From the NCBI RefSeq assembly GCF_021088345.1, contig NZ_CP088156.1, positions 3,534,001-3,598,000 of the forward strand: a stretch of DNA of 64,000 nt, read 5' to 3'. A model generated the notes under the pieces. The model was not told where the DNA came from. It saw nothing but the letters and a program-made list of their open reading frames with translations, and did not search any database. The DNA comes from Bradyrhizobium ontarionense. Its GTDB lineage: Bacteria > Pseudomonadota > Alphaproteobacteria > Rhizobiales > Xanthobacteraceae. Both the position numbers and the translations under genes were made by a program. Shown here piece after piece: positions 1 to 64,000 of this stretch; position 1 is the stretch's first letter, and each line of letters begins with the position of its first letter.

Positions 1-1058
1 TCGCGCAAGCGGGCGGCACTGCGCGGCCGTCCCTGCCCCATCGCGCGGAGATAGATCTCGAAATAGGCACTGACGCCGTCGGCCCCGCCGGCCGCCTCGC
101 GCATCGGCTCGCCGAGCAGCAGCACGCCATTGTCAGGCAAGGCGGCGCGCACCTTCGCGAGCAACCGCGCCACCGCGTCGTCGTCGTGATCGTGCACGAC
201 ACGAATCAGCGAGATCACGTCGGCGCCCGTGGGGAGCAGGTCATCGTAGAAGCTGCCCGGCGTGATCGTGACGCGATCGGCGAGGCCGGCCTTGGCGAGA
301 CGCTCCTGCGCGATCGCGACGACCCCGGGCAGATCGAACAGCTGCAGCCGCAGCTGCGGCGCCTGCCGGGCAGCAGCCATGAGAAAACTGCCGTCGCCGC
401 CGCCGACATCGAGCAGGCAGCGATGGCCCGAAAGCGGATAGGCGGCGAGGACGACGTCCGCGATCATCGGCTGCGACACCGCCATCAGCGCCGTGTAGGG
501 CGCGACGCTGTCGCGCGTCAGCGCATCGCCGGTCTTGTCCAGCGCATACGGCCAGTACTGCGCAAGCCGGCGCTCGCTGTCTTGTCCGCGCAGCAGCGCC
601 ACGGGATCGGTGAGATCGGCATAGAGCGCGGCGTGATGCCGAACCATAGCGGCGATGCCGGGATTGCCGAGCAGCGCGGCACCGAGCGGCCCGAGCCCGT
701 AGCGCGCCGCGCCGCGGCGCTCCAGCAATTGCAGCGCGGATGCGGCCTCGCACAGGCTGACCATCGCGTCAGGGGACATCGCCGCGCGCGAGGCCAGCGT
801 CGCGACATCGCAGGGGCCGGCCCGCAATCCCTCGAACAGTTCGAGCTGCACGCAGGCTGCCAAGGTCTGCGAATAGACGAAGCCGACGCAGAGATCGAAC
901 AGCTCCGCGGCACGCTTGCGCGCGATCGGCCGCGTCAACGGACACGCCGCCGCCCAGCGCTGAAACGCCGCACTCGCCAGCAGCGAGTCACGCCACCCGC
1001 GCCAGCGATCACTGAGGCTCGTGGCAGCCGACGTGTCATAGCGGACGACGCTCGGCAT
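1..1058 (-). CDS. crtF: Hydroxyneurosporene/demethylspheroidene O-methyltransferase CrtF (3' end cut by window)
   Basis: CrtF transfers a methyl group from S-adenosylmethionine to the C-1 hydroxyl of carotenoids made by CrtC, the methoxylation step of the spheroidene/spirilloxanthin pathway. My reverse-strand translation starts MPSVVRYDTSAATSLSDRW. It shows a helical dimerisation-type N-terminal half, then a class I methyltransferase fold with the SAM motif LLDVGGGDGSFL near residue 240 and a downstream RVVHDHDDDAV stretch typical of this family. The frame is open to the window edge, so about 352 codons are visible and the C-terminus is missing. It lies 373 bp downstream of crtE on the same strand, with palindromic repeats in the gap. 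The identification rests on the SAM motif together with the crt context. Confidence 0.9.
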   Translation of the reverse strand, partial: MPSVVRYDTSAATSLSDRWRGWRDSLLASAAFQRWAAACPLTRPIARKRAAELFDLCVGFVYSQTLAACVQLELFEGLRAGPCDVATLASRAAMSPDAMVSLCEAASALQLLERRGAARYGLGPLGAALLGNPGIAAMVRHHAALYADLTDPVALLRGQDSERRLAQYWPYALDKTGDALTRDSVAPYTALMAVSQPMIADVVLAAYPLSGHRCLLDVGGGDGSFLMAAARQAPQLRLQLFDLPGVVAIAQERLAKAGLADRVTITPGSFYDDLLPTGADVISLIRVVHDHDDDAVARLLAKVRAALPDNGVLLLGEPMREAAGGADGVSAYFEIYLRAMGQGRPRSAARLR

Positions 1059-1187
1059 GGCCGTCAGAGCTCCAATGCCGGGATGCAGTTCTCCACCGAT
1101 CGCGAATCTATCCGCTCAGGCATGAGCGACAGTGCAGACCCACGCCTCTGCAAGTGAGAGTCGGGAGCGAGCGTCGCGGGCAGTGCG

Positions 1188-1382
1188 CCCCCTCGCCCCG
1201 CTCTTGTCCGCCGTAGCTCGAAGAGCGAAGGCGGATGCGGGGGCGCGACGAGCTTCGCTCGCGGGGAGAGGGTCGGGGTGAGGGGCAGCCACACCCAGTG
1301 AGGCGCGTCGTTAGACCTGTCCCCCCTCACCCGGATTGCATCTTCGATGCAATGCGACCTCTCCCCGCAAGCGGGGAGAGGT
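1188..1382. repeat. Palindromic repeat cluster between crtE and crtF
   Basis: The 373-bp crtE-crtF gap holds several nested inverted repeats and no convincing gene. A CCCCTCGCCCC arm near 1190 pairs with GGGGTGAGGGG at 1275-1285. ATTGCATC (1335-1342) pairs with GATGCAAT (1346-1353). CTCCCCGC (1361-1368) pairs with GCGGGGAG (1371-1378). Related CCCTCACCC/GGGAGAGGG units recur near 23203-23407, so this is a dispersed REP-like family. In the crtE-crtF transcript these would form stable hairpins. Confidence 0.75.
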
Positions 1383-1431
1383 AAGCACGGTGCGCCTGGA
1401 AAAAGCAGTGCCATCCAACGCGGCCGAAAGG

Positions 1432-2301
1432 TCACGCCGCCGACTGCGCCAGGCGGCGCGGCACCAGGCGCTTGGCTTCCTGCTCCATCAGCATGCGCAG
1501 CTCGTGCGCGTGGGCGCAGGGCGGCATGGTGCGGATGCCGTCGGCGACGAGATCGTGCAGATAGCTGACCGCACCGGTGAGCCCATAGAGCAGCACCGCA
1601 TTGGGCCGCCCCAGCGCAGCATCCTGCCCGACCGGCTTGCCCGCCTCTTCCTCATCGCTGGCGGCGTCGCGAATGTCGTCGGCGACCTGATAGGCCTCGC
1701 CGATGGTCTCGCCCAGCGTGCGCCACGCCTCCGCGTTCTCGTGCCCCGCCGCAGCGGCGCCCGAAACGGTCGCGGCCGCAAACAGCGCCCCGGTCTTGGA
1801 GCGGTGATAGCGCGACAGGTCGATCTGCGGCTCGCATTCCCAGGCTTGTCCCGCCGAGATGCCATGCGGCACGCCGACGGCATCGCCGATGGTCGCGATC
1901 AGCTGCGCCAGCCGCAGCGGCGAGCAGCGCGACTTGGCCAGCGTCTGGAACGCGAGCACGATCAGCGCATCGCCGGCGAGCACGGCGAGCGGCTCGCCGA
2001 ACGCCGCATGCACCGAGGGCCGCCCGCGCCGCAGCGCGGCGTTGTCGAAGCACGGCAGATCGTCATGAACCAGCGAGGCGCAGTGCAGCAACTCGATCGC
2101 AGATCCGGCCGCGTCGGTCGCCGCAGGCTCGTCATCGCCGCACGCGCTGGCGACCGCATGACAGAGACGCGGACGAACCCGCGCGCCCTTGGGAAAGACG
2201 GCGGCCTGCATCGCGGCCGAGAGGCGGGGCGGACATCCGGGCCGTTCGGCCAGTCCGACCGCTGCGACGAGGGATTTCTCGATCCGGGCCATCACGTCCA
2301 T
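1432..2301 (-). CDS. crtE: Geranylgeranyl diphosphate synthase CrtE
   Basis: CrtE condenses isopentenyl diphosphate with an allylic diphosphate to make C20 GGPP, the precursor of phytoene and of the bacteriochlorophyll tail. The 289-residue protein has the first Asp-rich motif as DDLPCFD (residues 80-86) followed by RRGRPS, and the second as DDIRD (208-212). Many GGPP synthases have an extra Asp at residue 88; here it is Ala. I chose the ATG at 2301 because AGGGGAGG lies about 6 bases upstream; an upstream in-frame start at 2328 would add nine residues without such a site. It is divergent from crtD across a 121-bp region with two PpsR-type boxes and is probably co-transcribed with crtF. Confidence 0.95.
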   Translation of the reverse strand: MDVMARIEKSLVAAVGLAERPGCPPRLSAAMQAAVFPKGARVRPRLCHAVASACGDDEPAATDAAGSAIELLHCASLVHDDLPCFDNAALRRGRPSVHAAFGEPLAVLAGDALIVLAFQTLAKSRCSPLRLAQLIATIGDAVGVPHGISAGQAWECEPQIDLSRYHRSKTGALFAAATVSGAAAAGHENAEAWRTLGETIGEAYQVADDIRDAASDEEEAGKPVGQDAALGRPNAVLLYGLTGAVSYLHDLVADGIRTMPPCAHAHELRMLMEQEAKRLVPRRLAQSAA

Positions 2302-2342
2302 GTCCGCCTCCCCTGCCGCGATGCCCACCCGGTCACCGCGTA

Positions 2343-2360
2343 TGTAAATTACAACTTACA
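2343..2360. promoter_or_regulatory. PpsR/CrtJ-type operator, box 1 (TGT-N12-ACA)
   Basis: The sequence TGTAAATTACAACTTACA matches the TGT-N12-ACA palindrome bound by PpsR/CrtJ photosynthesis regulators. It lies between the divergent crtE and crtD starts, exactly 7 bp from a second box, the spacing described for cooperative PpsR/CrtJ binding. Confidence 0.8.
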
Positions 2361-2367
2361 CCCATAG

Positions 2368-2385
2368 TGTAAATCATGCTAGACA
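2368..2385. promoter_or_regulatory. PpsR/CrtJ-type operator, box 2 (TGT-N12-ACA)
   Basis: TGTAAATCATGCTAGACA is a second perfect TGT-N12-ACA match, 7 bp from box 1 and 37 bp before the crtD ATG. The pair probably represses both crtEF and crtDC under aerobic or dark conditions; the direction of control is inferred from the family. Confidence 0.8.
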
Positions 2386-2422
2386 TTTCCTGTGTCAGGT
2401 CAGGGGACGGGAGGTGCGAGGA

Positions 2423-3952
2423 ATGGCCGATCACCGCGTGATCGTGGTTGGCGCCGGCATCGCTGGCCTAGCCGCTGCGCTCACCCTCGCCGCGCGCGGC
2501 GCCGAGGTGACGGTGCTGGAGCGCGCGCCCGCGCCTGGCGGCAAGATGCGCCAGATCGCGATCGGACCTGCGCGCATCGACTCCGGGCCGACCGTGTTCA
2601 CGATGCGCTGGGTGTTCGACGAGCTGTTCGCCGAGATCGGCACCGCGCTCGACGATCATCTCACTTTGACGCCGCTTGACATTCTCGCCCGCCACGCCTG
2701 GACCGACCGCAGCCGGCTCGATCTGTTCGCCGACGAGGAGCGATCGGCCGACGCAATCGGCCGGCTCGCCGGATGCAGCGATGCCGACGGCTATCGCGCC
2801 TTCTGCCGCGATGCCCGCCGCATCTTCGAGGTGCTGCGCGATCCGTTCATCCGCACGCCGGCGCCGAGCATGACGCACCTGCTGCGCAATGCTGGCTTTC
2901 GCGACCTCACCGCGATCCGCCCGTTCCAGACGCTATGGAAGGCGCTCGGCGGCTACTTCCGCGATGCCCGTCTGCAGCAGCTGTTCGGCCGCTACGCGAC
3001 CTATTGCGGCTCGTCGCCGTTCCATGCGCCGGCGACCTTGATGCTGGTGGCGCATGTCGAGCAGGCCGGCGTCTGGCTGATCGATGGCGGCATGCATGAG
3101 CTCGCCGCGTGTCTGGCGGCGCTGGCGCGGCGCCACGGCGTGACGATTAGCTACGACAGCGAAGTCTCAGGCATCGTCACGCGATCCGGCCGCGCCACCG
3201 GCGTGCGCCTCGCCGATGGCGAGCAGATCGCAGCCGACGCCGTGATCGCGACGGCCGATGTCGCCGCGCTGGCGCAGGGCCTGTTCGGCGCCGACGCCGC
3301 GCGGGCGCTGCCCGCGATCCCGGCCTCCGCCCGCTCGCTCTCGGCCATGACCTGGAGCTGCATGGCGCGCGCCGACGGCTTTCCGCTGCTCCGTCACAAC
3401 GTGTTCTTCTCGCGCAGCTCCCGCGCCGAGTTCGATCAGCTGGTCGACCGCCGGGCGATGCCGCAGGAGCCCACCGTCTATGTCTGCGCGCAGGACCGCG
3501 ACGACCAGCCGCGCGATGCCGGCAGCAACGAGCCGCTGTTCGTGCTGATCAACGCGCCTGCGACCGGCGACCATCACCGCTTCGATTCATCGGAGATCAG
3601 CCAATGTGCCCGCCAGACCTTCGACCTGTTGCAGCGCTGCGGCCTCAGCATCGCGACGACGCCGGAAAAGACCCGCGTGACGACGCCGGCGGATTTCAAC
3701 CGGATGTTTCCGGGCACGGGGGGCGCGCTGTACGGTCGCAGCTCGCACGGCTGGATGGCATCGTTCCAGCGGCCGGGCGCGCCGACCAAGCTGCCGGGAC
3801 TTTATGTAGCGGGGGGCAGCGCGCATCCGGGGCCGGGCGTGCCGATGGCGGCGCTGTCGGGGCGGATGGCGGCCGCGCGCGCGATCGCGGACCTCGCTTC
3901 GACCGCGCCGTCGCGCCGGACGGTTATGCGTGGTGGTATGTCGACGCGCTGA
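2423..3952 (+). CDS. crtD: Methoxyneurosporene/hydroxyneurosporene desaturase CrtD
   Basis: CrtD introduces the C-3,4 double bond into hydroxylated or methoxylated acyclic carotenoids on the way to spirilloxanthin. The 509-aa protein is an FAD-dependent carotenoid desaturase. It has an N-terminal dinucleotide-binding motif VVGAGIAGLAAAL (residues 8-20), the downstream GGK motif, and the C-terminal signature LYVAGGSAHPGPGVPMAALSGR near residues 463-484. ATG 2423 is preferred over GTG 2414 because GGGAGG (2409-2414) is correctly spaced only for the ATG. The last part of the gene overlaps the crtC reading frame in another phase; see crtC. It is paralogous to crtI. Confidence 0.93.
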   Translation: MADHRVIVVGAGIAGLAAALTLAARGAEVTVLERAPAPGGKMRQIAIGPARIDSGPTVFTMRWVFDELFAEIGTALDDHLTLTPLDILARHAWTDRSRLDLFADEERSADAIGRLAGCSDADGYRAFCRDARRIFEVLRDPFIRTPAPSMTHLLRNAGFRDLTAIRPFQTLWKALGGYFRDARLQQLFGRYATYCGSSPFHAPATLMLVAHVEQAGVWLIDGGMHELAACLAALARRHGVTISYDSEVSGIVTRSGRATGVRLADGEQIAADAVIATADVAALAQGLFGADAARALPAIPASARSLSAMTWSCMARADGFPLLRHNVFFSRSSRAEFDQLVDRRAMPQEPTVYVCAQDRDDQPRDAGSNEPLFVLINAPATGDHHRFDSSEISQCARQTFDLLQRCGLSIATTPEKTRVTTPADFNRMFPGTGGALYGRSSHGWMASFQRPGAPTKLPGLYVAGGSAHPGPGVPMAALSGRMAAARAIADLASTAPSRRTVMRGGMSTR

Positions 3953-4812
3953 GCGACGACGGCCGCTTCGGCATTACGCTCATCGCCTTCGTCGGCAGCG
4001 TGTTCTCGCCCTACTACGCCTGGGCGCGCCGCCGCGGCCCGGCCGATCCTGAAAATCATTGCGCGCTCAACGTCGCGCTGTATGGCGAGCGCGCGAAGCG
4101 CTGGGCCATGACCGAGCGCGGCCGGCGCGCCATTACACGCGACGAAGAGAGCCTTGCGATCGGCCCGAGCCGCCTGGCCTGGACCGGCCGCGAGCTCACA
4201 ATCGAGATCAGCGAGGTCTCAGTGCCCTGGCCGCTGCCGCTGCGCGGCAAGGTGCGCGTGGTGCCGACAGCGCTGAACGAGTTCGCGTTCACGCTGGATG
4301 CGGAGGGACGCCACCGCTGGCAGCCGATCGCGCCATGCTGCCGCGTGTCGGTCGATTTCGATCATCCGGATCTGCACTGGCGCGGCGACGGCTATTTCGA
4401 CATCAACCATGGCGATGCGCCGCTGGAGCGCGACTTCCAGAGCTGGCAATGGTCGCGCGCGGCGACGCGCACCGGCACCGTGATCTCCTACGACACGATA
4501 GCACGGGACGGCGCCGACAAGACGATCGCACTGCACGTCGATCCCGCCGCGCGGCTCGAACGCATTGCGCCGCTCGCCGAGGCGCCCTTGCGCAAGACGC
4601 TGTGGCGCATCGACCGCAGCGCCCGCGCGGACGTCGATGCACCTGTGCGTGTCATCAGCACCCTGGAGGACGCCCCATTCTACGCCCGCTCCCATCTCGC
4701 CGCCCGCGTGCGCGGCGAGGACGTTGCGATCATGCACGAGAGCCTGTCCCTCGACCGCTTCCAGATGCCGATCGTCCAGGCAATGCTGCCGTTCCGGATG
4801 CCGCGATGGTGA
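3604..4812 (+). CDS. crtC: Carotenoid 1,2-hydratase (hydroxyneurosporene synthase) CrtC
   Basis: CrtC adds water across the C-1,2 double bond of acyclic carotenoids, upstream of CrtD and CrtF. Family-typical sequence begins near position 3890 (RFDRAVAPDGYAWWYVDALS) and continues through IAFVGSVFSPYYAW, HCALNVALYG and the C-terminal HESLSLDRFQMP. The start is a problem: from 3607 to the conserved core there is no ATG, GTG or TTG in this frame. The only ordinary start is ATG 3604, which adds about 98 residues of low-complexity translation and overlaps crtD by 349 bp. I give that boundary for lack of a better one. Real initiation may use a rare codon, or translation may enter from crtD by a -1 shift. 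Function is secure; the N-terminus is not. Confidence 0.8.
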   Translation: MCPPDLRPVAALRPQHRDDAGKDPRDDAGGFQPDVSGHGGRAVRSQLARLDGIVPAAGRADQAAGTLCSGGQRASGAGRADGGAVGADGGRARDRGPRFDRAVAPDGYAWWYVDALSDDGRFGITLIAFVGSVFSPYYAWARRRGPADPENHCALNVALYGERAKRWAMTERGRRAITRDEESLAIGPSRLAWTGRELTIEISEVSVPWPLPLRGKVRVVPTALNEFAFTLDAEGRHRWQPIAPCCRVSVDFDHPDLHWRGDGYFDINHGDAPLERDFQSWQWSRAATRTGTVISYDTIARDGADKTIALHVDPAARLERIAPLAEAPLRKTLWRIDRSARADVDAPVRVISTLEDAPFYARSHLAARVRGEDVAIMHESLSLDRFQMPIVQAMLPFRMPRW

Positions 4813-4888
4813 GGTCCAGAAGGAGCCAACATCGACTGCGCTCGTTGACGAACGCAGCCGATTTGCCCATGGCTGCGCGACAACAACC

Positions 4889-5047
4889 GGTGTCGTCCCG
4901 GACAAGCCACGATGCGCGCCAGCGCATCGTGGCGCCGATCCGGGACCCATACGCCGCGGCGGACGTGATGGGCAAAAAGCCAATCACCAGCATGCCTCAA
5001 ACCGCTCCCTGGGGGTATGGGTCCCGGGTCAAGCCCGGGACGACACC
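4889..5047. repeat. GTCGTCCCGG palindromic repeat unit
   Basis: GGTGTCGTCCCGGACAAGCC at the left end is mirrored by a complementary GGGACGACACC at the right end. Inside is a second inverted pair around a GATGCGC/GCGCATC stem. Another copy, sharing the internal GGACCCATACGCCGC-type stretch with minor changes, lies at 57229-57385. Confidence 0.75.
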
Positions 5048-5262
5048 GGAAGGCAGTGCGACGTCTTCTGAATAAAATAAATATATTGCGCTTTTTCGGA
5101 AATCATGATTGTATCCTCGCATCCCGCCTCAAGCAGAAGGGGCGTTGCGCGCGATCGTCACGACACGCGAGGCGGGGAGCGATGGCCGCGAGAGGTCGCA
5201 GCAGGCTCTTGAACGAGCATGCGGACGAACGGCGTCTTGCGGACGCGAAGTCGCAGCGTCCT

Positions 5263-5473
5263 GACACCCCGATGCTGGTGTCCAGCGCAATGCGTGCAAG
5301 CGCATTGTCGCCATGGTGGCCAACAAGCCCGGCGCACCAGGGAGACTGCGTATAAGCGTGAAGACCGTCGCGCAGGGAATGCCGGTTGATCGGCACCACC
5401 TGTGGTACCTGCCGCCTGCATTTTTTTTGAGCAGGCGGGCCATGGGTGAGGCCTTCACCCGGCATTCCCTGCG
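5263..5473. repeat. Highly conserved structured repeat, copy 1 (two hairpins plus cloverleaf)
   Basis: Two hairpins come first: GACACC/GGTGTC (5263-5282) and CAATGCG/CGCATTG (5288-5307). A 15-bp closing stem CGCAGGGAATGCCGG (5371-5385) with CCGGCATTCCCTGCG (5459-5473) then encloses three more stems. These are ACCAC/GTGGT (5395-5406), CCGCCTGC/GCAGGCGG (5412-5438, loop rich in T) and GGGTGA/TCACCC (5444-5460). The last shares two bases with the closing stem. The second copy at 56851-57059 has the same stems and differs at only a few bases, while the flanks are clearly diverged. Whether it is transcribed is unknown. Confidence 0.75.
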
Positions 5474-5664
5474 CCCTCTGCACTGTTTGCGAGGGACAGA
5501 CTGATCACAGACCTCGGGCAACATCTGCTGCGAGAACGCAAAGCCATGTCGATCGTTGTTTGAATCGTGAATCCGCCTCTCCCACCGCTGTCGTCCCGGA
5601 AGGCCGGGACGACAGCGGCATTGTTCAGGCGTTGCGATAAGATCGACAACTCCGAAGCATGCTG

Positions 5665-5814
5665 CCGTAGGGTGGGCAAAGGCGCGTACGCGGCGATACG
5701 CCGCGTACGCGCCGTGCCCACCACTCTGCATCGCGCGTGCGACGGTGGGCACGGCGCGCACGCCTTTCTTCACACGCGGAAGCAGCGTCGCCGCGCGCCT
5801 TTGCCCGCCCTACG
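5665..5814. repeat. GTAGGGTGGGC palindromic intergenic repeat, copy A
   Basis: The ends CCGTAGGGTGGGCAAAGGCG and CGCCTTTGCCCGCCCTACGG are near-perfect inverted copies. Internal arms are GCGTACGCGGCG/CGCCGCGTACGC and GTGCCCACC/GGTGGGCAC. Copies B and C are at 57435-57584 and 62811-62900. The right end overlaps the last codons of the small membrane peptide gene at 5810. Confidence 0.8.
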
Positions 5815-5953
5815 GCTTCTCAGCCTCGCGCTCCCTGGCCTCGCGCTCGGCGCGCTGGCGGTCGAGGCGGCGGCCTTGCCATTCCAGCACCAGCCAGCCG
5901 GCGACGCACAGCGCGACGATGACGAATTCGAGCAGGCCGCCCATCTCGCTCAT
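5810..5953 (-). CDS. Small single-span membrane protein, 47 aa, function unknown
   Basis: My translation gives 47 residues: MSEMGGLLEF, then a hydrophobic segment of about 15 residues (VIVALCVAGWLVLEW, 11-25), then a highly charged Arg/Glu-rich tail (RRLDRQRAEREAREREAEKP). This is one N-terminal transmembrane helix with a cytoplasmic amphipathic or coiled tail. It lies 133 bp downstream of crtB on the same strand, so it may be the last cistron of that operon. A five-codon frame (ATGAGTGACACGCCATGA) overlaps its start and could couple translation; no strong ribosome-binding site is evident. I do not recognise the family. Confidence 0.55.
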   Translation of the reverse strand: MSEMGGLLEFVIVALCVAGWLVLEWQGRRLDRQRAEREAREREAEKP

Positions 5954-6086
5954 GGCGTGTCACTCATGGCGTTTCGTCCATGATGTTGCGGTCAAGACTT
6001 CGGAACCGGGACATCGCAGCCGCGACGCGGCTCTCATGCCGTCGCGCGTAGCTGTTTCACCCGTGATGGCGCACGACCTTGCCTCG

Positions 6087-7127
6087 TCACGACATCCGCC
6101 CCAGGCGCGACAATTGATCGCGCCGTTCCAGCCGCTCGAACAGGTCGATCACCCACAGCGCGCGGTCGTGGGCGGTCCGGCGCGGTGGCGCGATCGCGTG
6201 CGGGCGCTGCGCATCCGCCGCGACGACGGCATCGATCAGGATACGCGCCTCCGACCGCAACGGCGCCAGCGAGGGCTGCTCCTGGACGAGCGACACCACC
6301 GCCGCCTTGCCGAGCAGCTGCAGCTTGCGCGACATCGAGACGAACGCGCGCTGCGACAGCGAATCGAACTCGGCGCGCGCGACCTCGCGGCCGATCTCAG
6401 CATAGATCAGCCGCGCGGCGTGGATGCCGGGCCGGCAGCTCCATGGCAGATCGGCGATCCCGGCCGCGGCACGCGCATAGAACACGTCGGCGACCGCGAG
6501 CAGCCGCGCGGTGACCCGCCCGATCCGATCGTCGAAGAACGGCGCGGCGCGCCAGGTCTCGACGTCGAGCCCGGCCTCGCGCAGCCATTGCCGCGGCAGA
6601 TAGAGCCGGCCGGCGCGCGCATCCTCGCCGACGTCGCGGGCGATGTTGGTGAGCTGCATCGCGATGCCGAGGTCGCAGGCGCGTCCGACCGTCTCGGTGT
6701 CACGCCGGTGCATCAGCAGCGACATCATCACGCCGACGGTGCCGGCGACGCGCACGGCATAGGCGAGCACGTCGCTCAATGTCTCGTAGCGACGGCCCTG
6801 GGCATCCCAGGCGAGACCTTCGAGCAGCGCCTCCGGCAGCGCGCGTGGGATCGCGAAATGCGCCACGATGCCGGCCAGCGCGCGATCGACGGGACTGTTG
6901 TCCGGCGAGCCATGATAGATCCGGTCGAGCCGCTCGTGCAGCACCTCGACGGCGTCGACGCGGCGGCCGGGCCCGTCGATCGCATCATCGGCCTCGCGGC
7001 AGAACGCGTAGAGCGCGACGGCGGGATCGCCGACCGCACGGGGCAACACTTTCGAGGCGGCAAAGAACGTCTTCGATCCGCCCCGCAACATCCGCCGACA
7101 GATCGCAATGTCCGTTTGCCAGCTCAT
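6087..7127 (-). CDS. crtB: Phytoene synthase CrtB
   Basis: CrtB joins two GGPP molecules head to head to form 15-cis-phytoene, the first committed carotenoid. The 346-aa protein carries both Asp-rich signatures of squalene/phytoene synthases. They are READDAID (residues 44-51) and NIARDVGEDARAGRLYLP (161-178). An N-terminal SKTFFAASKVLP stretch is also typical. Its ATG overlaps the crtI stop in an ATGA tetranucleotide, so it is translationally coupled to crtI, the usual crtIB arrangement. Everything in motif and length is normal for the family. Confidence 0.96.
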   Translation of the reverse strand: MSWQTDIAICRRMLRGGSKTFFAASKVLPRAVGDPAVALYAFCREADDAIDGPGRRVDAVEVLHERLDRIYHGSPDNSPVDRALAGIVAHFAIPRALPEALLEGLAWDAQGRRYETLSDVLAYAVRVAGTVGVMMSLLMHRRDTETVGRACDLGIAMQLTNIARDVGEDARAGRLYLPRQWLREAGLDVETWRAAPFFDDRIGRVTARLLAVADVFYARAAAGIADLPWSCRPGIHAARLIYAEIGREVARAEFDSLSQRAFVSMSRKLQLLGKAAVVSLVQEQPSLAPLRSEARILIDAVVAADAQRPHAIAPPRRTAHDRALWVIDLFERLERRDQLSRLGRMS

Positions 7128-8662
7128 CGGCGCTCCAGCTCATGCGGCGCGGGCACGAGATCGTCGAGCACGCGCGCCGAGGACAGCACGCCCGGCAGGC
7201 CGGCGCCGGGATGCGTGCCCGCGCCGACCAGATAGAGCCGCTCGACCTCTTCACTCTTGTTGTGCGGCCGGAACCAGGCGCTCTGCATCAGCACCGGCTC
7301 GAGCCCGAAGGCGGCGCCGCGATAGGACAACAGGCGATGCTCGAAATCATCCGGCGTCAGCAGCCGCGATGTGACGAGCTGGCCGGCAAGGTCCGGCAGC
7401 AGCGTCTCGCTCAGCGCGGTCTCGATCCGCTTGCGGAACGGCTCGGCCGTGGCCGCCCAGTCGATGCCGCTCTCCTGATGCGGCACCGGCGACAGCACGT
7501 AGAAGGCATCGCAGCCATCGGGCGCCAGCGACGGATCGGTCGCGGTCGGCCGGTGCAGATAGAGGCTGAAATCATCCGCCAGCACCTTGCGGCGGAAGAT
7601 GTCGTCGAGCAGGCCGCGATAGCGCGGGCCGAGCAGGATGGTGTGATGCGCGACGTCGTCGTAGCGGCGCTTCGTGCCGAAATACCAGACGAACAGGCTC
7701 ATCGAATAGCGCGCGCGGTCGATGCGCGCATCGGTCCAGCGCCGCCGCGACACGCTCGGCAGCAGATGCTTGTAGGTCCAGGCCGCGCAGCCATTGGACA
7801 CGACGACATCGGCCGCGATCGTCTCCCCGGACGCGAGCCGCACGCCGGTGGCGACGCCATTCTTGGTCGTGATCTCGGTGACCGGGGTCGAGCAACGCAC
7901 CGCACCGCCCTGCCCCTCGATCAGGCCGACGAGTCCCTCGACGAGCGCGCCGGTGCCGCCCATCGCAAAGTGCACGCCCCAGCGCCGCTCGAGATAGGCG
8001 ATCAGGCAGTAGATCGACGTCGTCGTGAACGGATTGCCGCCGATCAGCAGCGGATGGAAGCTGAGGATGACGCGCAGCCGCTCGTCCCGGACATAGTGCG
8101 AGACGAGGCCGTAGACCGAGCGAAAGCTCTGCAGCTTGATCATCGCGGGCGCGATCTTCGCCATGTCCATGAACGACAGGAACGGCACGTCGCCAAGCTC
8201 CTCGAAGCCGATCTTGAAGATCGCCTCGCTCGCCTTCATGAAGCGCTCGTAACCGTCGACGTCGCCGGGTGCGATCCGGGCCACCTCGGCGCGCATCGCC
8301 GCCGCGTCGCCCGAGCAATCGAACACCGTGCCGTCGTCGAACCGGATGCGATAGAAAGGCGAGATCGGCTTGAGCGTGACGTCGTCGGACATCTTCCGCC
8401 CGCACAGCTGCCACAGCTCCTCGAACAGGAACGGCGCGGTGACGATGGTCGGGCCGGCATCAAAGGTGAAGCCGTCCTGGCGATTCACGTAGGCGCGGCC
8501 GCCGGGCGCATCGAGCTGCTCGTAGACGGTGACGCGATAGCCGCGCGCACCGAGCCGGACCGCCGCGGCCAGGCCACCGAAGCCGGAGCCGATCACGACC
8601 GCATGCGGCCGGTCTCCGAGCGCAGCCGGAACAGCGGCCTTGATGTTGGAGACGTCGAGCAT
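7124..8662 (-). CDS. crtI: Phytoene desaturase CrtI
   Basis: CrtI is the FAD-dependent desaturase that converts phytoene stepwise to neurosporene or lycopene. The 512-aa protein has the N-terminal FAD-binding motif VVIGSGFGGLAAAVRL (residues 22-37), GGRAYV and DAGPTIVT. The bacterial-type desaturase signature YLVGAGTHPGAGLPGV is near the C-terminus. ATG 8662 is preceded by two degenerate PpsR-like boxes, one of which overlaps the end of bchO, so the gene probably has its own regulated promoter as well as possible read-through from bchO. It overlaps crtB by 4 bp. Confidence 0.96.
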   Translation of the reverse strand: MLDVSNIKAAVPAALGDRPHAVVIGSGFGGLAAAVRLGARGYRVTVYEQLDAPGGRAYVNRQDGFTFDAGPTIVTAPFLFEELWQLCGRKMSDDVTLKPISPFYRIRFDDGTVFDCSGDAAAMRAEVARIAPGDVDGYERFMKASEAIFKIGFEELGDVPFLSFMDMAKIAPAMIKLQSFRSVYGLVSHYVRDERLRVILSFHPLLIGGNPFTTTSIYCLIAYLERRWGVHFAMGGTGALVEGLVGLIEGQGGAVRCSTPVTEITTKNGVATGVRLASGETIAADVVVSNGCAAWTYKHLLPSVSRRRWTDARIDRARYSMSLFVWYFGTKRRYDDVAHHTILLGPRYRGLLDDIFRRKVLADDFSLYLHRPTATDPSLAPDGCDAFYVLSPVPHQESGIDWAATAEPFRKRIETALSETLLPDLAGQLVTSRLLTPDDFEHRLLSYRGAAFGLEPVLMQSAWFRPHNKSEEVERLYLVGAGTHPGAGLPGVLSSARVLDDLVPAPHELERR

Positions 8663-8671
8663 AACCGAAAG

Positions 8672-8689
8672 CGTAAATTGAAATTGACG
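8672..8689. promoter_or_regulatory. Degenerate PpsR-like box upstream of crtI (proximal)
   Basis: CGTAAATTGAAATTGACG keeps the GT-N12-AC core with AT-rich interior but has C and G at the outermost positions instead of T and A. It sits 10 bp before the crtI start codon. Read as a weak member of the family; low certainty alone. Confidence 0.45.
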
Positions 8690-8706
8690 CTTTCGCCAGT
8701 CAAAAA

Positions 8707-8724
8707 CGTCAACTTAACTAGACA
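8707..8724. promoter_or_regulatory. PpsR-like box upstream of crtI (distal)
   Basis: CGTCAACTTAACTAGACA matches TGT-N12-ACA on the reverse strand except for one terminal base. It overlaps the last codons of bchO and lies 17 bp from the proximal box. Its AACTAGACA end resembles the GCTAGACA end of box 2 upstream of crtD. Confidence 0.5.
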
Positions 8725-9619
8725 TTTTCTGCTGCACTGCGAGCACGCCGGCCCGCTCGGCGGCTTGGACGATCAGGCCGGCGATCCGGGCCGGCTGTTC
8801 CTCATGGGCCAAATGACCAAGGCCATCAATGAGTTCGAGCTGCGCCTGCGGCACCAATTGGCGCACCCGATACGCCACGTCAGGCGGGATGGCGCGGTCG
8901 TGGGTGGCCGCGATCAGCAGCAGCGCGGTGTTCAGCCGCGGCAGGTCGCGCAGCAGGGGATGCAGGTCCCAGTTCGCCATCATCTCCAGCGCGGCGGCGA
9001 CATGGCCGGGACTGCCGACCAGCCGCAGGTAGAGCCGCTCGCCGTTGGCATCAATGGTCGAGCCGGTGCCCTTCAACAGCCGATGCACCGCGGCCGGGTC
9101 GCGGCCCCGCCAGGCGAACAAGCGCGGCACCAGCGGGTTGAGCGCCATCATCTTGGCAAGCGGCGACAGGAATTGCGCGGCCATGCCGCCGAACGGCAGA
9201 TAGGCGCCGTTGAGGCTGACGATCAGCTTCGGCGCGATCAGGCCGTCCAGCGTCATCCGGGTGAGGATCGCCGCGCCCGCCGAGTGACCGATCGCGATGT
9301 CGGGCTTGATCGCAAGCCGCTCGCACAGGCCCGCGAGGTCGCGCGCCATACCGTCGAGCGACAGCCGCTGCCAGCGCGGCGTCGCGGTGAAGCCGTGCCC
9401 CGAGAGATCGGGGGCCACCACGGTGAAACGCTTGGCGAGCAGCGGCGCGAGGTCGCGCCAGGAATGGGTCGCAGCACCGGTGCCGTGCGCGAGCAGCGCG
9501 ACCGGCCCCTCGCCCATGATCTGCACATGCCAGCGCAGGCCGGCGGCCTCGATGAAGCGGCTGGCCGCGCGATGAGGCCAGTCCCTGCCGTTGACGCTCC
9601 AGTTCAGCTTGTCGTTCAT
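8714..9619 (-). CDS. bchO: Magnesium-chelatase-associated alpha/beta hydrolase BchO
   Basis: BchO is a conserved alpha/beta-hydrolase-fold protein encoded beside Mg-chelatase genes in purple bacteria; its exact reaction is unsettled. This 301-aa copy keeps an intact-looking triad: nucleophile elbow AIGHSAGA (Ser113), an oxyanion region LAHGTGAATHSW, and a C-terminal GLGHLAHEEQP with the His. The N-terminal WSVNGRDWPHRAASRF is typical of BchO. I prefer ATG 9619 to the upstream TTG at 9631. It follows the catalytically suspect hydrolase by 45 bp in the same operon. Confidence 0.9.
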   Translation of the reverse strand: MNDKLNWSVNGRDWPHRAASRFIEAAGLRWHVQIMGEGPVALLAHGTGAATHSWRDLAPLLAKRFTVVAPDLSGHGFTATPRWQRLSLDGMARDLAGLCERLAIKPDIAIGHSAGAAILTRMTLDGLIAPKLIVSLNGAYLPFGGMAAQFLSPLAKMMALNPLVPRLFAWRGRDPAAVHRLLKGTGSTIDANGERLYLRLVGSPGHVAAALEMMANWDLHPLLRDLPRLNTALLLIAATHDRAIPPDVAYRVRQLVPQAQLELIDGLGHLAHEEQPARIAGLIVQAAERAGVLAVQQKMSS

Positions 9620-9664
9620 GCCGACGATCAATCCGGATTGCGCTCAGCCCAGCGGCGTTGCGGC

Positions 9665-10633
9665 TCACGCGCCGGCCGCGCGCGTCTGGAAATCATCGTA
9701 GCTGGCTACGACTTTATCAAGCTGTTCGAACTGCGGCAGCGCGCCGGTCTGCAACACCTCGATCTGCCAGTTCGGCAGCCCCTCCACGGCATGCTTGCCC
9801 TGGTAATCGACGAAATCACCGCGCACGCCATGCACCATCCACACCGGCATCGACAGCGCCTGATAGAGCTTCAGCGCATGGACGCTGAACATGTATCCGG
9901 ACACGAAGGAGTACGGCGCGTTCTCCGCACCGGGCTGGTGGGTGGTGATGTAGTCGTACTCCAGCAGCCCCTCGTCGATGTCCTTCCGACCGAAGGTCTT
10001 GCGCAGGAAGAAGCGGATGCTGGCCCGCGACGTCAGCAGCGAGAAGAAGCGCTGTTTCCACAGCGGCACGGTGAAGATGTTGCGCAGCCACGGCATGGCG
10101 CGGGTCGCATCCTTGTCGCCGCCCTTCTTGGCCGCCGCTTCCGCGCGGCGATCGAGGCCCGTCGGGCTGATCAGCCCGAGCGTTCGAAACAGGTTGGCCG
10201 CCTCGGTGCCGGCGCGTGCGGCGAACTCGCAGCTCAGCGACAGCGCGATGGCATCGATCGGCGTATCGCCGTGACGGCGGCGAATTTCTTTCGCCGCCAG
10301 CAGGATCGCGTCGGTCATGATGCGCGGCGTGTAGATGCGGTCGGCGCGGTCCGACAGGCCGAAGCCCGGCAGGTCGAACGCATAGACCTGACGCGTGTGG
10401 CGGTAGTGCTCGAACAGCGGCTTCATCTCGTAGGCCGTCGCCGCGGCATTGACGCTGTGGATCAAGAGCAGTGGCCGCTGCTCGGTCGGCGCGGTGGGTC
10501 CGTCGCCGTAGCAAGTGATGCGGCCGCAGCGCGAATCAGCGAGCTCGAAACGCGGCGCGGCGAGCGGCGGCGGCATCGTCACGGCGCGCGGGGCCGCTGC
10601 ATGATCACTCTGTGTGGTCGAGGCGACCTGCAT
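9665..10633 (-). CDS. Alpha/beta-hydrolase-fold protein inserted between bchD and bchO, probably lacking the catalytic His
   Basis: A 322-aa alpha/beta-hydrolase-fold protein with LLLIHSVNAAATAYEMKP as oxyanion-hole region, VYAFDLPGFGLSDR after strand 4, and a nucleophile elbow ALSLS (Ser132) in place of the usual GxSxG. Near the C-terminus, where BchO has GHLAHEEQP, this protein has GALPQFEQL, so the expected catalytic His appears to be Ala. That suggests a non-hydrolytic or altered activity. A good ribosome-binding site (AGGAG, 6-bp spacing) precedes ATG 10633. Its position inside bchI-bchD-x-bchO ties it to pigment synthesis, but I do not know a specific role. Confidence 0.85.
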   Translation of the reverse strand: MQVASTTQSDHAAAPRAVTMPPPLAAPRFELADSRCGRITCYGDGPTAPTEQRPLLLIHSVNAAATAYEMKPLFEHYRHTRQVYAFDLPGFGLSDRADRIYTPRIMTDAILLAAKEIRRRHGDTPIDAIALSLSCEFAARAGTEAANLFRTLGLISPTGLDRRAEAAAKKGGDKDATRAMPWLRNIFTVPLWKQRFFSLLTSRASIRFFLRKTFGRKDIDEGLLEYDYITTHQPGAENAPYSFVSGYMFSVHALKLYQALSMPVWMVHGVRGDFVDYQGKHAVEGLPNWQIEVLQTGALPQFEQLDKVVASYDDFQTRAAGA

Positions 10634-10764
10634 GACGTGCTCCTGTGTGACGGCTTCATGTCGAACGGCGCGATCATTTGCTGCCGTGCCCGAGCATAGC
10701 GATGACCGGACAGCTTGTCAGTCGCCGTTGGGAACGCCGCCTGACGCCAGGGGTTCCAGCGCTG

Positions 10765-12510
10765 TCAGCCGCGGCCGGCTTGCGCCATGACGGCCTGCGA
10801 CAACCGTGCGGCATCGGCATGAGGCAGCGCGACGTAACGCGCCTGCATCGCACCGGCGAGCTGCGCGGCCTTGTCCTGCGGCCGTGGCGAGGAATCGACC
10901 AGCACCACGGGAATGCCGGTGAGCGCGAGTTGCCTTGCGGCGACGAGCGCTTCCGCCTCGGCCTCGCCGCGGCCGCCGACGCCGTCACGCGCGACATTGG
11001 CGCGGCCGTCGGTCATCAGCACGATGGTCGGCGCCTGGCCCTTGGCCTTCACGGCGAGCGCGAGCTCGGTCGCGGCGAAGATCGCCGCCGACAGCGGTGT
11101 GCCGCCGCCGCCCGGCAGTGCCGCGAGGCTGCGCTTGGCCCGCGTCAAGGATCGCGTCGGCGGCAGCAGCAGCTCCGCACTCTTGCCGCGAAACGCGATC
11201 AGCGCCACCTCGTCGCGGCGGATGTAGCATTCGGCGAGCAGCAGCTCGACGGCGCCCTTGACCTCCGCGAGCCGCTGCAGCGCCGACGAGCCGGAGGCAT
11301 CGACGACGAAGATCGTCGTGGTGCCCGAGCGCTGCTTGAAGCGGGTGATACGGATGTCGTCCTTGTGGACGATCAGCCGGCCGCTCTTGTCGGAGCGTTG
11401 CGTCCGCCGGCGCAGCGGCTGCCACGGCGCCGCCGCACGCAAGGTCTCGAGCACGTTGAGCCGCGCGCCGGCCCGCCACTCGCCGCGCCGCGAACCAATG
11501 GGGCGGCCGCGCTTCGGCGCCTTCTGCGCGGTGCCCTGCTTGCTGGCACTGCTCGATCGCATGCGCATCGCACGCTCGTCCTGCAGACGCTTCAGCAGAT
11601 CAGCCGGAATGGCAGCCTGCGCCGCGTCGAGCACGCGATCCTCCAGCGGACCGTCGTTGCTGCGATCGTCCTGCTCGCTCTCGGCCGACTCGTTCTGCGA
11701 CTCCGGCGCCTCGTTGCTCTCGTTGTCATCCTCCATGGCCGGCAGCCTGGTTGCGCGCGGCGCCAACACCAGCCGCGCGGCGCAGGCGATGTGCGGCTCG
11801 GCGACATCAGTCTCGCCATCCAGCGCCGCAGCGATGCGCGCGACGCGACAAGCGAGCAATGGCGCGCGCAGCGAATCGATGCCGAGCGCGCAGGCCGTCG
11901 TCGTCAACGCCGCAATCGCATCGTCGGACAGACGAATCTGCGGCAGCAGCGCACGCGCCGCAGCGATGTCGGACGATTTGAACAGGCTCTCGCCGAGATC
12001 GGCGCGCGCGACCGTGCCGAGATCGAGATGGCAGGCCAGGCGATCGGCGAGCGCGGGCGACACGCGTTCATCACCGATGCCCTCATCGAGCGCAATCAGG
12101 CCGAACCGCGACGGCACGCGCAGCGACATGCCATCGCGCTCGATGCTGACCGTGCCGGTGTCGAGCGCGGCTGTGAGATGCGCGATCGTCGACGGCGCGA
12201 TGCGCTCGGCCATCACCGCGATCAGCACACCACCATCGGCCTCGGCGAGCAGCCCATGCTGCAGGACCGGACATCCCGACTGCAGGGTCGCGGCGAGATC
12301 GAGGCCGCCGAGCAGGCGGTCATCGGAGATCGACGGAGGCAGCTTGCGAATGACAGTGGAGGCCGGCATCAGCTCGCGCACGAGGTCGAGCCAATGCTCG
12401 CGCACCGGCCCAGCGCCCGCGCGCAGCAGCACCGACGCCACGACGGGATCAATCGCAGCCAGCGCGGCCGCGATCATCGAATCTGCCCAGATCGTGGCTC
12501 CGTCGCTCAC
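10765..12510 (-). CDS. bchD: Magnesium chelatase subunit D, BchD
   Basis: BchD forms the double AAA+ ring with BchI that drives Mg insertion into protoporphyrin IX by BchH. The 581-aa protein has an N-terminal AAA+-like half with no canonical Walker A, as usual for BchD. A strongly acidic linker follows (about residues 258-285, rich in Glu, Asp, Ser and Asn), then a basic stretch, then a C-terminal von Willebrand A/integrin I domain with the MIDAS motif DASGS at 404-408. Its ATG overlaps the bchI stop in an ATGA. bchH is not in the window. Confidence 0.95.
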   Translation of the reverse strand: MSDGATIWADSMIAAALAAIDPVVASVLLRAGAGPVREHWLDLVRELMPASTVIRKLPPSISDDRLLGGLDLAATLQSGCPVLQHGLLAEADGGVLIAVMAERIAPSTIAHLTAALDTGTVSIERDGMSLRVPSRFGLIALDEGIGDERVSPALADRLACHLDLGTVARADLGESLFKSSDIAAARALLPQIRLSDDAIAALTTTACALGIDSLRAPLLACRVARIAAALDGETDVAEPHIACAARLVLAPRATRLPAMEDDNESNEAPESQNESAESEQDDRSNDGPLEDRVLDAAQAAIPADLLKRLQDERAMRMRSSSASKQGTAQKAPKRGRPIGSRRGEWRAGARLNVLETLRAAAPWQPLRRRTQRSDKSGRLIVHKDDIRITRFKQRSGTTTIFVVDASGSSALQRLAEVKGAVELLLAECYIRRDEVALIAFRGKSAELLLPPTRSLTRAKRSLAALPGGGGTPLSAAIFAATELALAVKAKGQAPTIVLMTDGRANVARDGVGGRGEAEAEALVAARQLALTGIPVVLVDSSPRPQDKAAQLAGAMQARYVALPHADAARLSQAVMAQAGRG

Positions 12511-13553
12511 GATGCGAACAGCTCGTTGAGCGCGCGCTCGACCCGCACCGACGAGCCGGAATCGTCGAGCGGATTGCGCCGCAGCCGATGCTGCAGCGCC
12601 ATCGGCGCCACGGTCTTCAGATGGCTGTCATCGACCGCCTTGGCCCCATCGAGCGCCGCCGCAGCGCGCGCGGCCCGCATCAAGGTCAACTCGCCGCGCA
12701 GGCCGTCGGTGCCGAGCGCCATGCACAGCCGCGCCGTCTTCTCCAGTTCGCGATCGGCGACCTTGACCGAACCGATATGCTCGCGCGCGGCCAGGATGCG
12801 CTTGCGGTGCTTGGCCTCCTCCTTGTCCCAATGCGCAACGAAAGCGGCCTGGTCGGTCTCGAAGGCGTCGCGTCGCTTGATGACCTCGATGCGCGTCGGC
12901 AGATCACCGGGCGTCTTGACCTCGACCGAGAGACCGAAGCGATCGAGCAGCTGCGGCCGCAATTCGCCCTCCTCCGGATTGCCGGTGCCCACCAGCACGA
13001 TGCGCGCGGGATGACGGATGCTCAGTCCGTCGCGCTCGACGACGTTCTCGCCGGAGGCGGCGACATCGAGCAGCAGGTCGACGAGATGATCCTCCAGCAG
13101 ATTGACCTCGTCGATATAGAGAAAGCCGCGATTGGCGCGCGCCAGCAGACCCGGCTCGAACGACTTCTCGCCATGGGCCAGCGCGCGCTCGAGATCGAGC
13201 GCGCCGACGACGCGGTCCTCGGTGGCGCCGAGCGGCAGGTCGATGACCGGCACCGGCACCTGATGCGCCTTCAGCGCGGCCGGCTTCTTCGCCTTGCCGC
13301 CGGGCTTGGAGCGTGCGCGGCACGCAGCGCATTGCGCGGCGGCATCGGCCGGATCGCATTGATAGGGACAGCCGACCACGGCGCTCATCGGCGGCAGCAG
13401 CGCAGCAAGCGCGCGCACCGCGGTGGACTTGCCGGCGCCGCGATCGCCGAACGCCAGCACGCCGCCGACCTTCGGATCGACGGCCGCGATCATCAGCGCC
13501 AGCTTCATCTCGTCCTGGCCGACGATGGCCGAGAACGGAAATGCTATCCCCAT
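12507..13553 (-). CDS. bchI: Magnesium chelatase ATPase subunit I, BchI
   Basis: BchI is the ATP-hydrolysing AAA+ subunit of Mg-chelatase. The 348-aa protein has PFSAIVGQDEMKLAL at the N-terminus, Walker A GDRGAGKST (36-44), a Cys-containing insertion (GCPYQCDPADAAAQCAAC, 61-78), Walker B GFLYIDEVNLL (143-153) and the sensor-1 region GTGNPEEGELRPQLLDRFG. ATG 13553 is chosen over the upstream start at 13598 because AGGGGAAG (13557-13564) is correctly spaced and the protein then begins like its relatives. A TGT-N12-ACA box lies 36 bp upstream. hutU ends only 93 bp away on the same strand. Confidence 0.95.
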   Translation of the reverse strand: MGIAFPFSAIVGQDEMKLALMIAAVDPKVGGVLAFGDRGAGKSTAVRALAALLPPMSAVVGCPYQCDPADAAAQCAACRARSKPGGKAKKPAALKAHQVPVPVIDLPLGATEDRVVGALDLERALAHGEKSFEPGLLARANRGFLYIDEVNLLEDHLVDLLLDVAASGENVVERDGLSIRHPARIVLVGTGNPEEGELRPQLLDRFGLSVEVKTPGDLPTRIEVIKRRDAFETDQAAFVAHWDKEEAKHRKRILAAREHIGSVKVADRELEKTARLCMALGTDGLRGELTLMRAARAAAALDGAKAVDDSHLKTVAPMALQHRLRRNPLDDSGSSVRVERALNELFAS

Positions 13554-13589
13554 GAGCTTCCCCTGCGCCGCGACGAGTTCCCGTCGCGT

Positions 13590-13607
13590 TGTCAGCATGA
13601 GACCACA
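13590..13607. promoter_or_regulatory. PpsR-type box upstream of bchI (TGT-N12-ACA)
   Basis: TGTCAGCATGAGACCACA is an exact TGT-N12-ACA match in the 93-bp hutU-bchI gap. The interior is less AT-rich than the crtE/crtD boxes, so the match is weaker than the pair there, but its place in front of bchIDO is where the regulator would be expected. Confidence 0.55.
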
Positions 13608-13646
13608 ATCAGGGGCAGCTCTTCAACCCATCAGGAATGGACGCCC

Positions 13647-15317
13647 TCAGCGTGCCAGGCTCGGCAGATCGAGGCCGCTGGCCTCGGCGCAGGCGATCGC
13701 GTCCTCGTATCCGGCGTCGGCATGGCGCATCACGCCGGTGGCCGGATCGTTCCACAACACGCGCTCCAGCCGCCGCGCCGCATCCGGCGTACCGTCGGCG
13801 ACGATCACCATGCCGGCATGCTGCGAATAGCCGATACCGACGCCGCCGCCATGATGCAGCGACACCCAGGTCGCGCCGCTCGCGCAGTTCAGAAGTGCGT
13901 TCAGCAGCGGCCAGTCCGACACCGCGTCGGAGCCGTCCTTCATTGCCTCGGTCTCGCGATTGGGGCTCGCCACCGAGCCGGAATCCAGATGATCGCGCCC
14001 GATCACGATCGGCGCCTTCAATTCGCCGCGCGCCACCATCTCGTTGAAGGCGAGCCCGAGGCGATGGCGATCGCCGAGCCCGACCCAGCAGATCCGCGCC
14101 GGCAGGCCCTGGAACTTGATGCGCTGCCGCGCCATGTCGAGCCAGTTGTGCAGGTGCTTGTTGTCCGGCAGCAGCTCCTTCACCTTGGCGTCTGTCTTGT
14201 AGATGTCCTGCGGATCGCCCGACAGCGCAGCCCAACGGAACGGGCCGATGCCGCGACAGAACAAGGGACGGATATACGCCGGCACGAAGCCTGGAAAATC
14301 GAAAGCGTTGGCGAGGCCCATGTCCTTCGCCATCTGGCGGATATTGTTGCCGTAGTCGAGCGTCGGGATGCCCATGGCGTGGAAGTCGAGCATTGCCTGG
14401 ACATGGCCGACCATCGAGCTCTTCGCGGCCTGCTCGACTGCTTTCGGCTCCGACGTGCGCCCGGCTTCCCACTCAGCCAGCGTCCAGCCCTTCGGCAGAT
14501 AGCCGTTGATCGGATCGTGCGCGCTGGTCTGATCGGTGACGATGTCCGGGCGCACACCGCGGCGCACGAGTTCCGGGAAGACCTCGGCCGCATTGCCGAG
14601 CAGGCCGACCGACACCGCCTTCTTCGTCACGGCAGCCTCGGCCATCAGCGCCAGCGCCTCGTCAAGCGTGGCCGCCTGGCGATCGAGATAGCCGGTGCGC
14701 AGCCGCATCTCGATGCGGCTCGGCTGGCATTCGACCGCAAGCATCGAGGCGCCGGCCATCGTCGCCGCCAGCGGCTGCGCACCGCCCATGCCGCCGAGGC
14801 CGGCGGTCAGGATCCACTTGCCAGAGAGATCGCCATTGTAGTGACGACGGCCGATCTCGACGAAGGTCTCGTAGGTGCCCTGCACGATGCCCTGGCTGCC
14901 GATATAGATCCAGGAGCCGGCCGTCATCTGGCCGTACATCATCAGGCCCATTTTATCGAGCGCATTGAAGTGATCGAGCGTCGCCCAATGCGGCACGATG
15001 TTGGAGTTGGCGATCAGCACGCGCGGCGCATCAGGATGGGTGCGGAAGATGCCGACCGGCTTGCCCGACTGCACCACCAGGGTCTGGTCCGCCTCCAGCT
15101 TGCGCAAAGAGGCGACGATGCGATCAAAACTGTCCCAGTCGCGTGCGGCGCGGCCGATGCCGCCATAGACGATCAGCTCGCTCGGCTTCTCCGCCACATC
15201 AGGATCGAGATTGTTCATCAGCATCCGCAGCGGCGCTTCGGTGAGCCAGCTCTTGGCGCTGATGTCGCTTCCAACAGGCGCGCGGATCACCCGCTCATTG
15301 TCCAGGCGTCGGTTCAT
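13647..15317 (-). CDS. hutU: Urocanate hydratase HutU
   Basis: HutU hydrates urocanate to imidazolone propionate using tightly bound NAD+ as electrophile. The 556-aa protein shows the NAD-binding motif [11 protein letters not shown] (171-181), [26 protein letters not shown] (344-369) and ARICWVGLG, whose Cys falls at residue 410, the number of the known active-site Cys in Pseudomonas putida urocanase. Length and motifs are normal. It is third in the leftward hutI-hutH-hutU run, 15 bp after hutH. No terminator is evident before bchI. Confidence 0.97.
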
Positions 15318-15332
15318 GACGATTGGTCCCTT

Positions 15333-16880
15333 TCATCCAAGCTTGGGAAATGTCTCGCGTCCGAGTGCGCCGGCCGCAGCTTTGGCCAACACACCGCCCG
15401 CCACCAGCGCGGCCGCCTTCCCCAGGTCATCGGCCATGTAGCGGTCGTTCCCCAGGGCCGGCACATGCGCGCGCAGGGCGCCGATCACGGCCGAGAGCGC
15501 GGCGCTGGTGCCGTGCGGCGCACGCAGCTCGATGCCTTGTGCGGCGACCAGCAGCTCGATGCCGATGATGTGCGCGAGGTTGTCGGCCATGTCGTGTAGC
15601 CGCCGCGCCGCATGCGCCGCCATGGAGACATGATCTTCCTGGTTGGCGCTGGTCGGCGTCGAGTCGATCGAGCACGGCAGCGCGCGCTGCTTGTTCTCGG
15701 CGAACAGCGCAGCCGCCGTCACCTCGGCAATCATGAAGCCGGAGTTCAAGCCCGGCTCCGGTGTGAGGAACGGCGGCAGGCCGAAGTTCAGCGCAGGGTC
15801 GACCAGCGTCGCGATCCGCCGTTCGCTGATCGCGCCTAGCTCAGACAGCGCCAGCGCGATCTGGTCGGCAGCGAACGCCACCGGCTCGGCGTGGAAATTG
15901 CCGCCGGAGATGATCTCGCCGGTCTCGACCAGCACCAGCGGATTGTCGGTGACCGCATTGGCCTCGGTCACCAGCGTACGCGCCGCCTGCGTCAGCAGAT
16001 CGAGCGCGGCGCCGGCGACCTGCGGCTGGCAGCGCAGGCAATATGGATCCTGCACGCGCTCGTCGCCTTCGAGATGCGACAAGCGAATGGCGCTGCCGTC
16101 GAGCAGCTCGGTCAGGACGCGGCCGGCCGCGATCTGGCCGGGATGGCCGCGCAGCGCCTGGATCTCGGGGCGGAACGGCGCGGTCGAGGCCATCGCAGCA
16201 TCGACCGACAGCGCACCGGTGACCAGCGCGGCGTTAAGGAGATCCTGCGCACGGAGCAGGCCAGCGAGCGCGTAAGCGGTCGAGAACTGCGTGCCGTTGA
16301 TGAGCGCGAGCCCCTCCTTGGGTCCGAGCGTCACCGGCGCGAGCCCCGCACGCGCCAGCGCGTCGCGCCCGGGGACGAGCCGGCCGTCGAGGAAGGCCTG
16401 GCCCTCGCCGATCATCACAGCTGTCATATGCGCGAGCGGCGCGAGATCGCCGGAGGCGCCGACCGAACCCTGCTGCGGTACGAACGGGCACACGTCGTGC
16501 GCCAGCATCGCCTGCAACTGATCGATGATGTCACGCCGCACGCCGGAGGCGCCGCGGCCGAGCGAGATGATCTTGAGCGCCATCATCAGCCGCACGATCG
16601 GCTCCGGCGTCGCCGGACCGACGCCGCAGCAATGCGAGACGATCAAATTGCGCTGGAGCTGTGCGGTCTGATCCGGCGGGATGCGCTTCGACGCGAGCTT
16701 GCCGAAGCCGGTGTTGATGCCATAGACGGGATCGGCGCCCTGCGCAGCCTTGGCCACGATGGCGGCAGCGGCCTCCACACGGGGCCAGTAAGCGGGATCA
16801 AGCGCGAGCGCCGCACCATTGTAGACCTGCGCGAGGTCGTCGAGACTGACGCGGCCGGGCGCCGCTGTTATCGCGCTCAT
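15333..16880 (-). CDS. hutH: Histidine ammonia-lyase HutH
   Basis: HutH removes ammonia from histidine to give urocanate. The 515-aa protein contains the MIO-forming tripeptide in [15 protein letters not shown], with Ala-Ser-Gly at 142-144, matching the Ser143 position of the P. putida enzyme. [14 protein letters not shown] (51-64) and the C-terminal half with QEDHVSMA are also typical. ATG 16880 overlaps the hutI stop in an ATGA and gives the expected N-terminus; a start further upstream would run deep into hutI. It is translationally coupled to hutI. Confidence 0.97.
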
Positions 16881-18091
16881 TGGCCCCTCCAGACGCGCTG
16901 ATGCAAGGGATTGAAGCCCATGCGGTAGACCAGCTCCGCGGGACGGCCGATGTCCCAGATCGCGAGATCGCACCATTTGCCGGCTTCGAGCGTGCCGGTC
17001 TCAGCCAGCAGGCCGAGCGCACGGGCGCCTTCGCGCGTCACCGCAGCGAGACATTCGTCGACAGTCATCCGGAACAAGGTCGCGGCCATGTTCATGGTCA
17101 GCAGCAGCGAGGTCAGCGGCGACGAGCCGGGATTGCAGTCGGTCGCGAGCGCGAGCTTCACGCTATGCCTGCGAAACAGCTCGACCGGCGGCTTCTGCGT
17201 CTCGCGGATGAAGTAGTACGCGCCGGGCAACAGCACCGCGACCGTGCCGGCCCGCGCCATCGCCGCAGCGCCGGCCTCGTCGGTATGCTCGAGATGATCG
17301 GCCGAGAGCGCGCCGAACTCGGCCGCCAGCGCGGCGCCGCCGAGATTGGAGAGCTGATCGGCATGCAGCTTGACCGGCAGGCCGAGCGCTCTCGCCGCAA
17401 CAAACACGCGTGCGGTCTGCGCGGCCGAGAAGGCGATGTTTTCCGTGAACGCATCGACTGCATCGGCCAGACCGGAGCTCGCAACCGCCGGCAGCATCTC
17501 ATTGCAGACGAGATCGATGTAACGATCCTTGTCGCCATCGGCCTCGAGCGGCAGCGCATGCGCGCCGAGAAAACTGGTACGCACGCTGACCGGACGCTGA
17601 CGGCTGAGAGCACGGGCTGCGGACAATTGCCGCAGCTCGGTCGCCGTCTCCAGCCCATAGCCGGACTTGATCTCGATCGTGGTGACGCCCTCGGCGATCA
17701 AAGTATCCAGCCGCGGCAGCGCGCTTGCGATCAGCACGTCCTCGCTCGCGGCGCGTGTCGCAGCGACAGTCGAGACGATGCCGCCGCCGGCGCGCGCGAT
17801 CTCCTCGTAGCTCGCACCCGCGAGGCGCAACTCGAACTCCTGGGCGCGGTCGCCGCCATAGACCAGGTGGGTGTGGCAGTCGACGAGGCCCGGCGTGATC
17901 CAGCGTCCCTCGCAATCGATGCGATCGGGCGCATCGACGTCCGCCGGAAATTCGGACTGCGCGCCGGCAAAGACAATGCGTCCGTCCCGTGCGGCGACCA
18001 CCCCCCGCTCGATCGCACCGAGCCCGGCGAGATCCTCGCGCAAGGTGGCCAGACACGCATTGTGCCAGATCCGATCGAACTGCTGAGGCAT
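16877..18091 (-). CDS. hutI: Imidazolonepropionase HutI
   Basis: HutI hydrolyses imidazolone propionate to N-formimino-L-glutamate. The 404-aa amidohydrolase-superfamily protein has the metal-binding motif [12 protein letters not shown], the following substrate-loop [22 protein letters not shown] and [10 protein letters not shown] near the C-terminal metal ligand. ATG 18091 follows a strong GGGAGGGGGCG site; upstream in-frame starts (18148) are less likely. It is the first gene of the leftward hut unit and faces hutF across an 86-bp region with a HutC-type palindrome. Confidence 0.96.
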
Positions 18092-18125
18092 CGCCCCCTC
18101 CCGAACACGCGGACGCTTGACGCGA

Positions 18126-18141
18126 TATATGTCTATACATA
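18126..18141. promoter_or_regulatory. Putative HutC operator between hutI and hutF
   Basis: TATATGTCTATACATA contains the imperfect palindrome TATG-TCTATA-CATA, like operators of GntR/HutC repressors. It lies in the divergent hutI-hutF promoter region, and hutC is encoded two genes away. HutC repressors respond to urocanate in other bacteria; use here is inferred. Confidence 0.65.
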
Positions 18142-18177
18142 AACTCAACCCACAGTCCAGCCCAGCGGGCCCTCACC

Positions 18178-19536
18178 ATGGCGTCACTGCACCTTGCATC
18201 CGCGCTGCTGCCGTCCGGCTGGGCCGATGACGTGCAGATCACGGTCAGCGACGGGCGGATCGCGGCGGTCACGCCCGGCGTCCCGCCGAGCGCCGCGGAC
18301 GAGCGGCATCAGGTCGCAGTGCCCGGCATCGCCAGCCTGCACAGCCACGCCTTCCAGCGCGGCATGGCGGGCCTCGCCGAGATCAGCGGCCATTCCACCG
18401 ATACGTTCTGGACCTGGCGCGAGACGATGTATCGCTTCGCGCTGGCGATGAGCCCAGACGATGTCGAGGCGGTCGCGACCTTGCTCTATGTCGAGATGCT
18501 GGAGCGTGGCTTCACGCGGGTCGGCGAATTCCATTACCTGCATCATGATCGCGATGGCGCACCTTACGCCGACATCGCGGAGATGGCGGGCCGGATTGCG
18601 AGCGCAGCTCTTGGCTCTGGAATCGGCCTCACGCTGCTTCCGAGTTTCTACGCCCATGGTGGGTTCGGCGGCGCGGCACCGCATGACGGGCAGCGGCGCT
18701 TCCTCTGCGATGTCGATCAGTTTGCAAAACTTCTCACGGCATCGCGCGGGGCGATCAGCACGCTCGCCGGCGCCAATATCGGCATCGCGCCGCACAGCCT
18801 GCGCGCGGTGGCACCGGAGGAGTTGCGCGCACTCGTTCCCCTCTCAGACGGCGGCCCGGTGCATATCCACGCTGCCGAGCAGGTCAAGGAGGTCGAGGAC
18901 TGCCTGGCTTGGTCGGGCCAGCGCCCGGTCGCATGGCTGCTCGACCATGCCTCTGTCGATGCGCGCTGGTGCCTCATTCATGCGACGCACATGACGCCGG
19001 ACGAGACGGCCGCACTCGCCGCCCACGGCGCCGTCGCGGGCCTCTGCCCGGTCACCGAAGCAAGCCTCGGCGACGGCATCTTCCCGGCGCGCGACTATCT
19101 CAAGGCCGGCGGACGCTTCGGCGTCGGAACCGACTCCAACGTCCTCGTCGGGGTCACCGACGAATTGCGGCAGCTGGAGTATGGTCAGCGATTGACCCAT
19201 CGCGAGCGCAACGTGCTGACATCCGGCCCGGGCGCGTCGACCGGCCGCACTCTGTTTGATGCAGCGTTGGTTGGCGGCGCGCAGGCGCTGGCGCAGCCGC
19301 ACTCAGGTCTACAGGTCGGCGCCCGCGCCGACATCGTCACGCTCGATTTGTCGCACCCCTCGCTGGCGGGACGAACGCGCGATGCGCTGCTCGACGGCTG
19401 GATCTTTGCGACATCGAACGACGCGATCGATTGCGTCTGGACCGGCGGCGACAAGGTCGTCGTGAACGGCCGGCATCGGCTGCGCGACACCGCGCGACGC
19501 GGCTTCAACGACGCGGTGCGGAGGCTGCTCGCATGA
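18178..19536 (+). CDS. hutF: Formimidoylglutamate deiminase HutF
   Basis: HutF deiminates N-formimidoyl-L-glutamate to N-formyl-L-glutamate, the first step of the five-step histidine pathway. The 452-aa amidohydrolase-superfamily protein shows the metal-binding SLHSHAFQRGMAGLAE (N-terminal third), VHIHAAEQVKEVEDC, HATHMT and the C-terminal GVGTDSNVLVGVTDELRQLE. It starts the rightward unit and its stop overlaps the hutC start. HutF requires an N-formylglutamate amidohydrolase (HutG), which is not encoded in this window. Confidence 0.95.
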   Translation: MASLHLASALLPSGWADDVQITVSDGRIAAVTPGVPPSAADERHQVAVPGIASLHSHAFQRGMAGLAEISGHSTDTFWTWRETMYRFALAMSPDDVEAVATLLYVEMLERGFTRVGEFHYLHHDRDGAPYADIAEMAGRIASAALGSGIGLTLLPSFYAHGGFGGAAPHDGQRRFLCDVDQFAKLLTASRGAISTLAGANIGIAPHSLRAVAPEELRALVPLSDGGPVHIHAAEQVKEVEDCLAWSGQRPVAWLLDHASVDARWCLIHATHMTPDETAALAAHGAVAGLCPVTEASLGDGIFPARDYLKAGGRFGVGTDSNVLVGVTDELRQLEYGQRLTHRERNVLTSGPGASTGRTLFDAALVGGAQALAQPHSGLQVGARADIVTLDLSHPSLAGRTRDALLDGWIFATSNDAIDCVWTGGDKVVVNGRHRLRDTARRGFNDAVRRLLA

Positions 19537-20276
19537 GCCTCGCGGCCAATCGCGCCAAGCCCGACATGGCGAAACCGACGCTCTACAAGCAGATCCGACT
19601 CGATATCGAGCGCCGCATCCTGACCGGCGAATGGCCGCCCGGCCATCGCATCCCATTCGAGCACGAGATCATGGCGCGCTATGGCTGCTCGCGCATGACC
19701 GTGAACAAGGCGCTGTCGGAGCTCGCTCAGGCCGACCTGATCGAGCGAAGGCGGCGCGCCGGCAGCTTCGTGCGGCGGCCGCAATTCCTCTCGGCGGTAC
19801 TGAAGATTCCCGACATCCGCGCCGAGATCGGCGCGCTCGGCCGCGCCTATGGCTATGAGCTGATCAGTTGCACCCGCCGCACCGCCAATGCCGGCGATCG
19901 CGCCCGGCTCGGCGTGACCAAGCCGTGCAAGGTGGTCGCAATCAGCTGCCGCCACAGCGCCGACGATCTGCCGTTTGCGATCGAGGACCGGCTGATCGAT
20001 CTCGACGCGGTGCCCGACGCGGCCAAGGCGAACTTCAAGGTCGATCCGCCCGGCTCGTGGCTGCTGCATCACGTGCCCTGGACCGAGGCGGAGCACGCGA
20101 TCAGCGCCATCGTCGCCGATGACGCGATCGCCGATGGCCTGGACATTGCCCTCGGCGCGCCCTGCCTCGTGATCGAGCGCCACACCTGGCGCAAGACGCA
20201 GCCGCTCACGGCCGTGAGGTTGGTCTATCCGGGTGAGCAGCACCGGCTTGTGGCGCGGTTCAGGGGCAGCGAATGA
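19533..20276 (+). CDS. hutC: Histidine utilisation repressor HutC (GntR/UTRA family)
   Basis: A 247-aa GntR-family regulator. It has an N-terminal winged helix (YKQIRLDIERRILTGEWPPG through MTVNKALSELAQADLIERRRRAGSFV) and a C-terminal UTRA ligand domain (IRAEIGALGRAYGYE to LVYPGEQHRLVARF). HutC proteins repress hut operons and are released by urocanate. The ATG at 19533 overlaps the hutF stop (ATGA), so it is coupled to hutF and, from the operator at 18126, probably autoregulated. Length is normal. Confidence 0.93.
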   Translation: MSLAANRAKPDMAKPTLYKQIRLDIERRILTGEWPPGHRIPFEHEIMARYGCSRMTVNKALSELAQADLIERRRRAGSFVRRPQFLSAVLKIPDIRAEIGALGRAYGYELISCTRRTANAGDRARLGVTKPCKVVAISCRHSADDLPFAIEDRLIDLDAVPDAAKANFKVDPPGSWLLHHVPWTEAEHAISAIVADDAIADGLDIALGAPCLVIERHTWRKTQPLTAVRLVYPGEQHRLVARFRGSE

Positions 20277-20409
20277 CAGCATCATGCGCGCCCGATCTCA
20301 GCACGAGATTTGCAAGAGCGTCGACAAACACGCCTGCAGAAATACGCGGCCATCGCAGGCGACTGCGGACCGCTCCGACAATTTCTTTCAACAGCAAAGG
20401 ACGATGACG

Positions 20410-21354
20410 ATGCGCAAATTCGGGCTTCTTGCAGTAACGGCCGCGCTCCTGGCCTCCACCACGGCTTTCGCCGATGACGTCAAGGTCGGCATCGGCATTT
20501 CCGGCTGGACCGGCTTCGCGCCGCTGACCTTGGCGAAGGAGGCCGGCATCTTCAAGAAGAACGGTCTCGACGTCACCATCAAGAAGATCCCGCAGAAGGA
20601 TCGTCATCTCGCGATCGCGGCCGGTGACGTGCAGTGCGCGGCGACCACGGTCGAGACCTGGATCTCCTGGAACGCCAATGGCGTCGCCACCAAGCAGATC
20701 TTCCAGCTCGACAAGAGCTACGGCGCCGACGGCATGGCGGTGCGCAACGACGTCGCCGCGATCAAGGATCTCAAGGGCAAGACCGTCGCGGCCTCCGCGC
20801 CTGGCACATCGCCCTATTTCGGGCTGGCCTGGATGCTGAAGAAGAACGGCCTCACGGTGAAGGATGTCACGATCGTGAACCTGGAGCCGGCCGCGGCCGC
20901 GCAGGCCTTCGTCGCCGGCCAGAACGATGCGGCGATGACCTATGAGCCGTATCTGTCGACGGTGCGCGCCGCGCCGGACAAGGGCAAGATCATCGCCACC
21001 ACGCTGGACTATCCGATGGTCATGGACACGTTCGGCTGCACCCCGAAATTCCTGTCAGAGAATCCGAAGGCCGCCAAGGCCCTCGCCGACAGCTATTTCG
21101 AGGCGCTGGAGCTGATCGGCAAGGACCAGGCCAAGGCCTATGAGATCATGGGCGCCGACGTGAAGCAGAGCGGCGAGCAGTTCGGCAACTCCGCGAAGTA
21201 TCTGCGCTGGCAGGACAAGGCCGCCAGCCAGAAGTTCTTCGAGACCGAGTTCAAGACCTTCAACAAGGAGGCCGCCGAGCTCCTGCTCGAGGTCGGGATC
21301 ATCAAGCAGGTCCCGAACATCGAGGATCTCTATGACGCGAGCTTCATCAAGTAA
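20410..21354 (+). CDS. NitT/TauT-type ABC transporter substrate-binding protein
   Basis: A 314-aa periplasmic binding protein of the NMT1/SsuA/TauA class. It has a Sec signal peptide MRKFGLLAVTAALLASTTAFA (about residues 1-21), then KVGIGISGWTGFAPLTLAKEAGIFKKNGLDV, the class hallmark near the mature N-terminus. ATG 20410 is preferred because AAAGGA (20396-20401) is 8 bases away; ATG 20404 is too close. It follows hutC by 133 bp on the same strand and precedes its permease and ATPase genes. The position suggests uptake of histidine, urocanate or a related compound, but family members also carry sulfonates, nitrate and pyrimidines. Substrate is therefore uncertain. Confidence 0.88.
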   Translation: MRKFGLLAVTAALLASTTAFADDVKVGIGISGWTGFAPLTLAKEAGIFKKNGLDVTIKKIPQKDRHLAIAAGDVQCAATTVETWISWNANGVATKQIFQLDKSYGADGMAVRNDVAAIKDLKGKTVAASAPGTSPYFGLAWMLKKNGLTVKDVTIVNLEPAAAAQAFVAGQNDAAMTYEPYLSTVRAAPDKGKIIATTLDYPMVMDTFGCTPKFLSENPKAAKALADSYFEALELIGKDQAKAYEIMGADVKQSGEQFGNSAKYLRWQDKAASQKFFETEFKTFNKEAAELLLEVGIIKQVPNIEDLYDASFIK

Positions 21355-21379
21355 GCGCTGATCTGAGCTCCGAGTGATC

Positions 21380-21462
21380 CGTCATTGCGAGCGCAAGCGA
21401 AGCAATCCAGCGCCAGGAAGGAAGTCTGGATTGCTTCGTCGCTTCGCTCCTCGCAATGACGG
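21380..21462. repeat. CATTGCGAGCG palindromic repeat, copy 1
   Basis: CGTCATTGCGAGCGCAAGCG at the left is mirrored by CGCTCCTCGCAATGACG at the right, with an inner AAGCAATCCAG/CTGGATTGCTT pair. It lies in the 221-bp gap between the binding-protein and permease genes and could form a stable hairpin that lowers downstream expression, as REP sequences can. Copy 2 is at 62715-62797. Confidence 0.8.
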
Positions 21463-21575
21463 TGTTGAGGCATCATGCCCAACGCTGTGCAGACTGCTCT
21501 GAAGTAAGTCATTCGATCTCACCATCGGCAGCCCGCGGCACCTCGCGGGCCGCATCCAACGCGAAAGCCTGATCC

Positions 21576-22352
21576 GTGATCCGTCCTCTCGACCCCGTCG
21601 GCGCCAGATCCCGTACGGCGCTAGGCCTCGCCTTCTTCGTCCTCTTCGTCGCGGCGTGGTCGCTGGCGACGTTCGGCGGCTATGTGCCGAAGACGTTCCT
21701 GGCCGATCCCTTGACCATGCTCCACGAGGGTTGGGACCTGCTGACCAAGTTCGGATTCCTGACCGACATCGGCATGACGGTCTGGCGCGTCGTCGGCGGC
21801 TTCGTGCTCGCGGCCGTGATCGCCGTCCCGCTCGGCCTGCTGATGGGCGCCTACAAGCCGGTCGAGGCGTTCCTCGAGCCGTTCGTCTCGTTCGCGCGCT
21901 ATCTGCCGGCCTCCGCCTTCATCCCGCTGCTGATCCTGTGGGCCGGCATCGGCGAGCTGCAGAAGCTCCTGATCATCTTCATCGGCTCGGTGTTCCAGAT
22001 CATCCTGATGATCACGGTCACCGTCGGCAACACACGGCGTGACCTCGTCGAAGCCGCCTATACGCTGGGCGCCAGCGATCGCGGCATCATCGGCCGCGTG
22101 CTGCTGCCTTCAGCGGCCCCCGATATCGCCGAGATCCTGCGGCTGGTGCTGGGATGGGCCTGGACCTACGTCATCGTCGCCGAGCTGATCGGCTCGTCCT
22201 CGGGCATCGGCCACATGATCACCGATAGCCAGGCGCTGCTCAACACCGGGCAGATCATCTTCGGCATCATCGTGATCGGGCTGATCGGCCTGATCTCGGA
22301 TTTCCTGTTCAAGGCGTTCAACGCCTGGCTGTTCCCGTGGAAGCTCGCATGA
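21576..22352 (+). CDS. ABC transporter permease (NitT/TauT class)
   Basis: A 258-aa inner-membrane permease with about six hydrophobic helices and the EAA-type cytoplasmic loop EAAYTLGASDRGIIGRVLLPSAAPDI (about 166-191), which contacts the ATPase. The start is GTG 21576. The stop overlaps the start of the ATPase gene. It belongs to the transporter at 20410-23134 linked to the hut genes. The gap before it holds a palindromic repeat, so the binding protein may be made in excess over the membrane parts. Confidence 0.88.
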   Translation: MIRPLDPVGARSRTALGLAFFVLFVAAWSLATFGGYVPKTFLADPLTMLHEGWDLLTKFGFLTDIGMTVWRVVGGFVLAAVIAVPLGLLMGAYKPVEAFLEPFVSFARYLPASAFIPLLILWAGIGELQKLLIIFIGSVFQIILMITVTVGNTRRDLVEAAYTLGASDRGIIGRVLLPSAAPDIAEILRLVLGWAWTYVIVAELIGSSSGIGHMITDSQALLNTGQIIFGIIVIGLIGLISDFLFKAFNAWLFPWKLA

Positions 22353-23134
22353 CGAAGCTCGTCATCGATCAGGTGTCACGCACCTTCCCGGCACGCCAGG
22401 GCCATGCGCCGACGCGCGCGCTGGAGCCGGTCGAGCTCACCATCGGCACCAATGACTTCGTCACCATTCTCGGGCCGTCCGGCTGCGGCAAGTCGACCTT
22501 GCTGCGCATCGTCGCCGGCCTCGATCATCCGACCACGGGAAGGGTGCTGCTCGACGGCCGCGAGGTAACCGGCCCCGGCGCCGATCGCGGCATGGTGTTC
22601 CAGTCCTACACGCTGTTTCCGTGGCTCACCGTACGCGAGAACATCGCCTTCGGCCTGCGCGAGCGCGGCGTGGCGGAGGCCGAGCGCAACGCCGTTGCCG
22701 ATCGCTACATCCAGCAGATCGGGCTGAAAGGCTTCGAGAACCATTGGCCCAAGCAGCTCTCCGGCGGCATGCAGCAGCGCACCGCGATTGCGCGCGCGCT
22801 CGCCAATGATCCGAAGATCCTGCTGCTCGACGAGCCGTTCGGCGCGCTCGACAACCAGACCCGGGTGCTGATGCAGGAGATGCTGCTCGGCATCTGGGAG
22901 CGCGATCAGAAGACGGTGCTGTTCGTGACGCACGACATCGAGGAGGCGATCTTCCTCGGCAGCCGCGTGCTGGTGATGAGCGCGCGGCCGGGGCGCGTCA
23001 AGGCCGACATCAAGATCGAGCTGCCGCATCCGCGCTCCTACAAGGTCAAGACCTCGCTGGAGTTCGTCGCGCTCAAGGAGCGGCTGGTGGAAGAAATCCG
23101 CGCTGAGGCGCTGAAGGTCGCGGTGGAGGCGTGA
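22349..23134 (+). CDS. ABC transporter ATP-binding protein (NitT/TauT class)
   Basis: A 261-aa nucleotide-binding subunit with Walker [11 protein letters not shown]-loop [17 protein letters not shown], signature LSGGMQQR, Walker [13 protein letters not shown] and the switch VTHDIEEA. The [12 protein letters not shown] segment and [15 protein letters not shown] are typical of taurine/nitrate-type importers. ATG 22349 overlaps the permease stop (ATGA). Last gene of the hut-linked transporter; about 300 bp of repeats follow. Confidence 0.9.
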
Positions 23135-23439
23135 GGTCCGGCTGTCGGCTGCGCGTTGGTTTGGCCAAGTGCTCTCTCTGCAGCGAAGCGCGCGGAGACA
23201 TAGCCCTCACCCAAGCGAGTTTGCCGCACTGTCCTACATGCCCTCTCCCACAAGGGTGAGGGCGCAGTAACGGCCACCGCTGAGGCTCAAATCATGCGCT
23301 GCGCATGTTCGAGCAGCGCCGCAGCAAGACTGCGCGATACAGCGCCCTCGCCCCTTGTGGGAGAGGGCATCGCCGGCCGATCCGCGACTCCGCTCGGGTG
23401 AGGGGTCTCTCTCCGCAAACGACGCTCGTAGACACGTAG
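23135..23439. repeat. Gene-free gap with long inverted repeats (CCCTCACCC/GGGAGAGGG family)
   Basis: The gap between two convergent genes holds no gene. GCCCTCTCCCACAAGGG (about 23239-23256) is inverted as CCCCTTGTGGGAGAGGGC (about 23351-23368). Outer arms GCCCTCACCC (23203) and GGGTGAGGGG (23396-23405) also pair. The arrangement could act as a bidirectional transcription barrier. It is related to the crtE-crtF repeat. Confidence 0.7.
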
Positions 23440-23727
23440 CTAAGTCCCAGGCTGCTGCAATCGTACCTCATCGGATCGCGCGCTCGGGAGGCTCCGCCGC
23501 ATGCGCTTCAACCACGGCACCAGGTGAAAGGCGCTCATCAGCAGATACATCACCGTCATGCCGCCGAGCGGGGCGCCGGCCGGCATGGCCGAGCAGATCA
23601 GGTCTGACCGGCCGTCGCGGGCCATGGCGTTCAGGACCGCCATCAGCGCGAAGGTCGGCGCCGCAGCGAAGCGGAGAGCATCGGCAACGTCGGGCATCAT
23701 GCGCCGTCTGGAAGCAAAGAACGCCAT
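23440..23727 (-). CDS. Small hydrophobic membrane protein, unknown function
   Basis: A 95-aa protein with two likely transmembrane stretches (ALRFAAAPTFALMAVLNAMA and GGMTVMYLLMSAFHLVPWL) and a basic, Arg-rich C-terminus. A GGAG site lies about 8 bases before ATG 23727; an internal Met (MPDVADALRF) is a possible alternative start. It follows the DUF899 gene by 15 bp on the same strand, so the two are probably one operon. I do not recognise a characterised family. Confidence 0.65.
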   Translation of the reverse strand: MAFFASRRRMMPDVADALRFAAAPTFALMAVLNAMARDGRSDLICSAMPAGAPLGGMTVMYLLMSAFHLVPWLKRMRRSLPSARSDEVRLQQPGT

Positions 23728-23742
23728 GGCTTTGCTCCGTGG

Positions 23743-24504
23743 TCAGCGCTTGCCGTATTCGTCGCGACGGCGCCACCACACGCCCTGCTCGTTGCGCCCC
23801 TTGGGCGCGCGGTCGAGCCATTGATAGGCGCCCCACAGACCGTCGAGGCCGCGGGCATAGCTCGAATAGGTGTGATAGACGGCACCATCCTCGACAATGA
23901 ATGCGCTCATGCCCGGGCGATCACGCATGAAGGTCGCGCCATCCGTGCCGGTACCGGCGGCGATCTCCGCCACCATGGCCGGCACATCCCCAGCACCGAG
24001 CGGAGGGCTGGTCCGGTAGTTGTACTCGGTGCCGCCCTGGCGCTGCTGCTCTTCGGTGATCGCGACGTTGAAGTCGAAGTTGAAGTCGCTGCTCGCCGAC
24101 GACGCCCAGGGGAAGGTCCAGCCCATGCGCGACTTGTAGGCCTTCAGCTTTGCCAACGGCGCGCGGGACACCGCCCATAGCATCACATCGTGATTGGCGA
24201 GATGGACCTGGAAGCCGTTGAAGCCGTCGGCGATCATCGAACAGGACGGGCAGCCGGCCTGAAAGTCCGGTCCGAACATGAAGTGATAGACCAGGAGTTG
24301 CGAGCGTCCCTTGAACAGATCGGGCAGCGTCGCCGGTCCGTCCTCCGTATCGAAACGATAGGCCTTGTCGACGCGCACCCAGGGCAAGGCCTGACGGCGC
24401 TGCGCCAATTCATCGCTGCGGCGCGTGAAGTCCTTCTCGGCTTCCAGCAGGTCCAGCCGTGCGTTGAGCCAGTCTTCGCGAGTTCCCGTGATATGCATGG
24501 TCAT
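23743..24504 (-). CDS. DUF899-family thioredoxin-like protein
   Basis: A 253-aa protein of the DUF899 type: it starts MTMHITGTREDWLNARLDLL, contains LPWVRVDKAYRF and the thioredoxin-like LVYHFMFGPDFQAGCPSCSMIADGF with a CPSC motif. It ends with VYHTYSSYARGLDGLWGAYQWLDRAPKGR. The fold is thioredoxin-like; the reaction is not established. ATG 24504 has AAAGGAT at good spacing; longer in-frame starts lie inside the divergent regulator region. It is divergent from the regulator at 24590 across 85 bp. Confidence 0.88.
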   Translation of the reverse strand: MTMHITGTREDWLNARLDLLEAEKDFTRRSDELAQRRQALPWVRVDKAYRFDTEDGPATLPDLFKGRSQLLVYHFMFGPDFQAGCPSCSMIADGFNGFQVHLANHDVMLWAVSRAPLAKLKAYKSRMGWTFPWASSASSDFNFDFNVAITEEQQRQGGTEYNYRTSPPLGAGDVPAMVAEIAAGTGTDGATFMRDRPGMSAFIVEDGAVYHTYSSYARGLDGLWGAYQWLDRAPKGRNEQGVWWRRRDEYGKR

Positions 24505-24589
24505 GTCTGTGATCCTTTGCGTGTTGACCGCAACTGAGACTAGGATCGACGCGGGACGAACCGGGAGTGACAAGTGTGGCGGGATTTGC

Positions 24590-25810
24590 ATGGACTCGCT
24601 GATCACGGCTGCAGCCCAAGCGCTCGCCGCGGGTGATCCGCTCGGCGCGCTGAACCGCGTCGCCTTGCGCGACGACCCGCCGGCATTGGCGCTGCGCGGC
24701 ATCGCCATGGCGCGGCTCGGCGATTTCGTGCGTGCGAAGGCGCTGCTGCGGCAGGCCGCGCGTGCCTTTGGCGCCAAGGCGACGATGGCCCGCGCCCGCT
24801 GCGCTGTGGCCGAAGCCGAAATCGCGCTCGCCGCGCGCGACCTCACCTGGCCGACGAAGGCGCTTGCAGCTGCGCGCGAGACCCTGGAGCGGCACGGCGA
24901 TCGCACCAATGCCGCCTATGCACGCAGCCTCGAGATCCGGCGGCTGGTGCTGATCGGACATCTCGACGAAGCAGAGCGCAGACTTGCCGACCTCGATCCC
25001 TCACCGCTGCTGCCGGCAGCGCGCACGATCTACGAACTGATCGTCGCCGGACTTGCCTTGCGTCGCCTTCAGACCAAGGCGGCACGGTCAGCGCTGGAAC
25101 GCGCCACGCACACCGCGCGGCAGGCCCGCATTCCCGAGCTGCATGCGGAGATCGAGCGGGCCTCCGCGGCCCTCTCCGCTCCTGCCGCACGCATGATCGT
25201 GCGCGGCGGGGAGCGGCTGTTGCAGCTCGACGAGGTCGAGGCGCTGTTCCGGTCGGATAGGCTGATCGTCGATGCGTGCCGGCTGGCACTGCGCCAGGGG
25301 AGCCATGTCGTGCCAATGGCGCGGCGCCCGGTGTTGTTCGCCCTCGCCCGCAGGCTGGCGGAGCGTGCTCCCGACGATGTGTCCCGTGGCGACCTGATCG
25401 CGCACGCCTTCCGCGGCAAGGAGGCTGACGAGTCGCATCGCGCACGATTGCGCGTCGAGATCGGCCGGTTGCGCCAACTGATCAGCGGCATGGCCGCGAT
25501 CAGTGCGACGAGAGACGGCTTTGTCCTGTCGCCTTGCCGGGATCGGAATGTCGCTGTGCTGGCACAGCCGGCCGAGGACGAGGACGCCGCCGTGCTCGCC
25601 TGCCTGGCCGACGGCGAAGCCTGGTCGAGCTCGGGCCTTGCCGTTGCGCTCGGAGCGAGCCAGCGTACGGTGCAGCGCGGGCTCGATGCATTGGCACTGT
25701 CCGGCAAGGTTCAGTCGTTCGGGCGCGGCCGTGCGCAACGCTGGACCTGCCCGGTGGCGCCGGAATTCGCGACCGCCTTGTTACTCCCGGCGTGGTCGTC
25801 GCTTGATTAG
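24590..25810 (+). CDS. Putative transcriptional regulator with helical repeats and two winged-helix domains
   Basis: A 406-aa protein. The N-terminal half is Ala/Leu/Arg-rich helical repeat (TPR-like). Residues around 265-305 (GDLIAHAFRGKEADESHRARLRVEIGRLRQLI) resemble the recognition-helix part of an OmpR/PhoB-type winged helix. A C-terminal segment (CLADGEAWSSSGLAVALGASQRTVQRGLDALALSGKV) resembles a second winged helix. It is divergent from the DUF899 gene and 34 bp upstream of the beta-propeller gene, so control of one or both is plausible. The effector is unknown. GTG codons just upstream are possible alternative starts. Confidence 0.7.
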   Translation: MDSLITAAAQALAAGDPLGALNRVALRDDPPALALRGIAMARLGDFVRAKALLRQAARAFGAKATMARARCAVAEAEIALAARDLTWPTKALAAARETLERHGDRTNAAYARSLEIRRLVLIGHLDEAERRLADLDPSPLLPAARTIYELIVAGLALRRLQTKAARSALERATHTARQARIPELHAEIERASAALSAPAARMIVRGGERLLQLDEVEALFRSDRLIVDACRLALRQGSHVVPMARRPVLFALARRLAERAPDDVSRGDLIAHAFRGKEADESHRARLRVEIGRLRQLISGMAAISATRDGFVLSPCRDRNVAVLAQPAEDEDAAVLACLADGEAWSSSGLAVALGASQRTVQRGLDALALSGKVQSFGRGRAQRWTCPVAPEFATALLLPAWSSLD

Positions 25811-25844
25811 CGTGTATCTGTCACACAACCAAGGGACGGCAGAC

Positions 25845-26489
25845 ATGACACGAGCAGCAGCGGAGATCATCCGCGAATACGGCCCCTTCGAGGGCGTCGA
25901 GCAAGTCGGTGGCGTGACCTATGACGGCCGGCAGGTGTGGATCGCGGCGGGCGGCAGCATCAAGGGTTTCGATCCGGCCAATGGCGACGTCAAGCGTTCG
26001 CTCGACGTCCCTGCCCATGCCGGGACCGCATTCGACGGCAAGCATCTGTATCAGATCGCCGAAGCCCGCATCCAAAAGGTCGATCCGGACAGCGGCGAGG
26101 TCGTCTCGACGATTCCTGCGCCGGCCGGCGGCGGCGATTCCGGGCTCGCCTGGGCCGAAGGATCACTCTGGGTCGGCGCCTATCGTGATCGCAAGATCCA
26201 TCAGATCAATCCCGATACCGGACAGATCCTGCGCAGCATTCCCTGCACGCGCTTCGTCACCGGCGTCACCTGGGTCGACGGCGAGCTCTGGCACGGCACC
26301 TGGGAGGATGACGTCAGCGACATCCGGCGCATCGATCCCGATACAGGCGAGGTGCTCGATCAGCTCGACATGCCCGCAGGGACGGGCGTGTCGGGAATGG
26401 AGTCGGACGGCAACGAGACGCTGTATTGTGGCGGCGGTCGCAGCGGCAAGGTGCGCGCCATCAGGCGTCCGAAGCGATCGCGGGGCTGA
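25845..26489 (+). CDS. Beta-propeller protein related to glutaminyl cyclotransferase/streptogramin-lyase-like repeats
   Basis: A 214-aa protein with repeated blade motifs: VTYDGRQVWIAAGG, FDPANGDV, FDGKHLYQIAEARIQKVDPDSGEVV, AWAEGSLWVGAYRDRKIHQINPDTGQIL, VDGELWHGTW and RIDPDTGEVL. Such (W/Y)-(V/I)-x-D-P-x-T-G-x blades occur in YncE-like and glutamine-cyclotransferase-like proteins. No signal peptide, so cytoplasmic. AAGGGA precedes ATG 25845 at 9-base spacing. It probably shares a transcript with the regulator. Catalytic function cannot be assigned from the sequence. Confidence 0.7.
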   Translation: MTRAAAEIIREYGPFEGVEQVGGVTYDGRQVWIAAGGSIKGFDPANGDVKRSLDVPAHAGTAFDGKHLYQIAEARIQKVDPDSGEVVSTIPAPAGGGDSGLAWAEGSLWVGAYRDRKIHQINPDTGQILRSIPCTRFVTGVTWVDGELWHGTWEDDVSDIRRIDPDTGEVLDQLDMPAGTGVSGMESDGNETLYCGGGRSGKVRAIRRPKRSRG

Positions 26490-26565
26490 CGACGCCAGCG
26501 CAAATCATCGTCCGTCCGCATCAAAGGGCGCCCATGTAGAGGGTGCCCACACGGGCGCAGGCGAC

Positions 26566-27705
26566 CTATTTCCCGATCGACGTGTAGGCCGCCTTGCGGA
26601 AGTTGGCATTGGCCTCTTCGTGCGTCTGCAGTTGCTGGCCGCCGCCACTGCCAACCGGCCTGGTCGGCGTGACCACCGAGAACAGGACGAAGCCGCCGGC
26701 CTTGCGCGGGAAGATGAAGTACTCGGCGATATCAGACTTCTCGCTGTCCTCGCAGGAGGACATGCCGCGGAACACGACCGCGCTGTCGACCAGCTCGCTG
26801 TTGCGCGCCGAGATGAACTTGCCTTTGCAGTCGCGGGCGTCGTTGCCGACGATGGTGGCCGTGACTTCGAGCCCATCGACATTGCGCTCGGGCGGCACGA
26901 TCCGGACGAACCCGGTGGCGTTGTCGGCCTTCCAGGCCACCCCTCCCGATGTCAGCCACACCGGCTTCTCGCCGCCGCCCAGAATCGACGGATGCGCCAA
27001 CGCCGCCTTCAGGATGAAGTTGGAGGCGATCTGCATCGCTTCGAGCTGCAGTTCGGGTGAGTCGCCCTGCGGCCGTGACGGCTGGACGCTGGCCGTCGCG
27101 GTCGGCGGCGGCGTCGGGCGCTGCGCCGGGGCAGCGCTGGGCTGGACCGTGAAATTGGTTGCCGCAGCCAGTCCGCCGGCGTTGATCAACCGTACGCAAT
27201 TGGCCAGTGACGGCAGCAGCACGGCGGTGCCGTTCAGCTTGAACTGGAACAGATTGCCCTGCGCAAAGGCCGACATCGTCCGCGCGGCGCGGAACGCCTT
27301 GATCAGGCTGGAATCGTTCGGCATCGGCACGGCGACCATGTTGGCCGTCCAGACCGCGCCCTCGGCATTGTACGTGGACTTGCCGTCGAAGCTCAGCACG
27401 ATCGGAAACTTCTGCCCCGGCGAAAGCGACCAGCCCGGATGGATGAAGGCAAGAGCCCAACTATATGTCGGCGTTGCAAGGACGCCGAACGTGATGCCGC
27501 TCTGGTAGCTCGCGCTCGCGATGCAGCTCGTGAACTGGCCGGTCTTGTCGTCGGTGTAGGCACCACCCGACCATCCGGCCGCGGAGATCGCACCAAAAGG
27601 CCCCTTCGCGTGCGCCGGCACAGTCAATAGAGGCACGCTCAACGAAGACACCGTAAGCGCGAGCATCGAAAGCACCGTCGTAAGGATCGCACGCCGTACC
27701 GTCAT
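26566..27705 (-). CDS. Secreted protein of unknown function
   Basis: A 379-aa protein with a Sec signal peptide (MTVRRAILTTVLSMLALTVS to VPAHA, about 35 residues). The mature part has an N-terminal domain (GPFGAISAAGWSGGAYTDDKTGQFTSCIASASYQ), a Pro/Thr-rich linker (PAQRPTPPPTATASVQPSRPQ, about 225-245) and a C-terminal domain. Four or more Cys residues could form disulfides in the periplasm. ATG 27705 has AGGGGA about 6 bases upstream. The two-domain layout with a proline linker suggests an envelope or periplasmic protein. I do not recognise the family. It stands alone, convergent with the beta-propeller gene. Confidence 0.7.
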   Translation of the reverse strand: MTVRRAILTTVLSMLALTVSSLSVPLLTVPAHAKGPFGAISAAGWSGGAYTDDKTGQFTSCIASASYQSGITFGVLATPTYSWALAFIHPGWSLSPGQKFPIVLSFDGKSTYNAEGAVWTANMVAVPMPNDSSLIKAFRAARTMSAFAQGNLFQFKLNGTAVLLPSLANCVRLINAGGLAAATNFTVQPSAAPAQRPTPPPTATASVQPSRPQGDSPELQLEAMQIASNFILKAALAHPSILGGGEKPVWLTSGGVAWKADNATGFVRIVPPERNVDGLEVTATIVGNDARDCKGKFISARNSELVDSAVVFRGMSSCEDSEKSDIAEYFIFPRKAGGFVLFSVVTPTRPVGSGGGQQLQTHEEANANFRKAAYTSIGK

Positions 27706-27914
27706 CCCACTTCCCCTTTTTCGCCGCATTGTTGCTACTCCCGCGGCTACGTCAAGTAGCAGCAATGAACGATCAGCTACCCCAGGGATGCAACAGGTTG
27801 CGGGTCCGGCACCCGTTATTCCCAATATGTCGTAGGCGCCGTCCACAGCCCTTCATGGCGGCGTCATCGAACTCCGCTAGCGCTCACGAGGTCTGAAAGC
27901 GAAGGGATCTCGCC

Positions 27915-28736
27915 ATGTCCGCCACGCTGCCCGTCCTGGGCGCCGCCCTCTCCGTCAAATCCATTCCGGCCCACACCGACTGGCTGCTCGAGCGCCAGCG
28001 TGATCTGGAGATCCAGGACTTCTTCCGCGCCGACCTTCTCGACAGCGACTGGCGCAGCACCGCCAAGGAGATCAAGTCGATGCTGTCAGGTCATACCGGG
28101 CGGCTCGGCATTCATGGTCCGTTCTGGGGCTTCAAGATCGACAGCCACGATCCGATGATCCGCCGCGCCGTGACCAAGCGACTGCTGCAGGGGCTGGAAG
28201 TCGCGGAGTTTCTCGGCGCCACGCAGATGGTGATCCACTCGCCCTACACGACCTGGGACTACAACAACATCGACATGCTGCCGGACAACCGCGAGGCGCT
28301 CACCGAGCGCGTCCGGGCGACGCTGGCCGACGTCATCGCCTCCGCCGAGCAGGCGAACTGCGAGATCGTGATCGAGAACATCGAGGACAAGGATCCGCAG
28401 GACCGCGTCGCACTGGCGAAGGCGTTGGGCAGCAGCAAAATGCGGGTCTCGCTGGATACCGGCCATGCCAACTACGCGCATTATTCCACCGGCGCGCCGC
28501 CGGTCGACTACTATGTCGACGCCGCCGGCGACATGCTGACCCACGTCCATCTCCAGGACACCGACGGCTACGCCGACCGCCACTGGGCGCCCGGCGAAGG
28601 CAACATCCGCTGGGTCGCTGTGTTCCGCGCTCTCGCGAGGCTGACCTCCAATCCGCGCTTGATCCTCGAACTGCGCAACCACGACCATGTCAAGGCTGGC
28701 GCCGCGTATCTCGCTGCGCTTGGCCTCGCCGAATAG
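27915..28736 (+). CDS. Sugar phosphate isomerase/epimerase-like TIM-barrel protein
   Basis: A 273-aa AP-endonuclease-2/xylose-isomerase-like TIM barrel: LGIHGPFWGFKIDSHDP, FLGATQMVIHSPYTTWDYN, CEIVIENIEDKDPQDR, SLDTGHANYAHYS, and HVHLQDTDGYADRHWAPGEGNIRW supply His, Glu and Asp residues typical of the divalent-metal site. Family members isomerise, epimerise or dehydrate sugars and cyclitols. It is 49 bp upstream of a binding-protein gene and heads an ABC transporter operon, so it may act on the imported compound. The substrate is unknown. Confidence 0.8.
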   Translation: MSATLPVLGAALSVKSIPAHTDWLLERQRDLEIQDFFRADLLDSDWRSTAKEIKSMLSGHTGRLGIHGPFWGFKIDSHDPMIRRAVTKRLLQGLEVAEFLGATQMVIHSPYTTWDYNNIDMLPDNREALTERVRATLADVIASAEQANCEIVIENIEDKDPQDRVALAKALGSSKMRVSLDTGHANYAHYSTGAPPVDYYVDAAGDMLTHVHLQDTDGYADRHWAPGEGNIRWVAVFRALARLTSNPRLILELRNHDHVKAGAAYLAALGLAE

Positions 28737-28785
28737 ACACGTCCTTTTCCTTTTCGCAAAGTCGACAACCTCAAGAGAGATTGCC

Positions 28786-30423
28786 ATGACCAAGCTCACC
28801 CGCCGCGGCCTGCTCGGCGCCGGCGCCGCGATCGGCGGCAGCTTCATGCTGCCGCGCGTGTCGCTTGCGCAAGCCGACAATCGTCCCTCGGTCACGATCG
28901 CCGTGCAGAAGATCACCAACTCCAACGTGCTCGACGTGCTGCGCGAGCAGTCCAATGTCGGCGAGCGCGTGTTCTACTCGTCGCTGTGGGAAAGCCTGAT
29001 CTCCAAGAACTTCCGCGGCAACCTCGAGGCCGTCCCCGGCCTCGCCACCGAGTGGAAGCGCATCGACGACCAGACCGTCGAGCTGAAGCTGCGCCAGGGC
29101 GTCAAGTTCCACAATGGCGACGAGATGACGTCGGAAGACGTCGTATTCTCGTTCAGCCGTGAGCGCATGTTCGGCGACAGCGAGGCCAAGAGCCGTTCCA
29201 CCATCAAGGCATTCGAGAAGATCCCGACGCCGCGCCCGGGCAAGGAGCTGCCGCCGGACGTGATCGGCGTTGCGCGCCGGATGTGGCCGGATCTCGTCCG
29301 CGTCGATGCGGTCGACAAATACACCGTGCGCTTCGTCAACGCGACGCCCGACGTCACCATCGAAGGCCGCCTGATGCGCTACGGCTCCGACATCATGAGC
29401 CGGCGCGGCTGGGAGGAAGCTGCGAGCTATCTCGACTGGGCGCGCAAGCCGATCACGACCGGTCCCTACAAGATCGTCGAGTTCAGGCCCGACGTGTCGC
29501 TGACCCTCGAAGCCCACGACGAATATTGGGGCGGCCGCCCGCCGCTGAAGCGGATTCGCTTCCTCGAGGTGCCGGAGGTCGCGAGCCGCATCAATGGTCT
29601 CCTCTCCGGCGAATATCAGTTCGCCTGCGACATTCCGCCGGACCAGATCGCCGGCATCGAGAAGAACGCGGCGTTCGAGGTGCAGGGCGGCACCATTCTC
29701 AATCATCGCCTGACCGTGTTCGACAAGAACCATCCGCAGCTCGCCAATCCGCTGGTGCGGCGCGCCTTCACCCATGCGATCGATCGCCAGGCCATCGTCG
29801 ACAGCCTGTGGGCCGGCCGCACCCGCGTGCCGAAGGGGCTGCAGTGGGAGTTCTACGGCGACATGTTCATCGCCGACTGGAGCGTGCCGGCTTACGATCC
29901 GAAGCTGGCGCAGGACCTGCTCAAGCAGGCCGGCTACAAGGGCGACCCGATTCCTTATCGTCTGCTCAACAACTACTACACCAACCAGGTCGCGACATCG
30001 CAGGTGCTGGTCGAGATGTGGCAGGCGGTCGGCCTGAACGTGCAGATCGAGACCAAGGAGAACTGGTCGCAGATCCTGGAGCGCGGTGCCAGCCGCGCGG
30101 TGCGCGACTGGTCCAACTCGGCCGCGTTCAACGATCCGGTGTCGTCGCTCGTCGCCCAGCATGGCCCGAACGGCCAGCAGCAGCAGGTCGGCGAATGGAG
30201 CAATGACGAGCTGAACCGGCTGTCGGAGTTCCTGGAGACCTCGACCGATCGTGACGCGCGCAAGAAGGCGTTCCGCCGCATGCTGGAGATCGCCGAGCGC
30301 GAGGACCCCGCCTACACGGTGCTGCACCAGAACGCGACGTTCACGGCCAAGCCGAAGTCGATCAAGTGGAAGGCGTCGCCGGCGTTCGCGATGGATTTCC
30401 GCACCGGCAATTACGGAGTCTGA
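28786..30423 (+). CDS. Oligopeptide/dipeptide-type ABC transporter substrate-binding protein
   Basis: A 545-aa SBP family 5 protein (DppA/OppA class) with a twin-arginine-like signal peptide MTKLTRRGLLGAGAAIGGSF ending near SLAQA (residues 1-27). The mature part has TEWKRIDDQTVELKLRQGVKFHNGDEMTSEDVVFSF, the class signature, and PITTGPYKIVEFRPD. Despite the family name, members can also carry oligosaccharides, nickel or glycosides. Coupling to a sugar isomerase gene makes a carbohydrate-like ligand possible. ATG 28786 is the clear start before the signal peptide. Confidence 0.9.
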   Translation: MTKLTRRGLLGAGAAIGGSFMLPRVSLAQADNRPSVTIAVQKITNSNVLDVLREQSNVGERVFYSSLWESLISKNFRGNLEAVPGLATEWKRIDDQTVELKLRQGVKFHNGDEMTSEDVVFSFSRERMFGDSEAKSRSTIKAFEKIPTPRPGKELPPDVIGVARRMWPDLVRVDAVDKYTVRFVNATPDVTIEGRLMRYGSDIMSRRGWEEAASYLDWARKPITTGPYKIVEFRPDVSLTLEAHDEYWGGRPPLKRIRFLEVPEVASRINGLLSGEYQFACDIPPDQIAGIEKNAAFEVQGGTILNHRLTVFDKNHPQLANPLVRRAFTHAIDRQAIVDSLWAGRTRVPKGLQWEFYGDMFIADWSVPAYDPKLAQDLLKQAGYKGDPIPYRLLNNYYTNQVATSQVLVEMWQAVGLNVQIETKENWSQILERGASRAVRDWSNSAAFNDPVSSLVAQHGPNGQQQQVGEWSNDELNRLSEFLETSTDRDARKKAFRRMLEIAEREDPAYTVLHQNATFTAKPKSIKWKASPAFAMDFRTGNYGV

Positions 30424-30427
30424 CGCC

Positions 30428-31402
30428 GTGGCGCCGCTGGTCAGCATCTCCGGCCTGAAGGTCGCCTTCGACGGCACGTCCGTGCTGCACGGCATCGATC
30501 TCGACATCGACAAGGGCGAGGCCATCGGCCTCGTCGGCGAGTCCGGATCCGGCAAGTCGGTGACCTGGCTCGCGGCGCTCGGCCTGTTACCTGGCAGGGC
30601 GAAAGTTTCAGGCTCCGTGCAGCTCGAAGGCCGCGAGCTGCTCGGTGCCGATGGTAAGGTGCTCGACCAGGTGCGCGGCCGCCGCATCGCGATGATCTTC
30701 CAGGATCCGGCGAGCGCGCTCAATCCGGTGCTCACCATCCGCCGCCAGCTCTGCGAAAGCCTCAGCCTGCATCGCGGACTGCGCGGTGAGGCGGCGCGCA
30801 CCGAGGCGCTCAGGCTGCTCGATCTCGTCGGCATTCCCGATGCGGCGCGCCGGCTGTCCGCCTATCCGCACGAGTTCTCCGGCGGCCAGGTCCAGCGCAT
30901 CATGATCGCGATGGCGCTGGCCGGCCAGCCCGACCTGCTGATCGCCGACGAGCCGACCACGGCGCTCGACGCCACCATTCAGGCGCAGATCCTCGATCTG
31001 CTGTCGGCCATCCGGCGCGAGTTCAACATGGCGATGGTGCTGATCAGTCATGACCTTGGCGTGGTCGCGGAGAATTGCGACCGCGTCTGCGTGATGTATG
31101 CCGGCCGCATCGTCGAGCGCGCCCCGGCCGCGCGCCTGTTCGATGATCCCTGGCACCCTTACGCGCAGGGCCTGATCGGCGCGCTGCCGCCGCTCGATGG
31201 CATCAGGCGGCGGCTGCAGGCCATTCCGGGCACGGTGCCGGATCCGCGCGCACTGCCGAGCGGCTGTGCGTTCGCGCCACGCTGCAACTTTGCCGGCGAA
31301 GTATGCCATGCGGGCGTGCCGCCGCTTGCGCCGTGCGCAGACGACCGCGCCGTCGCCTGCCTGCGGCCGCAGCGGCTGCCGGTGGAGCTCGCCGCCGAAT
31401 GA
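30428..31402 (+). CDS. ABC transporter ATP-binding protein, DppD/OppD-like
   Basis: A 324-aa nucleotide-binding protein: Walker [13 protein letters not shown]-loop [13 protein letters not shown], signature [15 protein letters not shown], Walker [13 protein letters not shown], switch ISHDLG. A C-terminal oligopeptide-transporter region with Cys residues ([21 protein letters not shown]) is typical of DppD/OppD and may bind an Fe-S cluster. The start is GTG 30428, four bases after the binding-protein stop. The stop overlaps the next ATPase gene. Confidence 0.9.
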
Positions 31403-32391
31403 GCGATCCGCTCGTCGACATCCAGGGGATCTCGCGCACCTATCGGATGCGGTCCGGCCTGTTCGGGCGTCCGACAGCCGTCCAGGCCGTGGACGGCGTG
31501 AGCTTATCGATCACGAAGGGCGAGACGCTCGGCATCGTCGGCGAGTCCGGCTCCGGCAAATCCACGACCGGCCGCATGGTGCTCGGGCTCGAGCCACCGG
31601 ATCAGGGCAGCGTGCGCTTCGATGGCGCGCCGATCGCAGCACCGGGCTCGGCGGCTTGGCGGGCGCAACGCGCGCGCATGCAGATGATCTTCCAGGATCC
31701 GCTCGGCGCACTCGACCGCAGGCTCCCCGTCGCCGATCAGATCCGCGAACCGCTCGACATCCACAACATCGGCACGAAGTCAGAGCGCGACGCGCGCGTG
31801 CACGAGCTGCTGCAATCAGTCGATCTCAACGACGGCCACGGCCGGCGCTATCCAGGTGCGCTGTCCGGCGGCCAGCGCCAGCGCATCGTGCTGGCGCGCG
31901 CGCTGGCGACGAAGCCCGACTTCCTCGTCTGCGACGAGCCGGTCAGTGCGCTCGACGTCTCGATCCAGGCGCAGGTGGTCAACCTGCTGGTCGATCTCCA
32001 GGCGCAGCTCGGGCTGACCATGCTGTTCATCAGCCATGACCTGCGCGTCGTCAGGCAGATCAGCAGCAGGGTCGCGGTGATGTATCTCGGCCGCATCGTC
32101 GAACATGGCGACGCCGACGATCTGTTCGCGCGGCCGCAGCATCCTTACACGCAAGCGCTGGTGTCGGCATCACCGGCGCCGGGCCGCCGCAGCACCGGCC
32201 GCATCGTGCTGACTGGTGATCCGCCGAACCCCGCCGCGCGTCCGTCGGGCTGCGCCTTCCACCCGCGCTGCCGCCTTGCGACCGCGCGCTGCGCCGTCGA
32301 GGTGCCCGCGCTCACTGCGCTCGACGATCGGCGCCAGGTGGCCTGTCATCTCGTGACAGGCCCGCAATCGCAGACCCGGGATGCCGCGTGA
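31399..32391 (+). CDS. ABC transporter ATP-binding protein, DppF/OppF-like
   Basis: A 330-aa second ATPase of the same importer. It has [40 protein letters not shown] with Walker [47 protein letters not shown] and [11 protein letters not shown]. The C-terminal [12 protein letters not shown] is the oligopeptide-type tail. ATG 31399 overlaps the previous stop (ATGA). It pairs with the DppD-like subunit as a heterodimer in the family. Confidence 0.9.
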
Positions 32392-33320
32392 TGCTGCGCT
32401 ATTTCGCGATCCGCTTCGCGCGCGCGCTGCTGACGATCGCGCTCGTCGTCACCTTCGCCTTCATCGTGCTCCGGTTGTCCGGCGATCCCGCGCTGATGAT
32501 CATGGGACCGGAGGCGCCGCCCGAGGTCATCGCCGCGTTCCGCAAGGCCTGGGGCCTAGATCATCCGATCTGGATGCAATATCTCGACTACTTCAAGGCG
32601 ATCGGCCAGGGTGAGTTGGGACGATCGATGCGTGACGGCCGGCCCGCGATCCAGCTCGTCATCGAGCGCATCCCGGCGACCTTGGCGCTGACGATTCCGG
32701 CATTCCTGGTCAAGGTCCTGCTCGGCATCCCCGCCGGCATCTATGCCGCGCTGCATCGGGGATCGGCGATCGACCGCGCGGTGATGATCACGGCGGTCGC
32801 AGGCTTCACGGTGCCGAGCTTCGTGCTGGCGCTGATCCTGGTGCTGATCTTTGCTGTCCAGCTCGGCTGGCTGCCCTCGGGTGGACAGGATTCCTGGCGC
32901 CACGCCATCCTGCCGATCGTGACGCTCGGCTTCGGCGGCGCCGCCGTGCTCGCCCGCTTCACGCGCAGCGCCATGCTTGAGATCCTCGGCCAGCCCTACA
33001 TCCGCACCGCGTCGGCCAAGGGCGTGCCCTGGCGCAGGGTCATCACCGACCACGCGCTGCCGAATGCGGCGATTCCGACGGTCACCATTCTCGGCTTCAT
33101 GGTCGGCAGCCTGATCGCGGGCGCCGTCGTGGTCGAGAGCGTGTTCTCCTGGCCCGGTGTGGGGCGATTGCTCGTCGTCGCCGTCGCCAACCGCGACCTT
33201 GCCGTCGTGCAGTGCATCCTGCTGCTGGTCGCGCTGACGATGGTCACGTCCAACCTGATCGTCGATTTCCTCTACGGCCTGCTCGATCCACGGCTGCGCA
33301 GCAAGGGAGCCGAGGCATGA
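32388..33320 (+). CDS. ABC transporter permease, DppB-like
   Basis: A 310-aa permease with an N-terminal helix (FARALLTIALVVTFAFIVLRLSG), the ELGRSMRDGRPAIQLVIERIPAT periplasmic segment, and further helices. The EAA-like loop YIRTASAKGVPWRRVITDHALPNAAIP contacts the ATPases. It ends DFLYGLLDPRLR, as DppB proteins do. GTG 32388 overlaps the ATPase stop (GTGA); ATG 32391 is the alternative. Confidence 0.9.
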   Translation: MMLRYFAIRFARALLTIALVVTFAFIVLRLSGDPALMIMGPEAPPEVIAAFRKAWGLDHPIWMQYLDYFKAIGQGELGRSMRDGRPAIQLVIERIPATLALTIPAFLVKVLLGIPAGIYAALHRGSAIDRAVMITAVAGFTVPSFVLALILVLIFAVQLGWLPSGGQDSWRHAILPIVTLGFGGAAVLARFTRSAMLEILGQPYIRTASAKGVPWRRVITDHALPNAAIPTVTILGFMVGSLIAGAVVVESVFSWPGVGRLLVVAVANRDLAVVQCILLLVALTMVTSNLIVDFLYGLLDPRLRSKGAEA

Positions 33321-34174
33321 CCGACATCGCAATGAAGGCGCCGGCGGCGCGGCGGCTGCGCTGGCCGAACGTTCCCGTCTCTGTCACGATTGCCGTGTGT
33401 TGGATCCTGGCGATGCTGGTGCTGGCCATGTTCGCCGATCAGGTCGCTCCCTACGGCTTCACCAAGTTCGACCTGCGCAACCGCCTGGCCCTGCCGGGCA
33501 ATGCCGCGCATTGGCTCGGCACCGACGAGCTCGGCCGCGACGTGCTGTCCCGATTGATCGTCTCGATCCGGATCTCGCTCCTGATCGCGTTCGGTGCCAC
33601 CGCGATCTCCGCGATCGCCGGCACCACACTGGGCTTTCTCGCCGCGCATTTCCGCGGCCTGGTCGAACAATTCGTGCTGATGCTCGCCGACTTCCAAGCC
33701 AGCATGCCGTTCCTGATCCTGGCGCTGGCGGTGCTCGCCTTCTTCGGCAACTCGCTGCCGCTGCTGATCGGACTGATGGGCCTGTTCGGCTGGGAGCGCT
33801 ATGCCCGCATCGCGCGCGGGCTTGCGATCTCGGCCAACGCGCAAGGCTACGCCGCGGCCGTCCGCCAGCTCGGTGCGACGCCGCAGCGGGTCTATCTCAG
33901 GCACATCCTGCCGAACATCGCCTCGACCTTGATCGTGTCGATGACGCTGGTGTTCCCGGAAGTGATCCTGCTGGAGTCCGGGCTGTCCTTCCTCGGCCTC
34001 GGCGTGCAGCCGCCGATGACCAGCCTCGGCAACATGGTCGGCTATGGCCGCGAATATCTGACGCGCGCGCCCTGGATCATGCTGGCCCCCGCGGCCACGA
34101 TCGTGCTGACCACGCTTGCCGTGTCCATGATCGGCGACTGGCTGCGCGACAGGCTCGATCCGACGCTGCAATAG
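33317..34174 (+). CDS. ABC transporter permease, DppC-like
   Basis: A 285-aa second permease. Family landmarks are HWLGTDELGRDVLSRLIVSIRISLLIAFG, the loop YAAAVRQLGATPQRVYLRHILPNI and the C-terminal LESGLSFLGLGVQPPMTSLGNMVGYGREYLTRAPWIMLAPA. ATG 33317 overlaps the DppB-like stop (ATGA). Last gene of the importer. It is convergent with a small unknown gene six bases away. Confidence 0.9.
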   Translation: MTDIAMKAPAARRLRWPNVPVSVTIAVCWILAMLVLAMFADQVAPYGFTKFDLRNRLALPGNAAHWLGTDELGRDVLSRLIVSIRISLLIAFGATAISAIAGTTLGFLAAHFRGLVEQFVLMLADFQASMPFLILALAVLAFFGNSLPLLIGLMGLFGWERYARIARGLAISANAQGYAAAVRQLGATPQRVYLRHILPNIASTLIVSMTLVFPEVILLESGLSFLGLGVQPPMTSLGNMVGYGREYLTRAPWIMLAPAATIVLTTLAVSMIGDWLRDRLDPTLQ

Positions 34175-34180
34175 GCCTGC

Positions 34181-34369
34181 TCAGCGGCGGGCGTCGTGAC
34201 CTGCCACGGCGGCCTGCTCGCAGGTGATCACGGCGTGGCCCGCCCGCTCATGCGCCAACGCCGTCCATTTCGACGCCTCCTGCAACCACAGGTCGCGGCG
34301 AGCCGGATCGCGCTCGGCCTCCTCGCGACAGCTCGATGCCGCGGCCAAACATGCCGATTTCCTGTCCAT
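34181..34369 (-). CDS. Small conserved-type hypothetical protein, 62 aa
   Basis: A 62-aa, Ala/Glu/Arg-rich helical protein with ACLAAASSCREEAERDPARRDLWLQEASKWTALAHE. The pattern of a Cys-Arg-x-x-Ala helix followed by W-L-x-x-A-x-x-W resembles short helical proteins common in rhizobia, which is why I call it real despite its size. It is convergent with the DppC-like gene. Function unknown. Confidence 0.5.
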   Translation of the reverse strand: MDRKSACLAAASSCREEAERDPARRDLWLQEASKWTALAHERAGHAVITCEQAAVAGHDARR

Positions 34370-34598
34370 AAGCCATCGTCCGACACGTCAACGTCGATGG
34401 CACCAACATATGATAATGCGACTTGAGGTTGTTATCACGTTCGCACGATTCGCCGACTGCGACGCTTCCGCATGACGCGCCGACGATGCCGCGGGTTCCA
34501 CCCGGCCCGCAGCCCCAAGTTCCCGGCCAATCGCAAAATTCGCCTGCCGCAATCCGGGACACAGATGGAACTTTTTTATGGCAATGGAACTTAACCCA

Positions 34599-34622
34599 TG
34601 TCGCTGCCGCACGGCAGCGACA
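34599..34622. promoter_or_regulatory. Perfect 11-bp inverted repeat upstream of the 64-aa gene
   Basis: TGTCGCTGCCG and CGGCAGCGACA are separated by two bases. The palindrome ends 46 bp before ATG 34669. It has no T run, so it is more likely an operator or mRNA hairpin than a terminator. The rest of the 299-bp gap (34370-34668) shows nothing else I can name. Confidence 0.5.
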
Positions 34623-34668
34623 CATGCAAACTCATTGGGGACCCAAGGTTGTGTTGCGGGGAGCATCA

Positions 34669-34863
34669 ATGCGATTTGAGAATTCGACCGATGAAAGTCT
34701 GATGGCCTACTACGAAAGCGTCAGGAAGCAGGTTGCGGCCGACAGCCGGATTGGTGGTCCCTATCGGCTGGTGGGGGATCGGGCCAAGCAATATGCCCAG
34801 GAGCTTCAGGCTGAGATGCGCCGGCGGCAAATGCGGTTCACGCCGATCGAATGGCCGAACTGA
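34669..34863 (+). CDS. Small hypothetical protein, 64 aa
   Basis: A 64-aa protein, MRFENSTDESLMAYYESVRK followed by QVAADSRIGGPYRLVG and a basic helix KQYAQELQAEMRRRQMRF. It is soluble with no signal peptide. ATG 34669 has GGGGAG at 6-base spacing, which makes this start better than longer in-frame ones. It stands alone between two convergent transporter operons, with a palindrome upstream and a strong bidirectional terminator downstream. Function unknown. Confidence 0.6.
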   Translation: MRFENSTDESLMAYYESVRKQVAADSRIGGPYRLVGDRAKQYAQELQAEMRRRQMRFTPIEWPN

Positions 34864-34877
34864 TCCGGCCCCTCAAA

Positions 34878-34915
34878 GATGAAGGGATGCGCGGCATCGC
34901 ACGCATCCCTTCATC
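34878..34915. terminator. Bidirectional intrinsic terminator
   Basis: GATGAAGGGATGCG (34878-34891) and CGCATCCCTTCATC (34902-34915) form a perfect 14-bp stem with a 10-base loop. It sits between the ends of the 64-aa gene and the convergent binding-protein gene, so it can serve both. Confidence 0.75.
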
Positions 34916-34956
34916 TCCTTCATATTCAAGTCCTTCAAATCACCAACCGACGGCGA

Positions 34957-36444
34957 TCATTCCCACGACCAGTTCGAGAAATCGTTCTCGAACTGCGGCA
35001 CGTCCTTCCAGACGCCCTTCAGCTTCTTGTTGATGATCGTGATCCACTGCGGCTGGAACAGGAATCCCGCCGCAGCGTCGGTCGCCAGCATGCGCTGGGC
35101 ATCGCCGAGCAGCTTGGCGCGGTCCGCCTCGCCGGGCGCATCGACGATCGACTGGTACAGCTTGTTGAAGGCCTCGGAATGATAGCCGAAATAGTAGTTG
35201 CTGTCGGTGAATTTCACCAGATCGAACGGCTCGACGTGCGAGACGATGGTCAGGTCGAAATCGTGCGGGCCGTTGAAGACTTGCGAGAGCCACGCCGCCC
35301 ATTCGAGGTTCTCGATCTTGGCGACGATGCCGGCCTTGGCAAGCTGGGCCGCGAGCACCTCGCCGCCCTGGCGCGCATAGGCCGGCGGCGGCAGCCGCAG
35401 GCTGAGCTGCAGCGGCGTGGTGACACCGGCCTCGGCGAGAAGCTTCTTGGCCTTCTCAGGGTCGTAGGGGTTGATGTCGGTGGTATCGACATAGCCGAGC
35501 GAGCCCGGCACGTAGAAGCTGCCGATCGGCGTTCCCAAGCCTTCGACGGCGCCTTCGATCATGGCCTTGCGGTCGATCGCCGCCAGGATGGCGCGGCGGA
35601 CGCGGACGTCGTCGAGCGGCTTCTTCTTGTTGTTGATGGTGACGATGGTCTTGGCCTTCGAGCCGCCGATCAGCACGGTGAAGCGCGGATCGGACTTGAA
35701 CTGCGCCAAGCTGCGCGCCGACGTGCCGCGCGGGAAAGCCTCGACGTCGCCCGACAACAGCGCGGCGACCTGCGCGGCCGGATCGGAGATGAAGCGGATC
35801 GTCACCTTCGACAGCTTGACCGCGGCCGCGTTGCGATAATCGGGCCATTTGTTCAAGGTCAGCGACGAGCCCTTGGCCCATGCGCCCAGCGTGTACGGCC
35901 CGGTGCCGACCGGCTGCGTCACGTTGGTCGGCGCGCTCTTCGGCTCCACGATCGACGCGGAGGCCTGCCCGAGCAGGAACGGCAGGTTCGGCTCCGAATA
36001 CTTCATGGTCACCACGACCGTGTCCGGATCCGGCGCCGCGACCTGCTCCATCGCCTGGAACACCGCCTTGTCCTTGTTGGTGCTGTTGGCGGCACCGGCG
36101 CGTTCGAAGGTGAACTTCACCGTCGAGGAATCGAACGCCTCGCCATTCTGGAATTTCACACCCTTGAGGAGCTTGAACGTGTAGCTCTTCAGGTCGGGCG
36201 AGGCCTGCCAGCTCTGCGCCAGCAGCGGCGACACCGAGCCGTCCTCGTTGATCTTGGTTAGCGTCTCGTAGACGTTGTAGAGCGTCACCTCGGCAATTGC
36301 CGCGGCAGCCGCGTTGGTCGGATCGAGACCCGGCGGCTCCAGGGTCATGCCGACGATGACGCTGTCCTTTTTCTGGGCCGCGACCGGCGACGCAACGGCC
36401 GCGACGAGCGCAGCCAAGGCAATGATGGATAGTCTTCTGAACAT
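34957..36444 (-). CDS. Oligopeptide/dipeptide-type ABC transporter substrate-binding protein
   Basis: A 495-aa SBP family 5 protein with a Sec signal peptide (MFRRLSIIALAALVAAVASP to VAA, about 23 residues). Landmarks are VGMTLEPPGLDPTNAAAAAI, SYTFKLLKGVKFQNGEAFDSSTVKFTFER and QPVGTGPYTLGAWAKGSSLTL. GGGAG lies upstream of ATG 36444. It is the last gene of its operon, after permeases and ATPases, the reverse of the usual order. Substrate is unknown; see the amidase for context. Confidence 0.9.
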   Translation of the reverse strand: MFRRLSIIALAALVAAVASPVAAQKKDSVIVGMTLEPPGLDPTNAAAAAIAEVTLYNVYETLTKINEDGSVSPLLAQSWQASPDLKSYTFKLLKGVKFQNGEAFDSSTVKFTFERAGAANSTNKDKAVFQAMEQVAAPDPDTVVVTMKYSEPNLPFLLGQASASIVEPKSAPTNVTQPVGTGPYTLGAWAKGSSLTLNKWPDYRNAAAVKLSKVTIRFISDPAAQVAALLSGDVEAFPRGTSARSLAQFKSDPRFTVLIGGSKAKTIVTINNKKKPLDDVRVRRAILAAIDRKAMIEGAVEGLGTPIGSFYVPGSLGYVDTTDINPYDPEKAKKLLAEAGVTTPLQLSLRLPPPAYARQGGEVLAAQLAKAGIVAKIENLEWAAWLSQVFNGPHDFDLTIVSHVEPFDLVKFTDSNYYFGYHSEAFNKLYQSIVDAPGEADRAKLLGDAQRMLATDAAAGFLFQPQWITIINKKLKGVWKDVPQFENDFSNWSWE

Positions 36445-36478
36445 TGTTTGTTTCTCCCGGACTGAACCAAATTACGCG

Positions 36479-37525
<1,047 letters not shown>

Positions 37526-37527
37526 GC

Positions 37528-38538
37528 TCAAGCGATGACTCCCACCGGATCACGGGTGAGCGCGACATCGGTCCGGATGCAACGGACGCCGTGCCCTGCG
37601 CCGATCTCGACCGCAGGCGGCAGTGCCGCGCGGCAGGCGTCGATGACCAGCGTACAGCGATCGGCGAACGGACAGCCGGCCGGAAGATCGGCCAGCTCGG
37701 GCACGGTGCCGGCGATGGTGGCGAGCCGCGTGCCCTTGCGGGCGCCGAGGCGCGGCCGCGCCCGGAACAGGCCCTGCGTGTAGGGATGGCCCATGCGCGA
37801 GAACACGGCGTCCGTCGTGCCGCTCTCGACGACCGTCCCGCCATACATCACGATCATGCGCTGCACATTCTCGGCGATGACGCCGAGATCGTGCGAGATC
37901 AGGATCATCGCCATGCCCCGCTCGGCCACGAGATCGGCAATCAGATCGAGGATCTGGCGCTGGATCGTGACGTCGAGCGCCGTGGTCGGCTCGTCCGCGA
38001 TCAGCACGTCCGGCTTGCAGGCCAGCGCCATCGCAATGGTGACGCGCTGGCGCTGGCCGCCTGAGAACTGATGCGGATAGGCATCGAAGCGCCTGACGGC
38101 GTCGGGCAGTCCGACCCGGTCCAGCAAGGCGATTGCCTGCCGCCGCGCGTCGGCCGCCGAGCAGCCGGTGTGGCGCAGCAGCGGCTCCGCCACCTGATGG
38201 CCGATCGTGTGCATCGGGTTCAGCGCCGTCATCGGCTCCTGGAAGATCATGCTGATGCGGTTGCCGCGCAGCTTGCAGTAGTCAGCATCATCAAGGCCGA
38301 CCAGCTCACGGCCGTCGAGCTTGATGCTGCCGCTGACGACGGCGCTGTCCGGCAACAGTCCCATCAGGGCCAGCGCCGTGATCGACTTGCCGCAGCCGGA
38401 CTCGCCGACGATGCCGAGAGTCTCGCCACGACGAAGCGTGAAGGACACCCCGCGCACGGCCTTGGCCGGGCCGCGGCTGGTGTCGAGCTGGATGCCGAGA
38501 CCGGCGACATCGAGCAGAACCTGATCGCTCGCGCTCAT
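37528..38538 (-). CDS. ABC transporter ATP-binding protein, DppD/OppD-like
   Basis: A 336-aa ATPase: [23 protein letters not shown] with Walker [49 protein letters not shown] and [12 protein letters not shown]. The C-terminal [18 protein letters not shown] is the family tail. ATG 38538 overlaps the permease stop (ATGA), which rejects longer in-frame versions. Confidence 0.9.
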
Positions 38539-39419
38539 CGCTGCCTCGCCAAACGAGGATCGAGCAGGTCGCGCAGCCCATCGCCGAGCAGATTGAGGCC
38601 GAGCACAGCCAGCGCGATCGCCGCGCCTGGATACACCGCGAGGCTCGGCGACTGGAACAGCAGCGTCTGCGCATCGTTCAGCATGCGGCCCCAGGATGGC
38701 TGCGGCGGCTGCGTGCCGAGGCCTAGATAAGAGAGCGCAGCTTCCGCCAGGATCGCCAGCGCGAACTGGATCGTGGCCTGCACGATCAGGATCGACAGCA
38801 CGTTCGGCAGCACGTGCTCGACGGTGATGCGGAAGCGGCCCTTGCCGGCGGCGCGCGCGGCGAGAATGAACTCCCTCGTCCAGACCGCGCCGGCCGAGCC
38901 GCGTGTCACGCGGACGAACACCGGAATCTGGAAGATCCCGATGGCGGTGATCGAGGTCGCCATGCCCGGCCCGATCACCGCGGCCAGCATGATCGCCGAC
39001 AGCACCGCCGGAAACGCGAAGGTGAAATCGCTGAAGCGCATGATCAGCTCCTCGCTCCAGCCGCGCTGTGCGGCTGCGATCAGCCCGAGGCCGACGCCGC
39101 AGGTCAGGCCGATCCCGACCGCGATGATGCCGACGAGAATGGTCGCGCGCGCGCCGACCAGCAGCAGCGAGACGATGTCGCGGCCGAGCACGTCGGTGCC
39201 GAGCCAGTGCGCCGATGACGGCGGCCGCAGCTTGGCGGCGACGTCGATCTCGTAGGCCGACCACGGCGTCCAGATCAGCGACAGCAGCGCGGCGCCGAGC
39301 ACCAGCAGGCACAGCAGGCCGCCGACGACGAAGCTGCGGTGGCGCAGCGCGCGGCGCCAGAAGCCGTTGCCGGCCGGCGCCATGCTCGGCATGGCTGGGG
39401 CGATGACGGACGAACTCAC
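38535..39419 (-). CDS. ABC transporter permease, DppC-like
   Basis: A 294-aa permease: FWRRALRHRSFVVGGLLCLL, HWLGTDVLGRDIVSLLLVGAR, the loop FILAARAAGKGRFRITVEHVLPN and the C-terminal EAALSYLGLGTQPPQPSWGRML. I start it at GTG 39419, which overlaps the DppB-like stop (GTGA) as elsewhere in these operons; ATG 39392 is an alternative. Confidence 0.88.
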   Translation of the reverse strand: MSSSVIAPAMPSMAPAGNGFWRRALRHRSFVVGGLLCLLVLGAALLSLIWTPWSAYEIDVAAKLRPPSSAHWLGTDVLGRDIVSLLLVGARATILVGIIAVGIGLTCGVGLGLIAAAQRGWSEELIMRFSDFTFAFPAVLSAIMLAAVIGPGMATSITAIGIFQIPVFVRVTRGSAGAVWTREFILAARAAGKGRFRITVEHVLPNVLSILIVQATIQFALAILAEAALSYLGLGTQPPQPSWGRMLNDAQTLLFQSPSLAVYPGAAIALAVLGLNLLGDGLRDLLDPRLARQR

Positions 39420-40366
39420 AACTCGTGAACCTTGATGCGCGGATCGATCACGGCATAGAGCACGTCGACCACGAAATTGACTGTGATGACCATCGCCGCC
39501 AGCAGCATGACGCAGTTGCGCACCACGATCAGGTCGCGGTTGGCGATGGACTGGAAGATCAGCCGGCCCAGGCCCGGCAGATAGAACACGTTCTCGATCA
39601 CGATGGTGCCGGCCAGCAGATTCGCGAACTGCAGCCCCATCACGGTCAGCACCGGGATCATCGCGTTGCGCAGCACATGCTGCCACAGCACCTCGCGCTT
39701 CGTCAGGCCCTTGGCCCGCGCCGTGCGCACGAAATCCTCGCGCAGCACGTCGAGCACCGCCGAGCGCGTCACCCGCGCCAGGATCGCGGCCTGCACCACC
39801 GCGAGCGCAACCGCGGGCAGCAGCAGCGATTTGAAGCCGGGCCACAGCCCCTCCTCCCAGCCGGGGAAGCCGCCCGCCGACAGCCATTGCAGCTTCACCG
39901 CGAACAGAAGAATGAGGAGAATGGCGAACCAGAAATTCGGCAGCGCGATGCCGATCTGGGTCAGCGACATCACGCCGACGTCGCCGATGCGATTGTGGTT
40001 CGCGGCGGTGTAGATACCGGCCGCGAGTGCCAGAACCGTGGTGAGCAGCATCGCCAGGATCGCGAGCGGAATGGTCATCGCCAGCCGCTCGCGGATCAGC
40101 TCGGCCACCGGCGTCCCATAGGCGTAGCTGTTGCCGAGATCACCGACCAGGAGGCCGCCAAGCCAATGCAGATAGCGGTAACCGAGTGGCTGATCCAGCC
40201 CGAGCTTGACCGTGAGCGCCCGCACCGCATCCGGCGAGGCATCGGCGCCCATCAGCATCTGCGCGGCGTTGCCCGGCAAGGCGTCGAGCACCAGGAAGAT
40301 GATCAACGACGCGCCGACCAGGGTCGCCAGCAAGGTCACGCAACGCCGCAGCAGAAAGACGCTCAT
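39416..40366 (-). CDS. ABC transporter permease, DppB-like
   Basis: A 316-aa permease with an N-terminal helix (LLRRCVTLLATLVGASLIIFLVL), GDLGNSYAYGTPVAELIRERL, the loop FVRTARAKGLTKREVLWQHVLRNAMIP and the ending DVLYAVIDPRIKVHEL. First transporter gene of the leftward operon, 171 bp after the amidase gene on the same strand. A GGAGCACTAGG stretch precedes ATG 40366. Confidence 0.9.
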   Translation of the reverse strand: MSVFLLRRCVTLLATLVGASLIIFLVLDALPGNAAQMLMGADASPDAVRALTVKLGLDQPLGYRYLHWLGGLLVGDLGNSYAYGTPVAELIRERLAMTIPLAILAMLLTTVLALAAGIYTAANHNRIGDVGVMSLTQIGIALPNFWFAILLILLFAVKLQWLSAGGFPGWEEGLWPGFKSLLLPAVALAVVQAAILARVTRSAVLDVLREDFVRTARAKGLTKREVLWQHVLRNAMIPVLTVMGLQFANLLAGTIVIENVFYLPGLGRLIFQSIANRDLIVVRNCVMLLAAMVITVNFVVDVLYAVIDPRIKVHEL

Positions 40367-40537
40367 CCTAGTGCTCCGATTCCGGAGTTCGCATCATATT
40401 GCCGCACCTCCATGGACGAACTTCGGAATCGAAAAGCACGCGCAGACGATTGATTCTCGTGCGGCGTTGAAACCTGAAGTGCTGATGCAGAAGGCCGAAC
40501 AAATGACCAGAACTTCAAATCCGCCGCACGAAGGGTC

Positions 40538-42061
40538 TCAGCTCTCACACGTCCCACCGCACGATCCAACATGTCCGGTTGCCCGATGCAAGCCCTCTGC
40601 CAAGCCCCCTGACAAGCCCCCTGACGTGGCGCCTGCCTCTCGACCCGGCCAGCGGGCAAGCAGGTCGTGCGATGCCTCGAACAGCGCGCTTGCGCGCAAG
40701 AGCTCGGCGTCCGCGCGGAAACGGCCCACGAGCTGAAGTCCGATCGGAAGGCCGTCACGGCCAAATCCGCAAGGCAGGCTGATGGCCGGATGGCCGGTCA
40801 TGTTGAACGGCATCGTCCAGGGAAACCAGTGTGGCCGGACATTGTCGAAGCTGCGTCCGTCGATCTCGATGGTCCCGAACAGGTCCTGGTCGATCGGCAG
40901 CGCCGTCCGGGTCAGGGTCGGCATCGCCAGCAGGTTGCCCCGGGCAAGAAGCGCCTGCACGCGGCGGAACAGCGACGTGCGCTCGAACATCGCCTGCTGG
41001 TAGTCCACGCCGCTGACATCAGCCGCCAGCGCGAGCTGCTTGAGGAACGCCTCGCTCAGGACGTTCCCGTGCTCGGACGCCAGCTTCTCGAAGCGGGCCT
41101 TCCAGACGGTGTGGTTGATGGCCCGCCACGTCGGCTCGATGTCGAAATCCGCGCCGGAAAACTCCTCGAGCTCCGCACCGAGACCCGCCAGCCGATCCAG
41201 TGCGGCCTTGAAGGCCTCGGCGACATCGGCCGCGACCGGTCGCCCCGGCGGCGACAGGCAGAACAGCACCTTCTGTCCGCGCAGATCGCCGCGCGGCGCG
41301 GCGGCGGCCGGGAAATCCGGCACGGGAATACCAATCGACCAGGGATCGGAAGCGTCCTCACCCGCCATCGCCTGCATCATCAGGGCGGTATCGGCAACCG
41401 TCCGCGTGGTCGGCGTCAAATAGGTCTGGTTGCCGAAGACATCCTGCGCCTGGCTGTGCGCGATGACGCCGTTGCTCTGCTTCAGTCCGACGACACCGTT
41501 GCAAGCCGCAGGAATGCGCGTCGACCCGCCGCCATCGGTCGCAACTGCGAGCGGCGCGATGCCGCTTGCCACCGCGACGGCCGCGCCGCCGCTCGAGCCG
41601 CCGCTGGAACGCCGCGCGTCCCATGCGTTGCGGGTCCGGCCGAACAGTGGCGAGTCGGTCAGGCACTTGCTGCCGAACTCCGGTGTCGTGGTCTTGCCGA
41701 TCAGGATCGCACCTTGTGCACTCAGCCGGGCGACCGCTACGGCGTCCTGATCGGGGACATTGTCCGCATAGGGCACCGCGCCGAAGGTGGTGCGGACGCC
41801 CTTGGTGTTGACGATATCCTTCACCGTGAACGGGATACCTTCCAACGACCGACCCGGCTCGCCGCTCATGATCCGCCGCTCGGCGTCCTTCGCCTGCGCC
41901 AGGGCGCGGTCCGCGCAGATCGTGATGAAGCAGTTGAGATCGGGCTGCAGCCGCTCCGCCCGTGCAAGGACGGCGGCGACGATCTCGACCGGCGAAATCC
42001 GTTTGCGAGCGATCAAGTCGCGCAGGTCGGCTGCGGAGTGAAGGCAGAGGTCATCACTCAT
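40538..42061 (-). CDS. Amidase-signature family hydrolase
   Basis: A 507-aa amidase (amidase signature family), hydrolysing amide bonds of unknown substrates. The Ser-cisSer-Lys triad regions are visible: VKDIVNTKG (Lys), RSSGGSSGGAAVAVASG (cis-Ser) and ATDGGGSTRIPAACNG (nucleophile Ser). ATG 42061 gives the usual N-terminus (LHSAADLRDLIARKRISPVEIV). An upstream start (ATG 42123) would add a poorly typical leader. The C-terminus has a Gly-rich extension encoded partly by a direct AAGCCCCCTGAC repeat. Adjacent to an importer operon on the same strand and to a divergent LysR gene, so it probably acts on an imported amide or peptide. Confidence 0.88.
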   Translation of the reverse strand: MSDDLCLHSAADLRDLIARKRISPVEIVAAVLARAERLQPDLNCFITICADRALAQAKDAERRIMSGEPGRSLEGIPFTVKDIVNTKGVRTTFGAVPYADNVPDQDAVAVARLSAQGAILIGKTTTPEFGSKCLTDSPLFGRTRNAWDARRSSGGSSGGAAVAVASGIAPLAVATDGGGSTRIPAACNGVVGLKQSNGVIAHSQAQDVFGNQTYLTPTTRTVADTALMMQAMAGEDASDPWSIGIPVPDFPAAAAPRGDLRGQKVLFCLSPPGRPVAADVAEAFKAALDRLAGLGAELEEFSGADFDIEPTWRAINHTVWKARFEKLASEHGNVLSEAFLKQLALAADVSGVDYQQAMFERTSLFRRVQALLARGNLLAMPTLTRTALPIDQDLFGTIEIDGRSFDNVRPHWFPWTMPFNMTGHPAISLPCGFGRDGLPIGLQLVGRFRADAELLRASALFEASHDLLARWPGREAGATSGGLSGGLAEGLHRATGHVGSCGGTCES

Positions 42062-42175
42062 CGTCAGGTCATTCTCTCCGGCGCCGCCGCGTTGCGGCGC
42101 ATTGACAGCGAGAATGACACTCATATTAAGCTGCCGTCCAATACGAACGATAGCGCCAACCCATACGTTTTCGGT

Positions 42176-43069
42176 ATGCCAATGGATCTTCGTCGGCTTC
42201 GTTATTTCGTCGCCGTGGCTGAAGCGCGCAGCGTCGGCAAAGCCGCAGAGCGGCTGCGGATGGCCCAACCGCCGCTTTCCGTCCAAATTCGGAAGCTGGA
42301 GTCCGAAATCGGCACCGCTCTGTTCCGCCGAGATGCCCGCGGCATGGATCTGACCGAGGCCGGCCAGGCCCTGCTTTCGCGCGCGAGCGCTGCACTGGCC
42401 CTTGCCGAGGAGGGCGCCGAATCCGCGCGTGCCGTGGCGGCCGGACGGCGCGGACGGCTCGCCGTCGGCTACATGTTCGTGCTGGCCAATGCGGTTCTGC
42501 CCAGGCTGGTGCCGGAGTTGCGGCGGTCACTGCCGGAAGTGGATCTCGAATTCGTCGAGTTGAGCGCGTCGACGCGCGAGGCCCGGCTGCTCGATCGCAC
42601 CGTGACGGCCGCCCTGTGCATGCCCGCAATCCGCCATCCGGAGATTCAGGCGGTGCAGATCGGGTCGCAGCCTCTCAGGCTTGCATTGCCGGCCCGATCC
42701 TCCCTCGCCCGCCTGACCGCCGTGCCGGTGAGCAGGTTGGAGGGACGCCCCCTCGTCAGCCTGCCGAGACCGGACGAAGAGCCCGCCTCGTCGGCGGTGG
42801 CGGCCCTGCTTCGACGGCACGGGGTTGTCATGCCGATCAGCAGCCGGGTCGAGACGGTGCATTCGGCCATGAGCCTCGTCCTCGCCGGCGAAGGTCTCGC
42901 CATTCTTCCGGCCTGCGCGGCGCTCGGCGCGCCGCGCGGCATCGTCTTCAGACCTTTCCTGGACGCGACCGATGCGATCGAAATCGCGGTGTGCTGGCGG
43001 CGGGATTTCGAGAGCCCGCTGATTCGAGATTTCCTCAAATGCGCCGGGAAGGCGGTGGCGCGGCTGTGA
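42176..43069 (+). CDS. LysR-type transcriptional regulator
   Basis: A 297-aa LysR-type regulator. The N-terminal winged helix is MPMDLRRLRYFVAVAEARSV to LRMAQPPLSVQIRKLESEIGTALFRRDARGMDLTEAG, and the periplasmic-binding-like effector domain follows. ATG 42176 is chosen because the protein then begins as LysR proteins do. It is divergent from the amidase gene across 114 bp, the classical layout for a LysR regulator of that gene. It may also control the amidase-linked ABC operon. Effector unknown. Confidence 0.9.
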   Translation: MPMDLRRLRYFVAVAEARSVGKAAERLRMAQPPLSVQIRKLESEIGTALFRRDARGMDLTEAGQALLSRASAALALAEEGAESARAVAAGRRGRLAVGYMFVLANAVLPRLVPELRRSLPEVDLEFVELSASTREARLLDRTVTAALCMPAIRHPEIQAVQIGSQPLRLALPARSSLARLTAVPVSRLEGRPLVSLPRPDEEPASSAVAALLRRHGVVMPISSRVETVHSAMSLVLAGEGLAILPACAALGAPRGIVFRPFLDATDAIEIAVCWRRDFESPLIRDFLKCAGKAVARL

Positions 43070-43119
43070 TGCGATGGCCCCTCCCGGAGCAGGGCTGGTC
43101 GCCGCGAGCCGTCGTTGCA

Positions 43120-44043
43120 TCATGGCTTCTGCTTTGCCGCATGATCGAAGAAGCGGATCAGAGCCGCGCTGACCTCGTCCGGGCTTTCCTCCGGCATGTA
43201 GTGGCCGCAATCGGCGATGACGCCGCCTTCGACATTTACTGCCAACTGCCTCATTGCCTCGACCAGACCGGGACCGACGCCGCGCTCGGCACCCAGCGCG
43301 AGCACCGGCATCGGCAGCAGGCGCAGGCTCCGCGCCCGATTGGCGGCGACGCCCTCCGTACTGAAGGCCTCCTGGTAGTAACGTGTTGCCGCACGGATCG
43401 CGCCGGGAGCCGCCAGCTGCCGCGCATATTCCGCGATGTCGCCGGGACCGATCGCCCAGGGCTTCACCGCCTTGGCGCGGAACAGCCAGGTCAGGAACGC
43501 ACGCTCCCGCCCCGTGATCAGCATCTCCGGAAGATCGTCGAGCCGATTGAAGGCAAAATGCCACGCCCTCAGGTTGGCCTCCTCGGGCGGAAGATCGCTG
43601 CGCGGCGACGACAATCCGGGCACCAGCGCATCCATCATCGCAAGCCGCCTGATATCGCCGGGCCAGTCGGCGGCATAGGCGTAGCCGATCCAGGCTCCGA
43701 CATCATGACCGGCGACGTCGATCGGGCCCGCGTCGAGCAGACCGAGCCCGGCAGCGAAGGCATGAATGTCGGCCGCGACGGTCGTGAGGTCGTAGCCGGT
43801 CGCGGGCCGCTCGGAGTCACCCATGCCGCGCGGATCCACCGCAATGACGCGCCGCCCGGCCTCTGCGAGGCGCACCATGACGTGCCGCCACGCGTACCAG
43901 CTCTGCGGCCAGCCCGGCAGCAGCAGCACCGGCGCACCAGCGCCGCCCTCGACATAATGCAGCCGCACGCCGTTCGCAGCCGCTGTGCCGTGACGAAAAT
44001 CTGCCGAGGACGCGGTCGGGTGGAAAAGAGCCGAGGCCTTCAT
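43120..44043 (-). CDS. Epoxide-hydrolase/haloalkane-dehalogenase-like alpha/beta hydrolase
   Basis: A 307-aa alpha/beta hydrolase. The motif LLLPGWPQSWYAWRHVM is the HGxP-type oxyanion loop; the nucleophile elbow VAGHDVGAWIG has Asp114, which puts it in the epoxide hydrolase/dehalogenase group rather than esterases. DCGHYMPEE near the C-terminus supplies the catalytic His. It lies 59 bp downstream of a TetR gene on the same strand, in a likely two-gene operon. Substrate unknown. Confidence 0.85.
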   Translation of the reverse strand: MKASALFHPTASSADFRHGTAAANGVRLHYVEGGAGAPVLLLPGWPQSWYAWRHVMVRLAEAGRRVIAVDPRGMGDSERPATGYDLTTVAADIHAFAAGLGLLDAGPIDVAGHDVGAWIGYAYAADWPGDIRRLAMMDALVPGLSSPRSDLPPEEANLRAWHFAFNRLDDLPEMLITGRERAFLTWLFRAKAVKPWAIGPGDIAEYARQLAAPGAIRAATRYYQEAFSTEGVAANRARSLRLLPMPVLALGAERGVGPGLVEAMRQLAVNVEGGVIADCGHYMPEESPDEVSAALIRFFDHAAKQKP

Positions 44044-44102
44044 TTGGAAACATCCATTTTCTAATTTGACACAGCAAGGTCAGCGAGCTTGGTCAAGCAA
44101 AG

Positions 44103-44714
44103 TCAGTCGAGCAGGCGCAGCGCCTCGATACAGATCGCGGCCATTTCGGCCTGCCGGCGGCCGCTCTTGCCGACGACGCGCATGCCCTGGATGACGCAGA
44201 GCAGCAGACGCGCTGTCGCCTCGGGATCGATCCGCGCGGCGATCGAGCCATCGGCATGCCCCTCCCGGAGGAAACGGAGCAGGCGCGCTTCATGCGTGGC
44301 CAGGATCTTCGTCAGCCGTTCGCGCAGCGCCGGGTCGGAGCCCGCGAACTCCATCAGCGTGCCGATCACGAGGCATCCGGTCCGTCCGGTCTCGCCGTGG
44401 CTAGTCTCGGCATAGGACTTCAGGACGGCCGCCACACGTTCCCGGCCGGTGCGCGCCGACGCCAGCAAATCGTCCAGCCGCCGCGTCCGCCGCTCGACAT
44501 AGCGGTCGAGCGCAGCCATCAGCACGCCGCGCTTGTCGCCGAACGCCTTGTAGATGCTGCCCGAGGTCAGCCCCAGCGCCGTGTTGAGGTCGGCCACCGA
44601 GGTCGCGCTGTAGCCGAGCCGGCTGAAGACGGTGATCGCCTTGTCCAGCACGACGTCCATATCGAACTCGCGCGGGCGCCCCGGTGTTCGCTGCGGTGGT
44701 ACGGAACTGCTCAT
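44103..44714 (-). CDS. TetR-family transcriptional regulator
   Basis: A 203-aa TetR-family repressor with a typical N-terminal helix-turn-helix (DVVLDKAITVFSRLGYSATSVADLNTALGLTSGSIYKAFGDKRGVL) and a helical ligand domain with TGCLVIGTLMEFAGSDPALR. ATG 44714 follows AGGGG at suitable spacing; GTG 44720 is an alternative. It probably controls itself and the hydrolase downstream through a palindrome at 44722. Confidence 0.9.
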   Translation of the reverse strand: MSSSVPPQRTPGRPREFDMDVVLDKAITVFSRLGYSATSVADLNTALGLTSGSIYKAFGDKRGVLMAALDRYVERRTRRLDDLLASARTGRERVAAVLKSYAETSHGETGRTGCLVIGTLMEFAGSDPALRERLTKILATHEARLLRFLREGHADGSIAARIDPEATARLLLCVIQGMRVVGKSGRRQAEMAAICIEALRLLD

Positions 44715-44721
44715 GGTCACC

Positions 44722-44731
44722 CCTAATTAGG
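44722..44731. promoter_or_regulatory. Candidate TetR operator CCTAATTAGG
   Basis: A perfect 10-bp palindrome immediately upstream of the TetR start codon, overlapping its ribosome-binding region. A related CTAATTTGACA-type stretch lies in the 59-bp gap before the hydrolase start. Autorepression is inferred from position. Confidence 0.4.
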
Positions 44732-44828
44732 CTATGATCATTTCCGAATCAAGTCCGACTTGAAGCGGTAATTCCCCCCTCCCGCCCTTTGATCCGTATC
44801 AACTGATCGCTTCGAGGAAAAACGATGA

Positions 44829-46253
<1,425 letters not shown>

Positions 46254-46256
46254 GGA

Positions 46257-47240
46257 ATGAGCGATCGCGTTCTTCTGGGGGATATCGGTGGCACCAATGC
46301 ACGTTTTGCGCTGCTCGACGGCGGCTCGATCGGCGAGGTCGCGCACCTGAAGGTCGCCGACTTTCCCACCATTATCGATGCGATCACGGATTTCCTTTCA
46401 CGCGACGCTGCAGGCGGCCCGCCCTCGGCGGCCGTGCTGGACATTGCCGGCCCGATCGAACGCAATCGCGGCATGCTGACCAACAGCACCTGGGTGATCG
46501 ATGGTGCCGAGCTGGCCGCGCGCTTCAATCTCCGCTCCGCAAAGCTGCTCAACGATTTCGAGGCCGTCGGCTGGTCGCTGTCCGCCTTGCATCCGGATGA
46601 TTTGTTTCCGCTCGGCGGCAGCGCAGCCGTTGCGGGTGCGCCGATGCTGGTGATCGGCCCGGGCACCGGGTTCGGCGCTGCCTGCTATCTGCCCGGCGAC
46701 GGCCGCCCGACGGTTGCCGTCACCGAGGCCGGCCATGCCACGCTGCCGGCCACCACGGCGCGCGAGGCCGCCGTGCTGGCGAAGATGCGCGAACGCTTCG
46801 GCCATGTCTCGATCGAACGCGCGCTGTCGGGCATGGGTCTCGCGAACGTCTACCACGCGATCGCGGCCGTCGACGGCGCCGCGGTGCCGCAGCGTGACGC
46901 GGCGGCCATCACGAGCGCCGCGCTCGACGGCAGTTGCGCGACCAGCCGCGCCACACTGGACATGTTCTGCGCCTGGCTCGGCGCCGTTGCCGGCAATCTC
47001 GCGCTGACCTTCTGCGCCCGCGGCGGTGTCTACATTGCCGGCGGCATTCCGCCGCGCTTTCCCGACTACTTCGCAAAGTCCGATTTTCGCAGGCAGTTCG
47101 AGAGCAAGGGGCGTTACGACAGCTATCTGCGTCCGATCCCTGTTCATCTGGTGACCAAGCCCGACATCAGCTTCCTCGGCCTGAAATCGTTCTTCGAGGC
47201 CGGCGTGGCTGCGAGCGGCGGCTCGGCCGCCGCCAGATGA
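46257..47240 (+). CDS. glk: Glucokinase
   Basis: A 327-aa bacterial glucokinase: the ATP-binding GDIGGTNARFALLDGG at the N-terminus, AVLDIAGPIERNRGMLTNSTWVID, the LLNDFEAVGWSL substrate loop with its catalytic Asp, VIGPGTGFGAACYLP and the C-terminal YIAGGIPPRFPDYF. It phosphorylates glucose released by the GH1 enzyme encoded just upstream. Its stop overlaps the start of the kinase gene (ATGA). Confidence 0.95.
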   Translation: MSDRVLLGDIGGTNARFALLDGGSIGEVAHLKVADFPTIIDAITDFLSRDAAGGPPSAAVLDIAGPIERNRGMLTNSTWVIDGAELAARFNLRSAKLLNDFEAVGWSLSALHPDDLFPLGGSAAVAGAPMLVIGPGTGFGAACYLPGDGRPTVAVTEAGHATLPATTAREAAVLAKMRERFGHVSIERALSGMGLANVYHAIAAVDGAAVPQRDAAAITSAALDGSCATSRATLDMFCAWLGAVAGNLALTFCARGGVYIAGGIPPRFPDYFAKSDFRRQFESKGRYDSYLRPIPVHLVTKPDISFLGLKSFFEAGVAASGGSAAAR

Positions 47241-48175
47241 GCGACATCGTCACGATCACGCCGAACCCGGCCGTCGACGTCTCGACCACCGTCGAGAAGA
47301 TCGTGCCCGTGGCCAAGCTGCGCGGCACGACGCAACGGCGCGATCCCGGCGGCGGCGGCATAAACGTCGCCCGCGTCATCACGCGCCTCGGGGGTGATGT
47401 CACCGCGCTCTATCCCGTCGGTGGTCCGACCGGACAGCTGTTGAAGCAGCTCGTGGAGAAGGAAGGCGTCACCGGCCGCACCTGGACCACCGCCGAGGAT
47501 ACACGCGAGGACTTCTTCGTCCAGGAGCGCGCCACCGGCCAGCCCTACCGCTTCATCCTGCCGGGACCGACACTGACCGCGGCCGAGTGGCAGGCTGGCC
47601 TCACCCTGCTCGCGGGCCTGGATCCCTTCCCGCGTTTCGTGATCGGCAGCGGCAGCCTGCCGCACGGCGTGCCCACCGACTTCTACGCGCGTGTTGCCCG
47701 GCTTGCACGGTCACGCGGCGCTCAGTTCGTGCTCGATACCTCGGGCCCTGCTTTGGCAGCGGCAGTCGCTGGCGGCGTCGACCTGATCAAGCCGTCGCTC
47801 CGCGAGATGCAGGAGTTCGTCGGCGGCGAGCTTCCCGATGCAATGGCGTGGGAAGACGCGGCGCGGACGCTGGTCACGACCGGCAAGGCCGGCACGGTCG
47901 CGCTGACCATGGGCCATCTCGGCGCGCTGCTGGTGACATCAGACCGCGTGTTGCGCGCTCAGCCGCTGACGATGGTGCCGGTCAACGCCGTCGGCGCCGG
48001 CGACAGCTTTCTCGGCGCGCTGGTGGCAAAGCTCGCGGCAGACGTGCCGCTCGAAGACGCGTTCCGCTTTGCGGTCGCGGCCGGCGCCGCGGCGCTGCTG
48101 CGCACCGGCACCGCGCTGTGCGCCCCCGCCGACATCAGCCGCCTGCTTGCTGACGTGCGGCTTCAGACGGCGTGA
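47237..48175 (+). CDS. PfkB-family sugar kinase, probably 6-phosphofructokinase or a related hexose-phosphate kinase
   Basis: A 312-aa PfkB/ribokinase-family kinase: ITPNPAVDVSTTVEKIVPVAKLRGT at the N-terminus and DPGGGGINVARVITRLGGDV are typical of 1-phosphofructokinase, tagatose-6-phosphate and Pfk-2 members. VNAVGAGDSFLGALVAKL carries the catalytic GAGD. In an operon with glucokinase a fructose-6-phosphate kinase (Pfk-2) role fits, but 1-phosphofructokinase or tagatose-6-phosphate kinase is not excluded. Its 3' end overlaps the convergent membrane-protein gene by 41 bp. Confidence 0.9.
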   Translation: MSDIVTITPNPAVDVSTTVEKIVPVAKLRGTTQRRDPGGGGINVARVITRLGGDVTALYPVGGPTGQLLKQLVEKEGVTGRTWTTAEDTREDFFVQERATGQPYRFILPGPTLTAAEWQAGLTLLAGLDPFPRFVIGSGSLPHGVPTDFYARVARLARSRGAQFVLDTSGPALAAAVAGGVDLIKPSLREMQEFVGGELPDAMAWEDAARTLVTTGKAGTVALTMGHLGALLVTSDRVLRAQPLTMVPVNAVGAGDSFLGALVAKLAADVPLEDAFRFAVAAGAAALLRTGTALCAPADISRLLADVRLQTA

Positions 48176-49262
48176 CATCGGCCTTGGCATCGCCGTTGAG
48201 CCGATCGAGCGAGAGCAGCAACCCGCCGACGCGCTCCAGCGACGACATCCACTCGGCGACGCGGCTGAAATTGTCCACCATCCAATTGAACGAGCCCTGC
48301 ACCAGCGTGAACGCAGCGGCGGCCTGGGTGAGTTCGCCCAGCGTCATCTGATCGGCGAGGAACTTCGGCGCGCACAGCACGAGGCCGATGATCGGCGCAA
48401 TCAGCGTGTTCAGATGAGACACCAGGGTGTTGCGCATCAGCTGCCAGCACAACCGCTTCCATTGCTGGATCGTGCGGTCGAGCGCCAGCCAGATGCCCGC
48501 AATGACACCGCGCTCCTCCTGCTTGGGCGTGATGCCTTCACCGATGTCGCGCAACAGATGCGCCGCGGTGATCAGCTCCGACTCGACCTGGTTTTTGGTC
48601 TGGATGACGCGGGTGAGCGGCGAGCCGACCCACAGCATCGCCCCGGTCACCAGCCCGGAATAGACGACGACGCTGACCACCAGATAGCCCGGAATCCAGA
48701 GCTGCAGCCCGGCCACGGCGAAGCCGATGGATCCGCCGACCTGCCACAGCACTTGCACGAACACGATCGCCGTCAGCAGCGAGGAGATCACACTGACCGC
48801 GAAGTCGATCGGCGCATCGGTGGCGATGCGGATGTCCTCGGCAATGCGGTACTCGGGAATCTTCAGATCGCCCTGCACCGTCGCGAGCCGCGCATAGCGG
48901 TCGTTCTCGACCCAATAATTGATCACCTTGGCGCTCAGCCATTGCCGCCAGTTGCGTTGCATCGCCATGCGGCCCCATACCGAGATGATCGCCAGCACGA
49001 CGCTCGCCAGAGCAAGCGGGATCAGCAGATAAGCCTGCTGACGCAGCCGCGTCGGATCGCGGCCTTCCAATGCGTCGAAGAAATCCCTGTTCCAGTAATT
49101 GAAGCGGAACTGGACGTAGAGCTGAAGCACCACGAGGGCGACCAGGGCGGCGCAGAGCAGCCAGACCCGCCATGCCGTCGATCCGAGCCAGAACTGCTGC
49201 GCCGTTAGCCAGAATCGCGACCATTCGCGATTGCCGTCCTCGTTCTCGTCGTCGGACATCAT
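48135..49262 (-). CDS. SbmA/YddA-like ABC transporter transmembrane protein without ATPase domain
   Basis: A 375-aa membrane protein of the SbmA/BacA and ABC_membrane_2 superfamily, with about six helices. Recognisable features are RFNYWNRDFFDALEGRDPTRLR, the RNWRQWLSAKVINYWVENDRYARL segment and IPEYRIAEDIRI. It ends just after the transmembrane region (MSSLERVGGLLLSLDRLNG), where longer relatives continue into an ATP-binding domain. It may be proton-driven, as SbmA is, or work with a separate ATPase. Relatives import peptides in rhizobia and enterics. It is convergent with and overlaps the PfkB gene. Confidence 0.8.
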   Translation of the reverse strand: MMSDDENEDGNREWSRFWLTAQQFWLGSTAWRVWLLCAALVALVVLQLYVQFRFNYWNRDFFDALEGRDPTRLRQQAYLLIPLALASVVLAIISVWGRMAMQRNWRQWLSAKVINYWVENDRYARLATVQGDLKIPEYRIAEDIRIATDAPIDFAVSVISSLLTAIVFVQVLWQVGGSIGFAVAGLQLWIPGYLVVSVVVYSGLVTGAMLWVGSPLTRVIQTKNQVESELITAAHLLRDIGEGITPKQEERGVIAGIWLALDRTIQQWKRLCWQLMRNTLVSHLNTLIAPIIGLVLCAPKFLADQMTLGELTQAAAAFTLVQGSFNWMVDNFSRVAEWMSSLERVGGLLLSLDRLNGDAKADVTPSEAARQQAGG

Positions 49263-49433
49263 TTTGGGCCGGAATTCCTGCAGTTCATGGGCTGTGGGCC
49301 GCCTTTGCTGGAGGAACTTCTACCATAAACGTGATCTAAGTAGCTCCCCGGCCGCCGCGCTTGATCTTCCGCAAGGTATGCGCCGCGTAACGCGACAAAC
49401 TTAATGTCTGCGCTGCGATGCGGGAGATCACCG

Positions 49434-51869
<2,436 letters not shown>

Positions 51870-51882
51870 TCATCGCCGCAGC

Positions 51883-53313
51883 TCAAGAACCGGTCTTGAA
51901 GAAGTCCAGCACGGTGGAAGCGCCGCCGATGACGTCGCCGCTGCCATAGAGGCTTGCCAGGAACGTTCCGCGGTGGCTGGCGCCGGTGACCGCGACGCCT
52001 TGCGCAAAGTGGCCGTCGGCTGCCAGCGGCATCTTGACGAGGCTCGGCGGCAGCGCCTCATCGACAAGGCCGTAGTAGTACCGCATCGGCGAGTCATAGT
52101 CCCAATAGGTCGCACTGTTGCCGGCCAGGCGGCGCAGGAAGCGGCTGTTGGTGTCGTGGGTGAAGCGATCGAAGAAGCCATCGACCAGCAGATCCGAGGG
52201 CTGAGGCACCGATTTGCTGAACGTCTCGTCCATGCTGTAGTCCGACCAGTATTTCTCGGCGAGCGCGAGGTGCTGTGGCTTGATCGCCGTCTTGAACAGA
52301 TCGGTGAGCCGGTAGTGCTGGCGATAGCTGCCCAAGAGGACGATGACGCACGGCGTGATCCAGATCGGCTGCTTCGGATAGCTACCGTCGGTCGGCATGC
52401 CGGGTTGCGCCGCCACCCAATAGCGCATCGAGTCCACAAGATTGCTGAACGGACTCTGGGTGGCGCTCGCCGCCACCGCGACGCGCCGCCGCTGCAGCTC
52501 CTGGCGCAGCCATTGCGTATTCACGGCGCCTTGCGACCAGCCGTTGAGGAACAGCGCCTGCTTTCGCAAGCCGAGATGATCGAGCGCGAGCAGACCGGCG
52601 TTCAGCACGTCCAGGCAGCACTGCACGGTGGCGTCCTTCACTGCATAGGCCTCGCCGCGACCCTGGCGATACGGTCCCTTGCCGAGATAGTCGGCCGCGA
52701 TCAACGCAAAGCCGTTGCCGACCAGACGCTGGACGTTGAACAGCGTCTCGATCGAATCGATATTGTCGCGTGGCTCGTAGTTCGGATCGGCCAGCTTGAC
52801 GAGATTGGACGGCACCTGATCGAACGACAGGATGGTGCCGTGCTGCCATGATACGACCGGCAACGCGCCCGCGTGATCGGCGGGCAGCGCGAGCAGGCCG
52901 CTCACCTTGACGCGCTCTCCGGTCTCGGGGACGCGGGTGAAGGTCGTCAGCCGCCGCAGGTCGACGTCGACACGCGCACCGTGCTTGTCGGCGGAAAACG
53001 GCGGCAGGATATCATGCTCATTGAAGACGGCGTGAAACTTGGCCGCGAGCGCATCGAGCCGGTCCCTGGTGATGCGCACCGGCCGGCCGAGGCTTGCGCC
53101 GCTCCGTGGTTGTGCGACGGCAGGAGCGGCCGAGAGGGACAGCGCGGTGGCACCAACGCCGAGGCCCGCGGAGGCCAGCAGCCGTCGGCGCGACGGCCGG
53201 CCGCCCAAGTCTGCCGAGCCTGGCTCCGGCTCGGGACGTTCAGCGGTCAGGTCGGTCAACGCCGCTTCAGAGCGCACAAGTAGGGAATGCAGGTCGATCA
53301 CTGGCCACGTCAT
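51883..53313 (-). CDS. Tat-exported lipase/esterase-like alpha/beta hydrolase
   Basis: A 476-aa protein. An unusually long N-region of about 40 residues precedes a twin-arginine signal (RRRLLASAGLGVGATALSL, from residue 42) ending near AVAQP. The catalytic part has SWQHGTILS, the nucleophile elbow LNGWSQGA (Ser260) and a C-terminal GASHRGTFL with a likely His. It resembles secretory lipases. The leader before the twin Arg starts MTWPVIDLHSLLVRSEAAL; the true start could be internal, but no better Met precedes the signal. Substrate unknown. Confidence 0.75.
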   Translation of the reverse strand: MTWPVIDLHSLLVRSEAALTDLTAERPEPEPGSADLGGRPSRRRLLASAGLGVGATALSLSAAPAVAQPRSGASLGRPVRITRDRLDALAAKFHAVFNEHDILPPFSADKHGARVDVDLRRLTTFTRVPETGERVKVSGLLALPADHAGALPVVSWQHGTILSFDQVPSNLVKLADPNYEPRDNIDSIETLFNVQRLVGNGFALIAADYLGKGPYRQGRGEAYAVKDATVQCCLDVLNAGLLALDHLGLRKQALFLNGWSQGAVNTQWLRQELQRRRVAVAASATQSPFSNLVDSMRYWVAAQPGMPTDGSYPKQPIWITPCVIVLLGSYRQHYRLTDLFKTAIKPQHLALAEKYWSDYSMDETFSKSVPQPSDLLVDGFFDRFTHDTNSRFLRRLAGNSATYWDYDSPMRYYYGLVDEALPPSLVKMPLAADGHFAQGVAVTGASHRGTFLASLYGSGDVIGGASTVLDFFKTGS

Positions 53314-53393
53314 GACATCCCTCGGAACGAATCACAGCTCAGGGTAGTCCGCGAAGCCTAGCAGTTGCTGAATGGTGTGCGATTGCGCCAAGG

Positions 53394-53432
53394 CAAGCTT
53401 CGAAGACAAGCTTCGAAGGCAAGCTTCGAGGG
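53394..53432. repeat. Three tandem 13-bp repeats
   Basis: Three head-to-tail copies of CAAGCTTCGAAGA/G/GGG variants occupy 53394-53406, 53407-53419 and 53420-53432, in the 235-bp gap between the two leftward genes. They contain HindIII-like AAGCTT palindromes. No gene is seen in the gap. Confidence 0.7.
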
Positions 53433-53548
53433 CCTGCTTCCTCATAGCGGTAAAGTGGCCCGCCTGGTCGCGTGCGCTCGCAACCGGGTCATGCGAACGA
53501 TTTGCGATCGATTGTCACAGTGCCCACAAGGAGCGGGAGACGCTGGGG

Positions 53549-54574
53549 TCACCGCGCCTCTTCGAATCCTGCCAGCACCGCGGTCAGATTGTCGCCGAGA
53601 ATGTCCGAGAGATAGCCGCCCTCCTGCACGAACACGGTCGGCAGGCCCAGCCGAGCGATCGCCGCGCCGATGCGCCGGAAGCCGGGCGTCGTCACGGCAA
53701 GCCCCGCGAGCGGATCGTGCTCGGACGCATCGAGACCGAGCGCGACGACGAGCGCCCCCGGCGCAAAGGCGTGAATCGTCTTCGCCGCCGCCTCAAAGGC
53801 TCGGAGATAGCCGTTGTCGCCGGTCTTCAGCGGCAGCGGGATGTTGAGATTGGCGCCGAGGCCGGCGCCCGCGCCGCGCTCATGCGCATAGCCCCAGACG
53901 AACGGGTAGTAGTGCATCGGATCGGCATGGATCGAGACGGTCAGCACGTCGGGCCGCTCATAGAAGATGCCTTGCGTCCCGTTGCCGTGGTGAACATCGA
54001 CGTCGAGGATGGCGACGCGTTCATGATGCTGACGCAGAAGGGCCGCGGCGATGGCGCTGTTGTTCATGAAGCAGAAGCCCGAGGCCATGTCGCGGTAGGC
54101 GTGGTGGCCCGGCGGCCGGCACAGCGCGTAGGCCGCATCCTCGCCGTCGAGCAGCAACTGGGCCGCCGTCGCAGCGACATCGGTCGCGGCGCAGGCGCCG
54201 GCCCAAGTCCCCGGGCCGATCGGCGCCGAGGTATCGGTCGTGTGCCAACCGAGCCGCCCGACGATATGGGTCGGATAGGTGGCGGCGTTGCGCACCGGAT
54301 GGACGTTCGGGATCATCTCCGCGCCGACATCTCCGAGCGCCGCCCAGGCGTCCCAGGCTTCCTCCAGGAAGCTGAGATATTCCGGACTATGAACGCGGGC
54401 GCGCGGCCCCTGGCCGAAATGGGTCGGCGCCAGCAGCTCATGCTTGCCGGCCTTCAATCCCGCAAGCAGGCGATCCGCCCGTTCGGGCTGCTCCGTCGTG
54501 CGCTTGACGACGCCGCGCACCAGATAGAATTGCGGATCGTGGCTGCGATGCAGCTCGGTGTAGACGGCCTTCAC
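53549..54574 (-). CDS. Acetylpolyamine amidohydrolase-like protein (class II HDAC family)
   Basis: A 341-aa HDAC-superfamily enzyme. Zinc-site and catalytic residues are present: CRPPGHHAY (His157-His158), AILDVDVHHGNGTQGIFYERPDV (Asp193, His195) and GLDASEHDPLAG (Asp282). The length and the layout (SHDPQFYLVRGVVKRTTEQPERADRLLAGL, FPVR-like PVRNAATYPTHIVG, SPGTW-like GPGTWAGA) match bacterial acetylpolyamine amidohydrolases, which deacetylate acetylputrescine, acetylspermidine and related compounds. I start it at GTG 54574 because CAGGAGT lies 8 bases upstream. Confidence 0.85.
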   Translation of the reverse strand: MKAVYTELHRSHDPQFYLVRGVVKRTTEQPERADRLLAGLKAGKHELLAPTHFGQGPRARVHSPEYLSFLEEAWDAWAALGDVGAEMIPNVHPVRNAATYPTHIVGRLGWHTTDTSAPIGPGTWAGACAATDVAATAAQLLLDGEDAAYALCRPPGHHAYRDMASGFCFMNNSAIAAALLRQHHERVAILDVDVHHGNGTQGIFYERPDVLTVSIHADPMHYYPFVWGYAHERGAGAGLGANLNIPLPLKTGDNGYLRAFEAAAKTIHAFAPGALVVALGLDASEHDPLAGLAVTTPGFRRIGAAIARLGLPTVFVQEGGYLSDILGDNLTAVLAGFEEAR

Positions 54575-55062
54575 GCGCAATGACTCCTGTTCGCTTGCGC
54601 GAACGATTGTGCACGCAGCAGCCGCCGATACAAGCACAGAAGGTTCGCGCCCACATCGCTGCGCGCAGGCAACTTCCGGCGCACGGAACGGACCGGCCAC
54701 GGCCGCGCTCCCGAATGTTGTCGCGAGCCAGTCCGCCGGGATCAAGGCGATCAGGCGCGCGCGGCGCGGTGGATGTGAGGAGAAATCCGCCTGCTGCTCG
54801 GCCCGTCGCAGCGGCGATCATCGAAAGTTCGCAGACCAACGTGCCAACCTTCGCGTGCCAACCTTCGCGTGCAAGCTTGATCGGCTCAGGCCTCGGGGGT
54901 CCGAACCCGGCGGGATCGCGAATTGGCGCCCCGGTCCCACCAGCATGGAGACCCCGCGATTGATCCAAATTTTGCATCGATCGATACAGGCTTCGGTTTG
55001 GACCCCGGCCCGTCATCTCCTCTAGGACAGTTCTTGAGGAACGTTTAAGAGAGGTGGAGCGC
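54575..55062. other. 488-bp divergent promoter region without a credible gene
   Basis: This lies between the acetylpolyamine-amidohydrolase-like gene (leftward) and the MFS transporter gene (rightward). It holds a 14-bp direct repeat (GTGCCAACCTTCGC twice from 54841, then a partial third) and a GATTGATCC stretch at 54958-54966 with nearby GATCGATAC that loosely resembles the kdgD operator. No gene or RNA is supported. Confidence 0.6.
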
Positions 55063-56412
55063 ATGAGCGCAATCGTATCCACGGCCGAATTGCGCCGATC
55101 GCGCGTCCGGCTGTTCATCGTGACCATGCTTTTCCTGGTCACGACCGTCAACTACGCCGACCGCGCAACGCTGTCGATCGCCGGACCTTCGCTGTCCAAG
55201 GAGCTGCATCTCGATCCGGTCGCGATGGGCTACGTGTTCTCCGCCTTCGGCTGGTCCTACGTGCTCGCGCAGGTGCCGGGCGGCTGGCTGCTCGACCGCT
55301 TCGGCTCCCGCTGGGTCTATGCCTGCAGCATCGTCATCTGGTCGATCTTCACCATGATGCAGGGCTGGATCGGCTTCTTCTCCGGCGCGGCCGCGGTGAC
55401 GGCGCTGTTCGCGCTGCGCTTCCTGGTCGGTTTCGCCGAGGCGCCGAGCTTTCCGGCCAATGCCCGCATCGTCGCCGCCTGGTTCCCGAGCAACGAGCGC
55501 GGCACGGCGTCGGCCTTCTTCAACTCCGGGCAATATTTCGCGACCGTGATCTTCGCACCGCTGATGGGCTGGATCGCGCATGAGTTCGGCTGGCGTCATG
55601 TCTTCACGGTGATGGGCGCGCTCGGCATCCTCATGGGCCTGCTCTGGATCAAGACCATGTACGGGCCGAAGGAGCATCCCGGGATCAACGAGGCCGAGCT
55701 CGACTACATCCGCGACGGCGGCGCGCTGATCGACATGGAGGGTGCCAAGGACAGCGGGAAGGACGGCAAGGCCGCGTCCGGTGGTCCGACCTGGTCGCAT
55801 ATCGGGCAATTGCTGTCGAACCGCATGATGCTCGGCGTCTATATCGGCCAGTACTGCATCAACACGCTGACCTACTTCTTCCTGACCTGGTTCCCGGTGT
55901 ATCTCGTCAAGGAGCGCGGCCTGTCGATCCTGCAGGCGGGCTTCGTCGCCACCCTGCCGGCGCTGTGCGGCTTCATCGGCGGCGTGCTCGGCGGCTTCAT
56001 CTCCGACGCCATCCTGCGCAAGACCGGATCGCTGACCTTGGCGCGCAAGATCCCGATCGTCGGCGGCATGCTGCTGTCGATGGCCATCATCGGCTGCAAC
56101 TATGTCGACGGCCAGGCGCTGGTGGTCGGGCTGATGGCGCTGGCCTTCTTCGGCAAGGGCATCGGCGCGCTCGGCTGGGCGGTCGTCTCCGACACCTCGC
56201 CGAAGGAAGCCGGCGGCGTCTCTGGCGGCCTGTTCAACACCTTCGGCAACCTCTCCAGCATCACCACGCCGATCGTGATCGGCTACATCCTGTCGGCCAC
56301 CGGCTCGTTCAACGGCGCGCTGGTGTTCGTCGGCGTCAATGCGCTGGTCGCGGCGTTCGCCTATCTCTTCATCGTCGGCCGCATCCAGCGCGTCGAGCTC
56401 CGAGCCTCCTGA
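55063..56412 (+). CDS. gudP: MFS transporter, glucarate/galactarate (GudP/GarP) type
   Basis: A 449-aa, 12-helix major facilitator. The N-terminal TTVNYADRATLSIAGPSLSKEL and GWSYVLAQVPGGWLLDRFGSRWVY, then FAEAPSFPANARIVAAWFP and NERGTASAFFNSGQYF, are typical of the anion:cation symporter branch that includes GudP and GarP. ATG 55063 has AGAGG at 9 bases. Its position beside genes for glucarate and galactarate catabolism supports aldarate uptake; hexuronate or galactonate cannot be ruled out. Confidence 0.88.
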   Translation: MSAIVSTAELRRSRVRLFIVTMLFLVTTVNYADRATLSIAGPSLSKELHLDPVAMGYVFSAFGWSYVLAQVPGGWLLDRFGSRWVYACSIVIWSIFTMMQGWIGFFSGAAAVTALFALRFLVGFAEAPSFPANARIVAAWFPSNERGTASAFFNSGQYFATVIFAPLMGWIAHEFGWRHVFTVMGALGILMGLLWIKTMYGPKEHPGINEAELDYIRDGGALIDMEGAKDSGKDGKAASGGPTWSHIGQLLSNRMMLGVYIGQYCINTLTYFFLTWFPVYLVKERGLSILQAGFVATLPALCGFIGGVLGGFISDAILRKTGSLTLARKIPIVGGMLLSMAIIGCNYVDGQALVVGLMALAFFGKGIGALGWAVVSDTSPKEAGGVSGGLFNTFGNLSSITTPIVIGYILSATGSFNGALVFVGVNALVAAFAYLFIVGRIQRVELRAS

Positions 56413-56444
56413 GCACCACGCCCCCTTTGCGTGGTCTCGACTTG

Positions 56445-56473
56445 AACGGCGGCCTCGGCCGCCGTTTTTTTTT
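56445..56473 (+). terminator. Intrinsic terminator after the MFS gene
   Basis: AACGGCGGC (56445-56453) pairs with GCCGCCGTT (56458-56466) around a 4-base loop, followed directly by a run of T to 56473. It lies 33 bp after the MFS stop. Confidence 0.9.
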
Positions 56474-56500
56474 GCGCACAGCTGGTGCGTCATCCTCCGC

Positions 56501-56604
56501 CGTCATTCCGGGGCGCCCCAAGGGCGAGCCCGGAATCCATTTCGCCGCGCAATCTGCCGCACGATGGATTCCGGGCTCGTGCTGCGCACGCCCCGGAATG
56601 ACGG
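56501..56604. repeat. CGTCATTCCGG palindromic repeat
   Basis: CCGTCATTCCGGGGCG at the left pairs with CGCCCCGGAATGACGG at the right, with inner GAGCCCGGAATCCAT/ATGGATTCCGGGCTC arms. A typical bradyrhizobial-style intergenic palindrome; only one copy was seen here. Confidence 0.7.
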
Positions 56605-56850
56605 AAGAGAGAACTCGCAGATCACTCGGATCCATCGCGAGGCCAGCCCGCCAAGACTTCTGAAAAAAATAAATCTCTTGCGATTTTTCGGAATTCATGG
56701 TTGTCTGCGCCCATCCCGCCTCACTGCGGAGGGGCGTTGCGCGCGATCGTCACGACACGCGGGGCGGGGAGCGATGGCCGCGAGAGATCGCAGCGTGTCT
56801 TCGGATGCGCCGACGAACGATCGCTTGCGGACGTGAAGTCGCAGCGTCCT

Positions 56851-57059
56851 GACACCCCGATGCTGGTGTCCAGCGCAATGCGCGCAAGCGCATTGTCGTC
56901 ATGGTGGCCAACAAGCCCGGCGCACCAGGGAGACTGCGTATAAGCGTGAAGACCGTCGCGCAGGGAATGCCGGTTGATCGGCACCACCTGTGGTACCTGC
57001 CGCCTGCATTTTTTTAGCAGGCGGGCCATGGGTGAGGCCTTCACCCGGCATTCCCTGCG
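56851..57059. repeat. Highly conserved structured repeat, copy 2 (two hairpins plus cloverleaf)
   Basis: Same layout as copy 1 at 5263-5473. The hairpins GACACC/GGTGTC and CAATGCG/CGCATTG are kept, as is the closing stem CGCAGGGAATGCCGG (56959-56973) with CCGGCATTCCCTGCG (57045-57059). Differences from copy 1 are few: one base in a hairpin loop, one between elements, and the length of the T-rich loop. Confidence 0.75.
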
Positions 57060-57228
57060 CCCTCTGCATCTATCAGGAGGGACGAACTAATCGTACGCCT
57101 CGGGCATCACATGCCGCGAGAACGCGCTGTCGTGTGGCGGCTGATCGATCTTGGTCCCGCTGATCGATACGCTCCCCGATCGAGATACGACTTGGCTGTT
57201 TGAGATGTGAATCCGCTCCCCACACCGC

Positions 57229-57385
57229 TGTCGTCCCGGACAAGCCGCGACGCGCGACAGCGCGGCACGGCGCCGATCCGGGATCCATACGCCGCGGCGG
57301 ACGTGATGTGCGAACCGCTCATGACGAGCCTGCCTAACACGACTTCCTGTGGTTATGGGTCCCTGCGTTCGCAGGGACGACACCG
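57229..57385. repeat. GTCGTCCCGG palindromic repeat unit, second copy
   Basis: Starts GCTGTCGTCCCGGACAAGCC and ends with CAGGGACGACACCGG. The inner part shares the GGATCCATACGCCGCGGCGG-type stretch with the copy at 4889-5047. Confidence 0.7.
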
Positions 57386-57434
57386 GTGTTTGTTGAGGCG
57401 TTTGGGACGAAATCGGCAGATCCGGAGCGCGCTG

Positions 57435-57584
57435 CCGTAGGGTGGGCAAAGGCGCGCACGCGGCTATCGGCCGCGTGTGCGACGTGCCCACCATCAGCAT
57501 CGAACGCGGCACGCGGTGGGCACGGCGCGCGCCGCATCTTTTGCAGGCCGAGACAGTGCAGCCGCGCCTTTGCCCACCCTACAC
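57435..57584. repeat. GTAGGGTGGGC palindromic intergenic repeat, copy B
   Basis: GTAGGGTGGGCAAAGGCGCG at the left is mirrored by GCGCCTTTGCCCACCCTAC at the right, with inner GTGCCCACC/GGTGGGCAC arms. Compare copies A (5665) and C (62811). Confidence 0.8.
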
Positions 57585-57658
57585 GCCCTCATTTCCACCC
57601 CGCCCGATCAATGCTAATGCCGTAGAGGACCCGCCCGATCCATACCGAGGAGGCATCG

Positions 57659-58564
57659 ATGTTCGACCTCAACCAGTTGCGCTGCTTCGTCACCGTGGCC
57701 GAGGAGCTGCATTTCGGCCGCGCTGCCGTCAGGCTCAACATGACGCAGCCGCCGCTGTCGCGGCAGATCCAGGTGCTCGAGCACATCATCGATGCAGCCC
57801 TGCTCGAGCGCACCAGCCGCTCGGTGAAGCTGACCCCGGCGGGACGCAGCTTCCTGCCCGAGGCGCGGCGCATCCTGAAGATGGCCGAGGACGCCGCCCA
57901 GGTGGCGCGCCGGATCGCGACCGGCAAGAGCGGCTCGCTGAAGATCGGCTTCACCGCAGCCGCCGCCTACGGCTTCCTGCCCGAGCTCGTCGCCGCCTGC
58001 CGCACCCAGCTTCCCGAAGCCGACCTCTCGCTCAGCGAGATGGTGACAGGCGACCAGATCGAGGCGCTGGCCTCCGGCCAGATCGATGCCGGCCTGCTGC
58101 GGCCGCCGATCGCCCGGCCGGAATTCGCCACGCGCCGCGTCGTGGCCGAGCCGCTCTGCGCGGCGCTGCCCCGCCGCCACCGGCTGGCCTCGGCCGAGAC
58201 CGTGTCGATCCGGGATTTCGACGGCCAGCCCTTCATCATGTATTCGCAGATCGAGGCGCGTTATTTCCATGACCTCTTGGTGTCGCAGTTCATGCGCGCG
58301 GAGGTGCTGCCGCGCTACGTACAGCATTTGAGCCAGATCCACTCCATCCTCGCGATGGTGCGCGCCGGCCTCGGCCTCGCCATCGTGCCGGAAGCAGCCC
58401 ACAGCCTGAAGATCGCCGATGTCCGGCTGCGGCCGCTGAAGCTGCGCAACCCGACACCGGCCGAGCTGTTCCTGGTCTGGCGGCGCGATCACGACAATCC
58501 GCTGCTACCGGCGCTGGTCGAGATCGCGGGCGGTCTCGCCGCCCTGCAGCAGGCCGAGGATTGA
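57659..58564 (+). CDS. LysR-type regulator of the aldarate genes
   Basis: A 301-aa LysR-type regulator. It begins MFDLNQLRCFVTVAEELHFG, continues AAVRLNMTQPPLSRQIQVLEHIIDAALLERTSRSVKLTPAG (winged helix) and has a full effector-binding domain. GGAGG lies 5 bases before ATG 57659. It is in line with, and 148 bp upstream of, kdgD; an ATAC-N7-GTAT palindrome overlaps its stop codon. Control of kdgD, gudD and garD by this protein is inferred from position. It is the only regulator gene near the aldarate genes. Confidence 0.9.
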   Translation: MFDLNQLRCFVTVAEELHFGRAAVRLNMTQPPLSRQIQVLEHIIDAALLERTSRSVKLTPAGRSFLPEARRILKMAEDAAQVARRIATGKSGSLKIGFTAAAAYGFLPELVAACRTQLPEADLSLSEMVTGDQIEALASGQIDAGLLRPPIARPEFATRRVVAEPLCAALPRRHRLASAETVSIRDFDGQPFIMYSQIEARYFHDLLVSQFMRAEVLPRYVQHLSQIHSILAMVRAGLGLAIVPEAAHSLKIADVRLRPLKLRNPTPAELFLVWRRDHDNPLLPALVEIAGGLAALQQAED

Positions 58565-58583
58565 TACTCAACCAGTATCAATC
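58559..58583. promoter_or_regulatory. LysR-type operator candidate upstream of kdgD (ATAC-N7-GTAT)
   Basis: Arms GATTGATACT (58559-58568) and AGTATCAATC (58574-58583) are perfectly complementary around CAACC. The centre contains ATAC-N7-GTAT, the half-site pattern known for several LysR-type regulators. It overlaps the lysR stop codon and lies 130 bp before the kdgD start. Confidence 0.65.
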
Positions 58584-58712
58584 AATACCGTGATTGGCTT
58601 GGACCGGCATCGAACTTGGCCCTACGAAACGCCGCGAGGGATGCGCGCGCTGGTGCACTTGCCGGGTCCGATCCCAAGACATTCGTGCAGACATTCGTGA
58701 AGGACCTCCGCG

Positions 58713-59657
58713 ATGAGCAAGATGACCCCCAAGGAAATGGCTGCGAAAATCGGCAGCGGCCTGCTCTCCTTCCCCGTGACGCCGTTCAAGGCCGACCATT
58801 CCTTCGACGAGGCCACCTATCGCGCCAACATGGACTGGCTGTGCGGCTATGACGTCGCCGGCCTGTTCGCCGCCGGCGGCACCGGCGAGTTCTTCTCGCT
58901 GACGGCGGCCGAAGTTCCCCAGGTGGTCAAGGTCGCGGTCGAGGAGACCAAGGGCCGCGTGCCCGTGCTCGCCGGCACCGGCTACGGCACCGCGATCGCC
59001 CGCGAGATCGCTGTTGGTACGGAAGCGGCCGGCGCCGACGGCCTGCTGCTGCTGCCGCCCTATTTGATGCATGCCGAGCAGGACGGCCTTGCCGCCCATG
59101 TCGAGGCGATCTGCAATGCGGTCAAGATCGGCGTCATCGTCTACAACCGCGACAACGCGATCCTGCAGCCGGACACCCTGGCGCGGCTGTGCGAGCGCTG
59201 CCCGAACCTGGTCGGCTACAAGGACGGCATCGGCGACATCGAGCTGATGACCCGCGTCTACACCAGGCTCGGCGACCGCCTGACCTATATCGGCGGCCTG
59301 CCGACCGCAGAGACCTTCGCTTTGCCCTATCTCGACATGGGCGTGACCACCTACTCCTCGGCGGTGTTCAACTTCGTGCCGGAGTTCGCCACGAATTTCT
59401 ATGCCGCAGTGCGCAAACGCGACCACGCCACGATCCATGCCGGATTGAAGGATTTCATTTTGCCGCTGATCGCGATACGCAACCGCAAGAAGGGCTACGC
59501 GGTCTCGATCATCAAGGCCGGCATGAAGGTGATCGGCCGCGATTCCGGCCCGGTACGGCCGCCGCTCACCGATCTCACCGAGACCGAGATGGCGGAGCTG
59601 ACCGCGCTGGTGAAGGCGCTGCCGGGTGCCGTGCCGGCGCAACAGGCGGCGGAGTAA
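58713..59657 (+). CDS. kdgD: 5-dehydro-4-deoxyglucarate dehydratase
   Basis: This enzyme dehydrates and decarboxylates 5-keto-4-deoxyglucarate to 2-ketoglutarate semialdehyde. The 314-aa protein belongs to the DapA/N-acetylneuraminate lyase superfamily. [24 protein letters not shown] opens the barrel, [12 protein letters not shown] is the carboxylate-binding loop, VYNRDN holds Tyr144 and [10 protein letters not shown] holds the Schiff-base Lys170. The AAGGTGEF loop and NRD segment fit KDGDH rather than DapA. Flanked by gudD and the semialdehyde dehydrogenase, it completes the pathway. Confidence 0.93.
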
Positions 59658-59690
59658 GATTGAGCTGCGTCTGCGGCTGAGGCCTTTCCC

Positions 59691-59791
59691 CTCATCCTGA
59701 GGAGCCTGCAGAGCAGGCGTCTCGAAGGATGAGGCCACAGTCGGGGCCTCATGGTTCGAGACGGCGCCAAGGCGCCTCCTCACCATGAGGG
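59691..59791. repeat. Palindromic repeat pair in the kdgD-gudD gap
   Basis: CCTCATCC (59691-59698) pairs with GGATGAGG (59728-59735), and CCTCATGG (59748) pairs with CCATGAGG (59784-59791). Two REP-like hairpins in tandem fill most of the 171-bp gap between kdgD and gudD. They may process or attenuate the transcript. Confidence 0.7.
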
Positions 59792-59828
59792 TGGACGAAC
59801 GAAGTAAAACGAAAAGAGGAGGAGCATA

Positions 59829-61184
59829 ATGAGTCACGAAGCCACCAAGACCGGGATCTCCGGCGCGCCGGTCGTCACCGGCATGGAGGTCATTCCGGTG
59901 GCCGGCCGTGACAGCATGCTCCTCAATCTCAGCGGCGCGCATGGGCCGTTCTTCACCCGCAATCTCGTCATCGTCACCGACAATGCCGGCCACACCGGCG
60001 TCGGCGAGGTGCCGGGCGGCGAGAAGATCCGGCAGACGCTGGAGGATGCGAAGAGCCTGATCGTGGGCAAAAGCATCGGCGCTTGCAACACCATCCTCGC
60101 ATCGATGCGCACCGCGTTTGCTGACCGCGATGCGGGCGGCCGCGGCAAGCAGACCTTCGATTTGCGCGTGATGATCCATGCGGTGACTGCGGTCGAATCC
60201 GCGCTGCTCGACCTGCTAGGCCAGCACCTTGGCCTGCCCGTCGCGGCGCTGCTCGGCGAGGGCCAGCAACGCGCGTCGGTGGAGGCGCTCGGCTATCTGT
60301 TCTTCGTCGGCGATCGCCGCAAGACCGACCTGCCCTACGCGACCGGCGAGGGCGAGAAGGACGGCTGGTTCACCTTGCGGCACCAGGAGGCGATGACGCC
60401 CGAGGCCGTGGTGCGGCTGGCCGAGGCCACGCACGACGCCTACGGGTTCGCCGACTTCAAGCTGAAGGGCGGCGTCCTCCGAGGCGAGGCCGAGATCGAG
60501 GCGGTGACCGCAATCGCCAAGCGCTTTCCGCAGGCGCGGGTCACGCTCGATCCCAACGGCGCATGGTCGCTCGACGAGGCGATCCGGCTGTGCAAGGACA
60601 TGCACGGCATCCTCGCTTATGCCGAGGACCCCTGCGGCACCGAGGCCGGCTTCTCGGGCCGCGAGATCATGGCCGAGTTCCGCCGCGCCACCGGGCTGCC
60701 GACCGCGACCAACATGATCGCCACCGACTGGCGGCAGCTCAGCCATGCGCTGCGCCTCGGCGCGGTCGACATCCCGCTGGCTGATCCCCATTTCTGGACG
60801 ATGCAGGGCTCGGTGCGCGTCGCGCAGACCTGCCGCGACAACGGCCTGACCTGGGGTTCACACTCCAACAACCATTTCGACATTTCGCTGGCGATGTTCA
60901 CCCATGTTGCCGCCGCCGCCCCCGGCAAGGTCACCGCGATCGACACCCACTGGATCTGGCAGGACGGCCAGGCGCTGACCAAGGAGCCGCTGCAGATCAA
61001 GGGCGGCAAGATCGCCGTGCCCGAGAAAGCCGGGCTCGGCATCGAGATCGATCGCGAGGCCATTGAAAAGGCTCACGCGCTGTACAAGAGCCACGGGCTC
61101 GGCGCGCGCGACGATGCCGTCGCCATGCAGTATTTGATCCCTGGATGGACCTTCGACGACAAACGACCCTGTCTCGTGCGCTGA
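59829..61184 (+). CDS. gudD: Glucarate dehydratase
   Basis: GudD dehydrates D-glucarate to 5-keto-4-deoxyglucarate. The 451-aa enolase-superfamily protein keeps every catalytic residue, offset by six from the E. coli numbering: Lys211 and Lys213 in KLKGG, Asp241 in TLDPNGAWS, Glu266 in AEDPCG, Asn295 in ATNMIATD and His345 in [13 protein letters not shown] is 6 bases before ATG 59829. Cytoplasmic. Confidence 0.95.
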
Positions 61185-61239
61185 CGCTTCAGATGGGATA
61201 TGACTGCCGCGCCAATCGCGCAAAAGTCGGGAGAACAAC

Positions 61240-62688
61240 ATGAACGCGATCCTCAAGAATTTCATTGCCGGCGAATGGATCGACGGCACCGGGGTGACCC
61301 GCAACATCAATCCATCCAACACCAACGACGTCGTCGGCGAATACGCCAAGGCCGACAAGGCGCAGACCGAGAAGGCGGTCGCCGCCGCCAAGGCCGCCTT
61401 CCCCGCCTGGTCGCGCTCGACGCCGCAGGAGCGCTATGACGCGCTGAACAAGATCTCGGCGGAGATCCTGTCACGCAAGGAAGAACTCGGCCGCCTGCTC
61501 GCCCGCGAGGAGGGCAAGACGCTGCCGGAAGGTATCGGCGAGGCGGCGCGTGCGGGCCAGATCTTCGCCTTCTTTGCCGGCGAAGCGCTGCGTCTCACCG
61601 GTGAGAAGGGCGCTTCGGTGCGCCCCGGTCTTGACGTCGAGATCACGCGCGAGGCGGTCGGCGTGATCGGCATGATCACGCCCTGGAATTTCCCGATCGC
61701 GATTCCCGCCTGGAAGATCGCCCCCGCGCTCTGCTACGGCAACACGGTGGTGTTCAAGCCGGCCGAACTGGTGCCGGGCTCGGCGCATGCGCTCTCCGAG
61801 ATCATCGCCCGCTCCGGCCTGCCGTCCGGCGTGTTCAACCTCGTCGTCGGCTCCGGCTCGGTGGTCGGCCAGACCCTGATCGACCATCCGGACGTGGCCG
61901 CGATCTCCTTCACCGGCTCGGTCGGCACGGGACGCAAGATCGCGCAGGCCTGCGTGCTGTCTAATCCGATGAAGAAGTTCCAGCTCGAGATGGGCGGCAA
62001 GAACCCGATGGTCGTGCTCGACGATGCCGACGTCAAGGTCGCGGTCGAAGCTTGTGTCAACGGCTCGTATTTCTCGACCGGCCAGCGCTGCACGGCGTCC
62101 TCGCGCCTGATCGTGACCGAAGGCATCCACGACAAGTTCGTGGCTGCCATGACCGAGCGGCTGAAGGGCCTCGTGGTCGACGACGCGCTCAAGCAGGGCA
62201 CGCACATCGGCCCGGTGGTCGACCAGAACCAGCTCGAGCAGGACCAGCGCTACCTCAAGATCGGCCAGGACGAAGGCGCCAAGCTGACCTGGGGCGGCGA
62301 GCTCCTGAACCGCGAGACGCCCGGCTTCTACATGCAGCCGGCGCTGTTCACCGAAGCGAACAACAACATGCGCATCGCCCGCGAGGAGATCTTCGGGCCG
62401 GTCGCCTGCGTGATCCGCGCCAAGAACTACGACGAGGCGCTGGCGATCGCCAACGACACCGAGTTCGGTCTCGCTGCCGGCGTCTGCACCACCAGCCTGA
62501 AATATGCGTCGCACTTCAAGCGCAACAGCGAGGCCGGCATGGTGATGGTCAACCTGCCGACCGCCGGCGTCGACTACCACGTCCCGTTCGGCGGCCGCAA
62601 AGGCTCGAGCTACGGCGCCCGCGAGCAGGGCTCCTACGCACGCGAGTTCTACACGACGGTCAAGACGGCCTACACCTACCCGGTGTGA
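61240..62688 (+). CDS. 2-ketoglutarate semialdehyde (aldehyde) dehydrogenase
   Basis: A 482-aa NAD(P)+-dependent aldehyde dehydrogenase that, from context, oxidises 2-ketoglutarate semialdehyde to 2-oxoglutarate. GMITPWNFPIAIPAWKIAPAL, FKPAELVPGSA, FTGSVGTGRKI, the general-base Glu250 in LEMGGKNP and the catalytic Cys284 in STGQRCTASS are all present, and EIFGPVACV follows. GGGAGAAC lies before ATG 61240. It is the last enzyme of the glucarate/galactarate route. Specificity is assigned from neighbours, not from residues. Confidence 0.9.
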   Translation: MNAILKNFIAGEWIDGTGVTRNINPSNTNDVVGEYAKADKAQTEKAVAAAKAAFPAWSRSTPQERYDALNKISAEILSRKEELGRLLAREEGKTLPEGIGEAARAGQIFAFFAGEALRLTGEKGASVRPGLDVEITREAVGVIGMITPWNFPIAIPAWKIAPALCYGNTVVFKPAELVPGSAHALSEIIARSGLPSGVFNLVVGSGSVVGQTLIDHPDVAAISFTGSVGTGRKIAQACVLSNPMKKFQLEMGGKNPMVVLDDADVKVAVEACVNGSYFSTGQRCTASSRLIVTEGIHDKFVAAMTERLKGLVVDDALKQGTHIGPVVDQNQLEQDQRYLKIGQDEGAKLTWGGELLNRETPGFYMQPALFTEANNNMRIAREEIFGPVACVIRAKNYDEALAIANDTEFGLAAGVCTTSLKYASHFKRNSEAGMVMVNLPTAGVDYHVPFGGRKGSSYGAREQGSYAREFYTTVKTAYTYPV

Positions 62689-62714
62689 GTCGTTGAGACC
62701 GAGACCCTAAGCCG

Positions 62715-62797
62715 CGTCATTGCGAGCGAAGCGAAGCAATCCAGGAGCCAGAAAAACGATTCTGAATTGCTTCGTCGCTTCGCTCCTCGCAATGACG
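62715..62797. repeat. CATTGCGAGCG palindromic repeat, copy 2
   Basis: CGTCATTGCGAGCGAAGCGA at the left and TCGCTTCGCTCCTCGCAATG at the right are inverted copies with AAGCAATCCAG/TGAATTGCTT inside. Compare copy 1 at 21380. Followed within 14 bp by the GTAGGGTGGGC palindrome. Confidence 0.8.
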
Positions 62798-62810
62798 AAA
62801 ACTGAGACCT

Positions 62811-62900
62811 GTAGGGTGGGCAAAGGCGCGTAGCGCCGTGCCCACCGACGGTTCGAGCAAGAGGATAGACGGTGGGCACGCTTCGCTTTGCCCACCCTAC
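62811..62900. repeat. GTAGGGTGGGC palindromic intergenic repeat, copy C
   Basis: GTAGGGTGGGCAAAGGCGCG pairs with CGCTTTGCCCACCCTAC, with inner GTGCCCACC/GGTGGGCAC arms. It lies 19 bp before the garD start codon, so the hairpin may affect its translation. Confidence 0.8.
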
Positions 62901-62919
62901 GGATCGGAACGGAGCCAGC

Positions 62920-64000
62920 ATGAACCAGCAGGTCGTCGCGAACCAGGAGCCCCGCACCATCAAGCTCAACGCGCGCGACAATGTCGCGATCGTGGTCAAC
63001 GATTTCGGCCTGCCCGCCGGCACCCAATTTCCCGACGGCCTGACGCTGAAGAGCTTCGTGCCGCAGGGCCACAAGACCGCGCTGGTCGACATCGCCGCGG
63101 GCGGCCCGATCGTTCGCTATGGTGAGATCATCGGTTACGCCAAGTCGCCGATCGCAGCCGGGGAATGGGTCGACGAGGCCCGCATCGACATGCCGGAAGC
63201 CCCTGCCCTCGACAAGCTGGAAATCTCGACTGCCGTGCCGGCGCCGCTGCCGCCGCTCGACGGCTACACCTTCGAGGGCTACCGCAACGCCGACGGCTCG
63301 GTCGGCACCAAGAACATCCTGGCGATCTCGACCTCGGTGCAATGCGTCTCCGGCACGCTGGACTACGCGATCAAGCGCATCAAGAGCGAGCTGCTGCCGA
63401 GATATCCGAACGTTGATGATGTCGTCGGCCTCACCCATGCCTATGGCTGCGGCGTCGCGATCACGGCCCCCGACGCCGTCGTGCCGATCCGCACCTTGCA
63501 GAACCTGGCGCTCAATCCCAATTTCGGCGGCGAAGTCCTCGTCGTCGGACTGGGCTGCGAGAAGCTCGCGCCGGAGCGCCTGCTGCCGGAAGGCACGGAA
63601 GATTCCATCGTGCGCATGCAGGACGAGGCCTTCGACGGCTTCGGCGCCATCGTCGATGCCATCATGACCCAGGCCGATCGGCGACTTGCCGAGCTCAACA
63701 AGCGCACCCGCGAGACCTGCCCGGCGTCCGATCTCGTGATCGGCCTGCAATGTGGCGGCAGCGACGCGTTCTCCGGTGTCACCGCCAATCCCGCCGTCGG
63801 CTTCGCCGCCGACCTTCTGGTCCGCGCTGGCGCGACCGTAATGTTCTCCGAGGTCACCGAGGTGCGCGACGCGATCCAGTTGCTGACCCGGCGCGCGATC
63901 AACGAGGATGTCGGTCGCGCGCTGATCCGCGAAATGGACTGGTACGACGCTTATCTGGCGCGCGGCGGCGCCGATCGCAGCGCCAACACCACGCCCGGCA
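62920..64000 (+). CDS. garD: Galactarate dehydratase GarD (3' end cut by window)
   Basis: GarD dehydrates galactarate to 5-keto-4-deoxyglucarate, joining the same route as GudD. The 360 visible codons start [35 protein letters not shown] (an SAF-type domain). They continue with the UxaA/GarD-family second domain: [51 protein letters not shown] and [19 protein letters not shown] lies 6 bases before ATG 62920. The rest lies beyond the window. Altronate dehydratases share the fold; the SAF domain and neighbours favour GarD. Confidence 0.92.

Follow-up and report, generated by a model that had tools for sequence, protein, structure and literature searches.

The window, a 64,000-nucleotide stretch of the Bradyrhizobium ontarionense genome, carries two copies of a repeat unit that occurs in at least 142 full-length copies in this genome and that is most probably (about 70%, judged from sequence) an independent, dispersed gene for a structured noncoding RNA, one member of a many-copy family. 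The first-pass annotation had described a near-identical structured element in two copies and offered three explanations, a small RNA, a transcript-processing signal or the conserved end of a mobile element, of which the small RNA is the best.

Alignment of 30 same-genome copies in one orientation revealed conservation reaching far beyond positions 5263-5473, and a whole-unit profile HMM of 505 positions matches most copies nearly end to end. The unit is directional, about 500 bp long and more than twice the size of the core reported earlier, whose limits were too narrow, with the promoter and further helices lying outside them (Table 1). The near-identity of the two cores reported in that annotation holds, as does the greater divergence of their flanks: within the unit, copies 1 and 2 are about 84-85% identical 5' of the core and 64-73% identical 3' of it. 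Other palindromic intergenic repeats, of the GTCGTCCCGG.. and GTAGGGTGGGCAAAG.. types, lie beside both window copies. In nine copies from other Bradyrhizobium genomes (L132-L134, L136-L140, L142), about 100 nt are inserted between the 5' domain and the remainder.

Table 1. Features of the two copies of the unit and of their surroundings (window coordinates)
Feature	Position	Strand	Remarks
Copy 1 of unit: promoter, structured RNA, conserved 3' end	5066..5572	+	profile HMM match, model positions 2-503 of 505
-35-like hexamer TTGCGC	5086..5091	+	first two T in 96% and 95% of 142 copies
-10-like hexamer TTGTAT	5109..5114	+	17 bp after -35 box; weakly conserved in B. ontarionense
Inferred transcription start A	5121	+	column 57, seventh base past -10 box; purine in 99% of copies
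5' hairpin P1 (CCCGCCTC/GAGGCGGG)	5122..5177	+	loop region is the IS110-type insertion place in other copies
Central multi-branch domain, closed by GCGATGG (5179-5185)/CCGTCGC (5365-5371)	5179..5371	+	closing stem 94-100% paired in 142 copies; fold
Core of copy 1	5263..5473	+	segment compared for homogenisation between copies
Hairpin GACACC/GGTGTC	5263..5282	+	columns 195-199/208-212; two pairs above all nulls
Hairpin CAATGCG/CGCATTG, variable length	5288..5307	+	covariation weak, alignment uncertain there
Hairpin TGGTG..CACCA, conserved loop	5314..5339	+	columns 249-256/269-274; two pairs above all nulls
Terminal domain: 12-14 bp stem around CCGCCTGC/GCAGGCGG (T-rich loop) and GGGTGA/TCACCC	5372..5472	+	covariation
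Hairpin CCCTC/GAGGG	5474..5495	+	92-99% paired
Hairpin CTCGGGC..GCGAG	5513..5534	+	outer four pairs 98-100% paired
Copy 2 of unit	56658..57213	+	profile match 56658-57148, model positions 2-494
Copy 2 inferred -35, -10 and +1 A	56678-56683, 56701-56706, 56713	+	boxes read from sequence
Core of copy 2	56851..57059	+	98% identical to 5263-5473
Copy 2 3' motif GCTGTTTGAGATGTGAATC	57195-57213	+	after extra sequence
Palindromic repeats near copies 1 and 2	4890-5045, 5585-5615, 5665-5815, 57220-57395, 57440-57585

The predicted RNA comprises about 450 nt and some ten helices, and would start at A5121. Taken alone, the 211-nt core folds at -114.9 kcal/mol, compared with -83.7 +/- 4.8 in shuffled sequences (z -6.5). 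To assess covariation we assembled 142 distinct copies from the B. ontarionense and other genomes, a set different from the 142 genomic copies and equal to it in number by chance, and compared it with 20 null alignments that preserve tree and column rates, produced with our own script. Eight column pairs scored above every one of the 20 nulls; all of them lie within nested helices and seven are 94-100% canonical. At E below 1 there were 17 pairs, 14 in helices and three (178-288, 178-290 and 35-42) that are not canonical helix pairs, which indicates that the null leaves some subfamily linkage. Many weaker pairs fall in these same helices, both within the core and in the 5' half; also kept across copies are hairpin P1, the stem that closes the central domain and both hairpins at the 3' end. 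In a 56-sequence MAFFT alignment, which is not structure-fitted, 97.2% of helix cells are paired against 38-48% with slid partners, the covariation score is 0.270 against 0.035-0.073, and two-sided changes occur in 16 of 39 pairs.

The two hairpins and the long stem described in the first-pass annotation lie at the positions it gave. Among the three short stems of its cloverleaf, compensatory changes bear out the stem with the T-rich loop and GGGTGA/TCACCC; ACCAC/GTGGT, on the other hand, is not conserved, its three outer positions pairing in 8-36% of copies. CCTGTGG may instead pair with CCATGGG (98-100% paired, with a two-sided change in only one cell), an energy-predicted helix that clashes in three bases with the covarying GGGTGA/TCACCC.

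Upstream of the fold, promoter-like boxes also occur outside the genus. Copies from another genus (g165) have TTGACA as the -35 box and a TATAG-containing box at -10. In a pair of near-identical copies from another genus (G678), similarity starts at CTTGACA, at the 5' limit of the unit, and continues into a TATAG-containing box; the G449 pair lacks a clear TTGACA box where the G678 pair carries one. The one copy read from a genome of another family (G425) has TTGACT and TGCTAC-like boxes and keeps the terminal domain and the following hairpin. In some copies (L014, L024, L147, L170), the usual TTTTTCGGAAATCA promoter region is replaced by another upstream module, TGCCCGTCG..CGTCGGGCAAATCA. From the conserved boxes and purine we infer transcription from a sigma-70-type promoter, and the RNA ends are likewise predictions; a T-tailed terminator was not recognised where the unit finishes.

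The unit does not encode a protein. Across columns 60-470, stops interrupt 135, 125 and 139 of the 142 copies in the three forward frames and 131, 115 and 120 in the three reverse frames, so that a protein-coding unit is ruled out and proteins predicted through the repeat would be artefacts, as the first annotation had suspected. The unit combines two marks of an independent noncoding RNA gene, a conserved secondary structure with compensatory changes and no conserved open reading frame; a promoter and start site of its own are predicted from sequence conservation. A partial match in a Bradyrhizobium sp. Ash2021 plasmid (L275) lies under a hypothetical-protein CDS, NL528_RS46580, a possible misannotation.

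The composition of the helices also tells which molecule folds. Their cells contain 476 G-U and 119 A-C combinations, an approximately fourfold excess pointing to the plus-strand RNA as the folding molecule. This one-sided ratio bears on the idea of a DNA-level repeat of the REP/BIME kind, acting as a cruciform, a protein-binding site or a recombination site with no RNA role. Such a repeat would be intergenic, dispersed and hairpin-rich, like the unit, and the palindromic repeats beside both window copies would fit it; it is nevertheless quite unlikely, given also the conserved promoter-like stretch and purine start and a unit that is directional, about 500 bp long and non-palindromic as a whole, where a REP or BIME is a short palindrome of 20-40 bp.

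Covariance models R1 and R2, which represent the terminal domain and the hairpin before it, were used to count copies. In the 8.44 Mb B. ontarionense genome, R1 (terminal domain) recovered the 142 full-length copies at 137.7-181.5 bits, a density of about one per 59 kb; the next eight of the 150 scored matches reach at most 45.6 bits and each lies opposite a copy already counted. The two copies first described were accordingly an undercount, and 142 is itself a lower bound, like the counts in other genomes, as degenerate or truncated copies may have been missed. Elsewhere in the genus, full-length copies number at least 53 in G302 (plus two weaker), 37 in G339, 25 in G472, 20 in G280 and 17 in G021.

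With copy 1 as BLAST query, 86 of 149 genomes matched; 83 of these belong to the genus, which was represented by 89 genomes (its own included). Across the order, R1 matched 22 of 397 genomes: all 15 of the genus, two from other genera within the family, and five from outside the family, four of the latter with weak matches. The broader R2 found 117 of 248 genomes in the family (17/17 in the genus, 100/231 outside it) and 23 of its 47 genera, that is 22 of the 46 besides Bradyrhizobium, with between one and at least 11 matches per genome in these other genera, usually few. At least three copies are present in G449, of another genus, and at least six matches in G425, of another family of the order. 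In the class sample only three of 385 genomes matched, two of them in the same genus, so the unit is rare elsewhere in the class. Named carriers, all Bradyrhizobium, include BTAi1, STM 3843, STM 3809 and B. aeschynomenes, in a list biased to close kin by the exact search pattern taken from B. ontarionense copies; we take these to be mostly Aeschynomene symbionts.

Mobile replicons were searched with two query copies. Copy 1 matched none of 72,556 plasmid records and the second query matched a single one, weakly and in part; 50,697 phage records gave no match with either, and a pattern search found one IMG/VR contig. These results speak against a plasmid or phage origin. The contig, labelled viral, has a copy at 10150-10320 (L251) and may be bacterial DNA carried along.

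We then considered the genomic arrangement. In B. ontarionense the copies avoid each other: against a null of uniform placement, which ignores gene layout, only 3 gaps are shorter than 10 kb where 21.9 are expected, and the coefficient of variation is 0.75 against 0.99. Gaps under 20 kb number 21 against 40 expected, 7 between same-strand and 14 between opposite-strand copies, which makes direct-repeat deletion unlikely as the whole cause. Five other genomes together have 3 gaps under 20 kb against 15.0 expected; by the coefficient of variation alone, the effect is significant only in G302 (P 0.01, in a list of 55 that takes in two weak matches) and not in G339, G280, G472 or G021. Taking base 1 as the origin, 112 of 154 copies in these five genomes are co-oriented with replication, and 66 of 142 in B. 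ontarionense, a number that leads us to claim no replication-strand bias. In G339 and G302, 30/37 and 39/55 copies, respectively, point away from this assumed origin on both chromosome halves.

Gene context was read for 63 usable B. ontarionense copies out of 81 loci; two copies overlap a predicted coding sequence. In 43 of these 63 the next gene downstream is encoded on the other strand, so the unit is not typically a 5' leader. Downstream genes that face the element would suit a 3'-UTR, a terminator or a processing signal of neighbouring genes. We regard this as very unlikely, since only 36 of the 63 upstream genes run in the direction of the unit and one G425 copy lies, by eye, between minus-strand and plus-strand reading frames that point apart, with promoter-like boxes of its own. 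The gene context therefore lends no support to the transcript-processing signal suggested earlier.

How the family is maintained can be read in part from related genomes. Many copies adjoin the same genes in related species, at comparison loci chosen for carrying the element, and in the tree about ten sets cluster by locus (e.g. L011, L048, L040, L021); sets L163, L159, L167, L177, L010, L016, L004 and L025 with L026 do not. Within the tree-concordant syntenic orthologue sets, pairing survives 60 of 85 changes that affect one side of a pair, where 46% would be expected for single changes, and 32 of 34 that affect both sides; divergence is 0.054 at paired and 0.121 at other sites. Over all 18 orthologue sets, the figures are 100/133 one-sided and 91/101 two-sided changes kept, and 0.075 against 0.137, comparisons within a set not being independent. 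Some copies are thus inherited in place while their helices are preserved, and the selection on structure that the first-pass annotation proposed is supported both by this and by the covariation.

Its further proposal, that structural selection makes the core more alike than the flanks, holds in part. In 34 comparisons of the core, the best paralogue from the same genome was closer than the orthologue in 22, tied in 4 and more distant in 8; the paralogue, as the best of many and chosen by core, is favoured here, some orthologues are truncated at the ends of stretches, and for some pairs synteny holds on a single side. In SSBR45G, each window copy has a counterpart with one flank in common. The cores of the two window copies are 98-99% identical, whereas that of copy 1 is 90% identical to its SSBR45G orthologue (that of copy 2 is cut by the stretch end). 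The 22 of 34 suggest that a good part of the extra likeness of the two cores probably comes from gene conversion between copies, added to the effect of selection on structure. That the core is conserved through conversion only, with incidental folds, is hardly credible: similarity does track genome over locus in those 22 comparisons, but such a reading is contradicted by covariation across copies and genomes and inside the tree-concordant orthologue sets.

The unit also spreads by some route, as near-identical copies occur at unrelated sites, some of them 91-96% identical over the unit (the G678 and G449 pairs). Clean empty sites were sought for four B. ontarionense copies in up to eight genomes: for one of them the syntenic site lacks the element in BTAi1, G048 and G051, and for a second STM 3843 has a 3' remnant, the intergenic regions being too diverged for exact insertion ends. 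Together with a copy number that varies from 1 to at least 142, these observations make a non-autonomous mobile element, SINE-like or MITE-like, the main rival to the RNA gene; a helper enzyme would recognise its RNA or DNA structure and the host would gain nothing. We consider this possible but clearly the less probable reading. Terminal inverted repeats and a target-site duplication, by which a MITE or other non-autonomous DNA transposon is recognised, did not show on visual inspection of two recent pairs, G678 (L267/L268) and G449 (L265/L266), a limited test as no clean empty site was obtained. We do not favour the mobile-element end suggested earlier. Moreover, similarity in the G631 pair runs upstream into a shared neighbouring stretch, the unit begins at the promoter in the G678 pair, two queries gave a single weak plasmid match and no phage match, some copies are inherited in place with compensatory changes, and copies avoid each other. 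A site near genes that we take, from their translations, to be ahcY and metK is common to two genera with different intervening genes, which is suggestive only.

The repeat itself appears to be a target for insertion. An IS110-family element of about 1.3 kb (Pfam PF01548, PF02371) occupies an identical position within the 5' hairpin in three B. ontarionense copies (L005, L020, L170), and a roughly 90% similar one adjoins L157 and L076; this element seems to target the repeat.

A known RNA family was ruled out: Rfam 15 gave no match in the whole window at the gathering cut-off, and relaxed searches (E up to 1) of the stretches with copy 1, L199 and L185 gave 4, 2 and 2 matches, all far below the cut-offs. 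The large ornate RNAs GOLLD, ROOL and HEARO resemble the predicted RNA in size, multi-domain structure and strongly conserved stretches. Unlike these and OLE, the unit has no Rfam match, and none of the four is known to have nearly as many dispersed copies per genome. OLE is likewise large and multi-domain with strongly conserved stretches (PMC10898510, PMC9723947). Within Bradyrhizobium, Hahn et al. (2016, PMC5082802) describe Br-REP1 and Br-REP2, short palindromes with a consensus of 20 to about 40 nt, with counts of about 200 sites and at least 50 intergenic regions. These are, like the unit, many-copy intergenic elements with stem-loops; the unit differs in its length of about 500 bp, its directionality and its promoter-like start, and the printed consensus sequences differ. 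Small-RNA-yielding MITEs (PMC5896051) are also short dispersed units, but the inverted repeats and target duplications that characterise them were not seen in the two pairs described above. We found no description of the unit in the open-licence literature, including the accessible parts of PMC5082802, PMC4842269, PMC11109978 and PMC8632094; one may be in print elsewhere.

Mechanistically, we propose that a sigma-70-type promoter would start an RNA of about 450 nt. Its predicted fold has a 5' hairpin and a closed multi-branch domain, followed by a long terminal stem that bears arms and by two hairpins on the 3' side. Selection on the RNA structure would keep the genes, of which there are at least 142, full length, with cores homogenised by gene conversion. 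The high dispersed dose, with no gene evidently constant beside the unit, speaks for an RNA that acts in trans, perhaps in an RNA-protein particle; it would most likely do so as a housekeeping or structural RNA, probably protein-bound, with a dose high in Bradyrhizobium and low in related genera. A functional parallel, with no homology claimed, may be naRNA4, an E. coli nucleoid RNA from REP325 that is also a noncoding RNA from repeated chromosomal elements (PMC6907758); naRNA4 derives from a REP element, whereas the unit here forms dispersed single genes. An RNA of the naRNA4 type would be expected to bind HU and to bridge DNA. A rather unlikely extension is that transcripts of some 140 spaced RNA genes form an RNA-protein scaffold that organises or marks the chromosome, in which case selection would preserve each copy whole and maintain the distance between copies.

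Structured RNA genes of this size are not usually found in so many intact copies. If the unit is transcribed, few structured RNA genes in bacteria would to our knowledge be as highly repeated. The unit, absent from Rfam 15, belongs to a genus central to nitrogen fixation, and could serve to correct hypothetical proteins annotated across it. It also offers an apparent case of concerted evolution of a dispersed bacterial RNA gene, in relatives that range from one detected copy to at least 142, which makes the dose and function of the RNA testable.
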